DNA of 64,000 bases from Hymenolepis diminuta. Lineage: Eukaryota; Platyhelminthes; Cestoda; Cyclophyllidea; Hymenolepididae. The notes beneath the pieces are model-generated. The model saw only the letters and a program-made list of their open reading frames with translations, did not search any database and was not told the DNA's origin. Below, in pieces: positions 1 to 64,000 of this stretch. The position numbers were made by a program, and so were the translations under genes. The DNA lies in the NCBI GenBank assembly GCA_900708905.1, contig CAADRB010000025.1, positions 1,857,026-1,921,025 on the forward strand, written 5' to 3'. Numbering within the stretch: position 1 is the stretch's first letter; each line of letters begins with the position of its first letter.

Positions 1-1952
1 AATATTTTTAAAGAACCCTGTTGAAATCTTAATTTCAAGAACAAAACTTCCTAACTCTCCCTTTTTCACCTTAGTAAGTACTATATTAATAGTTTCGTTC
101 ACTCTGCCCAAAAGACCCTTTGTTTAAATGAAAAACTACTCAATATTAATTGTTTTAACTGATCAGTGATTTAGCTTACATAAAATAATGGGCTCAGAAT
201 TTGAAAAACGTTAATAATCCTCTAATATGAATCAAATCTTAATTTAAGTTCTCAAAATCACAAAATATAAAATTAAATTGAGATTAAAATATAAATTGTG
301 TTGTCACTATTACCTTTTAATGGCTTGTCAATCATTCGACAACCCTGTCAGGGTGATTCTAGATGTCTCACCTGTATAAATTATGTTTGCCATTGTCGAA
401 GTTAATTAATTTGACAGTTAAATTTATATTAGAGGAAATTAACATTTTCCAAATTCTAATTTACGAATTACCACGAAACGAAATGAATCCCAGTAATCTT
501 TTGAACTTCTGAAAACTTAAGGTAATATTTGTGGTGTTTCCGTGGAATTTGACAGGTAAATATTAATGTAGAATTTGAATAAAATAATTTGATGCATTTC
601 GCGAGATCGTTCTAAAGCAGAATTCAAATAGAAACACGTCGTCGAAACTCCAGTTATGTTTGGCATTTTCAAACAACTGAACACGGAGATCTCTTTATTA
701 TTTTATTTAATATTTTCTCAATATTTTTGCATCATTTATAAAAAATTAAATAGAAGAGTAATCTAAATAAATTATTTGAAAGTTATTTTTCGTCAAAACT
801 TGAATTTTAAATGAAAAGCAAAGTTCTTCGTAATATCCTCTGATTGTCTAAATTATTTTCAATAATGCGATTTCTTTTCCGAATATATTTGGTGGCGACA
901 TCTTGAATAAACAAAAACAAATAAAGTGAGCAAAGGTGTTCTCTAAACCAATAAAGGTACTATTAAGAAGCTCGTCCAGCTGCTCCACGGAAATCAGAGG
1001 AGATGGATTAATTAAGATGCGTAGGATTATCGCAATTCACCTAGAATGAACTCTAGTGAGCTCTCCTAACATTAAAGTGAACTAGCTAGTCTCAGTTACA
1101 GTCTACGATTTGTCTCGGAATGAGCTATTCCCGAAGGTGGTCCACAGATTACCCATTATCCACATCAGTATGCGAGTCTACTCCGCTCCTGGCAGACTGA
1201 CACTTGGATGAGACAAAAACTATATTCATTCAAACATCAATAATACGGAGGAGACTCGTATTTCTAAAGTTAATTCTTGTTAAACTAACAGAGTTTCCGG
1301 GACTTTTGATTTCCCTCTTCATAAGTGACTCAACTGAAGACTATCAATATCTAGTTGTTATAAACCAGGTTCTCTAGTATGACAACAGTACAAAAATAGT
1401 CATACTTTCCAAAACTTTTCATGAAAAATTTCTCCCGAAGACAGATTATTTTTCGTCTTGATATGTTAAAAACAGAATGGCATACCGCTATAATGACATA
1501 CTTCGTACTTCATGCATAATTTCCCAAAAAAGAAATGTTAATCTAAAAAGGACCATTTAAGTAGTCATTCTGAGCCAAATTAAACATGCAAACCATAATT
1601 CGTCGTGGCAAACCAATTCGACACTGATAGACACTAAGTTAATTGGCAGGTTACGGAAATAGAGCCTGAGACAATTACTGAGATACCGTGGGAATATAAC
1701 CGCTCTATCAAGTGAAATGTCAGGCAGGGGTGGCTCATCTCAGAATGCAAAAAAATGTTAGTGACATGATAACTCAACCAGTCAGTCAGTTAGTATCATA
1801 AAGCTGAGGGAAATAATCTGCGTAGAAAAATAAAAACATGACGACGCAGTAAATGGTTGGCATTAATAACATACTAACAGCGTTTTGCTGGCGAATGGGA
1901 AACTAAATTGCCATAAGCAGAAAATGAAATGATAAAATTTTGAGATACTTAC
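1..1952. other. Non-coding A+T-rich stretch, no gene seen
   Basis: All frames are broken by frequent stops and I see no paired splice sites around an open segment. It lies downstream, on the minus strand, of the exon at 1953-2093, so it may be intron or 3' flank of that gene. Confidence 0.5.
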
Positions 1953-2093
1953 TTTTTCAGCTAGTTCGCCTTTTGCTAGGCGTTCAACTCGAGCTCCAAT
2001 ACCGTTTAGACCTGGAGTTAAGAAGGCTCCGACGCCTGTACGAGTTTTCGAAAAGTCTATCAGCTCTATCTCAACGTAATCCTCTTCTGGTTG
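1953..2093 (-). CDS. Orphan internal coding exon (47 codons, phase 0-0)
   Basis: On the minus strand a 141-nt segment is open in only one frame. It is preceded by a TTTAG acceptor (2094-2095) and followed by a GTAAGT donor (1952 downwards). It encodes an acidic start (QPEEDYVEIELIDF), a Gly-rich middle (TGVGAFLTPGLNGIGARVE) and a charged end (AKGELAEK). I do not recognise the family. It lies about 9.5 kb downstream of the PDZ-domain exons on the same strand, and its phase (0) matches the phase in which exon 11637-11979 ends. It could therefore be a later exon of that gene, but this rests on strand and phase only. The exon call is fairly secure from the clean splice sites and single open frame; the gene assignment is weak. 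Confidence 0.65.
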
Positions 2094-5000
2094 CTAAAAT
2101 AGTATGAAACTAGCAATTATACATAAAAGGTTTGGGTAAGATATGGAGATATTCGATTTATCATTATTGAAAATCCAAAAAGTGAAATTTTATTTTCTCA
2201 AACTGTGAGGCACGATTGTATAGGGAGATTCATCCTTGAATTGTCAGATTTCATTATAGAAATTTCATTAAAATGTTAGATTAAAAATGAAAAACTTTCC
2301 AATGTTTTGGGAACACCAAAAAGCCCCTCTTTGCCAAGTGTCATAAATATGTGTTAAGTCCCATGACGTCGTAACGTAGACTATAAAACGCGTCTTTAAT
2401 TATATGTGGTCAGAATGAAAAGCTACTCAAACGGTAATCACACAGAATCTGAGTTATGTCTATTGGAATGGGAGAAGTGAAGAATATGGCGCATATGAGA
2501 ATTCAGATAATTGTTAACGCTTCAAAGAAGAGGCCGCAGGGAGAGCAGAGAAAGGAAACACAAATGAGCACGCACATAATGTAGTAGACAAAGAGAAGGG
2601 CTGGTTATCAATCTCCCACAATAAGTAAGCCAAAAGGCCGTTAAAAGTAGGCTCGCAACAATTCTAACGAAAGCAACGTGAACACAGAGAATGGGCAAAT
2701 GGGGAAGCTAAACGTGGGAGGTCAGCGTGGCCATTGGCTAGTTCAGGATATATATTTATCCTCATAACTCTCGCTCTAGATAGAAGACTGTGGTGATGCA
2801 AGATGGCTACTCACTCTCACTCTTTATGCTCCCTTATTTATTGGTCTTTATTTTTATTCATCTTATAGACTTTATGACCTTTCATTGTTTACCTTTCTTA
2901 CTTAATATTATGTTCTTTAATAAAGACTACGCTTCCTACAGACACTTTAAATCTGGTAAAAAAGGAAATTTAGGACGGCGTTCAGTTTGATGAAACTAGC
3001 GAATTATAATCATCGAATTAGGTCTCTGAGGTATCTGCTGCCAAAATGAATGACAGGAAATTTTGACGAATGTTGATAAGCACCAATAGGAAAAAGGTAG
3101 GTAAATACCAATGTATGTTCTTGAATAACCGTTCTTTTCATCACCCTAAGTGAGCCCTATTGAACTCCACTATGTTTGTTAGTCTCATCTATTTGCTCCT
3201 GGTTTCATGAAGGCGCAGTCAAATCAATAAGATATGATGAACCATTCAAGTTAATTGAGTTGTTGATAAGTTATAAATAAAGTGGGCACTAACTCAGCCG
3301 GGAACATGCAGCCAAATCATCGAACTTTAATATTAGAACATTACACAGAGAGAACCATATCTCCTACAGGAAAGTGATGATTCAATACCTTTAGACTTCC
3401 AATAAAGTAAAACTTCTAAGGGCCTCAAATCGTTGTCTACTGCTGGCTCGACCCTTCTTTCTCTCCGTTTTATTTTTAATTAACTTATTTTCTGTTCTCC
3501 TGCCTTCTTCTTCATGGTTAGCAATCAGTAATCAATGCTAAAATTTGAGAATTGTTTTGTTCCCTTAAAAATATTATTTAAATCTCTGTGTCATCTACTT
3601 CATTCATTTTCCTTTCCATTAAATTTGTAAATCACAGTTTAAGGAAGCTCTTTTGAAATAGTTACTACTAAATTTAGTGAGGCATTTACTAGACAAACCT
3701 TTTGATTACCATTTACTGTTCCACAGTAATTTCTATAACCGAATAAATGTATCTGGAAAGAAAAGATATGCGCTCGATACTGTTTTATCTACCATTTTAA
3801 ATTTAACCTCACACAGAACTGATTAGTTCGTTTCAAAAAGTCAAACATTTAGTAATTAATAAATGAAGCTTATTATTTCCTTGAACCACTTGATTAATTC
3901 CAAAAATATATTAACTATAGGAAACCGGCTAACCGTCCAAATGAATAAAAAAACTCCGGATGCATCGAAATTGACCCAGCCGTGGAGATGCGAAACAAAT
4001 CGACAAATTTGGATATAGGAACATTCGTATATGAAAGTGGACCATACCCAACAATTCAGAGTAAAACTTTGCTCCAAAGATCAAGTTTTGCGGACAAATT
4101 ATTTACGGCAAATGTGCTATTATTATTTCTGATTTGCTTCTAGAATTTAAATTCAAATACATTTAAGTTCGATGAGTAACTAATTGTAGTAAGATTATAT
4201 CCTGGACCTATTGAAATTCATTTCAGGAGGGCAAGATATTAAGGGTACTAGAGAATTGTAAATTAGTCTGACACCTTGTGCGAAATGTAGTGAACTTTGT
4301 CATGTTTAGCACATCTCCACCAATCTTATTTACCTGTTCATGGCCGTAAGAATATATAAATGGATCAAAATTGCAAACATTCAATTATATCCACCGATCA
4401 ATAAACTGTGAACATCGTAGACATGAACTCACTCAGGAACCCCGGAGATCAAATCATGACAATTTTGCTCCAGAATATTTGTGAATTATAACCCTTATGA
4501 GAAAGTGTACAACCCAATGTTTTCAACATTCAAATCAAGTATGACTTTTGAGGTACCGATCTTATTTGAATCCCTCGTTTCATTCCTCACTAAGCTATTT
4601 AACTATTTCCTGGATTTAGATGCTGTTCGACACCCAAAACTTGTAAAAGTGTATTTAAATTACCATGAGTAATAGCAGTAATCAGAGAGCGTATACTTTT
4701 CATCTAGTTCATCGGTGAGCTTTACTACTTAAATGTTGATCAGCCAATAAGCCATTCACTTGCCAGTCATCCCGCCAATTTGAACTTTGCTCACTAGTAT
4801 GTTAATTAAATTTCTCATTAGGCACTTGCCCACGCTACAATAAATGTATCAAAGTTTAATGTTTCTATCACTTATCAGACTTAAATTTAATAAGGTTATT
4901 TATAGAAGGGTGAATATAAAGGCGTTTTAGGAAATAACTTATAAAATTCCAGCCAAAATAGATCAGATATCATGTTTTAAATGGGGGATAATAAAGGGAT

Positions 5001-7668
5001 GCATTAAAACAAGTTAATGCTAATGCGGCGTAAGTCTTCATAAGTTAAATTAAATTAAATTCCCTTGTTTTTATATACGATTTAAAACTGATGTTTAGAT
5101 CAAGGTTAAATTCCAATTATGAGTAGATATTAAGAAAGGAATTAAGTGAATCTAGATATAACCAATGCTTTTAGGAAAATTCTCCCTTGTTCTTTGCCTC
5201 AGGTTCTTGAAGGAAAGCTTACACATCTTTATGAATAAAGCAAGATAATTAAGCCCCCAAGGAAGTTATTAGCTGAAACAGCCAGCTATGTCCATTCCTC
5301 TCTAAAAGTGTAAATCCTCACCTCCAAAGAATTCAAGTGAAAACAATGAAATGTTAAGCTGCGAACTATATGTGAGTATTCACAGAAAAAAGCAATGCCT
5401 TGGTACTATTGACTGGACCATTGTCCTTGGGGCTCAGCAAACAACATGCACTTCCAGTGTCTGATTTCCAGTTGTTCTAATAATAGACAAGGATACTTGG
5501 AACACCACATATCAGAATGTTGCAATCAACTTTGACAGCAAGTTCAATACAAGGCTCTTCAATGGATCTTTCGAAAAAGTAACAATGCATAATCTCTTGA
5601 GCTTGGTAGTAAAGAGGTAAAAAATCCGAAACCCATCTACCATATCTCTCAACTCTGAATATTAGAAGCACACCATCGTTATATACAAGCAAATAATCAA
5701 TTCTAAAACATATCTGATGAGTGTTTTTTCAAGTCGTGGGAAGATAGCAATGGGTCACATTTATGTAATCGTTATACTATATCCTTAAAGCTACATCAGT
5801 ACGCGTTTTTAATGGTCCTCAGTATGCTCAAAAAAAAGAACGAATCATTCATTCTTCCATCAGTATTATTCAAAGAACAAATAGTTTTTAGGTTATTTTA
5901 TTGAAGTACAGCAAGTGTAGAATAAAACTTTCATTCTCAAGCTTTTAATTTTGATTCAAATATAGATGCAAGTCATAAAGTCTGGTAAAAGTATGAAGTT
6001 TCAGTCCTCTCAGGTGAGCTCAACTAAATTTACTCCTGAAAATATTAGTCCTTTCTTACATTTCCGTACCAGTTAATTCACTGACATTGCTACATTTTGT
6101 ATAGTTAAACAAACTGTTCCTCAAATGCAAGTCTAGAGCTTTGTTTGAGAAGTATAGAAGGAGGTGGGAGAAGAAGCATATTTGTAAGCAAACTTCAAGC
6201 AACCCTAATATATTATTTAAAACAATTTGTGTAGTCATAGTAGGTAATATTTATCCATTTAAAATGGCTCATTGAAACACAAATGAAGTGTTTCCCTGTA
6301 AACTCGCTCTTGAGTAAGTTGTGTCATCTCTAACGATCATATTTTTTCACTGTAGCGTGGTTATATGTACTCATTTGTGATCATAACTGTAGATTATTTG
6401 ATAAGGGAGCTCATTGATTATTCCTTGTTTATAACAATTTTCGCAATTCCATATTCTATATGTGAGGCGCTGTATGACATTTTTTTGTCTTCCTTTCTGC
6501 TTCTGTAACTAACCAAACAGATTCGAATGTTTTTTTTGAAAGACAGATTAAAGAATATTTCAGCTTGAGTGAAAACAGCTTACGGAGCTTTGTTAACTAA
6601 AAAATAGTTGAGTTATCTACTCTCTGCTATTTTTAGACTATAGGCTGCTGAATATCATGTAAGATCATTCGGCCTTCTCAACCGTTGAAGGAAGAAATGA
6701 ATTCAAGTGGCGAGATCGACTCTTCCTAATTAAAAAATACCGATCAATGAGCACTGAATGCCATAGACAAGTATTTGCTTCAGTCCATGGAATTCCTATT
6801 TTGAAAAGTAATCTACTTGCTAGACAAATATTATACAATTCATATAAGAAAATCAGATGAAGTAAGGCCGTAATACCTGGACGTTTCCTTTAACATTTTA
6901 TTGATTCTCTTCCCTTTGTTATTTGTTTGAATTTAAATTAATCTGCTTTTGTTGCTTTTCAAAATTAAAATTTGTCAATTTTGTTTCACTCTGAGTAATA
7001 ATATAATTATAAAAGAGTACAGGTCTTTGCTCTCGATCACAGTTATTTAGTTTAATTAACAACTAATCACCTCCGACTAGACAATACCTTCTCGGAAACC
7101 TCACGTCAATACAATCTTTAAAACAAAGACTCACCAGTCACATATATAACTTCTCAACTTCTCCATGTTTCACTTTTCCATCTTTTCAATAAATGTTACA
7201 TTGAAGGCAAAACCTCTTCATTTAAACTGGTCAATGTAAAATTAAATCACACTAGAAATTGCGATTTCAGATAATTAAATTAATAAAATCATAAGAAATC
7301 CTATTATTTTCAGAAAATTCATAATTACGCTGCATATAATATTTATTTAATCTGAAAAAGTGATACTTTAATTGACAGAATTCCACAAGTTAGGACACCG
7401 AAAATATGATATTCTCACTAATTCACATTAACTTTATGAAAATGAAAACAATAATCCAATTTTGTAATACAGAATTTAAATTTTTCTCAAATTAAGATGC
7501 CATTTATTTATTTTTCTCAAATTTTATTTATAAAGAAAATGCTTGTTATTTGTAAGCTCTGTTGACAGAGCAACAGATTTAATTACCAAGTGAAAATGTA
7601 AAGAATTCCCCATACGTTAGAAACGATTCTATCCAAGGGCACATATTGTGTATGAAATTCTTTTAATA
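2094..7668. other. Long non-coding stretch, possibly intron
   Basis: Short ORFs here (for example 3856-4077 and 5477-5692 on the minus strand) have no convincing domain or splice context. If the exon at 1953-2093 and the PDZ exons belong to one gene, this is its intron. I see no RNA gene and no clear transposon. Confidence 0.4.
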
Positions 7669-8866
7669 CAGAGTGCGTAAGGCATCTGAGGACACCTTAG
7701 GCACTTTTAGAGAAAGAGAAAATTAAACTGTTCATGCTTGTAACTTGCACTTTCTTATAATAAAACAAATAAACATAATAACTATTAACCTGGTTTTTAT
7801 TCTATATATCCACCCTCGGCTTCTATCATCCACTCCGTTCGAGTCCGAAAGTGACTGCAAACTTTGGTCAGGTGGTCTTTATTCAAGTTGTCTATTGCTC
7901 GGAATATTGCGTTCATGAGAGAGAATTTGGTGTTATGGCGATGTTTAATAACTTCCTTTTCAACCACTCCCCGCCTCACACGCAATAATCCAAAGGATTA
8001 TGGTCTGGTGAGTAGTTAGTAGGCCGTAAGTTTGGTGCGACATGATGATGAAAATTCTCGATCATCAGTCGAATCTTGTTGGAAGAGATAGGAACTTTCT
8101 CCATTGGCTACGCTTCTATGTAAAGCGGCTTAACAGCAATGGTTTGAGGAGTCTTGTCATAGGCATCTACACTTGCATTGGAGAAAATTGGGGAGTCATG
8201 ATGTGCCCCTTCCTCACCGCCCTCCTTCACAACACCGAAAACCATCACTGTTGCTGGAAACTTCGTGCGCATGTATAACACTCGGAAGTTCAATGGGGTT
8301 CGCCCGCACATAGCCACCTATCCTTTCTTCGATTGACTTTATCATCTTTGTGAAAACTTTTTTGTCGGAGTAAAACCATAGGGTGCTTCAACTTATTTAA
8401 GAATCCTTTTGCACACATCAGACGATTCTCTTGAGTTGTTTTTGTCGACATAAACTAACTTTGTCTAAGAACGCATGAGATTTATACCCGAGGGCTTGAT
8501 GAACAGCATTCTTTATTGCTCCTTCAGACACTGGAATATTTCGGCAAGATTTCGCGCATTGACTTCCCAGGACTTTCGTCCATCATGCCATGCCATCCAC
8601 TCTTCTCACAAACTCAGATATTCCGGATGATGAGCCAGAGCGTTGACAATGCTCTTTCTCATGGTGGCTAATTCATCTCCATTCTTTTCATTCAGCTCCC
8701 TTCCCATTTGCAAACGAAAGATCTGGTGACTTTTAGAAATCTTGCAGTTTCTAAATTCCTGTGTTTCGCTTTAATAGACTATTACAGCATGTCTATTCAC
8801 CTCATTAGTTATAGTAGCATCTGCGATAAGACTTCTGATATAAAAAATACATTATTTATTATTGAA
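7669..8866 (-). mobile_element. Decayed mariner transposon, copy 1, right end lost
   Basis: Transposase remnants on the minus strand match mariner. There is a block FPATVMVFGVVKEGG, equivalent to the family's K-x-MVWGVV segment, and a C-terminal block ending NLNKDHLTKVCSHFRTRTE, close to the usual last helix. The left end carries a recognisable terminal repeat (TGCGTAAGGCATCTGAGG) after a TA. The right terminal repeat present in copy 2 is missing: similarity stops near 8866. Several in-frame stops and frameshifts break the transposase, so it is a dead copy. It aligns along its whole length with the element at 27690-28940. Confidence 0.88.
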
Positions 8867-9584
8867 CATGAAGCCATTCTTCCTATTTTTGCTCAGCTGA
8901 GTGCGTACTTTCATATAAATATTCCAACTTCAAGGCTGTTACATGAAATAAAATGAAAATCTTCTCATGAATGTAACCTTAAAGACTGTCGAAGTAATAG
9001 TGGTTGCATAAACCACGCGGAGGATTGCGGAGAGTAAAAGAAACGAGGGACAGAAGAGATGAGATAGAAGCGTAGGAGTCGGTAAATGGCAAGCGTGTGT
9101 CCGCCTCCTCCCTGGGTGTGAATAGAGAGGGGTAGCATAACCAGATGAAGTGGTTCCAAACATCGCTGATCGGGAAATTGAACACTGGCAGCTCTCATTC
9201 AAGAACCACTTAATTAGCTTATCCCGATAATTAAAATACAGGACACACAGTGGCTCTCTATGGGGAACTTGGGGTTGCGGAAGAGTCAAATACTTCAAGC
9301 GCCAGTATGAGGACAAGACAATCAGGTCTCAGAGATTAGAGAAGATCTAGAAAGGAAATTTTTGAAATGCATACGGATTCATCCTTCAGCTTTCAGTACA
9401 TAGAGGCGACACAACTTTTGGCTCTGAATTGGTCCAAGTGTAATTGTCCTGTTTACGCCCTAAGTGTCACTCTTGGGGTTGCAAGAATCGTCTGAGGGAG
9501 ACGAAAGCTTACATATGGCGGTAGAATAAAATATTGAAAGCTAAACACAAAAATAAATTAAAAAGGAGAAAGCAGGAAATTTAA
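8867..9584. other. Intergenic, possible repeat remnant
   Basis: The stretch around 9030-9120, a purine-rich tract followed by AGAAGCGTAGGAG, resembles one at 37290-37335, suggesting an old interspersed repeat. The minus-strand ORF at 8939-9316 has no recognisable domain, so I do not call it a gene. Confidence 0.3.
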
Positions 9585-10560
9585 TCAAGATTTCATGAGA
9601 GGCGGGTACTGGGATACATGGAAATTAAAAAATGGTTGTCTTAAAGTTATGAAGAGCAGGTAATTGTGAAATCGAAATATACGGGTTTGGGGGACAGAGT
9701 GATGGATAATTGTTCGGTTGCTTTGGCTCCAGGCTAATGCTTGCATTTTTCTTGAGGCGCATCTCCTTTCGTCTTTTGCCGACCCCAATTTGACTTCATA
9801 TTGAATGGAGGTAAGTTGGGGAAGTTGGGATGAGGAGATTGTAATAGCATTCCTGAAGACAGAGGTGGATGGGACGCTATCTGCTTCGTTAATATGGGTA
9901 TTTCGAAAGATGTTGATGCTTGAAAAGCATGATAAACCTGTTTTGAGTTTTAGAGACTCGGAATCAGTTCGTGGAACTAGAGCAGTAAAGTAGCGTAATA
10001 CTGAAGTTGACTGGTAAATTTTGTTGCAATTTTTAGTGATACCCCGCTTGTGGTTGAGCCAGTTTTTTGACGATTTGTCGCCTTTAAATTCGGCGCGTTC
10101 CTCATACGCCTGGCTCGTCTTTTGCGGATAGCAGGTGCTTTGTTAGGCGGACACTGTTTCTTTTCTCCTCGTTCAGAGGTGGAATCACCAACGATGAACG
10201 GAAGTTCTTCGAAGTGTTCTTGATTATAAGCATGGGACTATGCTGTATCAAATTCAATTTCTTGGGTTACTGTTGTGTAGTCCATGCCGTCGTTGTCTGC
10301 CCTAAAAGGGTTTGATTCTCTTGTGTCCTTCTCATTTTCACGATGCTGTTGTTCATCAGGTTGTTTACTCTGTGTCTGTGTACCCATCTCAGTCAGTAAA
10401 CGCGTTCCTAGTTGAGACTCCGGCATCTCCATACGCTCCAGAATGGCGAGCTTGAGGTCATTGTGTAGGTGTTTTGGACAGTTTAGGAATTACGTCTAAC
10501 AGGAGCACAGTAACTTCTGGGATTGGATAACTGAGGGGCCGGAAAAGTATGCTTACCAGC
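9585..10560 (-). pseudogene. Frameshifted coding remnant of unknown protein
   Basis: Read on the minus strand from about 10560 down, protein-like sequence runs on but changes frame. Near 10480-10500 a segment VTVLLLDVIPKLSK is open. After a one-base shift the text continues as HLHNDLKLAILERMEMPESQ and runs to a TAG at about 10236. The same frame then resumes past the stop with a basic block (AIRKRRARRMRNAPNLKATN). Further on, several frames stay open to about 9585. One in-frame stop plus shifts suggest a decayed gene or retrocopy rather than exons, because no good splice sites fall at the breaks. I do not recognise the family. It could also be a fragment of an unknown retroelement. Confidence 0.35.
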
Positions 10561-11636
10561 TAATTTTTTCGTGAGCGCGAAACTGTGCGTCGAAGAAAAA
10601 GAAACTCTCTGGAATATACTATTCAGTGGTGGTGAGAGTAATGAAGTCGTTTACCACTACAGATCAAAAAGGTGTGATTTCTTACAGAGTCACCAATTTA
10701 TAGACGTAACAGTAAGAGCTGGCAGATGGCAAAAGCAAACAGCAGTTCACGATAAGAATTCAAGAGAGAACAACTTAAAAGCCGGAAATGAATGTCAAAT
10801 TGTAGAAAACCTAATCTCAAAGCGTCACAGAGCTTTCTCCCTCTTCAATATACTAGTATTTGAAACCTATGCATTTTGTTGTCAAATTTCTATCCTACGT
10901 ACGATCTTTAAATAGATGGGCTTGGTATAGACAGCAATAAAGAATCCCACTGACTATTCTCCGTTTATAGTTAATCCTAAATGAAATTCAACAAGGTTTG
11001 ATTTGTTAAAATCGGATTCTGAGATTTGGACGCCGCGATTCGAAGTCGCTCAGCAACATTGGAATTAGAACTTCAGAAGCAGTGGATCACCCATTCAGTA
11101 CAGCCGCCAAACAGAAATTTAAAAATCAAATTAAGTAGGATCATATTAATGCTCCGACTCAAATTTTAATCTCCAATGTAACCCCTACTTTTCATCTTCA
11201 GCTAAATTTTGTTAATGCTCTTTGTTTAAAGATTATAAATTGTAAACAAAAGTACTTTTTAATTCAACATGTAACTCTTCTTATAACTTCATTAATTATT
11301 TAAAATCAAATAAAGGATCTGAGGTTTGTTAAAATCCTGCCCACAAACTTGTATAGTAATCTTTAATGATCTCTAGCATTGCTCCATTTTAGATATGAAC
11401 TATTATCCCTTCCTAGAATTGGTACTTTAAATTTTAATTCCAAGTCCAGTAGTTCTTGAAATACATTTCAACTATGTTCGAGAAACAGAAAATAAACTTG
11501 AATACTTTAAATCTACATCACTTTGCATCCAGTAGAAAGATATGAAATGTATAATCTCTTTAATTAAACCTGAATACTCGAAAAGATGCATAGGTTTAAC
11601 TTTAACAAAAAATAGTTGAATATCATCATAATATAC
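10561..11636. other. Non-coding stretch next to PDZ gene
   Basis: Probably downstream intron or 3' flank of the PDZ-domain gene. The 114-codon plus-strand ORF at 10571-10915 has no recognisable domain or splice signals and is not called. Confidence 0.35.
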
Positions 11637-11979
11637 CTGGTTTTTCTGCGAATTCTGGCGAGATTTCCTTGCCTCATGATGAATTGATGCGTACTCAGGT
11701 TCAGACATTTGCGAAATAGACACCACATCAAAATCTCTTCGAGCAATTGTAAAACAAAGTTCCGGTCTCTTTTTGTTGTCTCTTACTTCCTCTGGCCACT
11801 TGTGGGCTATCCAGGCATTCAATATACTTGTTGTAATTTCATAGTATGTTACCACCGCAACGGGAACTGATCTTAATTCGTCATCGACTATCTCAGTTTC
11901 CTGATTCAACTTATCCAGAGTCAGTTCATCGAAGACTATTCCCTCAACAGCTAGGATTTGATCTCCTTGCATCAGATTG
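11637..11979 (-). CDS. PDZ-domain protein, exon carrying second half of the PDZ domain
   Basis: The exon begins after a TTTATAG acceptor and completes the split alanine codon of the preceding exon. Its first residues, NLMQGDQILAVEG, are the classical PDZ motif (G-D-x-I-L-x-V-N/E-G) after the beta-C strand. A region with DELTLDKLNQ, then a divergent segment (VPVAVVTYYEITT) and a hydrophilic tail (RKSRQNSQKNQ) follow. The exon ends in phase 0 at CAG|GTATAT. The frame stays open past that donor for 55 codons, but that part is A+T-rich and repetitive like intron, so I prefer splicing. PDZ domains bind C-terminal peptides of membrane or signalling partners; the specific partner is unknown. Confidence 0.78.
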
Positions 11980-12053
11980 CTATAAAATCAGTAGATAGTT
12001 AACTTAGTTCATTGTACTGAGATGGGAAGAGATCATCAAAATTATCAACTTAC

Positions 12054-12376
12054 GCTATTCCAGGATTTTCATTTTTAACTTTGTCTATGTAGAAACCATC
12101 ACCAATCGTCGCATCGTGACCAAATCGAACTCCTATACTCTTCCAATTAAGTGCCTTATCGGTAGAATTCCGATTTGAACTGTGACTTCGCCGACGCGAT
12201 GAACGACGAAGATGTAAGTCCTTGAGAACTTCTGAACCTGGATCAGATACTGTTATTTTGTGGATACTAGCATCTGGTGGGATTTCTATATCTTGAATCC
12301 GACTGGCAAACTCGCATTCCTTGCATTGCAGGGCAGTTAAAGTTGCAGGACTGAATTCTCGACGCTTTATTCGCTT
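12054..12376 (-). CDS. PDZ-domain protein, exon carrying linker and first half of the PDZ domain
   Basis: Phase 0 start after CGTAG, phase 2 end at GC|GTAAGT. The exon encodes a basic start (KRIKRREFSPATL), a Cys pair (LQCKECEFAS), a linker with IPPDASIHKITVSDPG, an Arg/Ser-rich stretch (HLRRSSRRRSHSSNRNS), then the first PDZ strands (WKSIGVRFGHDATIGDGFYI, then KVKNENPGIA). The usual PDZ carboxylate loop G-L-G-F is replaced by S-I-G-V-R-F-G, which still fits a divergent PDZ. Joined to the next exon, the domain is about 80 residues long, the expected size. The Cys pair together with CDSC in the upstream exon could form a zinc site, an inference from spacing only. Confidence 0.8.
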
Positions 12377-13099
12377 CTACGAATGTTTAAAGTAAATGTG
12401 GACGATAGGTGGGACAATACAAAGTGTGGTTGATTAACATGTAAATATAATTAAATATGTATTATACTGATAGTCAGATAACTGACCGGATTGTGCAGAT
12501 AACTTCGTTGCTAAATAAGCAATTTTGCCTTAATTGTGCATTTTAAATGTACATGTATGTTTGGTTATTTGAGTGTCTTGGTACCTGTTGGTAAATATTG
12601 TCTAGTGAGCAAAAATTAACTCATGCACTAGAATATGTAAATTATGCACATGGTTGATCGATCGGTTGCATTTCTTAACTCCATCTACTTATGATGAGCA
12701 GAGCGGTCAGGTGTAAAAATTTGTGGCACCATTGATGGGAATAGAGATTGTCAGTTAAGTAAAAGATGAAATAGCCGTAATATTTGAACTTATTTTGCTT
12801 ATTATTATTATATAATATGAATGATTATGTGAATAATTATTATGTGCGACAAACAAAATATACAAAGGAAGGCATATTTATTATAATTAATGAAGAAATA
12901 CTTGGAATGTTTAGGAATTTGAGAAAATAATAATTTCAAAATTGCTTCTAAAAAGATAATGATAACATTTTATCACAAAGCTACGTTCATATTAAATTAT
13001 TTGAACGCCGAATAAAAATAAACATTTAAAAACTAATATTTCAATAATCGTCGACAAATTCAGATAAAATGATATATTAAATTTTAACGAACGGTTTAC

Positions 13100-13269
13100 C
13101 TTCTTTATTGAGTATTCCTCATACTGATACGTCCGTGTAACTATTTCCTCAAACAGCTTGCTGTCGGTTATGGCTACTAATTTATTTAAGCGGTTTTGAC
13201 TACAACTATCACAGCGTTTGGGATAGTGACGTTGGATAGCGTGAAGATATTTGCGGACTTTAGAGAGAT
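13100..13269 (-). CDS. PDZ-domain protein, upstream exon with CxxC motif
   Basis: Acceptor ATTTAG, donor AAG|GTAAAC, phase 1 in and 0 out, open in one frame only. It encodes LSKVRKYLHAIQRHYPKRCD, then SCSQNRLNKLVAITDSKLFE, then EIVTRTYQYEEYSIKK. The CDSC motif may pair with CKEC in the following exon. The segment is predicted to be mostly helical by eye. Exons further 5' (higher coordinates) must exist because there is no suitable start codon, but I could not find one in the right phase. I do not recognise the family of this N-terminal part. Confidence 0.72.
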
Positions 13270-14440
13270 CTAAATTTTATATAAATTATGAAATAATACG
13301 TGCCAGTGTTATTCATGACTAATTAAATCCAGAAATCACAATAAATATTCCGCTAAGTGTGATTCAAAAATACGCTCAACCAAGGTCGAAAACAATCTCA
13401 TATAAAGGGTTAGTTTTAAGATAGATAAATTTTAAATTTCTGACTCACAAAATAATGGAAAATTTGAAATTTTTTATTAACTCTTGAATCCTAACGTTGA
13501 CTTAAAATTGTTCCGTTGCTTACAAAGGATGATATATCACTACTCCACTGGAAGATGATCAAGTGTCCGATTAACAAAATGAAGTGCTTATACCTTCTAC
13601 CATTAGAAAACTATTTAAAACGTTTAAAATTCGCTTGCCATTTTTGATTTCATTCAAGCATTATATTTTTGATCTTTTATTATATACGTACCCTACCTGG
13701 TGGTCGATTGAAGTTGTTTCATTGTCCCTTTAATCTACCTCCAATCGGTACACTTATCTACTTATCCGCTCCATCCAACCATTTCTGCCTTAGTTATTAA
13801 TAATACACTAAAATTTAGACTAATTTAGTCCAAACAAACTCTGTCGGATGTTTAGATGAATGAAATCAAATTTATTTGCGCTTATTTTAGTCTTTTTTCT
13901 CAACTCTGATGTAGTGAGGATTGTCGTAATCGGAGCAATTATCAAATACCTCAGAGTTCTAGTGTCTCCATTTTTCTAAATATGTCTTCTTACTTCGGAG
14001 AAAAACTTGGAGAGTGTACTTTTTCTCGTACTCTTCAATAGTGCCTTTTGGATATTGCTAGCTATCTGTTCTCGGAAGCGTACCGATGTTTGTATGTGCG
14101 TTAACGTACTCGGTTCCCAATTTTTATCCATGGAGGATGTCGCTAACATACTGGCGTTTTTTCATTTTATTCTAGGACAGTTTCCTGCCCTAGAATGTTA
14201 TGTAAAATAAATTTGTCCCTCAATTTGAACCATCTTACACACACGCTCTACATCCCCATCCGTGCTCACACACGATATATACCACTCATATGTGGTTCCT
14301 ATCTACTTTATATTGTTTTGTGAGAAAGATTGGTAATTTTAAGGTGATTATAACAAGATTACTAGCTGTAAATCACTGAAAGGTCACAGTTAATGCATGC
14401 AGATATGAAATTTAGGTCAAGTGGAGGTAGAAGCATGGTG
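13270..14440. other. Non-coding stretch, probably intron of the PDZ gene
   Basis: No exon could be fitted in the phase required by the exon at 13100-13269. The plus-strand ORF at 14007-14210 looks like chance. Confidence 0.35.
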
Positions 14441-14444
14441 CTAT

Positions 14445-14733
14445 ATGTAAGAAAATAGTATTTTTCCAAAATACTATTTTAACGTATGTAGAACAAATAC
14501 CGAACAATCCCTCCAGGGTCCCTGAAGGGAATGCGCGGATGCTGGACAATATCATTACTGAACAAAAGGGTCGTTTCGATTCTACAAAATGGAAGTCTCA
14601 TATTTGGACGAGAGATGCCATAGATAGAAGCTATCTATCATCACCTGACGATCCTAAATGGCTAACTGGCAAAAAGATCTACACTACAGTATCCAAGGTC
14701 TGTCTAGCAGTGTGTTCGCCTACTTACGCATAG
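14445..14733 (+). CDS. Unassigned open segment, possible exon or mobile-element remnant
   Basis: A plus-strand frame stays open for roughly 95 codons from about 14445 to 14733. It reads like protein in its second half: NARMLDNIITEQKGRFDSTK, WKSHIWTRDAIDRSYLSSPD, DPKWLTGKKIYTTVSK. Residue composition is balanced, unlike the Leu/Ile/Phe-rich chance ORFs nearby. I do not recognise the family and found no decisive acceptor; a weak donor-like site follows TATCCAAG. It ends about 600 bp before the LITAF gene start. It may be a fragment of a transposon or of an upstream plus-strand gene. Confidence 0.3.
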
Positions 14734-15310
14734 ATATCTGTTCAGATGCCAGTCAACATGACTACACATATAAGATGAAACATGATTAGCATCAAATGAA
14801 GAAATGTTTTGCATATAAACCTAATTTATTTATCAGTAAATTGGGATGCCTTCCTGGCTACCTCTATACTGATCTGCCAATATGAGTGACTTGACTTATT
14901 CCATCAATTCTATTATTGTGGCCCCGATCCAAATAGCGTTATCATATTATTAAACCTAAATCCTGGCTCGGAATCCTACGGTTTAAACTCATTCACCAAA
15001 TTGCATTAATATTAAATTTTAAGCTATTTAATACCATTTAATTTAGACTGAAACGAAACTATAATTTATTAATCTACTCGGCTTAATTTTTGACATTGGC
15101 ATGTACTTTATTAATATTTACGTCCACTTTCCCATGTGATACAAAGCAGATGTTGTACAAAGAATCCTTATTAAGTTTAAAATAATCAGGAAATTTTCAT
15201 TTGAATTTTCAGTAATACCGACGTCTATGACTATCTGAGGGGTTTTTGTATTTAAATCGTACGTTTCTATTTGTTATAGCCCTTCATCAGCGGGCGACTT
15301 TTTAATTGAA

Positions 15311-15332
15311 ATTCTCCCAGGTTTTGTTTAAT
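15311..15332 (+). promoter_or_regulatory. Possible splice-leader (trans-splice) acceptor before LITAF gene
   Basis: A pyrimidine-rich tract ending in CCCAG (AG at 15319-15320) lies 12 nt upstream of the ATG at 15333. Such an acceptor so close to the start is typical of flatworm genes whose 5' end is supplied by a spliced leader. It could equally be the acceptor of an ordinary 5' UTR intron. Confidence 0.4.
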
Positions 15333-15345
15333 ATGTCCGCACCTC
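15333..15345 (+). CDS. LITAF gene exon 1 (start codon)
   Basis: Encodes MSAP plus the first base of the next codon; donor C|GTGAGT. Only 13 coding bases. The start is chosen because it is the only ATG that splices in phase to exon 2. Confidence 0.8.
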
Positions 15346-18300
15346 GTGAGTAGAGTCGACAACTTTTTTATCCGTATTCGTTGTATTCTATTTATTTCGG
15401 TTACTTATGTATTTTTTAAACTTTAGCACTAATGCAAAAGGATCTTGGTCAGCCGCCTCCGTACACAGAAACGGCACCTCCTTATCCTATGGCTCCTGGT
15501 ATTTTAGTTTTAATCCTTTAGTATTTCATTGGTAACTACTCAAGTGTGCTGGAGTGTTCATCCGATTGATCGAATTTGTTCGCTTATAGATTTTGACTGG
15601 ATTACTTTTTATTAAAACATTACGCGTAATTTAGCCCATTTGTCAGGTTCCTAGTATAAACGCATATCTAACAGCTTTTCCATATGTGTATCGGTTTATT
15701 TAATGACATGTATTTATTCGTGTGCCTATGGTTTACAGGTTATCCTCCAGCCCCAGGATATGGACCTGGGCCTGGATACCCACCTCCAGGTCCGGGATAT
15801 CCTCAAGGACCTCCAGTGCCTCCTCCAGGTGAATATAATTTGATTTTCGTTGAATACGTGTCTATCTTGATTTCAATATTATTTTTTTCATTTTTTAAAT
15901 ATTTAATGAGCTAGCACACTTGAACAGTGTCTATTCGGAATGTTATGTTTCATTCCTGTACTAATTTATATAATTCATTTGAGACCAACCTTATCTTTAG
16001 TTTGAGAAACTTTATTCTGTCTTTGCCTTTATGGTAGCGTTGGGTTTGTTTTTGTTCATTCTGTTATAGTCAAAATTTTTGGGATTCATTTTCTCACATT
16101 TAATCAGCCTTCAATAAGCGATTTGTGCATTTGTATAGCTGGAATCGATTATCCAGATTAACTTAAAGTAGCATTAAATTAAATTGGAAGAATTGTTTTA
16201 GAAGCACCACCAAGTTAGGCCTTGAGACTTATAAGACTAATAGTCTTCCTAAGGCCTAACAAAACAAGCCTTTCCCTAAATCAAAAGACTGATTTAAGTA
16301 GAGAACCAGTGTCTATTGGTCTACCGTAAGCAATGAGGGAGGGAAAGTAGGAATTAAAATCGATAAGAGTAGAGATAAACGTCTGCATAGCGTGGGTGGA
16401 GACGAGGCTATGACGGAGGCAGAATTATGGTACGCTAAGTAGAGTTGACTGTTTTGCATTCTTTATCAGTCAAATGATCAATCAATAGAAATTAAAGTCC
16501 GTCATTTAGGGCAATGAGGATACATGTGTAATCAATAGATGGCTTTATACTCGTACTTGAAGCTCAGTTGATCAATGACTTAGAATCAAATGCATGCACT
16601 TACATCCTTTTAATGTGATCTGGAACACTGTATACCGTATTTTTTTTCTAATTTCGCTTCTGTTATTTCTATCGGGTTGAGTTAAGTTCTCTTTTTGTGA
16701 TTAAATGTATTTAGTTTAATAGTCAAGTTATTTTGCCATACTTGAGGTCGAAATCACTTGTGACATTTGTATGATTTACCTCTGTGATCTAACTTATAAT
16801 TGATATCACCTACTGAATACTCGTGGTGTATAATATGCTCAATTTGTTAAAGTGTAGAGAATTTGCATATTCAACTCCATGTTGAAGGGACAAGTCATCA
16901 CAGCTGTCGATAGAGCAATCGGGATGACTAGAAAGTAGCTTCTAATTTAATGACCAAAATCAAGAGTTCTGATGCTCACCTCTATATAAGGAGTACCAGT
17001 CCATTGATATCAGTGTCCTGATTCATCGTCACACTTCTATTCTATTGGTTAAAATGTTTCTAATCCATTTTTGAACCTATAGCAGTAAACTGTAGTATAT
17101 CTATTAAAATAATTTTGGAAGGCTTTATTACTCTTAAATGTTTGATTTAGAATTTAGGATTTTATGACTAACAGTCTTATCTATAAATGGGAGCACTTTG
17201 TTATGGTCTGATCGCCATCAATTACACCGTTTGATGTTATATTCATGTGATTCACCTATTTTACGACCTTAGAATCTACAAAACTTGTGTCACACGTGTG
17301 GAGGTTGTCATTTTGTAGTCCTGTTTTTGCGTCCTAAGTCATCTGGAACAATGTATACTATCATACTTTCACCTAGAAGGTATGCGATTTACCATATTAA
17401 GGAGTCTCAGAAAAATTCCTAACCCCTTAAAAGTTTATCTTGTCACGACGCTTGTTGAAACTGAAATTCATCTATGAAATATATTTGAGTTGAAATAACT
17501 TATCCTATTTGTTATAAATTAATTTGCCTCCCAAAGTAACCACAAATTCTAGAACTCGATAATGACACTTAACTGCCTTAATGGTATTCTTTACTCAAAA
17601 TTATGCAAGGCAACGGCCCCCATAATGTAGCACATTCTAACAAATTTTCTATTTATGAATAATTAACAATAAATTGTTAATTTCATTTTCCTTGGATAAA
17701 AAGTTAAGAGCAAAATGCAATCATATTGGAAACTAGCTGACTAATGCCTAACTTCGAGTGTTTATGTTTAGTTTAGGGCATTCTGTGTATGTGGTTCATC
17801 ATTTCACTAGGACCTAGTGTAACTATTCGCACTTGAATGTCAATCTTCACTCTTGTAATTCTCAGATGGAATTTGTTTGGGGGTATCAGCTTATCGATAA
17901 ATTTATCCTTATTAAGTTCATTTGATAAAAGGTGGCTAGTTTCAAGTTGATTTCAAAGATAGGAAGGCATGAAGAGGATAGTCCCGAGTTGTGATCGGCC
18001 ATTTACTGTCCTTGGTTTTTTTGGTCTGTATACTCAAAGGCGTTATTTTTTATTGGAGAGCTGTATAATGGGCATTCTCATTGACTACTTGTTTTCAAGA
18101 CGAAATATTCTTTTACTATATTATCTAAGACCCTAGTGATCATGTGATAAACTCCCCTGCATGGGTATGATTGACCACTCCCTCCGTCATCCAATGTTTC
18201 ATTTGTTTATCCAAAAAATTGTGATTCGCGCTACATACTAGTCTCTGGATCTTTGTGCTAACTCGTGTATTCCATAAGCCAATTTCAGTTCATTGCATAT

Positions 18301-21300
18301 CATGAAAAACCAATACATATTTCAATTTAAAGCGATCCTTGTATCATTTTTTTGCTCTTTATTTCAGGCTGTTACCCACCCCCTCCCGTAACTCAGCAGC
18401 CTAGTAAGTTTTTCGTGAATTTTTGTAAATTTTTATCAGTTAAATTATTCCTCAAAATTTTAATAAGATTCACTTGTGGAGTGTATTGTATTATGTAATT
18501 ATCTAGCAAAGGTTCACACTTCATTTGTGTGAACTCTGTCTAACGTGGTTAAATTAGTGAGTATTGCTCCACTTTCAAGGTTTAGGTTAATTGAAGAGGA
18601 GTATTTCGGTGAATATCGGTAATTGAACTAAGGTCCTTTTAAGTACAAACTTTCAGTACTTGTAGATGGTTGCTCAATATCCCTATGAAGTGTATATTTG
18701 GGTATCCTATTCTCGTAATTTTATATTGCAATGGTGATGAGTTCGAAGTAGAGGATAAAGAAATGTTTGTTTTCTTTATTATTCTGACTCCTTCGAACTT
18801 ATAATCGCAAACAAATCTGGATGGTGACTGAGATTTTAGGATGAATGTTTGTGCAGGAGATCATATGGTAACCGTTCATTCTGAAGTTAGTAAGTTGGAA
18901 AAGCATGTGCATAGAAGGCTTAGCCATGTGAAGAGCAGAGAATCTGGGATTACAAGGTTGGTTTGAGAACCAAGACAAATCGATTAGCAATGGTTGCTAC
19001 ACGGTAACAACAACCTCTTCCGTAGATTTGAATATCTTTACCGCATTTGAAGTTTTCAAGAAGGAAGCGGAGCTCTACAAACCATTTATCTAAATGTAGA
19101 AGAGAGCTGTCGACTTTCTCAATACTTTATACTTTGATGATATGAGTAAGATTCAGTTTGTGTTACTATGGCTCGAAAATTCCGACTGAAACAGTATTCC
19201 GCCTTTCCTACCTCCACAAACTGTAAAAAGTATTTTAAAATGATGTGAAAGACGTTAAACATTATAAACGTGTATGGAAATTTCCGTACTCTTTAACTAA
19301 TGCTTAAAAATAGTAAGAAATAAGTAAAAAATTTATCGCAAAAATGGCGTGGTTTCCGATCTCATTGGTGTCATTGAATATTGAAAAATTACTAAATTTC
19401 AAATTATATCAATTAACCGGCCTAAACGATTGAGAATCTACCATGGAACAATCATTTCAATATACTCCGCTTCTTCTCAGGAAGTACTTTTGGACTGCAG
19501 TGGAGATTGTTTTTGAGTGGTTTGCTCTTGATTTGTTTTCCCTTATTCAGGTCAGATCTGAAAATATACCTGAGCGATTTCTTTATGTTCCTGCTGTCTG
19601 AAGCATCAGTTGCTATTTCTCAAGTACACTAAAGAGAACAATTTTCTAATTTTCCCTTAGGGCAGATAAGTGACCTTTTCCTCTTAAACCTTATGAGGTA
19701 AACTTTATGTCAAAAGTGGCTCTAATCGGATTAGTAAAGCTACTTTGACATCTGGACCAAATTAGGTCTGGGAATCCTCCTTCTAAACTAATAACTATCT
19801 TATGGCTGAAAGGGAACCACAACCTTCACGAATAAGTAGATCAAAAGCTTGATTGGACAATTAAAAATGAATGAGGGGGGAAAGGTTGGAATTGGAAAGA
19901 AAGAGGTCTCAGCACTGAGTGAAGGCAATCCTGACTGTGTACAGTAAGGCGGTTGATCGATTTCGCGTTTTGTTCACAATAAGGACAGAAGTATGAGGCG
20001 CAAAATACGTAGATGGACTGAGTAGGTCTATGTGTCAGAGTGCACAAGTACAGGTCTTTTAAAGAGCTGTTATTTTTCACGCTCATGTGCCGACTGGCAT
20101 TTTGATGAAAAATTCTTATTCAGTCATCCTATTGACTAATATTTATTAGTTCTGTTATTCTTTATATTCGCCGGATGTACATTGATGAATGTACTCCTGA
20201 TCCTTTACGGACATCACTGAGTCACCGGAATACACTACTTTTTTCTCAGTATTCCCTGAAAACGGTAATACTCTATCTTAATTCACCAAGAATGAAATTT
20301 GAAAACTAAGATTTGGCATCCATTGCAGTAAATCATTTGGAATAAATTTATGTAGCTGGTTTTGCGCAAATCTCTCTGAAACACAATTTCTTCGTGTTTT
20401 TCAGTAAGAGCAGACTGATCTCACCAAGGTCTTGTTGAATTTGTCTTAGTCCCTAATTTACATTTCTTCGTGATTCTTTTCGGTGTCTGCTGTCAGTGTT
20501 AGAAAAATATGTAGTTTCATTGTTGTCTAGTTGATCGATGTACTCATATCTATTCATCATCTCTTGTATTACTTCATATCTATCTAGTAGTTTGAATGCA
20601 TGTTATCTTATGAACGAATTACTTTAAATCATGCCTTACCATTCTTTATCATTTAAATGTTATCCGCTTTGTATTTCAGCTACTATTGTATACACAGCTA
20701 ATACTCTTGGACCCGGGCCTTCTCGTTTCTACTGCACCAATTGCCAGCGAGAAGTTTTGACAAACGTTAGCTATGAGTCAGGTCTCTTTACATGGCTTCT
20801 AGTAGCTTTAATCTGTATTCTTGGGTAAGTTTCCCCTCCTCGCATGATTTTGGCACGACTTCTAATTCCCCTTGCCTGGTCGCTTGCTTTTTGACTCTCT
20901 TAGAGAGTGTTATTATTAAAGTCTAAGGCTGTCCAGTAGAAGAGATTAAACGTGCTTTGTGTTGCCTCTCCCTTTTTAGTGGATTTTTCGGATGTTGTAT
21001 TATCCCCCTGTGCTCTGATTGCTCCAAGGATGTTTATCATAGGTGCCCCTACTGCAAAGCTTCTCTTGGAAAGTACTCTCGCATGTGATCTCGTCAATCA
21101 ATAATCGTCTGTCACTCTCCCCATTATCCCATTTGTGTATTCTCCTAAATCGTACATTTGAACTCGCATAACTCCATGTTGACACATCACCTCAATTTGT
21201 ATTCAGAAACTTGCTTAACCAATGCTCTCTATCTCTGAAATTTTTGTCGAATTTAGGTTGAAATATAGTAGATATGATCAAGTATAATTTGGTCATCGAA

Positions 21301-22395
21301 AGTATACAAATGGGGAGTATAGGTAAATGCACAAATTCGGTGAACAAAATGACTGTGTGCGCGTTGTGTTCTGTCATTAGGTTAGTTTTTATGCATATTT
21401 TTGTATTGTCTGCTTTTTGATGATGTGTGCCTTGATCGATTTCCTTGTATGTATTTAATTTGATATCTTTAGTGACGATTGTGCATCGATTTCATTCCTT
21501 AATTTCACCGAGTTCACATCTCGGAAGTCAATCTAACTTGCTGTTTAATTGGAAAGCTGACACTTTGCTATAAATAACATACCGAAACTATAAAGGTAAA
21601 TCAAATTTAAAACTTCTAGAAATAAAGCATTAGTTAAGGCGAATGTATGTCCGAAAAACGTGGTTTTTTATCATTAATTTTGCTTAATTGATTCCGCTAT
21701 TGTCAGGTTTTCACTACGTTCCGATCTCTCGTCCACCTTTTCGTATTTAGTGAATTTGCTTGCTTAGTAAGGAGTTAAGTTTGCTTCCCTTATTGTTGAT
21801 TTTTGTCTTGGGAATGATGAAATCTTCCCACTTCCACGTGTCGATTAATGTTCTTTTTACACATTAGACTGCAATAAATTAAATAAATAGGTAGTCCTTC
21901 TGATCTAAGTCGATTTTCTTCCCCACCTATTCGCATTTAATGAATTCGTTTGTCCACTGAAAGACCATATTCACCTACAAATTATTATCCATTTTTTTAC
22001 TTACTCTTTTATTACATCTTCTAACTTACAAGTTTTTTGATCGATATTTTACAAGGTGGATTTCTTAATTACCTAAGGTGTTGATCTGCTTACATCAAAT
22101 TAATTTAATTGCTGCTGAAATATATATTATTGATAGTAATTCGAGATCTTGTCAGTAATTTAATTTTTTTTCGTCTCTAGTGCTATTCGATGTTAATCCT
22201 GCACGTTTATGTTGTTCGCGTTTGTGAACTGTTTTGAGTGAATGAGAGAAATAACCGTATGTTCTGTTATTATTTTCTTTTTGCAGAGGTCCTTTGTGTT
22301 GCTGTCTCATACCGCTATGTTGTCCACCTTGTAAAGATGTGGATCACTTCTGTCCAGTTTGTAACCGACTTTTGGGGACCCATTCTCGAATATAA
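15333..22395 (+). CDS. LITAF-domain (LPS-induced TNF factor-like) membrane protein, six-exon gene with two alternative last exons
   Basis: Exons: 15333-15345, 15427-15498, 15739-15828, 18368-18403, 20680-20824, then either 20980-21088 or 22287-22395. All introns are GT-AG and phases join without a break, giving 154 residues for both forms. The N-terminus is Pro/Gly/Tyr-rich, with a PPPY motif near residue 18 (PPxY type, the ligand for NEDD4-family WW domains) and YPPAPGYGPGPGYPPPGPGY in exon 3. The C-terminal LITAF domain has an N-terminal zinc half-site CTNC, a hydrophobic in-plane membrane segment (GLFTWLLVALICILGG) and the C-terminal half-site HxCPxC from the last exon. LITAF proteins sit on the cytosolic face of late endosomes and lysosomes and bind ESCRT and ubiquitin-ligase partners; that function is inferred from the family. 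Length is close to human LITAF (161 residues). Confidence 0.9.
15427..15498 (+). CDS. LITAF gene exon 2 (PPPY exon)
   Basis: 72 nt, phase 1-1, acceptor TTTAG and donor G|GTATTT. Encodes LMQKDLGQPPPYTETAPPYP. The PPxY motif would recruit NEDD4/ITCH-type ligases in known LITAF proteins. Its symmetric phase allows skipping. Confidence 0.85.
15739..15828 (+). CDS. LITAF gene exon 3 (Pro/Gly/Tyr repeat exon)
   Basis: 90 nt, phase 1-1, acceptor TTTACAG and donor G|GTGAAT. Encodes imperfect PGYPPPGPGY-type repeats, expected to be disordered. Symmetric phase allows skipping. Confidence 0.9.
16207..16480. repeat. Interspersed repeat, copy 1 (intronic)
   Basis: Begins with CAAGTTAGG, followed by ACTAATAGTCTTCCTAAGGC and a purine-rich GGGAGGGAAAG segment. 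The same order of blocks is seen near 19757-20095 and 23350-23640. Family unknown; limits are approximate. Confidence 0.4.
16214..16260. repeat. Nested perfect hairpin in LITAF intron 3
   Basis: Outer arms GTTAGGCCTT and AAGGCCTAAC are exact inverse complements; inside, AAGACTA and TAGTCTT form a second stem around one base. It lies at the left edge of a repeat related to copies near 19.76 and 23.35 kb. Confidence 0.6.
18368..18403 (+). CDS. LITAF gene exon 4 (36-nt exon)
   Basis: Acceptor TTTCAG, donor A|GTAAGT, phase 1-1. Encodes CYPPPPVTQQP. Isolated between introns of 2539 and 2276 bp, with consensus splice sites on both sides. Confidence 0.85.
19757..20095. repeat. Interspersed repeat, copy 2 (intronic)
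   Basis: Shares AAATTAGGTCTG, CTAAACTAATAACTATCTTA and a later block GATTTCGCGTTTTGTTC with copies near 16.2 and 23.4 kb, but is diverged. Lies in LITAF intron 4. Confidence 0.4.
20680..20824 (+). CDS. LITAF gene exon 5 (first half of LITAF domain)
   Basis: 145 nt, acceptor TTTCAG, donor GG|GTAAGT. Encodes the CTNC zinc half-site and the start of the hydrophobic segment (ESGLFTWLLVALICILG). It ends in phase 2, so a last exon must begin with one base completing a glycine codon; both candidates do so. Confidence 0.93.
20980..21088 (+). CDS. LITAF gene alternative last exon 6a
   Basis: Acceptor CTTTTTAG, 109 nt to a TGA. Completes the domain as GGFFGCCIIPLCSDCSKDVY, then HRCPYCKASLGKYSRM. All hallmark residues are present: the Cys-rich end of the membrane helix, the KDV motif and HxCPxC. 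The intron before it is only 155 bp. An AATAAA at 21621-21626 could end this form. Confidence 0.88.
21621..21626 (+). terminator. Candidate poly(A) signal for exon 6a form
   Basis: AATAAA about 530 bp after the exon 6a stop and before exon 6b. In such A+T-rich DNA a chance match is quite possible. Confidence 0.3.
22287..22395 (+). CDS. LITAF gene alternative last exon 6b
   Basis: Acceptor TTTTTGCAG, 109 nt to a TAA. Completes the same domain as GGPLCCCLIPLCCPPCKDVD, then HFCPVCNRLLGTHSRI. It carries two extra cysteines next to the membrane segment (CCC and CCPPC) compared with 6a and more closely resembles the last exon of the paralogue at 39995-40103. Intron from exon 5 is 1462 bp. Confidence 0.88.
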
Positions 22396-22959
22396 GTTGC
22401 TTGTTTCTCTATCCGCCATTTTACAGCAGTGAAAATCAGCCTTCTATATTTCTAGATCTCTTGTTTCGTGTTTGTGTCTCCATGTTTCCTTCTCTATTCT
22501 TTTACCCCTTTCTTTTTGATTGCTTGTGTGGCTGGTATGTATCTTTAAGGAAAAGACAACTCAATGTCCTTATTCGACGTATTGATGAAAATATGCAGGT
22601 TTATTGTACCGATATCTTTCGGTGAATATGAGAAGAATAAGTAATGATTTCCTTAAGTTTGGTGTTGACTTTATATTAAATTTAAATTTGATTGCTTTCG
22701 TTGAGCGTTTGAATTGCCTAATTTGGATTGTTATTATTGGTTCATTCAATTAATGATCAGTTAAAATTCATATCAAAGTTGTACAGAGAGGTGGTTGGCT
22801 TTGATAACTGCATTTACTGAAGAGAAAAAAATTGAAATTTTGATATAATTCGAGGTTCCTATGAAGGTACCTAAGTATTTCACTAGCTGTAAACGTGACA
22901 AGACCAAACCTAGCTAATCAGAAGCACCCTCGTAAATCAGGTATATCGTGCACCTTCTG

Positions 22960-22965
22960 AATAAA
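22960..22965 (+). terminator. Candidate poly(A) signal for exon 6b form
   Basis: AATAAA about 565 bp downstream of the exon 6b stop; may be chance. Confidence 0.25.
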
Positions 22966-23349
22966 CAGTGTAAAAAATCTTTTTAAATGAATTTGTAGGA
23001 ATTTGCGGATGCTATGTAAAACAATCATTTTGGAAGGAATTTTCATTTCTATAACATATAAAGACTACCGTCCGAAAAAATTAACAATCGTATCTAAAAT
23101 TAGAACGGGTGAAAGTGGATGAGGAGAGTAGAAATAGTTTTGTCCATTCAAACTCATCCGCAGATTGTCTTTAGTTTCAATTTAACTCCATTTCATCCAC
23201 TCTTTTAGAAAAATGTGAAATTTGAATGATAAAATTTCATTTGACTTCATAACGATCCTCTTCGCACTAGTTTAAAAGTCTGTTGATTGCTAGACTATTT
23301 GTGATTTTTTGTCGATTAAACTGGCCTCAATCTCGACGGTAAACCTACT

Positions 23350-23640
23350 TTAAGTGTCCCATCAAGTTAGGATTAGAGCGATCCTCTTACAAAACTAATG
23401 GTCTTCTCATAGGCTAGCAGGATATAACAGACCTTAAAAATGAGTGTTGGAAAAGCGAGTGGTGGTATGATAGAAACAAGGAGCAGAAGGAGGTGTTGAG
23501 AATTAGAAGGAAAAGGAGTGGATCTAGTGTTCTGATAAAGAGGATATATTGAGCAACAATAAGGCAGTTTACAGATTTCGCGTTATTTGTTCTATGATTA
23601 CAACTGAAAAGAAGATCGGTAAATGACAAATAGGGCTCGT
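23350..23640. repeat. Interspersed repeat, copy 3
   Basis: Shares ATCAAGTTAGGATT, AAAACTAATGGTCTTCTCAT and GATTTCGCGTTATTTGTTC with copy 2. It lies downstream of the LITAF gene. Confidence 0.4.
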
Positions 23641-26600
23641 AGAGTTACACGCCGTTGTACGCGCACTAATTGATTAAAAACACCTACTCATCTCAGGTCA
23701 TTAGCGATAATGGGATGAAATGGAGAGTTAACAAGGATGGCTTGAGTTTCGTGGACGTCTTGTAGCTGAGACAATATATTTTCTTAATGGGATTCATCAT
23801 CCAGGCTCCGTCATATCGCTAAACTTTTTTTAAATTCGTATATATATATATATGTCAGTCATTAAACACCCTGGGATTTCTCCATTTAAACTTTGGGGTT
23901 TCAACAGTAGTTTAGTCAGTTCAGCATCTTCTATGTGGAGATTTCCCAATAGAATTTAACCTTCGCTTTATTTGGAAATTTTCTTTTTCTTCTCCCTTAA
24001 ATGTCTAGCCTCTACCCTTGAGCAGTGTTTTGAATAATTTTCCATTAAACTTGTTTGTAGCTGTCGGGGAAGTAGGTAAATCGAGTTCCGTGTATCAGTC
24101 TTCTTTAGTCAAAGGAAATCTATCAATACATGTGAGTAATTACTTAAGTGGAAGCTGGTTAAAGTAGATTAGTATTGTTTGTTAAGAGAATAAACTAGAA
24201 GGAACGCTATTTTATGAGCTGATGGGATCTTTAAAGCACCGAAAACCACAGCCAGGGACTATATCGAAAAAAAGATTTGTTAATTGAATGACTGTCAATC
24301 ATGCTGAACTCCCATTGGTATTTTGAAAATCTTTGAAATGGTCATTACAAGTTGTTTGATAGACACAGACCTCTGCCAATTTCCTCTGGCAATTTACTTT
24401 TATAAAAAGTGCAGTCTCATTATGACATTTATCAAATATATATATATATCAGCGTAATTATCTTGTCTCTTATTTGCTCTCTTAGATTCGGGAGATTTGT
24501 ACGCTTAATCAGAATATTTGTAGTAGATTTAGGGTCTTCTTGAACACAACAAGATGATGAAGAAAAACGATGTTTTGTAATGGAGGTGCCTAGTAGTGAG
24601 AAGCCTATACGACATCTTTAATAATAGAGTTGAAATTAAGTTGAACAATTACACTATCCACTGGGAGATGCATGCAGTACACTTGAAGACCGGAATCGAG
24701 CATTATCCGCGTCAGCCAACGTCCGATTTCTATCGATGAGTGAGCTGCAGAGTAATGAGCGATACATACCCGAAAGCAAGCTAAGTTATACTGTGCAGTC
24801 TACTATCGTGTAAAAAGCGAAAAGCTGGGGATCATTCGAGTAAACATGTACGCAACCAAAAAGCTTCGGAGAATTTTAATTATATCAGGTTGGAAAAAAT
24901 AAATACCCTTAACAAGTGGAATTTTAACTTTATCTATAGTACGCTTAGGTGAGTATTTATGAATGTTCCTATTCGTGAGATATTATCCCCAAAATGACCT
25001 TGATTCGATTAGAATGTATGAGAAACTACACAACTTGATCTTTTTTGTAATCTAATGAATGACAGGAGGGGGGACAGAAAATTCATCCACTTTGGGATCC
25101 ATTGACACAAAAGCGCCAAAATATCCCTCGCAGTGCCTACTTGTAGTAGTAAAGGAGCAGTTTGTTGATTTTTTCTAATTGGAGAAATTACTATTAATAA
25201 GGCGTTAATAGTCCTTTGTGTAATGAAAGGTTATTGTATGACCGGTAGGAACTCTGAGTAAGGAGGATCCATTTCGCATACATGAATAAAAATTGTGCAG
25301 GAGTGAATTTGTGATGTAGGGGAGAATGAAGCGAAGAATACGTTGGAGATTTAGTCTGAGTAGGTATTTATTGGAGAGCATCTTACAGACGAAGCAATAT
25401 AGAATGAAAGGATATGCAATTCTATAAGAGTATGAAAGATAGTGAGATGCATCAGGAAGCGACTATCTCGTCTCAATGGCTATTATCCTATACCACAATG
25501 TGGGATCTGAAGATGTGTAAATCTTGGCATGCCAGTTTTCTATCGGTTCGCGAGCTGGCCAATTCTTCTGTACTAACTGGCAGGGTTGCTAGCTCAATTT
25601 GCTTCCAATTCCTCAGAAGCGACGCACTCAGTGTCTTACAAAATGTGATGGTGGTAATGGTAATAAAACAAGCATACGATAGATAATAAAGTTTGAAATT
25701 TACATCTGTATCCTGGTAAATGAAAGTTGCTTTTGGATTAATAATACAAGTTATTCCAACGGTACTAACTGAACTGAATATTTTAAACAATCGTCCCATC
25801 GAATAACTCACTTTGTTTGTTTGAATATCTATTTAAATCATATTTAAAAGGAATACATAGCAGACAATTGAAAAGTAAACAGTCCTCTTTCCTCCTATCA
25901 ACCTTTAATTACAATTTTGGAGAATCCTAGTATAAATAAGAGAATGGGTTAGGCTTGTAATAGATAAAGTTAGTCGTAATCACCTCTTCATTTTGCGAGA
26001 ACGACATCCTCATCCCATCCCGTTGAGCGACATTAATTTTGCATTTTTAATGTGATTACTTGTTCTTTACCTAATTTATTGACCCCGTATTTAGTCAACC
26101 TTGAAGTGATTTCATATAGGAGTGACTGAAATAACAGTTAAAGCCAAATATGATATTAATTCTTGATTGAGAGATATTTCATATCACTCATGTCTTCCAG
26201 AATTAAACTAACATTTAAGGGCTATTCTTAATTGACGAGCGACTACTTAACTATTTTTAAGACATGATGCAAAGAGTGAAATTTGTAGGAAACTGCATTT
26301 TCAAATAGAAAATAAATTTTCATTCATCGATTTTTTGGGATCTCATTTACTGTAATTCGTGCAAGGAATGAGTCTCCTGGCCCGCATTGTGTCGTGATAA
26401 ATAACAAACTCTAGATTGAAGCCGTCTGCCTATGAATTCAAAGTGACATCTTTGTAAAGAAAAGCTCTTTTTCTAAAATGTCTCTTAATTGAAGTTCACT
26501 GTTCATATCATCGTTTAAATTTTCATCATTTCTCTTATTTTTGCAAAAAATTCATACTGGATATATAAAGATTTGATTTATCATCTGCGTTTATTTCTCG

Positions 26601-27689
26601 CTGACTATAATTAAAAGGTGAACGGAAATCGCCTGCATGGATGCTCGGTATCATCGACTTTTCTCAAATGATTGTGAAATGAAAATGTACTGAGGAACGG
26701 ACAATCATATGATTTTAGATTATGTGTCTATTGGCAAACTCCCATGTTTAGCAGAATATTTTAAGAATTATGTGAAAAGAGGGTGGTTGCAAAAGAAAAT
26801 GTGTTAAGACGAAAATATAATTAAGAAAAATCATTAAATATCTTCCCTTGACGAATTTAATATTAATTCCCATTATTATTGAAATATTGATTAATCCCTA
26901 AATTCTTTATAGAAATTAATACGGATTACGACATACTTTATATTATTTCGGATTGACCTGTAATAAGTTCCCCCTATAGCAAAGAAAACTTATGTTCTCC
27001 TATTTATGGATGGAATACCGGCCTGTAGATCGTAAAAATACGAAATTATGCCTTAAAAATATTCACTATAGTAACGATAATATATAACTGATTGCAGCAT
27101 TTAAAATCGAAACGCGGGCTTGCCGATGATTTCAGAAAAGATCTAGATTCTCTAATATGCCACTTACAAAAAATCCTCAAGCGCACTATTAGTTTAAATG
27201 CTTTCCATATCTTATCAGGAATGCACTTTTCCATATGGTGTTTAGCCAAGGAACAGGGATCTCACCATAGACACTAGAGCACTGTAGAAAGCTTATCTCA
27301 GGTTACCAATTGCGCACTCCTGCTTACTGAAAAGTACGACCCAAATCATTGGTCACACGCTCATACATGCCGGAAAGTGCAAACACAGACATGTATGCAA
27401 ATGCCTCCAACCAATCAGAGTTCGAGGTGCTCAAAACCAATCAGCATTTAACACGCCACTTCACGGCACAGTAGTAAAGGCGCTTCCCTAAACATTCCTC
27501 GCTTCTTGGGTTTAAATTAGCTTAGATCCCGCCAGAGGTTAATTGAACACTAGTCAGAGGTCTATAGGAGACAAAAAGGGACACGTGAAGTGTCTGAATA
27601 TCTGGGTTAATGAGAGAAATGGATATGAACCTATTTTCCTTGCGTGCATGTGGGCATAATGTAAGAAAAATAACCCACGATTGAATATA

Positions 27690-28940
27690 AGGGGTGCGTG
27701 AGATATCTGAGGACACCTTAGGCACTTTTAGAAAAACAGAAAATTAAATTGTTCATGCTTAAACCTTACAATTTCTTGTAACAAAACAAGTAGACAATAC
27801 CTGTAAAACTAATTTTTATTCTTCTGCATATCCTTTTCGACTTCTATTATTCACTCAATTCGAGTCCGAAAGCGACTGCAAGCTTTCATCAGGTGGTCTT
27901 TATTGATGCTCTCCATTTCTCCGGCTATTGCTTCCATCAGAGAGGATTTGGTGTTGTAGCGATGCTTAATAACTTCCTTTTCAACCACTCCCCGCCTCAC
28001 ACGCAATAATCCAAAGGATCGAGGTCTGATGAGTAGTCAGAAGGCCATAAGTTTGGTGCGACATGATGATGAAAATTCTCGGTCATCAATCGAATCTTGT
28101 TGGAAGAGATAGGAACTTTCTCCATTGGCTACGCTGTCTATGTAAAGCGGTCTAACAGTAATGGTTTGAGGAGTCTCGTCATAGGCATCTACACTTGTAC
28201 TGGAGAAAATTGGGGAGTCATGATGTGCCCCTTCCTCACCGCCCTCCTTCACAACACCGAAAACCATCACTGTTGCTGGAAACTTCGTGCGCATGTATAA
28301 CACTCGGAAGTTCAATGGGGTTCGCCCGCACATAGCCACCTATCCTTTCTTCGATTGACTTTATCATCTTTGTGAAAACTTTTTTGTCGGAGTAAAACCA
28401 TAGGGTGCTTCAACTTATTTAAGAATCCTTTTGCACACATCAGACGATTCTCTTGAGTTGTTTTTGTCGACATAAACTAACTTTGTCTAAGAACGCATGA
28501 GATTTATACCCGAGGGCTTGATGAACAGCATTCTTTATTGCTCCTTCAGACACTGGAATATTTCGGCAAGATTTCGCGCATTGACTTCCCAGGACTTTCG
28601 TCCATCATGCCATGCCATCCACTCTTCTCACAAACTCAGATATTCCGGGTGATGAGCCAGAGAGTTGACAATGCTCTTCCTCATGGTGGCTAATTCATCT
28701 ACATTCTTTTCATTCAGCTCCCTTCCAATTTGCAAACGAAAGATTTGGTGACTTTTAGAAATCTTGCAGTTTCTAAATTCCTGTGTTTCGCCTTGTAGAC
28801 ATTATTACGGCGTGTCTGTTCATTTCATTAGTTATAGCAGTAGCTGAGCTGAGATTTTCTGTTATAAAAATACATTAATTATTATTGGGTTTGTTTAAAT
28901 TACCAAAATATAAGTGTCCTCAGGTACCTTACGCATCCTT
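27690..28940 (-). mobile_element. Decayed mariner transposon, copy 2, with both terminal repeats
   Basis: A 1251-bp element flanked by TA on both sides, as expected from mariner target duplication. The left end (GGGGTGCGTGAGATATCTGA) and the inverse of the right end (GGATGCGTAAGGTACCTGAG) match as imperfect terminal inverted repeats. The minus strand encodes transposase remnants: YSDKKVF (where the first catalytic Asp motif S-D-E-K is expected), FPATVMVFGVV, SVANGESSYLFQQDS with the second Asp, and SSDLDPLDYCV with the third. Between the second and third blocks the frame is shifted and part is deleted; several stops occur elsewhere. It is a dead element. Confidence 0.92.
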
Positions 28941-30085
28941 TAAAGCTCTCAGGTGATGTTCGATCATGAACTCAGCGAAAATTTAATTAACATAAATGAT
29001 TAACTCCTAAAATTGTCTTGCTTTAGTTGTTGGCGATGCAATCCTTCATTTTGAATGCCAAAGCTACTTAGAGGTTATATATTGTCCTCTTTGAAACTTG
29101 TTGATAAAATTACTATCCTTAGTTAAAAGCTAATCGCCTGTATCGATTCGGCTCAGTCATCCAATGAGCGTGCTTAATTAAATTTATTCAATTAAATTAG
29201 AGTTCTTGTTTACGTTAAAATGATTAATAATTAATATAGCAATGCTGAACCGATTCCTGACTTGTATAGTCTTGACCTTTTTACTATAGGGTAAATATTT
29301 CAAATATGCCGGAGATTTTGCTTTTTTAATTTTTCATTTAATTCAAAGAAAGTATGTTCATCACTCATTGGCATTGTCGCATTCTGCTAAACTATACAAT
29401 ATTCTCTCAAGAATGAACATTATTGTGGTCCTTTGATGTCTATTTAATGTAGTTCGGTAACAAATATTCTAGCGCATGACCCTCTAGCCTTTCGTTTTCA
29501 GTTATTTGCTTGTGGAAATAATTTTTATTTGATTTAGTACTAATAAATTCATGACAGAAGAGGCCTCGGGCTTTAAAAATGTATATTGAATTGCTCTAAC
29601 TTAAGAATAAGTGTATCACAGGGATACCTAGCAGGATAAATCGATGGAATGCATGAATTTATCTGTGTTTAATTAGGTAATATTTGCAAGTTTTGTGGTT
29701 TAAATAATAAAAGCTTTGCAAACGGACAATTGAATCTAAATGGCTTGACCGACATCTTAATTTAATCAACTGAACAATGTGGACATGAAGTCACTATGGA
29801 ATCAAACTTGGAGAGCACAGACATGAGACAGTAAATTTAGTCCATTATGTTAAAGGTAGATGAATTGCAGAGGAATCGGAAATTCATTTGAGGTAAGCTC
29901 TTTGACTGTCTTGATTCTATTCACTGCTTTTAAGAATCTGTTCCTCACCAGGGTTTTTGTATGCTTTACCACGGTCATAAAAATAAATAACACTTTATAA
30001 ATAAACAAAGAGACACTTTTCTGTCTAGTATTGAGTTATTTTTCATAATATTAAATACTGATAAAGTATTGGTCAATGTACGCAC
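28941..30085. other. Intergenic or intronic A+T-rich DNA
   Basis: No ORF, RNA gene or repeat that I can support. Confidence 0.4.
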
Positions 30086-30300
30086 CTGCCAAGCCAGAAA
30101 TTACAGATTCGAAATTCATCGGCGCAGTGGCAGGTTGTCGATTTCCACTCGTCTCTGCATCGTCGTTACTTTGCGAAAAAATTGAAGATACCCGGTACAA
30201 ACACTTGTTTCTCACGCTCTCTTTCAGTTCTCGTTCTTCTCCCTCCTGATCTTCGTTTTTCTGCTTCACGCCCTCGAATTCTCGATTACTGTTGTTCTAT
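30086..30300 (-). CDS. Possible first exon of an unrecognised minus-strand gene
   Basis: A less A+T-rich block with an open minus-strand frame of about 70 codons, rich in Glu/Arg/Ser (KQKNEDQEGEERELKES), ending in a G|GTGCGT donor at 30086. An internal ATG at 30119 gives MNFESVISGLAG before the donor, so the upstream part may be 5' UTR. An in-frame TAG at about 30298 and CAG acceptor-like sites bound it on the other side. I could not find the next exon at lower coordinates. Composition and the donor suggest something real, but the family is unknown. Confidence 0.35.
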
Positions 30301-31687
30301 TCGCAATTCCCGGTATTCCGATTTGGGAATGGTAGATGTCTATTGTTAGTAGAGGTCATTAATCCTACTCCAGCTCTACTACCGTTTGAAAAATTGCAAT
30401 GTAGTCGGACTTCTCATTCCAAGTCGCTTTAACCATCAATCATTATTCTCGTCTGTCTTCAAATAAGCAGGGTGATTACTCGAAATAGAAGTCATAGAGT
30501 TATCTTTAATAAGAGTAGGTATGCAAGCTCCATGATAGTACTTTCTTGCCCAAGAAAAATGTTAGTAAAGCGCTTTTCAAAACACCTTGGAATCATTTAA
30601 TGATTAATAAAAGTATTCATTTCACACAATCTTAATTATTTGTAAACCCCATTAAATCTCTTGAATAATAGTCTCTAAATAATAACAAGTTTTTGTATGT
30701 TTACTTTATGAGAGCTGTAGGTGTCGGGGTAGTACATCCTTTAAAAGGTAATCAAATGAGGTGGCTATCAATGTCTCTTTGTCTTTAAGACCCTCTTGAC
30801 TAGAGTCGTTTATGAAGCAAAGTCCATCTGAAGCTAATTGGGTGGAAAATTTCATACATTCCAATTATAATTTATAGAATCTTTACCAAGAACGAGTAAT
30901 TGGGTAGAGTGGGCGATTTTTCACAACACACAGTAGAATCATTTGCGCTTAGACTTATATGCTCGACTCAATTATATTGTTACAATTATAATATATTATC
31001 ATATTATTCTCATGTTAGTGTATACTTCTATAGCCAACTTTGAGTGCGTTTCATGGTTGCAAAAGAGCATACCTCGGAACCTTATCATTTTAAAAGGGGT
31101 AAATTCAAGTATCTTCTTTTTATAAAGTAGTTCCGCGAATTTTTATGCTCATGATACTTTTCATTATTAAATTAAAATGTTTCAGAGTTTCACATCAGAA
31201 CAGCTAGTTTGACTTATAAATTTCATTAAATTATATTAGTATTTAAATTACTACTCTACGTGTAAATATTAGTAATATTAAATGACGAAAAGAATTTAAA
31301 ATAAGGAAAGTGTTTCCAGCCTTTGCTATCTAGGCACTAAATCGAAATATCCCCATATTCAATCGCTACTATTTTTGTAATCGGGAAAATGCCTACAATT
31401 TTTAAGAAAATTTAATTTCAACGTACTTTGCAACACCATAAAATAGTGGAAAAATGTTGCTCCAGTTTATCATTATCTTAAAGGACTAATCGATCCCCTG
31501 GGCAGAGATTGGATAATTGAATGAAAACAAACTTAGGCAGTCTTTTTTTCCTTTTGTAGTTGCTGTAATCACGATAAATTGATGTTCATGAAATAAATAA
31601 ATTCATTATTTAATAGAGAAAACGAAAATGTACGCAAATCGTAACCGGATTTCATTGCAATTTGACCAGATTGCAAATTGATGTTCA

Positions 31688-31922
31688 AGGATAACTTTCT
31701 ATTCATTTTCCAGAATTACCTTTTATTCGCATTCTCCATGATAATACCTCAGTTTTTCCATCCCACGAAATTGGAGTGACTTCATTTACGTCCCTATGAC
31801 GCATAACCCCCGTTTGACATGTCTGAACGCGTCCATCGATTTCCCCTCTTTTTCCCCCTCGCTTCACATAAAAGGCGCATCTGCGCTCATGCTCCGGCGT
31901 GGCCTTACCCAAGTGACTATAC
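31688..31922. repeat. Inverted repeat pair A, left arm
   Basis: Matches the inverse complement of 37381-37618 at roughly 80% by eye. Shared blocks include GTCCCTATGACGCA, CGCGTCCATCGATTTCCCC and CCTTACCCAAG. Probably two copies of an old transposon in opposite orientation. Confidence 0.7.
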
Positions 31923-32335
31923 CTGTTCTGCAGACAAAAATACACGCTTGTCAGTTACAGGCTCCTAGGCTGCTCTCTCTCTCTGTTACTCGTTGTGGTT
32001 TCCCTGACAACATTTTTGGTCTACTCAGCTCTTGGTGGTCTGCTTACAATTGTTATTAGCCCTTGCTCAAACAGCTACGAATTCGTGACTGTTATTGTTG
32101 TCGTAATTTGTTAGCTGCAAACCGTTGGTTGTTATCGAACTCCAACACTGTAAGTGGGACGGCATTGGAGGCTGTAAATTGAACATCGCTAGAGACAAAT
32201 ATCAATTTTTAAGGCTTTGACCCATTTTAAAATTTCTATATTTTCATTAATTGAGATCTTCCGTGAGCTAATGCTCTATTACGACTAAGTATCCGATAAC
32301 AGCTCTTCGGAATAATTCGGGACGGCCGATCTTAG

Positions 32336-32450
32336 AATTACGTGTTCGCAGAGACAAGACGTGCGAAAGCTGGCTCGGTGGATTCCTTTGGGATATCCCA
32401 CAGCCAGGTATAATCAATGAAAACTTCGCCTTTGAGCTTCTGTAAAAGGT
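32336..32450 (+). mobile_element. Fragment shared with LINE remnant at 59.9 kb
   Basis: Direct match at moderate identity to 59934-60050: shared blocks include GAATTACGTGTTCGCAGAG versus GAATTATGTTCTCGCAGAG, and GATTCCTTTGGGATATC versus AATTCCTCTAGGAAATC. The second copy lies directly after a reverse-transcriptase remnant. Confidence 0.5.
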
Positions 32451-35400
32451 CTCAGTAGATTTCTTCCACTGAGACTTATTTTGAGACCTCAGGTACCATT
32501 AAGATCCGGAAGAAAAACATAAAAAATTCAAAATCGTTCAATGAGATCGGTCTATTATGGCTTAAACATCCAAATCAATATTCAATCATGTCTATCAAAC
32601 TGGAAATTCACGCAAGAACACGGAAGTGTAGCCTCGTCAACATTATTATATTGCACGCTAAATTTATGGATGAATGGGCGATTGTGAACTAATAATCTCT
32701 GAGTAACAAGGACAATCGTCACTATTGTTTACAAAATCCATCATCATATTTCTCATCAATTTAATTTATTATGCATCGGAGACTGCAGAAAACAAAAATT
32801 TATTTCATTGTTTCAAATCATAGCATTTAGGAGTTCATTCAGTAAATGTGAATCGGATCAGTTAAATATGCATTGCAGGAAAATACTGGAGGAATTACTA
32901 AAAAATATAATACGAGAAAATTTTATTTATGCTAAAATAAGAGATATTTTGTTACTATTACGAATGACATCGAGTCACTAATATATTCTAAGTTGCGCAC
33001 TATGATTGATATAACCATGACAGTTCGTATTCAGAAAGAATAATAGTGAAGATCCGTAACTCACAGAAGACTTATCCTTCTTTACTACAAAGGGAACAAT
33101 AGTTTATATGTGGTATGGGGATGAGAACTGATTGGCTACTTGATCAGTCAGTAATAAAACAGGTTTCCAGGTACAAGATCGAAGATAATAATTGAAAGAT
33201 CTTATGTAAATCTCAGCTTAATTCAGCTAAGCGCTCTGCAACTATGAAGGCAATTTAAATCTTCCTATTTTAAATAAATTTGAACGAGTCTATGAAATGT
33301 GGCAATGAAAAGGCAAGTGAATTCAGAACTTTGTTTATCTAAACAGATGGTCATTGCGATTGTGTAAAGGATGGAGAGGTACCAATAATAAATTTTGGAA
33401 AGAAATCGATATATTTTGCTATCCTTTCTTGTCTAAATCGATTTTTAATATGAATAAAAACTAATCGTTTTATAACATTCGACCAAATATTTTGTTTAAT
33501 AGAGGGATATAATTGGCGGAATTATTATTGATTGCACTCAGGCGTTTAAAATATTCGATTCTGTTTCCTCATATCTCCCCCCTTCGAACCTGGTCTTCCA
33601 TCGTCAATCGAATTACTGCTGAACAGCTTTTGACCTTGAGGCGTCTGCTTCTTGTTTAACTCTGCAGATTTCCGCTGTTCAACTTCATTTGAACATGTGT
33701 TTAAAATATTTGACTGATTATTTTCGACGGATTTAGATTTTTGAGTGACCTTGAGTAGTAGCGCCTATTTAGAACATGGATTAGAATACAATGATGAAGT
33801 GAAAAGGGGTATTCAGATGGGTTATTAATGAATTGCAAATCGATTCTTGTACAATGACGCGCAATACTTTAATTATAAAGTAATGATATAGATGGATCAT
33901 GAACTAACGTTAAAACCCTCTTAAATAGCAACGGGCTTAGTTTTTATATTTATTATTAAAGGGTTTTTGGTAATTGTTTTAAAAAGAATATTAATGGCAG
34001 GAAGCAACTGACGTGCACCCAGTGGGGGAAAATTAGCTCCAATATTTGATCCAAAGATAATCGATTTCATATAATTAATGAATTTCGTACTACATCACTA
34101 GCCGGTTGGAGTAGGTTGATCAATGTTTTTATTTCATGCATAATTTATACAAAATATTAATAGATCATATCTCCCATAACATTAACTATTACGAACTTAA
34201 GAAGTTTCGTTCATTGCTTATCACGTAGCTTAGTAGGAGCTTTTGTAAATTCAAGCTGAATTTGAATTATTTCAAATATTTTTCCGATTTTGTATTAATA
34301 GCAAAGTGAGCTTAAATAAATAAAATATTTCAGCTTCTAGTTTTAATTATCCTTTCGATAAATAAATACTGCAGAATATTTTTAACATTCTGCAAAATAT
34401 TAGAAATTGCAATTTCAAAATTATCGTTTAAATCTAGTAATTTTTTGAACGTTTTAAAAAAAGATCGGTTCACTATTTCATATATAACATAGTCAATTTC
34501 TCAAGAAATCTCGAATTAAATTTGAAATGAATGTAGTTATTTTCAAATGTATTTGAATTTAAAATAGTTCATAGAATAATGAGGGAGCCAAGAAATGGGC
34601 TGTGGAATTCCTTTACAAGCGAAATGTTTAAAGCCTCGTGTATAAAAGTCTCCGGACCCTAGCCCAATATATAGACTGAAAGTATTTATTAATAGTCGAT
34701 AGTTAGTATCTATGATTTAATGTTTATGCTTGTAAGAAAGAAATTCGGGTACTTGCATAACCCTTAGTTCTATATTTAAAGATGAAAGAAACACTTGGTG
34801 TTCTATTTGCTTTATCTGCGCCTTGATGGTCAAATGTAACGACAGAACATTGCAAATCTAAATATGGCTACCTAAGTAAATTAAGCTTTCACTTGAATGC
34901 ATAATTAATGCATAGTTTCGATCCAATTTTGGCCCTCGGTTGAAAAAAAATCATTTAACATTCGACCATTTCAATCTACCTGGCTAAGTGCTGAACTACC
35001 GTATTTCTTCTTCCCAAACAATGCATTTAATCCCGCAAATAAATGCGAAATGTAAATAAAAAACCAACGGCAAACGTCTGTAATCTTAGTCTGTCCTGTT
35101 TAAAAAGTGATACACTGTATGCTATATTCAAAGTATCTGGAAACAGAGCTGTGAATTCAATTCCTTGATGGTTAAATTTGTGGGTGAATATAAATGTAAA
35201 ATCAGCTTTCCCGCGAATACAAAAATAATAGTTTGTTCTAACCTAATGTTGACCCTCCGTTGGAAAATTGCTGCGAAAAATGGCCAGTAGCACTGGCATT
35301 ACCTCACTATACCATTACACATCCTGCCCGCAGCAGCATGTGTACGCTTCCCTTCACTGGGAATTTAGTGAAGTGTTTGCGGTTCATAAACTATGTGTTG

Positions 35401-36729
35401 GGCGCAATTTTTGGCCCTGGTTTAGCTTTGTGTAATAGCGTAAATAATGTAACGATTTTAATTTACATTCGCATTTAGGTGCATTATCAATGAGTCACAT
35501 ATTGATTTTTCTACTCTTCTTCACGGGTGTTCGTATTCGCATCGATTTTTTGCGATTCGAGAAACTACAACATTACGCATATATTATCGATTTTTTTCAT
35601 TGCCATATAAACCATGTCATGCATGTTCGGTGTTTAATCTTTCTATTTTTAAACTCATTGCACTTTGTTGTGTAATCTCATGCTTGTGTTTTATTCAATT
35701 GTTTATAATTTCTCTTACTGATATACTTCTGAAAACTAAGATAATCTGCGTATCATATTCTACTTATAATATAAATTAAAACACCTCATATCGCTTCAAT
35801 AAATTTTGATGTAAAAATCTTTTGGGGATAGATATATCATTATCTGAACATTTGCTTTTCTCCAAACTTTTCAGTCATATGCGATGCAGTAGCTAAGGGG
35901 ACAGGGTCCTCAAGTGTTTCCTTTTCCCATCGTGATTCTAAATAAAACCTTTATGTTCTTTTTATTCTTTCAGCTAAAAATAGGGCAGTAAATAATAACA
36001 CATAAACGGGCGAGATAATGAAATAATCAGTTTCCTTAATATAAATTAATATTACTGAAGAGAGATCATCTTTCATTGATATTCCGTCATAATCCTTCTG
36101 TAACCCTGTATTTTCATTTTTCCATTGTGAAAAAATGATGAGAATTTCCAATTCCACCAACAGATTATAGACGAGGTTTAATTAATCTATAACATCGCAC
36201 GATTAAACATAAATGTCTGCCAAATTATGCGTTGGTGCATAAGCAGTTATGTTAATGTCCAACCGCACCGGTTATTTATGGTCAGAAAGTTAGATTATTG
36301 ACTGCAACCTTCTTATCAGAATTAATATTAGAGAATACCTTTCCCTTTCCGGAGTCAAGTTAACGCTTCCCTTAATAGACTTCAGAAGCCTAATAGTTAA
36401 GCCTATCATTCAACTTGTCTCAATATATTTGGTAGGATTTCATATTTTATTCTGCTGTTCCCTGCGATTAAGTTATATAAACTTTTTCGTGAATTAGGCT
36501 ATCATGAATGCGGTCGAAAGCGTGGTCTAAATAAAGTTTTATTATCCTACATCTTACAAATAAAACAAGATAAAATGAAGACGCATAACGTTCTATAAGG
36601 GCAAAACAGGTGAAAACGGGACCGAAGAACATTAAAGGATATAACAATGGGAGAAAATAAGTGTCTTGCCTCAAAATCCATTTCTGTCTCTAGAAGTATG
36701 GGATTGCGATTGTGTATATTACAGGATCT

Positions 36730-37000
36730 AACATGCTGGAAAGACCATACATGCTACCGATCCCGTATTAAGAAAGTGTGACCGTGCGTGCAAAGGTCTC
36801 CCAGCCAATATGCGATCAATGTTTGTGCAGCCTAGCGTCAATTGTATTCAATTACTAAACAGTTGCAGTAATGCTCCCCCCGCACGATACCTCTTATGTT
36901 TTCGCCACTTTAGACGTGGTCTAGTCAATCTTGGGAGCAACTTATACTAGAGGACTCTGCTAGAGGCTAATCGTGAATGTCTGGAGCTAGTTAGACTTCT
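36730..37000. repeat. Inverted repeat pair B, left arm
   Basis: Almost identical to the inverse complement of 42699-42971: only a few mismatches over about 270 bp. The arm contains an open frame of about 60 codons (GLPANMRSMFVQPSVNCIQL within it) that I cannot assign. Confidence 0.85.
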
Positions 37001-37380
37001 GAAAAGATTAATAAGGTTTAACCGATGGGTTATTGCATAGAATCCGTTACAGCGTTATCATTAAACCGTGTATGCATCATTTTTCATATATAACGCATCC
37101 TCAGTAAATTGTTGGAGTTGAGATAACAACTAACGGTTCACAGCTGACAAAGTGCAACACCAAAAACAGTCACCAATTCGCAGCTGTTTAGTAAGACCTA
37201 ACAACAATTATGGAGCAGAACACCAAGAGTTGATTAGACCAAAATGTATTCAGGAAAGCCACGGCGGGCTTGAAACGTGTGACAGAGAGAGAGGTATAGG
37301 AAGAGAGGAGGTGAGCAGGAAGCGTAGGAGCCGGAACTAACATGCGTGAGTTATTATTGAGTGGAAAACAAAGATAACTT

Positions 37381-37618
37381 TATGAGACGCTTGGGTAAGG
37401 ACGCGCAAGAACAGGAACGCGGATGTGCTTTTTAGGTGAAACGAGGCGGTTATAGGAAAGGGGGGAAATCGATGGACGCGTTTAGACATGACAGACAGGG
37501 GTTGTGCGTCATAGGGACATAAATGACGTCACTCAGCTTCGTGGACGAAAAACTGAAATTTTGTCGTAGAGAATGCGAATGAAAAGTAATTCTGGAAATG
37601 CATAGAGAGTTATCCTTC
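37381..37618. repeat. Inverted repeat pair A, right arm
   Basis: Inverse-complement partner of 31688-31922. It lies just beyond pair B's left arm, so the two inverted pairs overlap in layout. Confidence 0.7.
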
Positions 37619-39845
37619 AAAACAAAATTGCTGCCGTGTTCACATCTTACTTACGGAAAATAGAACGTCATTCCTATTCTATCGGATTCTCAGACATTTT
37701 TGCCATAAATTACTGGCATATGAATAGAACTATGCAATTATTCATTCCGGAATTATCATTGTGTGTTTAAATCTATTTTTTTATTTATTTTCCAACTAGA
37801 GAGAGGTTTATTATTGCTTAAAATCACTCACTCAAATCAAGTATACTGATAAAATGCCTTTGTAAATTTCATCTACCCACTCATTATTTAGAGAAGTTCT
37901 AAATAAATTCGCTTAGAATGACCGACCATACGATTAGATCAGCTGGTTAGCAAATTCTAAATATCGCGGACATTAACTAAACCGGAAACTCAGAAATTAA
38001 TTCATGAAAATTTAGCCTTGTAACATATCGATAAGGCACATTGAACCACACCCTTTTGGAGAAAGTAAATAAGTTAATGATATCCAAATTTGATGGCATT
38101 TTGCCTTCATTTCATATTCTTATTTTCCCCTCTATCTCGTTCCCTACTGGACAATTTTGCGATTTCGCGATTTAAGATGTTACGCCATGATTAAAACTTG
38201 CAAAAGTTCTTTTGCATTGTTGTGGTTAAAAATTAATGATCCTCCTTATACTAGATTAATTTCAATTGCTAGCAAGACCATTCCCTACAAGGGTTTGGGA
38301 AAACTAACGTCCTCATCCACTGAAACCAGAATATTTGTTCTGTTCCCTCTCCTTCCTCAAAACAGTTGTTGAAACACATCCCAAAATTTTAACTTAAAAG
38401 TAAAAACCCTCAATGTAGAAACAGTTGAATAATGTGTCTGACTCATCGACGGTAAGAAAAAATAATACATTGGTATGGGCAGTGACCAGATTGAAGGTGC
38501 TGTAGGAAATTTTGTCTAAATAAGAATTTTTTATTACTGAACATCTTATAGGCAATTCAAGATAGACTGAAAGGGCACGAAAATGGACAAATTATTAAGG
38601 AGTACAAAGATGAGAGAAAGCAACCACCTTGCCACAAAGGCCACTACCCTAACCCACAGCATGGAATTCTGACTGAATACATCTCATGTTCTAGCCAATG
38701 TCCACTGCTTCCCCGTGCTGGCCTACGTCCTAGAATATTTTTTGTACTAGATTGGTCAGGTTACTAGCTTAGTCTACTCATGATTTATCAGTGACAACGT
38801 GTTTGATGGCTTTTATGGCTTTAAATCCACGTACAGCCAATGCATTCTCTTCCTCTGCCTCCTCCCCCGCTGTTACTTTCTCAGTCCAAAAGTTTGTTTC
38901 CAAATCTTCCAATCTTAGTTACTATTCCTTTCTCTCTGCTACACATATTCTCATAGCTGTTGTACAATTCACGTTTGGCCTTCACTAAACTCTTGGTGTT
39001 GTGACCTGTTTAAAAAATCATTTTTCATTTATAATCATTGGGAAGATGGTTAATCTAGTAGGAGTATTTACCTGAGAATAACACTTTAATCTGGTAATAA
39101 TAATAATCTAATAAAACAACCACATTAAGAGCTCATAAATGTACAGTTAACCATTAAATAACCACAATCTACTCTCTCTTTAAAACAATCGGTAAAATCC
39201 TACAAGCTCATTTTTCACTTCAAATCCCACCACCAATCTCGATATACAGCAGTTCACATTGAATAAAATGGGATCTTTTAGAATTCGTGGAAAACGAGTG
39301 GAATCTACATCAATGAGAGAAGTTGGCTCACTTCTGAACACATACCTTCGCGATATCAAACTTTCAATTGCAAATCGAGGACTATGTGTTTGTTATCTCT
39401 GAGGACAACTGAAAGCACATTTAAATATTTAGAATAAGGGATGCTATACATCTACTCTTTAAAGTTTAGTAAATTAATTGTCAATTTCAAAACATCAAAT
39501 TCTGCTCTGCGATTCATTTAATCGAACTGTGTTGACAGAATATTTTATAACGATCATCCACTTCAGCTGGAAAATATAACCATTCTAGACATGTCTCGCA
39601 AGACTATTTTTTGTATTCTACTAAGTTCAATGTAAATAGTCATAATAAACAAAGTTCAATTAAAGATTTTTCAAAACGCTGAGATTTGTGTTCCGCATCC
39701 AATATTGATTAATTAACCTAACCCGTTTCCTGTTCACATAATTTTTGAGCATAGCCGGCTAAAAAAAAAATCATTTAAATTAATATTTTGATGATTGTCA
39801 ATAATTAATCCCATGTAAATAGACACTAAATACTTTTGCATAATA

Positions 39846-39851
39846 TTTATT
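39846..39851 (-). terminator. Candidate poly(A) signal of LITAF paralogue
   Basis: AATAAA on the minus strand about 145 nt after the stop codon at 39995, a plausible distance for a short 3' UTR. Confidence 0.4.
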
Positions 39852-39994
39852 GCGATAAGCATTTGTACTTAATATATTTTTGATTGTCAAAATGCATGGT
39901 ACACAGAGGATGCCCTGTTCTTGGCGGCGGCAGAGTAAACAGACGTAAAAGGACAAAAGATCAAGCAGAAAATAAGAGGCCTCGAGTTATTGCA

Positions 39995-40103
39995 TCAGAT
40001 GCGTTTAAAGAGACCCAACTCAGCACCACAATTCGGACATTTGTGTTCGATATTTTTACACTTTCTGCAACAGAATGGAATCAGGCAGCACAGAAGTGGA
40101 CCA
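39995..40103 (-). CDS. LITAF paralogue exon 3
   Basis: 109 nt, acceptor TTTATAG, ends in TGA. Encodes the Cys-rich second half of the domain with HKCPNC. Confidence 0.92.
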
Positions 40104-40419
40104 CTATAAAAATAATTGAAATTTTAAATCCACGAAGCTTAAAATGTTATTTGAAAATGCGGTCTTACCCGAGGAAGAAAATAAGGCATGATGCAAGCCA
40201 TGTTACTGTGCCAACCTTACTATCAGTTTTAGACATCACAACCCGGTTGCATCTTGGGCAGACCATTTGCTGACTGTTGTCGGACAAATGCGTTGGTTGT
40301 TGAATAATAACAGTTGTCTGACCTAAGATTAGATAAACGGTCATAGAGACGAACACATATATGTATATAATAGCAATAAAATAATCGCACTAACCGGGAG
40401 TATAAGGAACTTGAGCCAT
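39995..40419 (-). CDS. Compact LITAF-domain protein (paralogue), three exons
   Basis: Exons on the minus strand: 40395-40419, 40169-40322, 39995-40103, with introns of 72 and 65 bp; 95 residues. Exon 1 gives MAQVPYTP. Exon 2 gives the CPRC zinc half-site and the start of the hydrophobic segment (VGTVTWLASCLIFFLG). Exon 3 gives GPLLCCLIPFCCRKCKNIEH, then KCPNCGAELGLFKRI, with the HxCPxC half-site. Intron positions and phases match the gene at 15.3-22.4 kb: phase 1 after the N-terminal leader and phase 2 inside the glycine at the end of the first membrane half. The last exon is again 109 nt. It lacks the Pro-rich N-terminus and any PPxY motif. Expected on late endosomal/lysosomal membranes by family. 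Confidence 0.92.
40169..40322 (-). CDS. LITAF paralogue exon 2
   Basis: 154 nt, acceptor TCTTAG, donor GG|GTAAGA. Contains the CPRC half-site, then the first part of the membrane segment. Confidence 0.92.
40395..40419 (-). CDS. LITAF paralogue exon 1
   Basis: 25 nt from ATG to donor G|GTTAGT. An acceptor-like TCTGATAG lies 7 nt upstream of the ATG (AG at 40427-40428), again compatible with spliced-leader addition. Confidence 0.82.
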
Positions 40420-40426
40420 AGCGATA

Positions 40427-42698
40427 CTATCAGATGAGAAATAAATATTTTTATTCAAGCCTCCATAAACGTCAACGAATCACATAAAGTATTAATGATA
40501 GAAAAGTAGACCTAAACAATTATCAAAGAATAATATGCCAGCAGAATTTTGAAGCACTATAAAATTTAAGATAAGCAACTTCTTGTAGTAAAAAATTACA
40601 TTACTGAATTTAATATCCAAACACATACATACACAAATAACAAAATTATTTCGTCTCGAATACAGGATCCAACACAATTAATCCAATAGGGAAGCGAAGA
40701 TTCAACCTTGAGATTTAATATGCATTTATTCCATTCGTTAAAAGCAAATACTTAATTTAGCCAATTTTAATATATTTATTAAATTTAATATATTTGTATG
40801 AAATTTCATGTCAATTTCAGAGCAATTTATAACTGTGGTTGTATGAGCAGTTATTTTATATTCATCTTCTATCTAAATCAATGTGTGCTGGATGAAAATG
40901 TTAATTTAGTGCCAAATTTAATTTCAATATCAATGATGTCTGATAATAACTTTTGCCTTTTGGAAAACAGCTTGTCACTTAAACGATAGGTAGTTAAAAA
41001 TGGGGCTGGCGCCACCACTTCTGTTAACTCTATTCAGAGCGTTATTCGTGTAGTGAACGGAGGAGAACTGGCCTGAGACTTTTCTGATTACAAAAAACTT
41101 TTTCAAAAATCTACATCTAGTGCAGCTGTCGCATAATCCACTTCAAAGCAATTTTGCTGGGCTCTTTTAAATTTCTCAAGCCTGGAAAGTCTTAAAGTAT
41201 TGTGGAAACCAGTCAGATCTCAGATAATACGAAATAATAATATATAAAACTTCACTTTATTCTTACTGTTAAATCTGTAAATTTTCCAGAGCAACTTGTA
41301 TTTTGAAGCTTTTAATCTGATCACTTGTGGATACTGAAACATTTCGAATTTAGTATTTTTATTTCTAATCAGATTTCAAATGATAAAAGACAGGATTTTA
41401 TACGTCATTAATCTACAACATCATATTCTAAATGAAATTTTCTTTGGGACAAATTTCTCAGCTTTTTCCAAAAATGTCAATTTATTCAACTCCAAGACTT
41501 TTATTCTTTATTTTATATCTTGATTTGTTTATATTTAATTTCGTATTTGAATTTGTTCGATCTTTTCATTAAGAACGACCACTGAAGCATTATTTCCGTC
41601 GGAGATTGGTGTTTCAGACAGTGGGAACTATTAAATTCACCAGCTTTCGTATTTGAACGTCAGCTTTGCACCACCTAAATTTTGTCTGATTCAATTATCC
41701 AGCTTCCCATATGATCCATGAAGCCTTGTGCTACGAAAAAATTAGACGTTTATCCTTCATGAAAGACTTATTAATGCTTTTCTGTTGATCTGTTTACTAG
41801 TCCCAACAACGAAAATGTTTCCTAAGGGCTGCAAAGCAATTTAGAAAACTTCTGGGATATTTTGACTTCGATGACGGAATCAGCCAGTTGAATCCGATTA
41901 TTGGATATGCGGTGATTGGGCCCTAATTATTTTCTTCCGATAAGCAAAACAACTGCAAAATCGTACTTTAAAACAGGATCTCCTTTTCTGCTCTACGGAT
42001 AAGCAAAGTGTTTAATAACATAATCATAAGTCCCCATCTACTTCCCAGGTATGTGAAAGATAGTTCAATTAAAAATATGAGAGGATGGGGAAAAGAAATA
42101 GGAATCAAGAAGACTCTATCTGATTTGAAATCCGAAATTATTGTATTGTCTGCTTTCTAAGGTATCACTTTCAATATTGTATCCACTATCGATATTTTCA
42201 CTGTACGAAAAAACAGAATGTAATACTCTCATGGAATTTCGTAGCCATCTTTTTCTCACATATTTTTTACAGAAAGCGTCTGTCGTGCAAAGGGGTTTAT
42301 AGGTTGGTGGGCTGTTTTAGTATTAAAGAGATCTGACTGAAAGCACCATTTTATCTCACTTTTTTTGTGAAAAATCGATAGCACTCAGGCTACACATCCT
42401 GATTCCGTTAGCAAATCAATTAAATCATCTTATTAACTGACAGCTCTTATCACAAAATCTCCTGCTGTATCAATTCACTAACACTTTCATACACTGGAAC
42501 AGTATCAATAATCATATGAGACTGACTCTCAAAATACGGGATATTATACAACATGAATGTCATATTTTGGGGTTGAGTGACGTTCCAGTTGACATTTGCC
42601 ACTCATTGTGCCATTTGTTTCTATATTGTATTATTTGAATTAGGTCTGCAGCGGATATTACAGAAATAATCCATCGATTAAATTTCAGTAATCCTCTT
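40427..42698. other. Upstream flank of LITAF paralogue, non-coding
   Basis: A+T-rich, no gene or RNA recognised. Promoter of the paralogue should lie near its left end, but I see no diagnostic element. Confidence 0.35.
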
Positions 42699-42971
42699 AG
42701 GAGTCCAACTAGCTCCAGACAAGCACGATTAGTCTCTAGCAGAGTCCTCTAGTATAAGTTGCTCCCAAGATTGACTAGACCACGTCTAAAGTGGCGAAAA
42801 CATAAGAGGTATCGTGCGGGGGGAGCATTACTGCAACTGTTTAGTAATTGAATACAATTGACGCTAGGCTGCACAAACATTGATCGCATATTGGCTGGGA
42901 GACCTTTGCACGCACGGTCACACTTTTTCAATACGGGATCGGTAGCATGTATGCGCTTTCCAGCATGTTCT
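42699..42971. repeat. Inverted repeat pair B, right arm
   Basis: Partner of 36730-37000. The two arms bound about 5.7 kb that includes the compact LITAF paralogue. Confidence 0.85.
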
Positions 42972-45240
42972 AGCGAGCGGGAGATTCCATCGATAAGCCC
43001 TTGTAGTGTTGCACACTCCCCAGATCGAAGAAATTTTCATTTCCTATATTTATCGACGCTATTGTAGGCAAAACAGAGTATTATCTTTTGGCTATTCGGT
43101 CATTAAAATACCTTAAAGCAATAGTTACATTATTTGCCTAGTTTCTTGGTTATAAGGTAAGCCGAACTACGCCAGGCATGAGCACTACAACATAAATCCA
43201 CATACGGTAGAAACATCGATGAATCATCTGAGGCTCACCGCAATTAATTCTGGCCAGCGCTAAACTCAGTCTGTTTATATGATTTATTTCATGCTGGTCC
43301 ATGAATGACTAATCTAATTTTGACTTCACAGTTCAAGAGACTACGGCAAATTACCATAATTAAATTGCTTTAATTATCTAGCGGGACTTAAGCGGCCAAT
43401 TTTGCTGCATTAAAATAATTTGGATCGAGGCCACTTAGAAGGATTAAGTCAAGTTACTCATGTCACTAGATCAGTACGGGAGTGGTGGGGAAACGAATCC
43501 AATTTATTCATAATCAAATTAAATTTATATGCAGAACATTTCTTCATTAGACTCCAGTCATGCCCCGTTGTGAATGTCCCCACGTGATGAGTGACATTTG
43601 TGTAGGTCTCTATGTATAAACACGTACACACATCGCTCGACAGGTCTTGGATACCGTGGTCGAGATCGTATCGTTTCTCCGATCATCAGTTATTGATTGA
43701 TATCTGCTGTCTATGGCATTTATCAAAATTAATTCAAATTAACAAATGACAGCCGGCATTTGTTGGTGTTAATCTACAGAGGGATAGTCGAAAGTAAATT
43801 TCTTAAAATATCCAGTATAACGGCGGAGATGGTATATCGAAAGAATGAAAACGTGGTGGTGGTAGTAGATGACCAACTATAAGAGCTAATATCGATCATA
43901 TTTAAAGCGTCGAAGTGTGAGTTTCTCTACTTCAAAGGCATTTTGACGTTACTTATTCTGCTTAAGATCAGTGATGGAAATGATGAAAAGCTAAAAACGG
44001 AAACTGACCACAAAAGAACTCTTTATACGAATTTGTCCCTCGAGCATTGAATTATCGGTTATTGAATTCCCGCTAGCAACTTTCCTCTTATTAAAGTCTG
44101 TAGAAACATTTTATTGCTAATTCTATTAATGGTAGCTTTGTACGATTTCTTTTTATTTAATCTGCTTGATCTGAGTAATTGTAGATGTAATTAGAACATT
44201 GAAGCACCCACCTAAAATCATTTAAGAAAATCATCCACTTTAACTATTCATAAATCGATCCATTCCCGCAAATGCATCTTCAGAACTCCGTCTTCCATAA
44301 CTACTCTGACAATCACCTCAGATCATTTGATTATCAAATATTTATGGATGGCTGACTATTCAGTTATTATTTCTCCTGCAAACAAAGTATTTTATCGATG
44401 AAGATGTCTGTCCACTTCTCCTGCAATGTATTTTTTCCTTCTCAAAACGCCCATTTGATTTGATATACCTTATGGAATAAAATGGATGTAAGTCATTATA
44501 TTGGTCAAGTTTTTGTATAATTTAATACTATCCCTTTACTTGAAGTCAATACACTTTACTTACTTGCCACCCAGAATGGGCTACCAGCTGCACACGTTTT
44601 ATACTTCTTGACTGGAGGATACGTCTTAGTGTTTGATTTTTTCTTGAACTCAACACATTGTTCTTAATTATTAATCAGTGTATCTGGCGTACAACAAACT
44701 TTCTACTCTATTTACCAGTTCTAAGTATATTCTCGGGAATAGTTGGTCCTCTTATTCAGTTTATTAATCATTAAATAAAATTTAATCTTGGTTAACTGCA
44801 GTCAAGCCGTTATTTTTTAATGGATCAACGTTAGTTGAAAAGACAACACATTGTTATTATTATAAGTAATTATTTAATTCCAATCTAAATCGTTTTATTA
44901 AAGAAGAGGACGCACACACGTCTTATTATCACTTTTATTAGTCTCAATGGGTGGATTTTGCCCTTTCGCCGTAAATCCAAATGAGAAAATGAGTAATCAC
45001 CATTTGCATCGCCGCTAATTAGGTCACGGATTATGTTTTGAAACGAGTAAACATTACTGCTGAAATTCAGGTCAAAATAAATGCGGCACATGTTAACTGA
45101 AGGACCTTTATAACCCAAATTTGAAATTCATTTATCGTTAATGCGATTTTCTCAAGTTCTCCATAAGAAAGAACTTCTTCAAACTAGTAATCAAAGATAA
45201 AGTTAAGTTGAGATAGGTTGAAATATTTTTTTTGGTTGAT
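42972..45240. other. Intergenic DNA up to the assembly gap
   Basis: No supported gene. The minus-strand ORF at 44885-45118 is short and has no domain. Confidence 0.4.
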
Positions 45241-45866
45241 NNNNNNNNNNNNNNNNNNNNNNNNNNNNNNNNNNNNNNNNNNNNNNNNNNNNNNNNNNNN
45301 NNNNNNNNNNNNNNNNNNNNNNNNNNNNNNNNNNNNNNNNNNNNNNNNNNNNNNNNNNNNNNNNNNNNNNNNNNNNNNNNNNNNNNNNNNNNNNNNNNNN
45401 NNNNNNNNNNNNNNNNNNNNNNNNNNNNNNNNNNNNNNNNNNNNNNNNNNNNNNNNNNNNNNNNNNNNNNNNNNNNNNNNNNNNNNNNNNNNNNNNNNNN
45501 NNNNNNNNNNNNNNNNNNNNNNNNNNNNNNNNNNNNNNNNNNNNNNNNNNNNNNNNNNNNNNNNNNNNNNNNNNNNNNNNNNNNNNNNNNNNNNNNNNNN
45601 NNNNNNNNNNNNNNNNNNNNNNNNNNNNNNNNNNNNNNNNNNNNNNNNNNNNNNNNNNNNNNNNNNNNNNNNNNNNNNNNNNNNNNNNNNNNNNNNNNNN
45701 NNNNNNNNNNNNNNNNNNNNNNNNNNNNNNNNNNNNNNNNNNNNNNNNNNNNNNNNNNNNNNNNNNNNNNNNNNNNNNNNNNNNNNNNNNNNNNNNNNNN
45801 NNNNNNNNNNNNNNNNNNNNNNNNNNNNNNNNNNNNNNNNNNNNNNNNNNNNNNNNNNNNNNNNNN
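45241..45866. other. Assembly gap (626 N)
   Basis: Unknown bases. ORFs that appear to run through it are artefacts of translating N. Confidence 0.99.
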
Positions 45867-48800
45867 ATTCAACACATTTTTTCATCCAAAAATTATCAAA
45901 ATTAAACTCGAACTTGTAGCGTATGATGAGTTACATACAAAAATAGAATGGAATTGTCCTGTCTAAATGATGTCTTAGTATCTTGTGAAATAACTACACC
46001 TGTAGTAACTAAATACAAAAATTAAAGGAGAGATTTGGTTAAGAATTTACCACATTCACAACCACGATGTCTAAAAATCTAAAACGAAAATTTTTTCTCG
46101 GGACAAAGGGGCTACAGTCATAACTCGGGCTCTAAGGGCAAGAGCTTCTGTTTCCCGCTATCTTCTAAAAGAAAATCTTAACTGGACGCCAATACTCCCT
46201 CTATTCAACATTCAATTTTAATTCTCCATTGAATGGGTTTAAAAGTGAATAGTCATCTTTCTTTCAAATTGACATCGTCATTGCCGTATTCATATAGATT
46301 TTTTATGTCATTTGAATTTATGTTTCTCACAAGATGATGTCACAAATTCCAGGCACTTGTATTTAGCCTAAGAGATCATGTTCTTTAATTCGCTACCTAC
46401 AAAATTTGTAACTTGTGAACTATATTTTCTTCATTTATCGCACAATCATCTAAAGCTATGCGTTGACAGATAAAAATTAACCCACAAATAACCCACAAAA
46501 TGAACTGGGAGCCCAACATGACTAAACTATCCATTCGTTAACATTCCTCATCAACATGCTTACTTCAGGGTAGTTTGATTTTCTCCATACATTGGTGAAG
46601 TCAGATACATTTTAATCAAACATAGGGACCTACTAGTTAATACGATTTTATTTGATAATTTAGCGGGTCACAAGTTGTCCAGCCAGAGATATTCACATGA
46701 TCAAGATATTCCCCGAAATGATTTTGCTTTGGGGATTATAAACATGTTTTGTTAAATATTCCGTTTAACCAAAAATATGTAATTCCTTTTTTCGGGACTT
46801 TATTTCACTACTTATATAAATTTCGGCTACAGCTTCAATTTACCAAGTCCCAATCTGTACGACTCTTCATTAATTTGGCGAATGCTATTTATAGTCTCTT
46901 CATTTGAAGATCAACCCACCGCTGGACAGATCAAAGTTTTATTTAAACCACTTGCCAGGATGTTAAGAACAGCTTGCTCGCGTACATTGCTAAGACTGAT
47001 GTGCGACGTAAAGATCGACTATGAGATGCGACTTTCTCATTCCGAGGCAAAGCCTCTACTCTTCAGCTTTGACCTATTTTTGGCTTACTAGTCCCTAAGT
47101 CTTCTTATTCGTCAGTCAAGTAAGGTCCGAATGAAATTAATGGAATGCTGCGAATTTCTGACTCAAATAGTGCCCTAGTTATTCTAAATATAGCTAAAGA
47201 TAAAAGTGAATCCACAAAATATGCAATCTTCAGTCAGAGTTTATGCGTACAGGGTTCATTCAGACACTTTACTGACCTATCGGTGGAAGAGAAGAATCAA
47301 AAGTCAAGTCAAGGTAAAACAAATATGCCAGTGGTAGAATGGCCGTGGTGACGACTATGGGAAATCTGTAAAACCGATGCAAAATAAGTGGTGAACAGAA
47401 ATAGGCTGCTTCAAATTCTAATCGCTAGATATACACTAGGGAGAACATTTTCCTAGCTGTATTGCATTCGCACAATCAAGTTGTATTAATCCTAAAGCTA
47501 GCGATGGTAGATCTGAGTCACCACTGTTAGTTCTGTAAATACACAAATTCCTGCCAGCAACGAAGTCTATATAACTTCTATCAGCATTTTAAACCGAGCA
47601 CTTTTATTCGCAATTTGGAACTTCTGTGTACTTTGCAGTTCCGTTATTGACTTTTATCCATACGAATAGAGCTGTTCGCTATTTCAAGGTCAAAGATGTT
47701 CAGTCAACAGAAGTGCACAACATTTTGAACAAATTATTCTGAACAATTTAAGCATTATGTGACAGTGATTTATTATTTATATTCTCATTCTTTATGATTT
47801 ATATTTCAGTGAGTGAATTTTGGCTTTAATAAGAAGGCTCCTGATTAGAAAATGGATAAGAGAATTGCATGGAGCTTCGGGCCCATTTCAATCGCTTGAT
47901 GCAGATTCCACTTAAAAGTGCTTACTGACGACACAGTGAATAAAATTTAACATCTAAAGAGTAAGGTTTGGCTAAGTCATCACTCTACAATGTTGTAATG
48001 ACCTTCATCACGGGCAAGATTATAGAAAGCATGATTGTGACTGGCGTTTGTTTCTACGAGATCAGTGGGAGATAAGTTTATTTAGTATGAACTTACTTAG
48101 GCAAAATTAGAATTCAACGGACATAGACCGACAGTTTTAGAGAAGTAAATCGGGGTCAGGGTGAGTTGTTTTGCCCTCACAAATTAGGTAAGGATGCACT
48201 TGAGTGGATAGTTTTTCTTATCGTAAGGGAATTACGATTCAAACTATAGGAGAATTCAAAATGTGAGTATTTGAAAAAGTAGCAGTAAAGTCATGTATTC
48301 ATTGATATAACATTAAGCAGCTGATATAATCAGGGCTGACGCTGATATATTACTAATAACGTGGCTACAGTCCCTGAAACCCAGATGTAGAAGTGGGAAA
48401 TTTCGTAACTCAAATGAGCAGAATATTTTAATAAAATACACGTGCTTATATAGAATGTGATAAGGAAATAACAGGATGGCTAACTAGCCAGTAATTGCAA
48501 TAATACCGAAAAGGCACATTTAGGTACTAGCACAGAAATCTGATGCGCCACTCATATCATTTGTGATAATTTCCCGATTTGATAAGATTTTCGTACCCTG
48601 TCTTACGTTTTGAGGGCAATTAAACCCGCGAAATTCGTTCAGGTGCACCAGAAAAAAATCAAATAGACTTCCTAACAATGATGAATTACGGAATTATTAT
48701 ATTAATAACTCCGCACAACTTTTACTCAGCAATTTGTCAACACAGGATGCGAAAATTTCGGTGAAAATAGTGTGAGAAGCGTTACGACGTAGCTATTAGT

Positions 48801-51800
48801 AAATCGATAGAGTATTCCCATACTTGATTAGCCTGAATCATCTCCATTTATCTTCCTGACAGTCTCATACGTGCCCGAGCATGATACCTCATTATGTATA
48901 TCTTGCTAATCTTATTATCCTCAATTCCAAACATCTGCACACAACATTTTTAGATGCACACTTTTGACTAAAATTAGGGTAGTTCTGTACTATTTAAGTT
49001 TTTTTATTGCTTCACATCTTGCGTAATTACTATTGTTAATCTGATGTCCATATTATATTTTAATTTCCACTGCGGAGCGTAGAAACATACATTACATCTA
49101 TCTAGCGTGAAGTAATAAATTGATAAGTCGCTTGACAATGTAATTCAAAGATGCGGAATAGAGATAATATTCCCCAGCTCATATCAAAAGAGAGCAACAT
49201 CAAACACTCCTCCTTGGCAGAATGATGATCCTATTGATACAAAATTGAGTCAACTATTTTTGGTGCTTCTGAACGAAGTTCACGGGCTTCAACTGCCGTT
49301 CACATGATTATCGATTATTTATGGCCCTTGTCTGGAAATGCAATCTCACTACAGTCGTAACTATTATTTAACCAAGTAGCCAATCAATTTTAAAACCAAA
49401 AGTTGCATATAAATAGTTGCCATTTGAATAACAAATAATCTTTCTTCTTTCAAACCGCCACTGGGGATAACAAACATAAATGACAAGGATCCTTATTAAT
49501 CAAGACAGCTCAATTTTGAAAAATCTCTAGGTTCACCTTGAATGAACTCCAGAGTGAACTTAAAATCCTTGCTAGTCCCATCCACCTACTCTTGGCTGTG
49601 GGACGATTCTGTTTAATCTCGGTTCAATTTGGAATACGATAAAAGCACAGAATAGGGCATAAATGATGTGTAGTAAACTTTGTGCTTAAAGATTTGAAAA
49701 CTATTACGCCGGTACCGCAACGATCGCTTGTGGTCCTCTCCCTCTCGTGAAATCCATGGTTGTCTTTTTAATTCACCGCTGTTTGAGCTACTGATCTTCT
49801 CCATCGACAGGCGTCTAGCGATATTGTGGTGATTATAGAACTCATTACATAACGTCAAATTAGCGGTGGCAAAATTCCAGTTTTCAAATCGAAAATGTTT
49901 TGATCTATTTCAGAATTCTTGCCTATTCTATTACTGGTTAACCGAAACTATAACGTTAAACAAAATATCCCAAACCAATCCAATTTATCCCAATCGGGTT
50001 GGGATATCCCAATTAAAGTAGAAAGAAAAAAGATATCAAGTTTAGGTATAACGCCAAGTTCTTAATGAATGCCGAAGTGGCATCTCAATAGAAGAATAGA
50101 GCGCGACTAAACAAAGAGAGCCGAAGATGTGCTGTTTTCACTAACAATAATAATAGTGGTAAGGGGGATAGAGAATGGGGAAATGGGTTGACACAAAGAT
50201 AGGGGAAGATTAAGAGAAAGTGCAAGATTACGTGGTAGTTAGTAGTTTAATTAGTAGTAGTATTACCATAGCGATAGGGAGAAGTAAAGTTCCACACACA
50301 CACACACACTTATCAATAAGTCTATCAACCAGGACGCGAGCCAAGCGATACTAATGAAAGACAGCCATAATAAAGATGTACGTATTAGAGTATGGAAATC
50401 ACAACAAAACAGCACACAGAAACCATCCCCTTGGAAAAAATTTCTTGGTTCCTCATAGATAAGGGCGACAAAACTTGAGCGCGTGAAAACCCGTTCCTCA
50501 ATCGATCGACTGATTGATTGATTTAATGTCAAAATGAGGCGGGAAGGGAGACAATTATGTGTGTTTAAAAATGCATGAGACAAATAGAGCTTAATGAAAA
50601 GGGAAGAAAGGAAAGGACATTAAGAGATTGTGGTTCGATACGACTAAACATTGATTTTATAGGGTTCGCGAGATCAACAATCCTCACAAGCGACTGGAGA
50701 ATTCTAAAAAAGAGGAAACCAACAAATCAATTTATTTGTGAGGAATAAAATTAACCCAGCTAGGCTAGTTAGGGAGTTAGATCAAGAGACAAATCTAAGA
50801 TAACAATTGGCCAACCTTATTCAAGTCGGTATTGTCGTCTACAAAATAATCAAACTAACAATATATCAATTTTTGTACAAATTCCAAGATTAGCAAATAA
50901 TTTATCAACACAGCTATCTACTCTATAGTAATCAAATCAGCTCTCCAAAAATCATGAATTATCTGTATTCTTCCATCCCCGTTATATCCTTTACGTAGTT
51001 CTGGGCCCAAGTTTTGTCCTACCCTCGCATGTAAGGGAGAGTTCCTCCATCTCCCATTACTAATGAGCTGCCTCTTAAAGTTAAGTAAAGTACCTCAAAA
51101 ATACTTTCTGTACTAACCTAAATAAGGCGCCTTCAATTACTCCCCCCCTGGGATGAGAGCTTTGGACATCCCATAATTCATGGGGATATTACGGACATTC
51201 CAGTTAGAAGCAAGAAGCACTAACCGTCTGCTGTAGCAGTAATTTAGTGATACTGTGATCACCAACTTAGTCAGATAACAAGGGCTCTAAATTCAAATAA
51301 TACAAGTCTGGTTAGGGCCCACTGGATCTAAGTTGAAGTTAAATCGTACCCTCTGAAAGCTTATCCAGCTGGCTCATACCAACTAAAAACTCTGTAACTA
51401 AAAAAGTAGTCACAGACATCAACACCGACCAGACCGATTTCATTTAGAGATCTACTTCCATTATCAAACGAATAAGAATTGGTTTGTAGTTGGATAAAAG
51501 AGATATATTAAATTCAACTCTCCGTTCTTTAAAACCGATAATTCGTGCAGTTGTCGTCCAATTGCCTTAAAGGGTAAGATTCAAACCAGTAACACAATAC
51601 TATTAAATATCTCAAGCCATTAAGATTATTAAAAAAGGGACATCAATCGCAACCTAAGAGATATAAAAATATTCGCATTTCACTTCACCTCATCTCATTA
51701 CCTTCTGTTTTGAAAGTTACACATCTTCACGTTCAACAAGTACCCTCTAGCGAAATTTTTGAACAAATAAACGCAAAAAACATTGGTAACTGCTAACAAA

Positions 51801-52502
51801 GAATAAATCTCTAAACCGAGTACGCTCAAGGATGTCTTTCCTCAATGAAACGCTTCCCATTTATAGATTTGAGAATTGTGCCTCTTCAAACTCTGCTAAA
51901 ATCATTCAATTTCAGCATCTTCCCACACAGAATAAGTACTACATATGAAAACTGAAAGTGTATTATGACTATGAATCTGTAGGATACACCTGATTGTTCA
52001 TAGATCTGCTCGTCCTCTCCACTAAGTGAACGCATGCTCATGCAAACCCCTTCACGATTTTGATGATTCTGATTAAGGAACGACTTGATTTGGTTCGACG
52101 AACAACGGACGAGCAATCACAAAACTCCCTCATTGTACCTCGTTTAGCCTTCCCTCCGATTCCTAATTGCTCTTCCTCCTTTCCAGTTGTCCAGTACACA
52201 CGTGGCCCTACTTAACTCCTGGGAGGGGCTCTTGAGCTTTAAGATCATTAACTGCATAAGGAAATTTCTAAGCTTAACTTGATCCAGCTCTTAAATTAGC
52301 TTTACCGTCGAGATTAGAGCAACTTTAACACCTTCCACCTAAGCAAGTCAAGTTTTCTTGACCCCCATCTTATTGGCCCTGAGAAGTTCTCCGCAGCCCA
52401 CAAAAACTTTAATTCAAAGCCGAAATACCAGTGTTATAAACTCTGCTTAATTAAAAAATGCAATTGAAAATACGATAGAAAGCTGGAGAATGTCTGCATT
52501 CA
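45867..52502. other. Long stretch without a confident gene; 3' flank of WDR26-like gene at its right end
   Basis: Contains a CA dinucleotide tract near 50293-50310. A minus-strand ORF at 50263-50583 and a plus-strand one at 46882-47091 have no recognisable domains. 51886-52470 on the minus strand may hold the end of the WDR26-like transcript. Confidence 0.35.
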
Positions 52503-55500
52503 TCACTTACTTGCAGGAGCCCAAATATGAATATCTCCCTCATCATTAACCGATGCAATCATGTGGGGATGAGTCGGGTTCCAATGAACACCGGTGACAG
52601 GAATTTCGTTACTGGACGCAGACATCATTGAGTGAATTGGTCGACAATTACGTGTCGTTCCAACACGCCAAATATGCACCATACCATCTAGACAAAGGAG
52701 GGAGTTATTTCAAAAGATTGAATCAAACCCACTTTCACTTCCACAGCAAATAAAGTCCTCGTTGGCTCCACAGAAAGAGTAACAGAGTTTCTGAGAAACC
52801 TGCTGATGTCCACAGAATCGTTGAATAATGCCTTGGGCTTCCAAATCCCACAAAACTAGGCCCTGAAAAAAAAACCAATCAAGTATTACGTATAATCAAG
52901 TATTAAACAGTCTCGAAACCAACCTTTCCGTTGAGCGCAACAAGCAGACGTTTGCATGAGGGCGAAAGGACAATGGATTGGATGGGATAGATCTCTTTGA
53001 TCAAGGTCACTTGTTGAATTAAAGAGTAACCTTGACCTTGGGTCGCAGGACTTGGAGGACCACCCGGGGGTGTCTGGGTAGTACCAACATTAGATACCTC
53101 GGTGTTAGTAGAAACTTCAGCAGTATCAGAGTCGGCACCGCCTGTACCACCTTCGCCAAGTCCTGTCATCATTGAGGACCTAAAAGTGGATGAATATGTT
53201 CTGGTTATTATGATACAACTTATTCAATTTTAGCAACTAGCTTCAACTGTAAAATAGGAACAAGTAACATCTTCATGAATCATTCGATTTCAGCACCCAC
53301 AGTCATTTGAAGTGAAAATCAACAATAGCAAACTATCAACAGAAATAGTCCATAAAATAAGAAGCGGATAAATTCCTGATGGATACAACGTTACTTATTG
53401 CGGATCAACAAATTTTAGCAAAGCCAAACTAGAGACACGAAATAGTACTCCTACGTGGTATCCATTGGTTCCTGTTCAGTGCTAGATAACAAAAGGGTTT
53501 TCTATAGTTTCATTATTGAATATTCAAGAATGAAAATCAATTTAAACACTAGAGCCGATAGCGAATGAGGAAAAATAACTTTTTCCAATGAATGAGTTAA
53601 AACACCGTTTGATTCGTTCGCATAGCAGCGATTTCCCCCTTATGAGATGAGCAAATAGAAATTATAAGCTACTGCTCATAGCACACAGAGAACACTTAAG
53701 TGGTATACATCGTTGGAGTAGGGTGAAGATTTTGGCCATTTTCATATTGTTGAAGACTATATTAAACAGATAAAGTTGTCTCCGATCATTACTGATTAAA
53801 ACAGAAGAAAAAATTTGGTAACTTTGAGTGTTGGCAATAATACAACAGGAGTACTAAAAGAACCAAGCAACGTTAACGGATATCTTATTAACCGAGTCAT
53901 ACATATAGCTGTCGGCCATGGGAAACAGCAGAACCAATATATTTAAGTATTAACTGAAACCAGAAGAGAAAATCCTACTATTTACCCGAGCATTCGAATG
54001 GGCTGTAACAGAAGACTATAATGCAGAAGGGACAGTGTGAGATATTATTCAGAGATACAAGAGTCGAAAATAGCAGTATAGAATACCTTAGTAAATCACT
54101 GCTCAAATAAAAAATTCAGTTTAGATTGCCATATAGATTAACAGCAGAAGGGAAAATTCTCTTATTTACCTGGGAAACTGAGGCGATTGTGGCTCTAGAC
54201 TATAAGGTGAGTGGGATACTTAGATACCACTTAGATACTTAGAGGTATCGAAAACACAAACAGAATAGCGTTTAATACTTATTTGAATGGTTGTTGAATA
54301 GAAAAAGAATTAGGCTTTAATTACTATATCACCATATAATTTAAAATCAGAAGAGAAATAAAACTTATTATTCACTCATGAGTATGAGTATTTTGTTGCT
54401 GTTGACTACAACAAAAAATCAAGATTAAAATCTATTCACAAATAAAAGTATAAAGAAGTACAATGACCGATTATTTACCCAGAATTTTGAGGAGTTTGAA
54501 CCTGATAGCTATGACGTAAATAAGGGGGTTAGATACTATTCACAAAAATTCTAAAATAGCTACATAGTAATGCGAAAATACCGAAACGGCCTAAAGAATG
54601 ATGAGGGGATATATGGAATGCTGCAAAGCAAAGTCGAAAATTGATTAATTTGATAATTAGATCAACTGATTTAACGCAAAATAGAAACTTATTTATAGAT
54701 CCATCATCTTGATAATTTGTAGACAAAGAGCGAACACACATCAAAAAGAAGGACATAGTTACATGTAATACCTGGATGGTTGATTTCTGCATTAAAATGT
54801 AAAATATAAAATGGGAAATTATTTGTCACCGTGGTGAAACAATTTCGTTTAATTACCCAGTATCTGGAGCGGTTTGAGGTCCCTGGCTATGATGAAAAGG
54901 AGTTAAACGCGGCTAAAAAACGTGTAAGTATCAATTAGAGCAGCATAGCTATATTTGAAATACCCAGATTGAACATTTGTCATAGGAACTTGTCTAGATA
55001 CATAGTTATAACTTTGTGAGAAGGAAAGTACTTAGATTTCGAGATTATAGCACTTTAAATCCAAATTTTGCAAAAGGTACTACAAACTCGTATACACGTA
55101 TCAAGTAAAGCAATATAGCTAAATGAAATACCGAACTGCTTGACTGCTGTAAACATTTAAATCGTCATGGTCTCGTCACCAGAAATGATAATTATCGGGC
55201 AATATTACTATTTCTTTACCCAGCATTCGGATTAATATGAAGCCTTTGGTTATGGAATAAAAGGGCTAGATATTACTAACAAATCTAAGTATCGAGTAGA
55301 ACAACATAGCCAACTAACATACCCAGTGGATTGACTTTTGTAATTAAAATTTTTACTATCACATATCATCTTAATGATCGAAAATTTGGGAAACACTGTA
55401 ATCCACTTACCCAATAATTAGAGCACCATGACTATAGTAAAAAGGAATTAAACACTACTATTACTACTCAAAAAGGAAAACACATGGCATCTACTAGACA

Positions 55501-58500
55501 CAAGATATTGCTAAAATACACAAGTAGAACAATATAGCAATACCTGTTTAGAGATGATGTAGGTATTCGATAAAAAGCACTAAGACACAAAGGGGGATAT
55601 TATATGCTGCCAACCAATTAGGCAGGAACAAGGCAATATTATTATTATTATTATATGGAAAAAGGAGGCGAGGACTACGTACACGTGTTCATTAATAACT
55701 TATTGATAATTATTAGGAAGGATTTATAATTAGAGGGAAAAAACTTACCCTGAAGAAAGAGCAGCTGGGAGGTTCGGATAAGACGCAAGCACACTACAAG
55801 CCCACATATATTAGATGAATAAGAATGGTGGAGAGGAAGGGGGGAGAAAGGATACAATCGATATTTTAAGTATTCAACATACGATCGATATAACGACACT
55901 GGACGAAATTGTGGCATAACCCAACTACACCACCAAAAATCAACAAATTAAAAGGAAATAATCATAGCTCAGAACCAAAACATGTAAAAGATACCTACCG
56001 TGAGAAGGAGGGACTTGATATAGAAAATAGGTATCGCATTACTATTGTCTTAAATTAAATTTTAGAGACACCGAGAGAAAAGGACATAAATACCTCATTC
56101 TAGGATCAAATTGCAGACAAGGGCCTTGGAAAGTGGACCTAAAGAGAGGGTTTGCAAATACCAGTAGAATAACCCTTACATTCACACAAATTAGAGCTGA
56201 GGAATAAAGCAAATTGTTACCTCGGAAATCGAAACCCGGTGTTACTTCCCGAAGCAAGCAATTGAGGGCTATAAAACCACAATACCGATAAAATTAAACC
56301 TCGAACCCATTAAGTGGAGATGCTGACGACATTTGACTTAATCTAGAGCCACCTAATGAGAAGCCCGCGTTCTGAAATTGACCAGTGCGGTTGGCCATCC
56401 ATATCACTGGATGTAGTACAGATGATTATCGATCTCATAACGTCGGACTCTACAGACGTGCATTTTTAGAGTGTAAGAGTGAAGAAACATGCTCTCCAAC
56501 TCCGATGGCGTAGTGACGGAAGTGCTCACCAGAGAAGTCAGAAGTCACGGGTTCTACATTTATGCAAACTCAGTAAGTGGAATGGCCAACTCCACTGGTT
56601 AGGTATGGCAAATAAGGAGGACGACAGAATTCGAATTTCTAGCGAGAGAAGTAGTCCAATTAGTCCATCTGTGATCTTTGACTCGAAAAACATAAACTTT
56701 GACCGCTACGCCGTTGATTAGTACTGATCATGTATTACCAGGTTAGTCAACAAAACTAATAGTTATTATAAACACTTACGCGAGAGGAGCACCAGCTCGT
56801 ATTGAGCTAGTTCCAGGAACACCGGCACTTGAGCTGGCCCGAGGTCCAGCAGTGGAAGAGGGCATACCTGCATAACGCATGTAGTATTGATGCATTAGAA
56901 CGGGTAGGGAAGACACGAGGGTTGGGAAAGTGGAGAGCGATTCAAGACTATAGCCAGGGGCACCAATTTGAGCAGCCATAAGGTTAGGAACACTACCTGG
57001 AACATTGCTACCGCTCTGTATCAAGGGATGGGGAGTAAAACCCGGGTTCGGTTGGATCTGCACCAGCACCTGTCCAGGAAGACCTATTAAAGACACAAAG
57101 GAAGTAGATTAAATAACAGATTTTACCACTAATTATGCACCCTTTGATATGTAAATACCTAATCTACCAATTGCTCATCAATCTTGCAACTATGCTCCCT
57201 TCAGTTTAATCTCTACGAGGCTTTGTGCTCTCTGTCTACTTCCTATCTATTTTTTATAGAAAGTTAGGAGAGATAACTTAGCAAGTTAGCGACTTCTATA
57301 CTGCAACTACTTTTCAATATGTGGTACTCCTGTAACTATATTCCAGCACCGATGAAAACATAAGAGATTCGGATAATGCTCAAAGTCAATCATCAAGGTG
57401 ACAAATTATTGCTTCCTTTGCCATCTTATCGTTTTAATTCTGACTGAATGCATTTTCCTTCTACCCCCATTGACTTAGACAAAAACGAGCCACTGCCCTA
57501 GACTTTATCTCCCATTGCGGTGTGATCTTCCCCTATTTAGGTTTGGTATTGCTCAATAGCCGCTCGTCTCGCTCAAGCGTTCATTAACAAGAGCTCAGAC
57601 AGGCCCCAAACAAGCCCACAGCATACCAACAAGAGAGCCAGAGGTACTAGCGGAAGCAGCAGGAATAGCAGCGGGCGTCTGAAGCCTAGACGACCCAAAC
57701 CCAACCCCCATGCCAAAACTAGAGTCCGAAGTGGACTGATGAATCGGCGGTGGGGGTAGACCACCACTTCCGGCCCTCAGCTGAGCCCTGTGGTGTTGTT
57801 GTTGATGGGGAAAGAGAGCAGTTTGGAGAGCCATAATGATGGGAGTTACACCTCCTGTCCCTCCCTGGCTGGCAGCAGCAGTAGCAGTAGTCCACATACC
57901 GGTTGTCATAGCGGCCGCGGATGTTGCATCAGCCGCTATCTGTTCCATTCCTGTTACATTAGTGGCAGCGGCGCCTGCGTCGCCACTGTTTGCAGCGGGA
58001 AGAGTGTAGCCAAAGCGGAAGAGGCGAACACGATACATGTGATCGACAATAAGCAGCTGATCCAGGGTATGAACAAGTCCTGGATGATCGAAACTGGGAG
58101 TGCTGGTACTGGTGTTACTGTTTGCAGTTGTTGGACCCCTACTAGCGCTAGGATCCATGTCCATTGGGGTGGGAATGGGAAAACCGAAGCTGGAAGGAGG
58201 GGGAACGATTGCAACCATGCATTGAACACGACAGTGATCGTGACTAAACAGCACTCGACCATCGTCTTCAGTATCCTAAAAGTGATAGAAACATTTGGTA
58301 AGCAAAGTGATTTGAACCGAGGGTAAAATAAGCATCCAAAAGCCTTAAAAAAGTGAGAGTTGCTATCTCAATTTGACGTATATCTCAGCTTCTACCAATA
58401 AAAATGTCAGGATGAAGATATAATTATTAAACATTTTCCCTTGACAGATGTTTCCTTGCCTAAACCATAGGCGGAATATCTAGTTTTATAAGTCAATAAA

Positions 58501-61500
58501 TTTCACTATAACCCAAAAGCAGATCGGAAAAGTGAAAAGTGCGAGGATTTTTTTTCCGAAATGATCTTGCTGATATCTCAGATGATGAAAATGTTAGACT
58601 GTGAATACTGAGGTTAGGAGATGGGCAAAATGAACGGCTTAAATGCGCCATCACTTCAAAAACAATTTCGGACCTAAAGTTTGATGAAAATGTTTTAATT
58701 CTCTGATTTGTTTGGTGTAAAGTTTTGCAATTACGAGACCTTCAAATTCCCATCTCTTAACAAAAAGCAGGATGAAGACTGAATGGCCTGTTCTCATTGT
58801 CTCATTACTTTTTTTGAACTCGGATTTTTCTACCATTACGAAGGATCATTTCAAATGTCTACTATTTTTGAGCGGTCTTCAAGAATTTTGTCCAACTGAT
58901 GTCTGTTGTCGAATCTTCAAAAAAACTCGAAGCAAGAGATAAAATCACATTAGAGGATAGTGCTAATGAATGCATAAATTTGGGTGCTAAGTGTGACAGT
59001 GGTATGAATCAACAGAAATCTGGTGAGAACAAACCATATCAATATAATTTTTTGTGAAAACTGTGTCCCAGAATGTTTCCTTTCTTGGTAAAATTGAATG
59101 TGGCTCTGCAATAATTTACACTTTGGTCGATTCTGTCCTTTTGAATCTCATACTTGCAATTTGTGTGGCGGGCGAGGATATAAAAAACAGTGTCAATAGC
59201 TACCTCGAGGTACATGAAATTGAATGAAAATCTGCAGAATACCCAAGAAAATGTTAATAAAACTAAGAGAAAGAAGGGGAAGAAGGAGAATCTGTAACTT
59301 GGAATAGTTCTAGCAATAATCATTGAATGGAAACCAGAATCAAAACCGAATGACGTCAAGATAGCAGAGAATGGAGATCTTCTTACGAAAAGAGGGGTCT
59401 TAGCTATTCAACATTACCTTAAAACATATTTTAGAGATTTACTCTGACTTAGATCATCTCAATTTGAGGCTGAAAGAGTCATACACGAAAGAGGTTTGGA
59501 CCCTTGGTTATACCGAGCAAGCTGCTGACTTGTGCATGACTGCTAGCGACTTTAGTGCTGCAATGTTTTTAGGTAAATTCATGTGAGTTCTAGCTAGGTA
59601 TGATATTCAAATGGCTATCGATAAAACCGTATGCATCCTGGAGGAGATACAGATATAGAGGGAACTACCTGTTGGAAACAGCAGGATTCAGAGTCAACAA
59701 ATCTACATATCTAGGGTCACAAATTAATGCAAATGGACCAGCCACTGAAGCTGTAACTCGGAACACTTCTAGAGCCGAACAAAAACTCGTAAGGCTTCGA
59801 CTCATTTTAAAATATCCACGACTATCAGTAAAAGGCAAGGCTTATCAAGTTCTGCGTACAACCAATCCTCTATTATACCCTTTCCACAATAGTGCTGGGG
59901 ATGTTTGATAATAACAGACTTAAGACTGAACTTGGAATTATGTTCTCGCAGAGGCATGACCTGTGGAGAGCTAGCTCAGCGAATTCCTCTAGGAAATCTC
60001 GCAACCACGATTAACTGAAGATTTCGGCTTTGGGCTATTATAAAGTCATCCAAATTCTCTTATCATAGAATCATTTGGAACAACAGCAACAGAAGCACAT
60101 GTTCTTCGGGGCTGGGAATAACTAATTATCCCCATTCCTATGGACCAAATCCCCCTACAATTTCCCCTCTACTGTAGCTATGCATTCGCTTGTCCGATTG
60201 GTAATATTATGTACCACACTTATTAATAAACGGACATAATACATTAGAAACAATCAAATATTTTCCCTTTACGAAATTAATATTAAATTTTATATTTTCT
60301 TCCCATATTTATTGAGGTACTGATTAAAGATTAAATCGTTTGTGACCTAATATAAATTAGTCTATATTGTACATATTTTGGATTGAACCCTAATAAGTTT
60401 TTGCTATTAACAACGATAACTTCTTTTTCATTCTCCCTAGCTAGGATATCAGCTTATAGACCTTAAGTTTACTTAAGCTAGAGTTATGCCTTTATGTGGA
60501 CTTATGATTTCACAATAATTAATGACTTGGAAGGGGCTTGTGCTGAGAAATGACTTTTAATAACTAATGCGGTAATTAAAATTTAGTTTTCGCCGCAGTC
60601 CTCGAGTGTGTGTAGAATGTATTGGTCAGATATTTCAAAAAGTTTGTAATTACATTAACAGCTTTATATCGAGAAAACGTCCCAAGTCAGCTAAAGGACG
60701 AACTAATAACACTCAGTTTGAGCAGAGAAGTAGCTACTTTGAGATACTCGAATTATACCACCCCTCTTGTTGACCAAAATTAACCCAGATCACTTTACTT
60801 GCACCGATAACCAGACGTGCACGATTAACACTGCAATATCAGTTTATGGAAGTTGGAAATTTATTTTTTTTACAAACTCAGCCTTAATTAGACACTTCCA
60901 AACAGATTCAAAAGTCGGAACTGTGTCACGTCCAAAGGACAACTTCATATCAGGTCAATAGATCAATGGGAAAAGGACATTGCCACGAAACTAGTATCAA
61001 TCCAGTAATAAATAGTTGCTCTTGGCTATAACAAGGAAAGAAGAGTGTATCGAGATGACATGACTAATTACTCACTTAAATAAATTAAATGGTCACCGCA
61101 GACAGGAACTAAGATAGACCTGAAGTTTAAAATGCATTGGGACATGAAGCAGAGAACAAATTAAGCAAAAGTGAACAACGAGACTAGTCCAGAAATCAAA
61201 GTAAGACTTTAGATACCTCGATTAAGTTATCTTGTTTCCTCCCTATCCCCTCTTCTCTTTTCATTCCTTATTAAACTACATTCGATCCCTCTTCTACTAT
61301 AAAAAATTGTAATCTTTCGCTTTGAAGTAATCAATTAGACTCCACCCAAAAACTTAAACATCGAAAATTATTCTTTTATTTACTTCCCTTATTTACTTGA
61401 GGCCTCTAGAGAAGTGATTACGAATTTTTCTTACCCTACTTTTTGCATATAATAACCGTTATGCTCGTGACGTGAATAGTGTCCTAAACAGTTAATTCGG

Positions 61501-63953
61501 GAAGTATTATGATTATAAAACACTTATTCAGTGAGCCATGCCGATCACTAATGACCTCTCATTATAATATACGTATGTGATTGAAGAGTAACCCCTCATA
61601 ACGACCTCCAGATTTTTAAATATTCAAGAAAGTGTCATCGGCCGACACTGAGTTTGATACCGATAATAACGCTGGGTCATTACAGAAGTATACCGTCAAA
61701 AATTATCAAAATTCAGGACCATAGGTTCTATAGTGACGTTTAGGAGAGGTTTAACATGCTGTAGACGAATACCTAGTCGAGGGAGTTCTTTGATGGACGT
61801 CTGGATAGAAAGATTATGATTCCATTTCTGGTGTAGTGAGGGTTTCTGGAAAATGTTTAGCACACTAAAACTGGTCATAAACTAGATGGAAGGATACCCA
61901 TAAATATGAAAGAATGGGTCATATTAATTAAATTTAAAGGGTCAACGGGAGAAGGCGAAAATCACATTTGTTCAAATCCTCACAAAAATGATTTCGAAAC
62001 CCAATCTACAGACACTAGGTGTCTCTAAGTCAAACACGAAGATGGTGCAAATGATAAACAGGTGTTGAGGTAGAAAGAAAGTGAAAACAGCAACTTGAAA
62101 ATGTCGTAAAAGATCAATTATATTTGTGGATTCTCGGTGTTATCGACTCATTAAAGATGGAAGTGGGATGAGAAGCAGTTGGTGGATTGATCACCACGAA
62201 CAAAAAGATGATCTAAGAGTTGGTGGACTCTGTCGTCCAGCATAGGAGTGCAACAAAAAAAACTATGAAAAAGGAATGGATGAGAAATTACGTGAGATCA
62301 TGTCATCTGCAATTTTCATATGAAGAAGAGAATGGCAAAAGAGTAAGTCACCCTAAGCCTTAAATTGATAAAGCAGATGACCTGACTATTTTTCTGATCA
62401 GATAAAGTAAAGCTGTCCTAATTCCCTTGATCTCACAACTACTGCCTCAAGTTCCATATGGAATTAAATTAAACTTCTTTACCGTTTCATTACAATTAAG
62501 TTATGAAACTTTTAGAGTGAAATAAATAAATAATTAAATTGATTTGTTTTTTATCATCTGCAAATCTCAGCTAAAATTACTTACTGATCCGCAGTTATGC
62601 AGATTGACGTTACTGTCCAGTTTAACAAATTTGCACGCCGTTAAACATACTAGAAACGTTTTCAGTGTAATTGTCCACTGAACAATCCTCAAAATAAGGC
62701 TCAATAAAATTTGGTGGACTGGATTATAGGAATAAAACGGTGCCAATTAACATTTCCTCTTAAGGAAACCCTTCATCTTGAACTTCAAAATTCTCCAATT
62801 TTACACTACTTTCTATAACATCTTTGACATAATCTTTTGCTGACAATTTCTATCAGTAGAAGAACGGCAGGAAGTAATTCCTCTAACAAAGTTGAAGTAA
62901 CAATTACTAAGGCCTTATTTATCTGGTAAGATCAATAAAGGGGGGATGGGAGTTGAATGGAATCGAAAACATCTGGATACTAAATTGAATTAGAACAGTG
63001 ACTGCAAATTGCATCAGCAATCATTCCAATCACAAGAGATGCATCATCGGGTCTCACACCTATGATTTCTACTATGGCAGATGATGAACTGCCATTAAGA
63101 AATAAGTGCCATAATAAAGCCAAAAAACTGTAAATAAAGTGGAATTCTAATTAACCTGAATGTGCAGACATAATCATCTAAAACTGGGATAAACAAAAAT
63201 AACAATAAATCGCGCTTACAATAATGTAGAAACAGCCACCCTTTAGGCCACCAAAAGCTAGTTTTCGGTTGTCTCCAAAGAATGTTGCCGTGATGTAGAC
63301 ATCGTCAGCTTTTTCATGCTTTTGGCAGATTTTGCGTCTAGTGGCGACATCGAAGACAACAATCGGACCAGGGCGAGAGCCACAGCATACTGCAATTCTA
63401 TGGAGGCAGTGAAGAGAAGGAAATTAGGTGTTAGGCAACGCTGATGCATACGCGAAGTGTGCCAGATACACAGGCGCGCAAACAGCACACCTATACTACC
63501 ACATCGATAGGCAATATGTGTACTGCCTCATTTCTTACTGCTTATCTACCTTAAGCTCATAAAATACTATTAACAGACATGTTGAGACCTACTCAATCAC
63601 CGGGATATGAGCACCACTCACTGTATATTCGCACTTAAGTAAATAATGTACCAAATAACTCACTTCATTCCTAAATCAAGCTAGAATTGCGCTAAATGAA
63701 ACCCCACCCTTACTCGATAACCGGGACTTACTTTTTCGAATCAGGAGACCAGCAAATATGGTTTATAGACGCTTCAACTGAGAGGGTACGACTGTGGGAA
63801 ATGGTATTCCTCTCCTTATCAACCTTGAAAAGATCCACATTACTTTCCTTTCCACCGATGGCTAGGTAGTTTCCATCAGGTGAAAAGACAGAAAAGTACA
63901 ACTCAGTGTCACGATGTTCGATCTTTTGAACTGGAAAGACGGGGAAGTCCATT
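52503..63953 (-). CDS. WDR26/Gid7-like WD40 protein, incomplete at the 5' end
   Basis: Main exons, 5' to 3': 63732-63953, 63220-63397, 57627-58275, 56780-57083, 52924-53179, 52733-52862, 52511-52687; all join in phase. Blades in order: SVFSPDGNYLAIGGKESNVD, INHICWSPDSKKIAVCCGSR, FFGDNRKLAFGGLKGGCFYI, a block HCRVQCMVAI...LLIVDHMYRVRLF, then SPSCKRLLVALNGKGLVLWD, GANEDFICCGSENGMVHIW and VHWNPTHPHMIASVNDEGDI ending HIWAPA. The order and spacing follow vertebrate WDR26 from the second blade to the terminal GSE...VYIW and IW-x-P blades. WDR26/Gid7 is a subunit of the CTLH/GID E3 ubiquitin ligase; LisH and CTLH domains should lie beyond 64000. About 280 extra residues, rich in Ala, Ser, Gly, Thr and Pro, interrupt one blade. 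The family call is from remembered motif order, not a search. Confidence 0.78.
52511..52687 (-). CDS. WDR26-like exon (last blade)
   Basis: Acceptor TGTCTAG; intron before it is only 45 bp. Encodes GMVHIWRVGTTRNCRPIHSM, then VTGVHWNPTHPHMIASVNDE, then GDIHIWAPA. The end is ambiguous: GCA A|GTAAGT is a perfect donor, but without splicing the frame stops after two more codons (TGA at 52503-52505). A possible last exon after TTAAGCAG near 52450 would add only about nine residues, so the protein ends here either way. Confidence 0.85.
52733..52862 (-). CDS. WDR26-like exon (penultimate blade)
   Basis: Acceptor TTTTTTTTCAG, donor A|GTGGGT. Encodes GLVLWDLEAQGIIQRFCGHQ, then SQKLCYSFCGANEDFICCGS, matching GVHLWDLQD and GGHNEDFIASGSE of WDR26. 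Intron upstream is 61 bp. Confidence 0.9.
52924..53179 (-). CDS. WDR26-like exon (end of insert and next blade)
   Basis: Acceptor CACTTTTAG, donor AAG|GTTGGT, phase 2 in and 0 out. Begins with a Gly/Thr/Pro-rich end of the insert (GLGEGGTGGADSD, TQTPPGGPPSPATQGQG) and returns to the propeller with LIKEIYPIQSIVLSPSCKRL, LVALNGK, aligned with the WDR26 strand SFTISKNGRLAL. Confidence 0.88.
53986..54015 (-). CDS. Candidate micro-exon, 30 nt (A-type)
   Basis: Acceptor TCTGCATTATAG, donor CGG|GTAAAT. Core residues LLLQPIRML. Last member before exon 52924-53179; joining gives an intact glycine codon. Confidence 0.58.
54087..54098 (-). CDS. Candidate micro-exon, 12 nt (B-type)
   Basis: Strong acceptor TTTTTTATTTGAGCAG, donor AAG|GTATTC. 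Core residues DLL. Confidence 0.48.
54170..54199 (-). CDS. Candidate micro-exon, 30 nt (A-type)
   Basis: Acceptor CTCACCTTATAG, donor CAG|GTAAAT. Core residues LEPQSPQFP. Confidence 0.6.
54376..54405 (-). CDS. Candidate micro-exon, 30 nt (A-type)
   Basis: Strong acceptor TTTTTTGTTGTAG, donor A|GTGAAT. Core residues QQQQNTHTH. Confidence 0.58.
   Translation of the reverse strand, partial: STATKYSYS
54479..54508 (-). CDS. Candidate micro-exon, 30 nt (A-type)
   Basis: Acceptor TTTACGTCATAG, donor TGG|GTAAAT. Core residues YQVQTPQNS, aligning with QGPQTAPDT of the exon at 54857. Confidence 0.6.
54582..54590 (-). CDS. Candidate micro-exon, 9 nt (B-type)
   Basis: Acceptor ATCATTCTTTAG, donor TCG|GTATTT. 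Core residues PF. Very short; splice sites are good but the exon is the least certain by length. Confidence 0.4.
54772..54786 (-). CDS. Candidate micro-exon, 15 nt (B-type)
   Basis: Acceptor TTTTAATGCAG, donor CAG|GTATTA. Core residues NQPS. Confidence 0.5.
54857..54886 (-). CDS. Candidate micro-exon, 30 nt (A-type)
   Basis: Acceptor CTTTTCATCATAG, donor TGG|GTAATT. Core residues QGPQTAPDT. Confidence 0.6.
55132..55143 (-). CDS. Candidate micro-exon, 12 nt (B-type)
   Basis: Acceptor TTTACAGCAG, donor TCG|GTATTT. Core residues QAV. Confidence 0.45.
55220..55243 (-). CDS. Candidate micro-exon, 24 nt (A-type)
   Basis: The usual A-type acceptor TATAG has become ATAA here, but an AG six bases inside (ACCAAAG) keeps phase. 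Donor TGG|GTAAAG. Core residues LHINPNA. Confidence 0.45.
55323..55334 (-). CDS. Candidate micro-exon, 12 nt (B-type)
   Basis: Acceptor AATTACAAAAG, donor TGG|GTATGT. Core residues QST. Confidence 0.4.
55411..55431 (-). CDS. Candidate micro-exon, 21 nt (A-type)
   Basis: Acceptor CTTTTTACTATAG, donor TGG|GTAAGT. Core residues HGALII. A-type member nine bases shorter than the 30-nt norm. Confidence 0.55.
55544..55579 (-). CDS. Candidate micro-exon, 36 nt
   Basis: Strong acceptor CCCCTTTGTGTCTTAG, donor CAG|GTATTG. Core residues AFYRIPTSSLN. Confidence 0.6.
55749..55793 (-). CDS. Candidate micro-exon, 45 nt
   Basis: Acceptor GGGCTTGTAG, donor AGG|GTAAGT. Core residues VLASYPNLPAALSS, coding-like in composition. 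Confidence 0.6.
55999..56013 (-). CDS. Candidate micro-exon, 15 nt
   Basis: Acceptor CTATATCAAG (modest), donor ACG|GTAGGT. Core residues PSFS. Confidence 0.4.
56094..56138 (-). CDS. Candidate micro-exon, 45 nt
   Basis: Strong acceptor CCCTCTCTTTAG, donor GAG|GTATTT. Core residues STFQGPCLQFDPRM. Confidence 0.6.
56221..56268 (-). CDS. Candidate micro-exon, 48 nt
   Basis: Acceptor GGTTTTATAG, donor GAG|GTAACA. Open in phase 2-2; core residues PQLLASGSNTGFRFP, similar in style to the neighbouring insert exon. Confidence 0.6.
56479..56721 (+). mobile_element. Possible LINE 3' fragment in intron
   Basis: A plus-strand open segment includes LSKWNGQLHWLGMANKEDDR, loosely like the W-x-GH-x-x-R tail that ends LINE ORFs. 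Too short and diverged to be sure. Confidence 0.25.
56780..57083 (-). CDS. WDR26-like exon, insert continued
   Basis: 304 nt, acceptor TTAATAG, donor GC|GTAAGT. Encodes a Pro/Gly/Ser-rich segment: PGQVLVQIQPNPGFTPHPLI, then QIGAPGYSLESLSTFPTLVS, LMHQYYMRYAGMPSSTAGPR and RAGAPLA. No known domain. It ends in phase 2, which fixes the phase of everything spliced after it. Confidence 0.82.
57627..58275 (-). CDS. WDR26-like exon with low-complexity insert
   Basis: 649 nt, acceptor CTTTTAG, donor G|GTATGC, phase 0 in and 1 out. Starts DTEDDGRVLFSHDHCRVQCM (matching the WDR26 RVQCLW blade), then a Pro/Ser/Thr stretch, the blade strand LDQLLIVDHMYRVRLFRFGY, and about 130 residues rich in Ala, Thr, Ser, Gly and Met, including a HQQQHHRAQ run and GGLPPPPIH. 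The ORF continues a little past the donor into intron. The insert is expected to be a disordered loop. Antisense ORFs over this exon are shadows. Confidence 0.85.
58276..63219. other. 4.9-kb intron of WDR26-like gene with LINE remnant
   Basis: Bounded by a GTAAGC donor and a CACTTTTAG acceptor on the minus strand. The WD40 text joins directly across it. It carries a plus-strand reverse-transcriptase remnant at about 59.59-60.16 kb; no other feature seen. Confidence 0.7.
59590..60160 (+). mobile_element. Non-LTR retrotransposon (LINE) remnant
   Basis: An open plus-strand segment at 59600-59908 carries the thumb-region hallmark of LINE reverse transcriptases: YLGSQINANGPATEAVTRN, then AEQKLVRLRLILKYPRLSVK. 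In intact elements a catalytic FADD core precedes this and a RLRWLGHVLR-type tail follows; the core is absent, so it is 5'-truncated. The 3' part at 59934-60050 has a diverged copy at 32336-32450. It lies antisense in the WDR26-like intron. Confidence 0.75.
63220..63397 (-). CDS. WDR26-like exon (middle WD40 blades)
   Basis: Acceptor CCATAG, donor GTAAGC, phase 2 in and 0 out. Encodes IAVCCGSRPGPIVVFDVATR, then HEKADDVYITATFFGDNRKL, then AFGGLKGGCFYII, aligning with the WDR26 stretch that ends GGQRGQFY. Confidence 0.87.
63732..63953 (-). CDS. WDR26-like exon (early WD40 blades)
   Basis: Acceptor TTTTAG at 63954-63955 immediately before AATGG, donor AA|GTAAGT. Encodes DFPVFPVQKIEHRDTELYFS, then a WD blade with FKVDKERNT. 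The ATG at 63950-63952 lies right behind an acceptor and in the middle of the propeller, so it is not the start codon. Confidence 0.85.
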
Positions 63954-64000
63954 CTAAAACCAGAAACAGCGTTAAATTAAACGATGTTATCTAAATAAGG

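Follow-up and report, generated by a model that had tools for sequence, protein, structure and literature searches.

The intron at 53180..56779 of the DNA analysed here (a 64,000-nt window from Hymenolepis diminuta, the rat tapeworm) is, with a probability that we put at about 0.8, an array of real micro-exons, about twenty in number, that belong to the WDR26 gene. Observations of several kinds bear on this reading—an excess of candidate exons over controls, the identity of the gene, the phase of the exons, a tandem repeat, and two database protein models, one with micro-exons and one without. The exons would all be symmetric and in phase 2, mostly with short introns of 70–90 nt between them.

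The gene that carries the array is orthologous to WDR26. Its product matches WDR26 in PDB entry 8qbn (phmmer E 6.3e-81) in two aligned blocks, residues 28–394 and 738–877 of the tapeworm protein, and a LisH-CTLH-CRA part is followed by a WD40 propeller, both of which align to WDR26; the Pfam WDR26 LisH model, PF23627, stays below its cut-off (20 vs 27 bits). This match bears out the first-pass annotation, which had named a WDR26/Gid7-like ubiquitin-ligase adaptor as the host. The annotation was also right on which exons flank the intron, where they lie, and in which phase the intron splits the codon (2 nt before it, 1 nt after it). In the CTLH/GID E3 ligase its orthologues are human WDR26 and yeast Gid7, with the same domain order; however, between the two aligned blocks human WDR26 has 17 residues (478–494 of the PDB chain), whereas the tapeworm has 343. 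The array lies within a long low-complexity insert of the propeller. The parts of the gene are as follows.

64034..64897 (window numbering), minus strand: four further WDR26 exons, past the window edge
63732..63953 and 63220..63397, minus strand: upstream WDR26 exons
57627..58275, minus strand: WDR26 exon, 649 nt, encoding the opening portion of the low-complexity insert
to 57612, minus strand: alternative donor of that exon, 15 nt further on, adding MLWAC; fits P0001
56780..57083, minus strand: 5' flanking exon, 304 nt, leaving 2 nt of a codon; in P0001
53180..56779, minus strand: phase-2 intron with the array, 3,600 nt
52924..53179, minus strand: 3' flanking exon, 256 nt, taking 1 nt to finish the codon; in P0001 and P0059
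52733..52862, minus strand: WDR26 exon, 130 nt, propeller
52503..52687, minus strand: last propeller exon, with the unspliced end IWAPASK and a stop (P0001)
52510, minus strand: alternative donor GTAAGT in the last propeller exon, found by reading; fits P0059
50684..50703, minus strand: coding part of the terminal exon, fitting P0059 (K-FSSRL and a stop); FSSRL at 50687–50701, the rest by reading

The titles and opening parts of abstracts of the WDR26 papers listed make no mention of a micro-exon array.

The candidate list holds 21 exons of 12–48 nt each, 624 nt in total or 208 residues. Divisibility by three and freedom from stops in phase were conditions of listing, and so are not evidence; at lax thresholds, 62 of 270 AG...GT pairs (9–66 nt) have a length divisible by three and are open in phase 2. 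None of the 21 ends in TA or TG, making a junction stop impossible. The gaps between candidates are 70–89 nt in 13 of 20 cases, the other seven being longer than the usual spacing; intron lengths in tapeworms peak at about 36 and 73 nt.

56221..56268, minus strand: candidate E1, 48 nt, PQLLASGSNTGFRFP; predicted
56094..56138, minus strand: candidate E2, 45 nt, STFQGPCLQFDPRM; predicted
55999..56013, minus strand: unnamed candidate, 15 nt, PSFS; predicted
55883..55924, minus strand: candidate E3, 42 nt, WVMPQFRPVSLYR; predicted, outside the combined-score chain
55749..55793, minus strand: candidate E4, 45 nt, VLASYPNLPAALSS; predicted
55544..55579, minus strand: candidate B1, 36 nt, AFYRIPTSSLN; outside the combined-score chain
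55411..55431, minus strand: candidate A1, 21 nt, HGALII; predicted
55323..55334, minus strand: candidate B2, 12 nt, QST; weak acceptor, repeat homology and spacing
55220..55243, minus strand: candidate A2, 24 nt, LHINPNA; weak acceptor, repeat homology and spacing
55132..55146, minus strand: candidate B3, 15 nt, SQAV; repeat homology only
54964..54993, minus strand: candidate B4, 30 nt, QVPMTNVQS; weak sites, repeat homology only
54857..54886, minus strand: candidate A4, 30 nt, QGPQTAPDT; predicted
54772..54786, minus strand: candidate B5, 15 nt, NQPS; repeat homology only
54582..54620, minus strand: candidate C5, 39 nt, IPYIPSSFFRPF; shortened to 9 nt, 54582–54590, in the automatic decode
54479..54508, minus strand: candidate A5, 30 nt, YQVQTPQNS; predicted
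54376..54405, minus strand: candidate B6, 30 nt, QQQQNTHTH; predicted
54170..54199, minus strand: candidate A6, 30 nt, LEPQSPQFP; predicted
54087..54098, minus strand: candidate B7, 12 nt, DLL; predicted
53986..54015, minus strand: micro-exon A7, 30 nt, LLLQPIRML(G); predicted and annotated, its last codons opening P0059
53709..53756, minus strand: micro-exon A8, 48 nt, LQQYENGQNLHPTPT; chosen by eye, outside the combined-score chain, annotated, weak site
53455..53481, minus strand: micro-exon Z, 27 nt, TEQEPMDT; predicted and annotated

A 54-nt candidate at 56353–56406 was dropped for its overlap with a dispersed repeat, although the automatic decode chose it. Also left out were B8 (16 nt), 55615–55674 (weak), and 53606–53638 (absent from P0059, where A8 joins Z), and neither 54763–54771 nor other members of the 60–95-nt-spaced run described below were adopted. 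The symmetric, AG/GT-bordered segments first proposed, seventeen in number, hold as an array with more such segments than chance, with a different count; the proposed variation in length by frame-preserving exons would have an upper bound of 208 residues in place of 148. The array is probably larger than was earlier proposed.

Two database proteins show the locus with and without micro-exons. In P0001 the flanking exons are joined directly and the whole array is skipped. P0059 (221 aa) carries A7, A8, and Z joined onto 52924–53179 exactly as predicted; 212 of its 221 residues, counted from the start, equal the spliced product of these four exons, and both of its genomic matches lie at the WDR26 locus. 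It was retrieved at E 1.5, and we count it as support solely because of the exact match. According to excerpts of PMC6890685, the annotation from which it probably comes drew on RNA-seq of adults and on Trinity transcripts, and est2genome was switched on in one of its two runs; the paper names ENA ERP113437 for the adult RNA-seq of H. diminuta. No other database protein with array peptides was found, and an insert at the array position is absent from the proteins of Anoplocephala, Echinococcus, and Mesocestoides. The R. nana protein P0003 ends just past the homologous donor, which on reading suggests translation into a retained intron; it is therefore uninformative on the array.

Candidates picked by eye could be chance AG...GT pairs, and we compared the intron automatically with controls, using a splice matrix that is a generic metazoan consensus. 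In a chain count (thresholds -2/-2, used after seven threshold pairs had been inspected), the intron yields 16 phase-2 exons that are symmetric and free of stops; shuffles average 5.3 ± 2.2, and none of 400 reaches 16. This is the shuffle test that the first-pass annotation had proposed, and it comes out in favour of the array. The same chaining gives 9 and 10 exons in the wrong phases. In the same genome, 414 control combinations of 3,000-nt segment and phase reach a maximum of 10, compared with 13, 14, and 14 for three segments of that size from the array intron. A run of exons spaced 60–95 nt apart counts 16 members in phase 2 and 5 in each of phases 0 and 1, with a shuffle maximum of 8 (n=200); only 9 of these 16 are in the candidate list. 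At two stricter thresholds the run falls to 7 (wrong phases 3, shuffles at most 4) and 4 (wrong phases 2, shuffles at most 3). Both the 60–95 nt spacing and the 62–92 nt bonus in the score that follows were picked after the gaps were known.

A combined score of splice sites, codons, and spacing gives the array intron 65.2 from 14 exons, of which 12 coincide exactly with listed candidates; the wrong phases score 21.2 and 19.2, shuffles at most 15.9 (n=150), and the best control without array overlap 27.3. The three other WDR26 introns longer than 300 nt show no array signal in their required phases—each holds one low-scoring candidate, with scores of 2.1 (a 4,944-nt intron), -4.9, and -6.0. Some measures are less discriminating and speak for chance: the share of lengths that are multiples of three is not significant by itself (0.434 vs 0.345; 60 of 400 shuffles reach 0.434), and with a noisy matrix trained on the gene's own sites, in which 1 of the 11 donors used for training was wrongly placed (GTGATG for GTAAGT), the plain exon count barely separates (16 vs a shuffle maximum of 15; 23 vs 24). 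The combined score still separates with that matrix (33.6 vs 19.7; 39.3 vs 20.8). Given the combined tests against shuffles, wrong phases, and genome controls, and given that three listed exons recur in P0059, the likelihood that the array is a product of chance and selection by eye is negligible; for A7, A8, and Z chance is refuted, provided that P0059 rests on RNA.

The candidates also have a coding character. GC content is 0.447 in 20 candidates vs 0.319 in the rest, a value reached in none of 2,000 random placements, and the codon score is +25 bits in frame against -5 and -8 out of frame, with 0 stops in frame vs 8 and 6 out of frame; absence of stops in this frame was a condition of their selection, which by itself accounts for the stop counts and for some of the difference in GC and codon score. 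The long-ORF codon training set contained some non-coding and N-spanning frames, and the WDR26-only training, used both here and for the combined score, contained none. The residues P, Q, S, N, T, and G make up 0.56 of the micro-exon peptides, 0.54 of the constant insert, and 0.31 of the propeller; in composition the peptides are like the low-complexity loop around them.

The middle part of the array is a tandem two-exon repeat of A and B micro-exons with up to eight units. Summed tandem self-similarity is 274 bits vs a shuffle maximum of 134 (n=100), as expected of tandem exon duplication, and the best single match is reached by 1 of 100 shuffles. The units share a common motif after the B donors and before the A exons, and copies are 40–52% identical; similarity is 0.50 among A exons and 0.52 in the sequence after B exons, so the A exons do not exceed it. 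The middle of the array probably grew by successive tandem duplications of a unit of two exons. A transposon origin was rejected; only intron positions of about 120–406 (window 56374–56660) match a dispersed repeat, and the rest of the intron has no match elsewhere in the genome in a search that skipped simple repeats and very common words. Rfam gives no matches at gathering thresholds in the whole window.

Such a repeat might be mostly a decaying or unused relic, in which A7, A8, and Z are real cassettes and the rest are copies no longer, or rarely, spliced in. The database model with only three exons would fit this, as would a unit 3 without a clear A exon, an out-of-frame B8, and several weak splice sites. 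Mismatches among A4–A7 are flat over the codon positions (32, 28, and 30, of 54 each), and therefore lack the synonymous-site signature of purifying selection. However, when the three annotated exons are excluded (region 54016–56779), the phase-2 score is still 52.3, compared with 13.9 and 15.6 for the wrong phases and at most 14.8 in shuffles (n=300)—a phase preference unexpected after long decay at 40–52% copy identity. On balance, we consider a relic distinctly unlikely.

The short P0059 also raises the prospect of a separate transcript from inside the intron, either driven by a promoter there or made by a nested micro-exon gene that has fused with the 3' exons of WDR26. Its length of 221 aa and its annotated start at a Met inside A7 are what such a transcript would give; however, a model of a partial transcript would likewise open at the first Met, and there is no other in-frame Met between B4 and A7. 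The array phase is moreover that of the enclosing intron (a chance of one in three), candidate exons come within 511 nt of the 5' flanking exon, and a signal-peptide exon was not noticed on reading, all of which make a separate transcript very improbable.

We therefore return to micro-exons of WDR26 itself. By default the array would be removed as one 3.6-kb intron, giving the P0001 form, and some transcripts would include at least one micro-exon—at least A7-A8-Z, as in P0059, if that model has the RNA basis we suppose; the other 18 candidates may also be used, with graded or combinatorial inclusion. Because the lengths are multiples of three and no junction creates a stop, any included set merely lengthens the loop; the tiny exons keep the frame, so the length of one floppy loop could vary by splicing. 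Included sets would extend the same low-complexity, probably disordered WD40-propeller loop by up to ~208 residues, leaving the propeller and the LisH-CTLH part intact whichever set is used, and might affect how partners or substrates reach the propeller in the CTLH ligase. A more elaborate proposal, that about twenty micro-exons, many tandem-born, are used in stage- or tissue-specific sets and yield CTLH isoforms whose disordered loop, beside the substrate-binding propeller, varies in length and motifs and thereby tunes degradation targets, seems unlikely to us.

The best-described flatworm micro-exon genes encode secreted proteins, according to excerpts of PMC10526429. An array of similar size within one intron of a gene for a conserved subunit of a ubiquitin ligase would demonstrate that an ordinary gene can take up the device as a module, and its tandem units illustrate how such an array can expand; the role of low-complexity propeller inserts in flatworm WDR26 becomes a testable question. 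Small exons are difficult for gene finders and read aligners (PMC7653826, in part), and similar modules may for this reason hide in other tapeworm introns.

Several known systems invite comparison. Tandem exon duplications with alternative splicing broaden the splicing repertoire (PMC9013439, in part); in WDR26 the unit is a micro-exon pair with up to eight repeats, and several copies could be used together, not one of a set, because the phase is symmetric. Excerpts of PMC4398949 and PMC5440512 contain nothing on such arrays. In excerpts of PMC7653826, 52 micro-exon genes are counted in Hymenolepis microstoma and 35 in Echinococcus multilocularis, with no WDR26 gene named in those excerpts; the rule given for H. 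microstoma asks for at least seven exons, at least half of them shorter than 70 nt and divisible by three, with a run of four or more. If all candidates are used, 21 of 33 exons qualify and the gene would count under this rule; the annotated exons alone provide 3 micro-exons in a run of 3 and fall short of it.

The micro-exon genes (MEGs) of Schistosoma mansoni have many exons of 6–81 nt, mostly multiples of three and skippable without loss of frame (PMC10526429; PMC7653826, both in part). The tapeworm candidates are alike in being symmetric and skippable, the skipping known from two database models only. However, schistosome MEGs encode secreted proteins with an N-terminal signal peptide, whereas the host here is orthologous to an intracellular, conserved subunit of an E3 ligase, and its N-terminus, MSIPSSQTAEVPSSVRAGTVADEV..., has no hydrophobic stretch on reading; the schistosome parallel drawn in the first-pass annotation thus extends to the symmetric tiny exons and stops at the signal peptide of a secreted product. 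Introns also differ, ranging from 100 to almost 5000 bp in schistosome MEGs, against 13 of 20 at 70–89 nt here, and, unlike those genes, the WDR26 array is packed into a single intron between ordinary exons. The array behaves as a micro-exon gene, but in a protein that by reading has no signal peptide.

Eleven minus-strand exons, the first four of which lie outside the window in L009 (a locus reaching past it), give an unbroken WDR26 frame of 879 aa whose joined-exon protein is 99% identical to the Hymenolepis diminuta database protein P0001. The first-pass annotation had called this host gene WDR26-like, and homology searching agrees: phmmer aligns human WDR26 (PDB 8qbn, E-value 6.3e-81) with both the LisH-CTLH part and the propeller, and the alignment falls into two blocks, query residues 28-394 matching human residues 116-477 and query residues 738-877 matching human residues 495-628. 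Between these blocks the tapeworm protein has 343 residues, whereas the human protein has 17; a portion of this insert (near HTLDQLLIVDHMYRVRLFRFG) is, by reading, still propeller, and its low-complexity part is interrupted by the array intron. A search of the genome (170.6 Mb, 203 contigs) with another H. diminuta database protein, P0059, gave two matches, both at this locus, revealing no further copy of the C-terminal part. The features used below are as follows.

56780-57083, minus strand: WDR26 exon 5' of the array
53180-56779, minus strand: array intron, 3,600 nt, phase 2
53986-54015, minus strand: micro-exon A7
53709-53756, minus strand: micro-exon A8
53455-53481, minus strand: micro-exon Z
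52924-53179, minus strand: WDR26 exon 3' of the array
50684-50703, minus strand: small terminal exon of P0059, 1.8 kb downstream

The gene models vary at other sites as well. Near 57612-57627, P0001 is consistent with use of a donor located 15 nt downstream of the one we chose, which adds MLWAC, and at the corresponding junction the Anoplocephala protein P0002 carries a short insert that differs from it—this site is another in-frame splice variant of WDR26. Two C-termini are annotated: ...IWAPASK* in P0001 (52503-52510) and ...IWAPAKFSSRL* in P0059, from the terminal exon. Elsewhere, low GC and false long ORFs at 44001-46000 are due to an assembly gap of 626 N (45241-45866), and a plus-strand frame of 353 aa (L009 8621-9682), which lies in divergent orientation some 5.7 kb from the WDR26 start, reads like what we take to be an exosome (RNase PH-like) subunit.

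P0059 (221 aa) was found with an array peptide as query at an E-value of 1.5, and so counts solely through its exact match. It reads MLG-LQQYENGQNLHPTPT-I-TEQEPMDT-T-SSMMTGLGEGG..., and its residues 1-212 are the exact spliced product of A7 (from an internal Met on), A8, Z, the 52924-53179 exon, and the next two exons. The existence of micro-exons in this intron, proposed from sequence reading, is thus borne out in a gene model for three predicted members. All three were selected before P0059 came to light: A7 and the 27-nt Z by the automatic scan and decoder, and A8 by eye, the decoder having left it out. The likely source annotation, as described in PMC6890685, comprised a first run with est2genome on, supplied with STAR-mapped adult RNA-seq and with Trinity transcripts, and a second, protein-based run with est2genome off; the RNA-seq came from three adult worms. 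The P0059 model could stem from either run. We infer an RNA basis for it, and its terminal exon is one that gene prediction would probably miss if no transcripts were available.

The annotation includes the skipped form too: P0001 runs straight from one flanking exon into the other, and proteins of three other tapeworms (one each from Anoplocephala, Echinococcus, and Mesocestoides) have no insert at the array site. A 1078-aa form used as query over the array region returned P0001 alone; the database proteins are representatives of 90%-identity clusters, so isoforms within a cluster could be missed. The R. nana model P0003 ends about ten residues past the homologous 5' flanking exon, with the remaining gene absent, apparently because the model runs on into the array intron without splicing it.

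Our list of 21 candidate micro-exons was built from reading, repeat homology, spacing, and automatic decoding. All 21 (12 to 48 nt, 624 nt in total) are divisible by three and open in phase 2, both being conditions of listing. As no candidate has TA or TG as its last two bases, a junction stop is impossible for any subset; the earlier proposal that any combination of inclusion and skipping keeps the frame holds for these candidates. Gaps between neighbors are 70-89 nt in 13 of 20 cases and 112, 138, 151, 169, 176, 227, and 229 nt in the other seven; WDR26's own short introns measure 36, 38, 45, 61, 74, and 80 nt. Near its 5' end the array intron matches a dispersed repeat (intron positions 120-406, window about 56374-56660; copies match at about 120-278 and 314-406) found in at least 39 other genome places at 70-95% identity, with 40 of 76 candidates scored. 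The only further match reported is 28 nt (E 0.08) in the same intron on the opposite strand.

Could such a series arise by chance? Automatic chaining, in which a generic splice matrix scored AG...GT pairs (9-60 nt long, spacing at least 30 nt), reached 16 exons in phase 2 against 9 and 10 in phases 0 and 1; dinucleotide shuffles, the check suggested at first pass, gave 5.3 +/- 2.2, with 0 of 400 reaching 16. Control stretches of 3,000 nt from the window, part of L009, and 27 other loci, on both strands and in three phases, reached at most 10 (mean 3.5; 414 combinations), against 13, 14, and 14 when the array intron was sampled in three pieces of that length. With introns limited to 60-95 nt, a phase-2 run of 16 remained, nine of whose members are on the candidate list, against 5 in each wrong phase and a shuffle maximum of 8 (n=200).

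A decoder combining splice and codon scores, the latter trained on the remainder of the WDR26 gene, chose 14 exons in phase 2 with a score of 65.2; 12 of the 14 match the list exactly. Wrong phases scored 21.2 and 19.2, lengths not divisible by three at most 20.5, shuffles at most 15.9 (n=150), and the best control row without array overlap 27.3 (426 rows in total). WDR26's three other introns over 300 nt (one of 4,944 nt) scored 2.1, -4.9, and -6.0 in the needed phase, and at most 3.6 in any. The signal extends beyond the annotated exons: 54016-56779, which leaves them out, scored 52.3 against a shuffle maximum of 14.8, with 24.4 against 15.4 for 54016-55600 and 19.7 against 12.7 for 55600-56300 (n=300 each). 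For the 20 candidates then listed, GC is 0.447, a level attained by none of 2000 random placements, versus 0.319 in the remaining intron, and the codon score is +25 bits in frame versus -5 and -8 out of frame, although these values and the zero stops are partly built in, as freedom from stops in this frame was a condition for picking candidates.

From about 53700 to 55600 the sequence repeats, in tandem, a unit holding two exons; the unit reads in order:

B exon, 12-36 nt
intron beginning gtatt..., with a common ctatgttgttctacttgatac-like stretch
A exon, 21-48 nt, mostly 30
intron often beginning gtaaat...

Self-alignment summed to 274 bits against a shuffle maximum of 134 (n=100), and the best single match, 33.7 bits, was equalled in 1 of 100 shuffles. 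Flanks of the copies are only 40-52% alike; no clear A exon is seen in unit 3, and unit 8 has a B exon of 16 nt that is out of frame.

Several results were adverse. The divisible-by-three share among all candidate pairs is by itself not significant, divergence among A4-A7 is equal across codon positions, and the A exons are no more alike than their flanks. With a matrix trained on WDR26's own 11 donors and 10 acceptors the plain chain count is uninformative; the decoder separation persists. These results restrict claims on selection and on the weaker exons B2, A2, B3, B4, B5, and C5. The array is real as sequence organization, at least three members are present in a public gene model, and most other candidates are probably genuine exons.

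The P+Q+S+N+T+G fraction is 0.56 in the array peptides, 0.54 in the constant insert, and 0.31 in the propeller; given this matching composition, included micro-exons should extend a loop of low complexity that is probably disordered, and leave the fold intact. Fluke WDR26 models of the same species (S. intercalatum P0006 and P0007; O. felineus P0011 and P0014) differ by one block in the corresponding insert, as if by exon skipping, which suggests that insert length variation by splicing is older than the tapeworm array.

The human WDR26 propeller recruits NMNAT1 and binds YPEL5 via its central pore and blade loops (PMC7616709); a loop of variable length there could gate or add contacts. Among titles and abstract openings in the (incomplete) open-access literature on flatworm micro-exons or WDR26, we found no paper on a WDR26 array. 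Micro-exon genes themselves are known from schistosomes and also from tapeworms, with 52 in H. microstoma (PMC7653826).
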